The translations under genes were made by a program, and so were the position numbers. Under the pieces are notes generated by a model. The model did not search any database. It had not been told where the DNA came from and worked only from the letters and a program-made list of their open reading frames with translations. Shown here piece after piece: positions 1 to 8,635 of a stretch of DNA of 8,635 bases (positions are counted from its first letter, which is position 1; every line of letters begins with the position of its first letter). Source of the stretch: an uncultured delta proteobacterium (GTDB lineage Bacteria > RBG-13-61-14 > DRUE01); assembly GCA_903930515.1 (NCBI GenBank), contig CAIYYW010000051.1, positions 1 through 8,635 on the forward strand, given 5' to 3'.

Positions 1-1
1 C

Positions 2-163
2 CCGGCCACGGTCAAGGTGGATGTTCGCAAGTTCAAAAAAATGAAAATGCTCGCCATTGACGAGGAGACCTCGCAGAAATACTTTATGTCCTGGATCCCC
101 AAACTGGAAATGAGCCTGAACTTCAATTACGAATATTTTACCTTGGCCGCGGAGAAGCCGTAA
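2..163 (+). CDS. C-terminal fragment of an unidentified protein (5' end outside window)
   Basis: An open frame runs from the window edge (first full codon at 2) to TAA at 161-163 and encodes the last 53 residues of a protein. The fragment is lysine- and methionine-rich near its start (KFKKMKM) and aromatic-rich near its end (FNYEYF). I see no recognisable motif, membrane segment or repeat and do not identify the family. Its codon use resembles that of the genes downstream, and no other frame gives a better explanation for this stretch. It ends 118 nt before the TolC-like gene on the same strand, so it may be the preceding gene of the same operon, but a candidate promoter lies in the gap. It could be the end of a transport or envelope gene working with the TolC protein; only the upstream sequence could show that. 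Confidence 0.6.
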   Translation, partial: PATVKVDVRKFKKMKMLAIDEETSQKYFMSWIPKLEMSLNFNYEYFTLAAEKP

Positions 164-238
164 CCGGCGCCTGTTTTCGCCATTACCAGGAGATGGGGTC
201 GGGTCTAACAGGGTCTGTTGCCGGGAGCGGTTTTTGGA

Positions 239-267
239 TTGACATTTGGGGATTTGGATTGTATTTA
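239..267 (+). promoter_or_regulatory. Candidate sigma-70-like promoter before the TolC-type gene
   Basis: A perfect -35 hexamer TTGACA lies at 239-244. After a 17-nt spacer comes TATTTA (262-267), a poor -10 match; a better TATTAT at 266-271 would need a 21-nt spacer. The surrounding 230-275 stretch is AT-rich compared with the flanking genes. Transcription would start near 274, leaving a very short leader before ATG 282. The call rests on consensus alone and the host sigma factor is unknown. Confidence 0.25.
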
Positions 268-281
268 TTATAGCTGGTCAA

Positions 282-1997
282 ATGAGGTTAAAGAGGGTCC
301 TAGTTACGGCGCTGTTGTTATTCTCGGTTCCGGCTTTCGGGGGAGAGTTGCGGTTGAGCCTTCGCCAGGCGATTGAGCTGGCCTTGATCAACAATCCGGA
401 GTTGCGCAGTTCGCGGCTGGACCTGGAAATCTCGCAGGCGTCTCTGATCCAGACCCGGGCGAATTACGATCCCTACTTTCAAGTCAGTTCCAATTTTTCC
501 CATTCGGAGCAGCCCACCAGCCAGCCGGCCTTCGGGACGGAAAACGAGAATATGAGCGTGAATTTCAGCACCGGGGCCTCCACCCCCTCTGGGGGCAATG
601 TCTCAATTGATTTCCAGAACCAGCAGCAGAAGTCCAATTCCTCGTTCGTGACCTTGAACCCAAGCTGGAATGTCAATTTGGGCCTGAATTTTTCACAGCC
701 GATCTTAAAGGGCGGCCTGATGGACTGGCGCAAGGACGAGATCAAGAAGAAGATGAACGATTACGCTCAGTCCGAGATCAGCCTGAAGGCCAAGGCCCTG
801 GAGATCGCCTCTCGGGTGGAAGACGCTTATTGGTCTTTGGTCCGGGCGAACCTGGAATACGAGATCAGCCAGAAGAGCCTGGAGCGGTCGGAGTCCATGG
901 TCAAGCTGACCGAGGCCCAGGTCCGGAACGGGATCAGCCCCCAGGTGGCCCTTCTCCAGAGCCAGTCCAACCGGGAGGGCGTTCGCGCCAGCCTGTATCA
1001 GGGAGAGGCGGCCTTGCGGAAAGCTGAGAATAATTTGAAGCAACTGCTCTATTTTGAAACCGAGGAGGAGTTGCTTCTGAGCAAGATCATTCCCACCGAC
1101 CAGCCGCGGGTGGAGCAATACCAGTTTGAGCGCGCTAAATTCCTGGAAAACGCCATGTTGAAGAACTATACCATGGAGCAAATGCGCCTGAATACGGATA
1201 GTATGAAGATTTCAAGCCGCCAGAGCAGGAACCAATTGTTTCCGCAACTGGATTTCAACAGCGGGTTCAGCATCGCCGGCCTGGCCGGCGATTCCAAGCC
1301 GAGCACCCAGTTGATCCAGACCGGGTTCGTGATCCCCAATCCCTTTCCGACCCCGCAGCCGTATATGCTGGAATACAGCACGCTTACCCAGGCGGAGAGC
1401 GACCAGGAAGGGGATTATTTTGACGCGGTGAGCCGTCTGCTGGACGGTAATAATTTGAGCTATCAGGTGGGGTTGACCTTCAAGATTCCGATTGGGAACC
1501 GCTCGGCTCAAAGCCAGGCGCGGATGTCGGAATACAACCTTCAGAAAACCGAGCTGGAGTTGGCCCGGCAGCGGCGGATGATCCGGTTCAACCTGGACAG
1601 TCTGCTCGCGGATTTTGAATCCACCTATAAGGCCTGGCAGGCGAGCAAGCTGGCGCGGGAACTGGCGGACAAGAGCTACCAGATTGAGAAGCGCAAGTAT
1701 GAACTGGGGATGAGCACCCAGTATCAGCTCCTGGACCAGGAGCAACAATTTAAAGAAGCGGGAAAGAATGAAATTTCCGCGCTGATTGAATATAATAAAT
1801 CCATCGGAAGGATTAAGCGCGCGGAGCAGGGATATTTGGAGACCGGGGGAATTCCCAGCGTCTCTATGACGGGGATAAACCTCTCCGGGATCTCATCCTC
1901 CAGCGCGCTCAAGGGGCTGCCTTCCAATCTTAGCGGAATGCTCCCGAGCGGGGTTGATGTCAATATGCTGAAAGGTTTGGGGATAAATATACCGTGA
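282..1997 (+). CDS. TolC / OEP-family outer-membrane channel protein
   Basis: Predicted 571-residue member of the outer membrane efflux protein family, which forms trimeric beta-barrel and alpha-barrel conduits for efflux pumps or type I secretion. ATG 282 is preferred over the in-frame TTG at 246 because it gives a clean signal peptide (MRLKRVLVTALLLFSVPAFG). The first half opens with the family signature LSLRQAIELALINNPEL (about residues 26-42). A beta/loop segment follows (about 65-135), then FSQPILKGG, then long helices (about 150-257) containing EDAYWSLV and LLQSQSNREGVR. The second half has a barrel strand YQVGLTFKIPIGNR (about 394-407) and a helical hairpin (about 410-520) with RKYELGMSTQYQLLDQEQ. 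About 45 Ser/Gly/Leu-rich residues extend beyond the usual fold. No adaptor or pump gene is adjacent in the window, so the substrate is unknown. The gene overlaps the next one by 4 nt. Confidence 0.9.
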   Translation: MRLKRVLVTALLLFSVPAFGGELRLSLRQAIELALINNPELRSSRLDLEISQASLIQTRANYDPYFQVSSNFSHSEQPTSQPAFGTENENMSVNFSTGASTPSGGNVSIDFQNQQQKSNSSFVTLNPSWNVNLGLNFSQPILKGGLMDWRKDEIKKKMNDYAQSEISLKAKALEIASRVEDAYWSLVRANLEYEISQKSLERSESMVKLTEAQVRNGISPQVALLQSQSNREGVRASLYQGEAALRKAENNLKQLLYFETEEELLLSKIIPTDQPRVEQYQFERAKFLENAMLKNYTMEQMRLNTDSMKISSRQSRNQLFPQLDFNSGFSIAGLAGDSKPSTQLIQTGFVIPNPFPTPQPYMLEYSTLTQAESDQEGDYFDAVSRLLDGNNLSYQVGLTFKIPIGNRSAQSQARMSEYNLQKTELELARQRRMIRFNLDSLLADFESTYKAWQASKLARELADKSYQIEKRKYELGMSTQYQLLDQEQQFKEAGKNEISALIEYNKSIGRIKRAEQGYLETGGIPSVSMTGINLSGISSSSALKGLPSNLSGMLPSGVDVNMLKGLGINIP

Positions 1998-3703
1998 ACG
2001 GTTTCAAGAAAAATCTTTGGGGCGCATTGGTCCTGGCCGCATTGAGCGTTTCCTGCGGAAAGGTCATCAGCGACAGCAATGAGACTCTCAAGGTCAAGGG
2101 CCTCTGGGACCTGACCGTTTTCCGTTCCGACCCGGATGTGATCAACTACCTGGTGGAGGTGGTTGAGGGCGGCGGAAGCGGCATTGCGGTGATCAAGGTT
2201 TACAGCAACCTGGGGGACAATTCCGGGCCGGATATTGTGAACGCCGGAGCGCCGATCGGGCTGGGCGCCTGCGGAGTGGAATTGACCTTCTCCGACAGCG
2301 TGAGCGGGCCGCTGAGCCTGAACCCCGGGGACCGCTGGAACATCGTGGTCGCGGACAAGATCATTTACGCGCCGGAGGCGGACGCGGATAATCTATCGGT
2401 GGCCGCGATCTCCGCGGGCGGGGCTTATACCTGCCTGGATGCGTCCTGTAATGACGGTCTGTATAATACGATGGTCCCGCTCTCTTATGACGCGAAGGTG
2501 GGGAGCGGCCTGAAGGAATTTGAGCTGCCCCAAGTCAAGGTCAGCCAGACCGACGCCAATTTTTCAGGAACGGTCCCGGAAGAGGCCATCCTTTCGCTCT
2601 GGCTGACGGGTCATCAGCGGAAAGAGGAAATCCAACTTTGCTATAAGCGGAAACTGCATGCGGAACAGGGGACCAATTATTTCCGGGTCCGGCTCGCGGA
2701 CGCGCATAGGTATTTGCTGCTGGAAAACAAGTCCGGGAACAAATTTTCCACTCGGGAGGAAACGGTTTGCCATAGTTTCAGGCCCCAGGCCAAGGAAGTC
2801 CGGATTGACTTCATCTTCGGCCTGTCCAATTTCAACAGCGAGGCCCGGCTGGACGACCTCCGCGAGCGGATCGCAGGCTCCACCGTTTTCAGCTACAACT
2901 TTGAGAGCGGCGACCTGCTCAACGACTTGGGCCCGGGCAAGCTCCGCTGGCAACTCCGGGTCCCCGCCTATCAACAGGGAGACGCCCTGGTCAGCAACTT
3001 ATTGCCCCTGCAAGGGAATTACAGCTTCCGGGCCCTGGGCGGCAGAAGCCTTCCCCTCAACGGCTCAATCCTGGAGCAGTCAAGCACCCAGATGGCCAGC
3101 TTGCTCGGACAGGTTCCCGGGATGAATATTTCCGGGGTGCTGTTGGAAATCTTTGATAATAAAAAAGGCGGTTATTTCTCAACCCTCTCCGGCGCCATTC
3201 AGGGAGAGCAGGCCATCCTCGGAACCTTCACCGGCGAGAAGACGGGCTGCCAGGACCGGGGCCAGTTCATTGTCGCGATCAACCAGGGAAATATTTTCCC
3301 GGTGAACCAACCCTGGACGATGAGCCTGGTGGGCCAGGCCCAGAATTGCCGGAAGGTCGGCAATTTCCGGGAAGCCTTTGTGCCCTTCCGCCCGGTCCAG
3401 AAGGCCGACCGTTTCTATACCAGCGAGACCCTGCCGGTGCTGGACCGGTACTTGAACGCGTATCAGTTGAACGGACGCGAGATCGGGACCGCGCTCTATT
3501 TTATTTTGGAAGATTACAACAAGGTGGACTACCGGAACGCGCTCTTCTCCGGGATCATCAATCCGGTTCCGGACCAGGGCGATTCCACCACGGCTCCTCA
3601 GCCGAATATTGTGGGAACCTTTAACGGCTGGCTGGGATTTAAAAACGATTCCAAATGCCAGGCGAACGGGACTTTCCAGGTTTTTTTCCCAGCCGCCCCA
3701 TGA
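1994..3703 (+). CDS. Large predicted lipoprotein A, paralogue of the next gene
   Basis: 569-residue predicted lipoprotein of no family I recognise. GTG at 1994 overlaps the TolC stop (GTGA), suggesting translational coupling; the upstream Shine-Dalgarno is weak. The N-terminus (MNGFKKNLWGALVLAALSVSC) has a basic start, a hydrophobic core and Cys21 as probable lipidation site, although the usual Leu at -3 is replaced by Ser. The mature part looks beta-rich: WDLTV (38-42), GDRWNIVV (112-119) and VPEEAIL (194-200). An LDDL strand (286-289) followed by FSYNFESG (299-306) resembles the boundary of jelly-roll, carbohydrate-binding-like domains; GGRS lies at 349-352. The C-terminal 200 residues hold two copies of G-x3-G-x(n)-C-x3-G-x-F (410-425 and 541-561) around a W-x5-G-x4-C element (441-452). 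These features recur in order in the next gene, so the two are diverged tandem duplicates. Likely envelope-anchored; function unknown. Confidence 0.8.
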   Translation: MNGFKKNLWGALVLAALSVSCGKVISDSNETLKVKGLWDLTVFRSDPDVINYLVEVVEGGGSGIAVIKVYSNLGDNSGPDIVNAGAPIGLGACGVELTFSDSVSGPLSLNPGDRWNIVVADKIIYAPEADADNLSVAAISAGGAYTCLDASCNDGLYNTMVPLSYDAKVGSGLKEFELPQVKVSQTDANFSGTVPEEAILSLWLTGHQRKEEIQLCYKRKLHAEQGTNYFRVRLADAHRYLLLENKSGNKFSTREETVCHSFRPQAKEVRIDFIFGLSNFNSEARLDDLRERIAGSTVFSYNFESGDLLNDLGPGKLRWQLRVPAYQQGDALVSNLLPLQGNYSFRALGGRSLPLNGSILEQSSTQMASLLGQVPGMNISGVLLEIFDNKKGGYFSTLSGAIQGEQAILGTFTGEKTGCQDRGQFIVAINQGNIFPVNQPWTMSLVGQAQNCRKVGNFREAFVPFRPVQKADRFYTSETLPVLDRYLNAYQLNGREIGTALYFILEDYNKVDYRNALFSGIINPVPDQGDSTTAPQPNIVGTFNGWLGFKNDSKCQANGTFQVFFPAAP

Positions 3704-3706
3704 ACC

Positions 3707-3713
3707 AAAGGAG
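3707..3713 (+). promoter_or_regulatory. Shine-Dalgarno that fixes the start of lipoprotein B
   Basis: AAAGGAG ends 7 nt before ATG 3721. It rules against the in-frame upstream starts at 3655 and 3700, although ATG 3700 overlaps the preceding TGA as ATGA. The start at 3721 also places a lipoprotein signal peptide exactly at the N-terminus. Confidence 0.8.
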
Positions 3714-3720
3714 TAAGAAA

Positions 3721-5397
3721 ATGAAGAAGAGCCTGATCGGCCTGTGGGCGCTTTCCCTGCTGCTCGCTTTTTCCTGCGAACAATCAAGCAGCTCCGGCGG
3801 GGGAATTTTTGGCGCAACAGCAACCGCCGCCACCGAGACCCAGACCTGGAATTTTATGCTCAACCCGATCCTGGGTCTGGAGAAATACTATCTCAAAGTG
3901 GAGATCTCGGGCGGGAACGGATCCGTGATTTCGGCAAGGATGGTCTCGGGCGGGTCCGAGACCGCGTTGGGAAACTTCTCGGTTTTTGACGGCCTGGACC
4001 TTCCCCTTGCCGACAACGGTCCGGTGGTCAAGTTCAGCAATAGCGGCGGGTTCAATTTGGTCGCTCCGGACGAGTGGGTGATTATGGTTGACTCCGGACG
4101 GTTGGTGGGGGTTTTCCCCACCGGGCCGAATACCAGCACGGCCGCGCTTTCGCTGGTGTCGGCGCCGACCCCGGTCAAATGCAAATACGGCCTGTTCACC
4201 GGGTTCCCCAACCTGACCTTCACCCTGGGCGGGGTGCCCCAGAAAATCTCCGCGCTCGGGATGCAGGTGGAATCCAGCGGAAGCCAGGTGCAGGGGGAAA
4301 TCCCGGAGACTTCAATCTTGATGTTCTCCACCGGGTATCCGCTGGTTCCGGGTTCAAGCAAGGTGGTGGAGCAAGGCGATTCCGTGAACGTCAGCTACAC
4401 CCGCGAGGTGGTTTCCGACGGACAGGGCGGGGATTATTTCGCGATGGTCGTGACCAATAACCGGACCAGCCAGGTCCTGGACGGAGTGCAGGCGGCGAGT
4501 GCGGGCAAGACCAGGGTGAGCCAGACCTTCGTTGCCAACGGAGATTTCTTCGGCGTGCAACTGGTCTCGGCCTTGAGCGGGAATCGCGATTCAATCAAGA
4601 TTGACGATTTCCAGGTCAAGATCAATAAGCAGATGGTGTTCCAGGAAAATTTTGAAGGACCCGGTTTGAAGCTCGGGTTTCCTGATTATATCTGGCAAAC
4701 CGCGCAGCCGGCCACGATGCTGGGCTCGGACCAAATCTGCGGACATCATCCCCTGGCGGGGACCCAAAGCTTTTGCTTCAAAGGCGGCCGCAGCTTCTCC
4801 CTTTACGGACAGGGAGCCAGCGTGGGCGGGGTTGAGGGGATGGAGTTCACCTTTGCGGACGGGAATATCGCCCGGAGCTACTTTGTCGGATCCTTTATGG
4901 GGATGCTTTCTGATTCGGTGATGCTCGGGACATATTCGGGAAGGAACTATGACAAGTCCTGCCAGGAACAGGGCGCCTTCATCAACCTGGTCAACTCCAG
5001 CCAGACCCCGGACCTGGAAGGGACCTGGGATTTGAATATCAACGGCGAACTCAAGCGTTGCGATAATCCCGCGGATCAGGGGGCGGTGAAGATCAAGATC
5101 AATGACATTCCGGTCTCGCAGGCCGGTTCCTTTTTCGGAGGAGTCCTGATCGCGCCCGATGTCCCGGATGCCAATGGCAACACCGTCGCCGGCTCGGGAA
5201 TCATCAACGGCCAATCCCTGATCTACACGGTGGCCACCAAGGTTCCCGCCACCGGCTTTTACCGGCTGAGCCTGAACGGGATCGCCGGCGCCAGGCCGAT
5301 CACCGGCCAGGTGATGGGTTGGAGCGCGAGTAACCCGATCTTGCTGTTCCAGACCTGCGACCTGGAAGGAAGCTTTAAACTATCCATTTCGCATTGA
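3721..5397 (+). CDS. Large predicted lipoprotein B, paralogue of the preceding gene
   Basis: 558-residue predicted lipoprotein, start chosen from the AAAGGAG box 7 nt upstream. The signal peptide MKKSLIGLWALSLLLAFSC gives Cys19 as lipidation site, followed by a Ser/Gly linker (22-28). As in lipoprotein A, the lipobox lacks Leu at -3 (Ala here, with Leu at -4). The mature protein parallels its neighbour: TWNF (42-45), DEWVIMV (117-123), IPETSIL (194-200), IDDF (294-297), FQENFEG (307-313), GGRS (355-358), G-x3-G-x(n)-C-x3-G-x-F at 403-420 and 529-552, and W-x5-G-x4-C at 436-447. Identity is otherwise low, so the duplication is old or the pair evolves fast. The IDDF and NFEG elements resemble edges of jelly-roll or lectin-like domains, but I cannot name a family. 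No catalytic motif is visible. It probably shares a transcript with the TolC-type gene; a surface or periplasmic binding or structural role is inference. Confidence 0.8.
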   Translation: MKKSLIGLWALSLLLAFSCEQSSSSGGGIFGATATAATETQTWNFMLNPILGLEKYYLKVEISGGNGSVISARMVSGGSETALGNFSVFDGLDLPLADNGPVVKFSNSGGFNLVAPDEWVIMVDSGRLVGVFPTGPNTSTAALSLVSAPTPVKCKYGLFTGFPNLTFTLGGVPQKISALGMQVESSGSQVQGEIPETSILMFSTGYPLVPGSSKVVEQGDSVNVSYTREVVSDGQGGDYFAMVVTNNRTSQVLDGVQAASAGKTRVSQTFVANGDFFGVQLVSALSGNRDSIKIDDFQVKINKQMVFQENFEGPGLKLGFPDYIWQTAQPATMLGSDQICGHHPLAGTQSFCFKGGRSFSLYGQGASVGGVEGMEFTFADGNIARSYFVGSFMGMLSDSVMLGTYSGRNYDKSCQEQGAFINLVNSSQTPDLEGTWDLNINGELKRCDNPADQGAVKIKINDIPVSQAGSFFGGVLIAPDVPDANGNTVAGSGIINGQSLIYTVATKVPATGFYRLSLNGIAGARPITGQVMGWSASNPILLFQTCDLEGSFKLSISH

Positions 5398-5462
5398 CGG
5401 CAGAATGAGCGGATCAAATAGCTTGAGCCCGGGGCCGGGATCGTTTTGGAAAGGCGGCTGGA

Positions 5463-6164
5463 GTGAATAAAAAGTTCCTGGCCGGTTTGATCGCCCTAAT
5501 TCTCCTGGGAGCGCTGATTATCATCAGCTATTTCGCCAGGCCCTATTTGAAGCAGGGACGGGTTTCGCGCCTGGAGAAAAACGCGGAAAAGGAGATTGCC
5601 CGGGGAGAATTGATTGACGCGGAAATCCTGATCCGCAAGGCCCTGGAGCTTAAGCCCTCTGACTCCGGCCTTCATTTCAAGCTCGGCAAGATCCTGGAAC
5701 AGGAAGGGGTTTTCGATCAGGCCCGGGAGCAGTATTCCCGGGCGCGCCAAGGGGGCCAAAGCCCGGAAGCCGGATACCAGGTCGGGGTGATGTCATATAA
5801 AATGGGGAAACCGGAAGAGGCGGAAAAAATCTTTTCCGAAAACCTCGCCGGATGGCCCAACCATCTTCCCACCTTGTATCAGTTGGGATGGCTGATGGCC
5901 CGCCAGGGGAAATGCCCGGAAGCCATCGCATATTTTGAAAGGATCGTCGGGATCAAGCCCAACGAGGCCGAAGCCTATAACAACCTCGGCTATTGCTTAT
6001 ATACCATGGACCAGCCGGAAAAGGCCAGAGATCTGTTCAAGCGCGCCCTGGAGCTAAAGCCCGACCTGGATTCCGCCAAGAAAAGCCTTGAGACCATTGA
6101 CGCGGACCTGGCCGGAAACCCCCAACCCGGAAACACCGTGGAACCCTGTCCGGAATGCAAATAA
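5463..6164 (+). CDS. Membrane-anchored TPR-repeat protein
   Basis: 233 residues starting at GTG 5463; there is no usable ATG nearby, and GGAAAGG lies 8 nt upstream. One hydrophobic helix (about residues 6-24, FLAGLIALILLGALIIISY) follows a short basic N-terminus, fitting an uncleaved anchor with the rest on the far side of the inner membrane. Five consecutive 34-residue tetratricopeptide repeats fill about 34-203, with signatures such as ALELKPSDSG, GKPEEAEKIF, GKCPEAIAYFERIVGIKPNEAEAYNNLGYCLY and KARDLFKRALELKPD. TPR superhelices bind protein partners and often scaffold envelope assembly or export complexes. The tail is Pro/Asn-rich and ends in CPECK, a CxxC-like pair. It follows lipoprotein B after 65 nt with no clear terminator, so it may belong to the same unit. 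The partner is unknown; a link to the lipoproteins is inferred from position only. Confidence 0.88.
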   Translation: MNKKFLAGLIALILLGALIIISYFARPYLKQGRVSRLEKNAEKEIARGELIDAEILIRKALELKPSDSGLHFKLGKILEQEGVFDQAREQYSRARQGGQSPEAGYQVGVMSYKMGKPEEAEKIFSENLAGWPNHLPTLYQLGWLMARQGKCPEAIAYFERIVGIKPNEAEAYNNLGYCLYTMDQPEKARDLFKRALELKPDLDSAKKSLETIDADLAGNPQPGNTVEPCPECK

Positions 6165-6207
6165 TACAAGATGGCCCTAATAAAATATCGGGATAAGGAG
6201 AAAAGAG

Positions 6208-7719
6208 ATGACCATTAATATCGGAGAATTCCTGACCAAGCGCGCCCGGCTCAGCCCGAAGCAAGAGGGACTGGTCTGCAACGATTTGAGGATGACCTTT
6301 GAGCAAATGAATTGGCGCGCGAACCAGTTGGCGCATGCGATGCAACGGCTCGGGGTCGGGCCGGGCGACCGGGTGGCCCTGTTCGCGCTCAACGAGCCGG
6401 AATACTATGACCTGCTCTTCGGCCTGGGCAAAATCGGCGCGATCCTGGTCCCGGTCAATTACCGGCTGGCGGCTCCGGAGATTGTTTACATCCTTTCCGA
6501 TTGCGGAGCCAAGGTCTTGGTCTTCAGCAAGGAATATTTGGAGATCGTCAATACTTTTCGGAGTCAGCTCCCTTCCCTCAAACTGATCGCGATCGCGGAC
6601 CATACGCCGGAATGGGCGGAGTCCTATCCGAAACTACTGGATCAAGAATCAACCAAGGAGCCCGCCATCACCGGAGGCGGAGACGATGTCTTGTCCATAC
6701 TCTACACCTCCGGAACCACCGGCCGTTCCAAGGGCGCCCTGCTCACTCATAATAATTATTATTGCACCTCGGTAAGCCTGCATGTCACCCTGGGATACAC
6801 CGGGGAAATATTTCTAATCCCCCTGCCCCTGTTCCACATCGGCGCCCTCGGCGGCGTGCCTATGTTCATTCACCTGGGACAGAAGAGCGTGCTGCTCCGG
6901 AGCTTTGATCCCAAACGAATGCTGGAATTGATCCGGGACGAGAAGGTCACCGGCTTCGGCACGGTGCCGGCCATGCTTATGTTCCTGAAGCTGGTTCCCG
7001 GTTTTGAAAAGTATGACTTCAGTTCGGTGAAGATCATCCTGGTTTACGCGGCCCCGGTCCCCGTGGCCTTGATCAAGGAGTATGCCGCGGCCGGGATTGA
7101 AATCCGGCAGCTTTACGGCTTGACCGAATGCACCGGGCCGGCCTCGGTGATAGATTCGCAACATGCCATCAGCAAAGCCGGCTCCTGCGGCCTGCCCATC
7201 TTCCATAGCGAGATCAAGCTGGTGGATGATCAGGGCAAAGAGGTGGGGCCGGAAGAACTGGGAGAAGTCCTGCTTAAGTCCGAGAATGTGATGAAGGGAT
7301 ACTGGAACCGGCCGGAGGAGACCAGGAACGCCATTATTGACGGCTGGCTCTGCACCGGAGACCTCGCCAAGAAAGACCGCGACGGGTTCCTATATATCCT
7401 GGACCGCAAAAAAGATATGATCATCTCCGGCGGAGAAAATATCTATCCCGCGGAAATAGAAGACCTGCTCCTGCATAACCCCAAAGTGGCCGACGCGGCC
7501 GTGATCGGATATCCCGACCCCAAATGGGGCGAGGCGGTCAAGGCGATCGTGGTGCTCAAAAAAGCGGAACAGCTCACCGAGCAGGAACTGATTGCCTGGT
7601 GCCAGGATAAAATCGGCAAATATAAAATCCCAAAAAAAGTCCTCTTCGCCGACTCCATCCCCCGCACCGCCACCGGCAAAATCCTCAAGCGCGAACTCCG
7701 GGCGCAATATAATAAATAA
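6208..7719 (+). CDS. AMP-forming acyl-CoA synthetase (fatty-acid-CoA ligase-like)
   Basis: 503-residue member of the ANL adenylate-forming superfamily. These enzymes activate a carboxylate with ATP to an acyl-AMP and transfer it to coenzyme A, in the cytoplasm or at the membrane. All core motifs are intact: the phosphate loop YTSGTTGRSKG (166-176), YGLTE (303-307), GWLCTGDL (379-386), the hinge region DRKKDMIISGGENIYPAEIE (399-418), and PRTATGKILKREL with the catalytic Lys491. Length and motif order fit medium/long-chain fatty-acyl-CoA ligases, but O-succinylbenzoate- or aryl-CoA ligases share them, so substrate is open. ATG 6208 is preceded by AAGGAG with a 7-nt spacer. The 43-nt gap after the TPR gene permits co-transcription, but a functional link is not evident. 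The reading frame is complete; the insertion sequence begins 34 nt after its stop. Confidence 0.93.
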   Translation: MTINIGEFLTKRARLSPKQEGLVCNDLRMTFEQMNWRANQLAHAMQRLGVGPGDRVALFALNEPEYYDLLFGLGKIGAILVPVNYRLAAPEIVYILSDCGAKVLVFSKEYLEIVNTFRSQLPSLKLIAIADHTPEWAESYPKLLDQESTKEPAITGGGDDVLSILYTSGTTGRSKGALLTHNNYYCTSVSLHVTLGYTGEIFLIPLPLFHIGALGGVPMFIHLGQKSVLLRSFDPKRMLELIRDEKVTGFGTVPAMLMFLKLVPGFEKYDFSSVKIILVYAAPVPVALIKEYAAAGIEIRQLYGLTECTGPASVIDSQHAISKAGSCGLPIFHSEIKLVDDQGKEVGPEELGEVLLKSENVMKGYWNRPEETRNAIIDGWLCTGDLAKKDRDGFLYILDRKKDMIISGGENIYPAEIEDLLLHNPKVADAAVIGYPDPKWGEAVKAIVVLKKAEQLTEQELIAWCQDKIGKYKIPKKVLFADSIPRTATGKILKRELRAQYNK

Positions 7720-7753
7720 GGCCAAAGGAGCCCAATTCATTCGCACCGGAATA

Positions 7754-7774
7754 TGTCAAGCATTTTGGGACACT
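7754..7774 (-). repeat. Terminal inverted repeat of the IS3-type element (orfB side)
   Basis: A 21-nt end starting TGTCAAGCAT and finishing TGGGACACT. It pairs with the reverse complement of 8592-8614: the inner nine bases are identical, and the outer part matches with small gaps (TGT, CAA, CAT). The stop codon of the orfB 3' remnant (7756-7758 on the minus strand) lies inside it. Confidence 0.8.
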
Positions 7775-8047
7775 TCCAATCCGAATTTATTGTATATTTC
7801 AACCGATTGCTCGGGTTTTTTAGGGGGAGTAATCCAGACCTTGGTCGGCAACTGCGGCGGCCTGGGCGATTTTCTCACGAACCGCTCCGGATGCCTCCGG
7901 TATGCTGTAAGCAAAGTCTGCTGTCTTAGCCGGATCAACCTGGCGCTCCCGATCCTTTGCGCGGTAATAGCTTGACCGGGCAAGCGCGAGCGCATCACAG
8001 GCCGGCTTGATGCCGACTTTTTCCGAAAGCTCAGTCACCGCCCTCAT
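7756..8047 (-). pseudogene. Deleted orfB (transposase) of the IS3-type element
   Basis: Two pieces of an IS3-family OrfB abut in different frames. The 5' piece starts at ATG 8047-8045 and gives the typical N-terminus MRAVTELSEKVGIKPACDAL followed by ALARSSYYRAKD. The 3' piece, in another frame, gives RQQTLLTAYRRHPERF then VRKSPRPPQLPTKVWITPPK and ends at TGA 7758-7756; this matches how many IS3-family transposases finish (HPERF, then a Pro-rich segment and VWI-PP). The whole rve/DDE integrase core between them is absent. The deletion junction must lie about 7927-7957, where reading sense passes from one frame to the other. A normal OrfB is about 270-330 residues, so roughly 600-800 nt are missing. 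The product, if any, would be catalytically dead. Confidence 0.85.
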
Positions 8048-8544
8048 CAGTCCTTCTCTTCCGGCTCCCGGTCCTTCCCGGTCAGACCCAGGAGCGCCGA
8101 CACTTTTTTTTGGACCTCAATGATAATTTCGGCTTTGTCCAGCCGGTCTTGCAGGCGCTGGTTCTCCCGCTCCAATTGCGCGACCTTTTCGCTCAAGGGG
8201 TTCTTCTCGACCGGCTTGCGGCCCCGCTTGGCCGGCTCCAGACCGGACAGGATGCCTTTGGCCCTCTGCTCGCGCCAATAGTTAAGGTGCGAAGAGTAAA
8301 TCCCTTCGCGCCGGAGCAGCTCCCCGATCGAGCCTCCTTTCTGGCATTGGTCCGCTTGTTCCAGAATCCGAAGCTTGTCCTCCGCGCGGAACCGACGCCG
8401 GGCAGCGCGCTCCCGAACCTCCGGGTTCGGAGCGACGGCGCTCTCGCGCCCGGCCCCCGCGGGTGAAACTCCGGTCGGGCTACGCCCTCCCTCCGTTTCA
8501 CCCGCTCTGCCCACTGTTCCATCCATCCCTGGAACCCTTTCCAT
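8047..8544 (-). CDS. IS3-family OrfA (transposase DNA-binding subunit)
   Basis: OrfA of the IS3-type element. It binds the terminal repeats through an N-terminal helix-turn-helix and joins OrfB by frameshifting to form transposase. ATG 8544 is chosen because GGAGGAA ends 8 nt upstream on the minus strand; an in-frame ATG at 8568 lacks such a site. The protein has 165 residues. A Gly/Pro/Arg-rich leader (1-45) comes first. Next is RRRFRAEDKLRILEQAD and then IGELLRREGIYSSHLNYWRE (about 50-92), a characteristic IS3 HTH. A basic AKRGRKP stretch follows, and then a leucine-zipper-like coiled coil (about 115-147, LSEKVAQLERENQRLQDRL) ending EVQKKVSALLG. The stop overlaps the orfB start as TGATG. 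The leader is markedly GC-rich relative to the host genes. The gene appears intact even though its partner is destroyed, so it could still act as a repressor or binding protein. Confidence 0.82.
   Translation of the reverse strand: MERVPGMDGTVGRAGETEGGRSPTGVSPAGAGRESAVAPNPEVRERAARRRFRAEDKLRILEQADQCQKGGSIGELLRREGIYSSHLNYWREQRAKGILSGLEPAKRGRKPVEKNPLSEKVAQLERENQRLQDRLDKAEIIIEVQKKVSALLGLTGKDREPEEKD
8104..8111 (-). promoter_or_regulatory. Candidate -1 ribosomal frameshift (slippery) site in orfA
   Basis: A run of eight A on the minus strand, read CAA-AAA-AAA-GTG near the end of orfA (within EVQKKVSALLG). The -1 frame is open from here through the orfB start at 8047, so slippage would yield an OrfAB fusion, as is established for IS3-family transposases. 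Polymerase slippage on the A run is an alternative. The fusion made now would lack the catalytic core. Confidence 0.6.
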
Positions 8545-8591
8545 CTTCTTCCTTCCTCCCCCGCCCATCTACATTAATTTACCATAGGGCC

Positions 8592-8614
8592 AGTGTCCCA
8601 GTCATGTTGGCACA
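8592..8614 (-). repeat. Terminal inverted repeat of the IS3-type element (orfA side)
   Basis: A 23-nt end which on the minus strand begins TGTGCCAACATGAC and finishes TGGGACACT, matching the end at 7754-7774. It lies about 50 nt upstream of the orfA start, the usual position for the left end of an IS3-family element. The 21 nt beyond it (8615-8635) hold nothing recognisable. Confidence 0.78.
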
Positions 8615-8635
8615 GAGGGTTCCGTGTGATCGGAC

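Follow-up and report, generated by a model that had tools for sequence, protein, structure and literature searches.

What two adjacent genes for large lipoproteins do in the bacterial phylum RBG-13-61-14 is the question raised by the window, that is, the whole stretch of 8,635 nucleotides analysed here. The original prediction saw in these genes, here called A and B, a tandem pair of unrecognised paralogues that arose by an ancient local duplication and yielded a two-component envelope protein set, perhaps a heterodimer. For the phylum ('Candidatus Coxosiota'), three genomes of 3.65–4.74 Mb are listed, originating from freshwater and subsurface sediment (PMC11382960). The genomes compared are labelled G000 (the genome of the window), G001 (same genus) and G002 (another family of the phylum); the other two match the records CAIUDS01 and MGQK01, the latter being Deltaproteobacteria bacterium RBG_13_61_14. 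The genes for an outer membrane efflux protein (OEP), A, B, a TPR protein and an AMP-binding ligase all lie on the + strand of the window. Promoter and terminator scans gave no signal beyond chance level, and searches for RNA families and tandem repeats found none.

Table 1. Features of the OEP-A-B locus, in window coordinates.
Feature	Position	Strand	Basis or remark
OEP (TolC family; outer membrane efflux protein)	282..1997	+	PF02321 in two stretches, E 8.1e-42; first gene of conserved unit
Conserved OEP C-terminal peptide MLPSGVDVNMLKGLGINIP	1938..1994	+	Follows variable Gly/Ser/Leu-rich linker
Lipoprotein A, 569 aa	1994..3703	+	GTG start overlapping OEP stop (GTGA)
A, predicted signal peptide and lipidation Cys21	1994..2056	+	Sequence; Cys aligned in 6/6
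A, residues 192-304, predicted MAM/CBM-like jelly-roll	2567..2905	+	Z 12.1, rmsd 3.2 Å over 131 residues to InhA2 (4yu5); pLDDT about 54-73
A, residues 432-569, predicted eight-stranded avidin/lipocalin-type barrel	3287..3700	+	Z about 8-9.7 to Cap15 and avidins; pLDDT about 46-69
Shine-Dalgarno-like AAAGGAG preceding B	3707..3713	+	Sequence
Lipoprotein B, 558 aa, paralogue of A	3721..5397	+	ATG start
B, predicted signal peptide and lipidation Cys19	3721..3777	+	Sequence; Cys aligned in 6/6
B, residues 193-304, predicted MAM/CBM-like jelly-roll	4297..4632	+	Z 9.1, rmsd 2.7 Å over 109 residues to InhA2; pLDDT about 39-80
TPR protein with N-terminal membrane helix	5463..6164	+	PF07719, E 2e-21; 60% identity to G001 counterpart

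Two reading frames of similar length (569 and 558 residues) were found where the original prediction placed them, and the landmarks that it had matched between the two proteins stand at the residues it gave: GDRW with W115 in A and DEW with W119 in B, VPEEAIL and IPETSIL both at 194, LDDL at 286 and IDDF at 294, NFE at 302 and 310, and GGRS at 349 and 355. By blastp, A and B align with 82 bits (E 1e-20, 24% identity across 438 residues), compared with a top score of 28 bits among 2000 shuffles of B. A profile–profile comparison had been named as the check, with a non-significant score as its refutation; hhalign matched the A profile to the B profile (three sequences each) from end to end over 520 columns, with a probability of 99.9 and E 1.3e-36. 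Identity between A orthologues is 61% within the genus and 34% across families, and that between B orthologues 57% and 31–35%, whereas A and B share 21–28%. Because orthologues exceed the A-B values, and the branch separating A from B has 100% bootstrap support in a six-sequence tree, the duplication is older than the divergence between these families, which supports the predicted ancient local duplication. Evolutionary rates are similar and constrained for A, B and OEP, with NG86 dN values of 0.30, 0.34 and 0.25, respectively, at dS values of 1.2–1.4 that are near saturation.

Both proteins are predicted to be exported and N-terminally lipidated. They carry the Cys-ending signal peptides that were originally noted (..LSVSC21 in A, ..LAFSC19 in B), and the lipoboxes of the six A and B orthologues end in SVSC, IFSC, LPAC, AFSC, AFSC and GSAC. 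All six members share Cys at four aligned positions, namely that of the lipobox plus three within the C-terminal half. The B protein of G002 (L014:11485-12963) has lost most of its N-terminal region (about residues 50–150) and kept its lipobox, the Cys of which is followed by Asp at +2.

The term 'unrecognised' proved apt, as searches of A and B against Pfam, NCBIfam and PDB sequence profiles returned nothing above cut-off, and no catalytic domain was recognised in either protein. The immune inhibitor A MAM profile PF20773 reached at best 16.1 bits (E 0.0085), in one of the six members, under its gathering score of 26.9 bits. No member matched DUF3828 at E values up to 1–5. A Slam translocon, which would combine TPR with a barrel and mark Slam-dependent surface lipoproteins of the TbpB type, was likewise not found adjoining A and B: the neighbouring TPR protein has 233 residues and no recognised barrel domain, and its match to TPR_Slam is sub-threshold (18.7 bits versus a cut-off of 35.2).

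Structure models predict that A and B are all-beta. Mean pLDDT is 43.5 for A and 36.8 for B, and the models are poor overall because only three sequences per family are available. The best-modelled part of each protein is a jelly-roll at about residues 192–304, for which the InhA2 MAM domain was the top match from each model independently; meprin MAM domains and carbohydrate-binding modules came next. Predicted folds had been proposed as a further check on paralogy; A and B agree in the jelly-roll, the only domain with a usable model, but the models are otherwise weak, and the fold comparison for B covered the jelly-roll only. The predicted jelly-rolls resemble the MAM domain of immune inhibitor A (4yu5/4yu6), but no protease domain was recognised in A or B and the remainder of the protein differs. 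Residues 432–569 of A recall avidin/lipocalin-type barrels and the barrel lobes of TbpB in being predicted to form eight strands with a conserved Trp on the first, but there is no sequence match, and the Z scores of up to 9.7 are close to those that common arrangements and unrelated barrels attain. In an internal-repeat comparison, the last part of region 300–436 was similar to that of the C-terminal barrel (hhalign probability 77 over 49 columns, E 2e-5), and no real score was obtained between the N-terminal and C-terminal parts. Possibly, the jelly-roll is inserted into a first barrel, the two parts of which flank it.

A and B are both present in all three genomes of the phylum; whether the pair is kept together had been named as a further check. 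The G001 assembly breaks inside B, one contig ending within the gene and another starting at the next residues, and we infer the tandem arrangement in that genome across the break. Outside the phylum, no credible homologue of A or B was found in about 780 genomes, which comprised a spread of 287 and a further 195 and 299 from two other phyla. This absence is provisional, given that the genomes are only a sample and that narrow patterns were used for scanning. In contig scans, the B query found no homologue, and the A query matched two members of the phylum only. One match among the 287 genomes (in G151, E 2e-4) is probably due to chance; the surrounding stretch was read as phage-tail genes. 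A and B constitute a new, lineage-restricted lipoprotein family, not a new kind of biology.

The OEP gene directly precedes A in all three genomes. The OEP stop and A start overlap as GTGA in G000 and as ATGA in G001, and are separated by a 16-base gap in G002. Upstream lies a PIG-L deacetylase gene in G000 and a PfkB kinase gene in G002; downstream, the TPR protein is encoded in the genus (G000 and G001) and a methyltransferase in G002. The G000 PIG-L gene was identified through its G001 orthologue, which itself lies on another contig with no OEP match. Gene order is therefore kept only within OEP-A-B, and the flanks differ between the two bacterial families. A two-component envelope protein set, as originally proposed, is plausible; the OEP, however, is a third component of the conserved unit. 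Neither the adaptor nor the transporter of a tripartite pump adjoins this unit in G000 or G002, nor does an ABC transporter.

The OEP encoded in this cassette carries a secretory signal peptide and has no Cys residue in two complete orthologues and one partial orthologue that lacks its N-terminal part, so it is not lipid-anchored. Past the second OEP repeat, it ends in a tail with the consensus MLPSGVDxxMLxSLGIxLP, of which 12–15 of 19 residues are identical among the three cassettes. Of the other OEPs in the phylum genomes, nine were read and none has this tail; searches elsewhere gave no convincing score. The best-looking outside match, in G205, was attributed to chance and falls at the start of a gene read as IMP dehydrogenase. 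By analogy with TolC, the C-terminus of the cassette OEP would be periplasmic, and the tail could consequently be a docking site. A Pro-rich OEP stretch (TGFVIPNPFPTPQPYMLEY...EGDYFDA; window 1320-1450) is nearly identical in all three cassettes and is probably an extracellular loop.

The strict linkage, the overlap of the OEP stop with the A start, the missing lipid anchor of the channel and the tail specific to it are most simply accounted for if A and B are dedicated outer-membrane lipoprotein partners of the upstream TolC-family channel, a reading to which we assign a probability of about 0.4. A and B, themselves predicted to be lipid-anchored, would then accompany, anchor or serve the non-lipidated OEP as its dedicated partners, and their divergence suggests that there are two binding sites or ligands, which are not equivalent. 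Such a mode of working would parallel that of YbjP with E. coli TolC, with an unrelated fold. YbjP, whose lipid sits in the outer membrane, binds to non-lipidated E. coli TolC on the periplasmic side, a partnership described only in 2025–2026 and in Enterobacterales (PMC13082787, PMC13095208). Like YbjP, A and B are lipoproteins, lineage-restricted and associated with a non-lipidated TolC-family protein, here by gene linkage. Unlike YbjP, which is a small alpha+beta DUF3828 protein, they are about 560 residues long, predicted all-beta and without a DUF3828 match, and they are two paralogues within the channel's own operon. The analogy serves as a lead only, because YbjP is dispensable for efflux and most bacteria with a non-lipidated TolC have no such partner (PMC13082787, PMC13095208). 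With only three genomes, moreover, the linkage could partly reflect an operon that was inherited undisturbed. In E. coli, Asp at +2 is an inner-membrane retention signal, which counts against channel partnership for the B protein of G002.

The chief rival to channel partnership is that A and B are surface-exposed or periplasmic binders of a ligand (a glycan, a protein or a small hydrophobic molecule) that merely share the channel's operon; they might, for example, bind the exported substrate of the channel or a sediment polymer. The predicted MAM/CBM-like jelly-roll of both proteins and avidin/lipocalin-like barrel of A suggest ligand binding for which a channel is not required, and so argue against partnership. 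The lack of a recognised catalytic domain is also consistent with a binder, and the three C-terminal-half Cys residues common to all six members fit an exported, disulphide-bearing protein. However, the structure models that suggest these folds are of low confidence, jelly-rolls and barrels serve protein–protein contacts too, and the OEP-specific tail is left unexplained. Ligand binding apart from the channel is a tentative alternative, one that we consider doubtful but credible.

The operon order, a channel followed by two exported proteins, could also mean that A and B are cargo that the adjacent channel carries to the cell surface. Type I export through TolC bypasses the Sec and lipoprotein pathways, to which the lipobox signal peptides of A and B would direct them, and no ABC transporter or adaptor was found adjoining the genes in G000 or G002; export as cargo is very improbable. 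An obligate A-B heterodimer that is independent of the channel would agree with the retention of both proteins in every phylum genome and with their similar evolutionary rates, but the loss from G002 B of about 100 N-terminal residues that A has kept speaks against it, and we regard it as improbable.

A more specific form of channel partnership, in which two diverged all-beta lipoproteins, combining a MAM-like jelly-roll with a barrel, dock on the non-lipidated channel through its C-terminal peptide, would represent a second TolC–lipoprotein solution, after YbjP, that is phylum-specific, convergent, heteromeric and operon-encoded. This composite proposal is unlikely as it stands. If A and B do partner the channel, by whatever mode, a co-encoded, unrelated pair of partners in a deep candidate phylum would mean that TolC–lipoprotein partnerships arose more than once, and OEP-A-B offers a set of linked genes and a putative docking peptide with which to test this. 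If A and B merely bind ligands, they add one more lineage-specific lipoprotein family.

The remainder of the window contains the end of the PIG-L type deacetylase gene (2-163), with paralogues in all three phylum genomes, and an AMP-binding acyl-CoA ligase-like gene 3′ of the TPR gene (6208-7719, + strand). Transposase pieces lie at the contig end (7820-8568, − strand), as an HTH_Tnp_1 orfA-like gene and then a short fragment.
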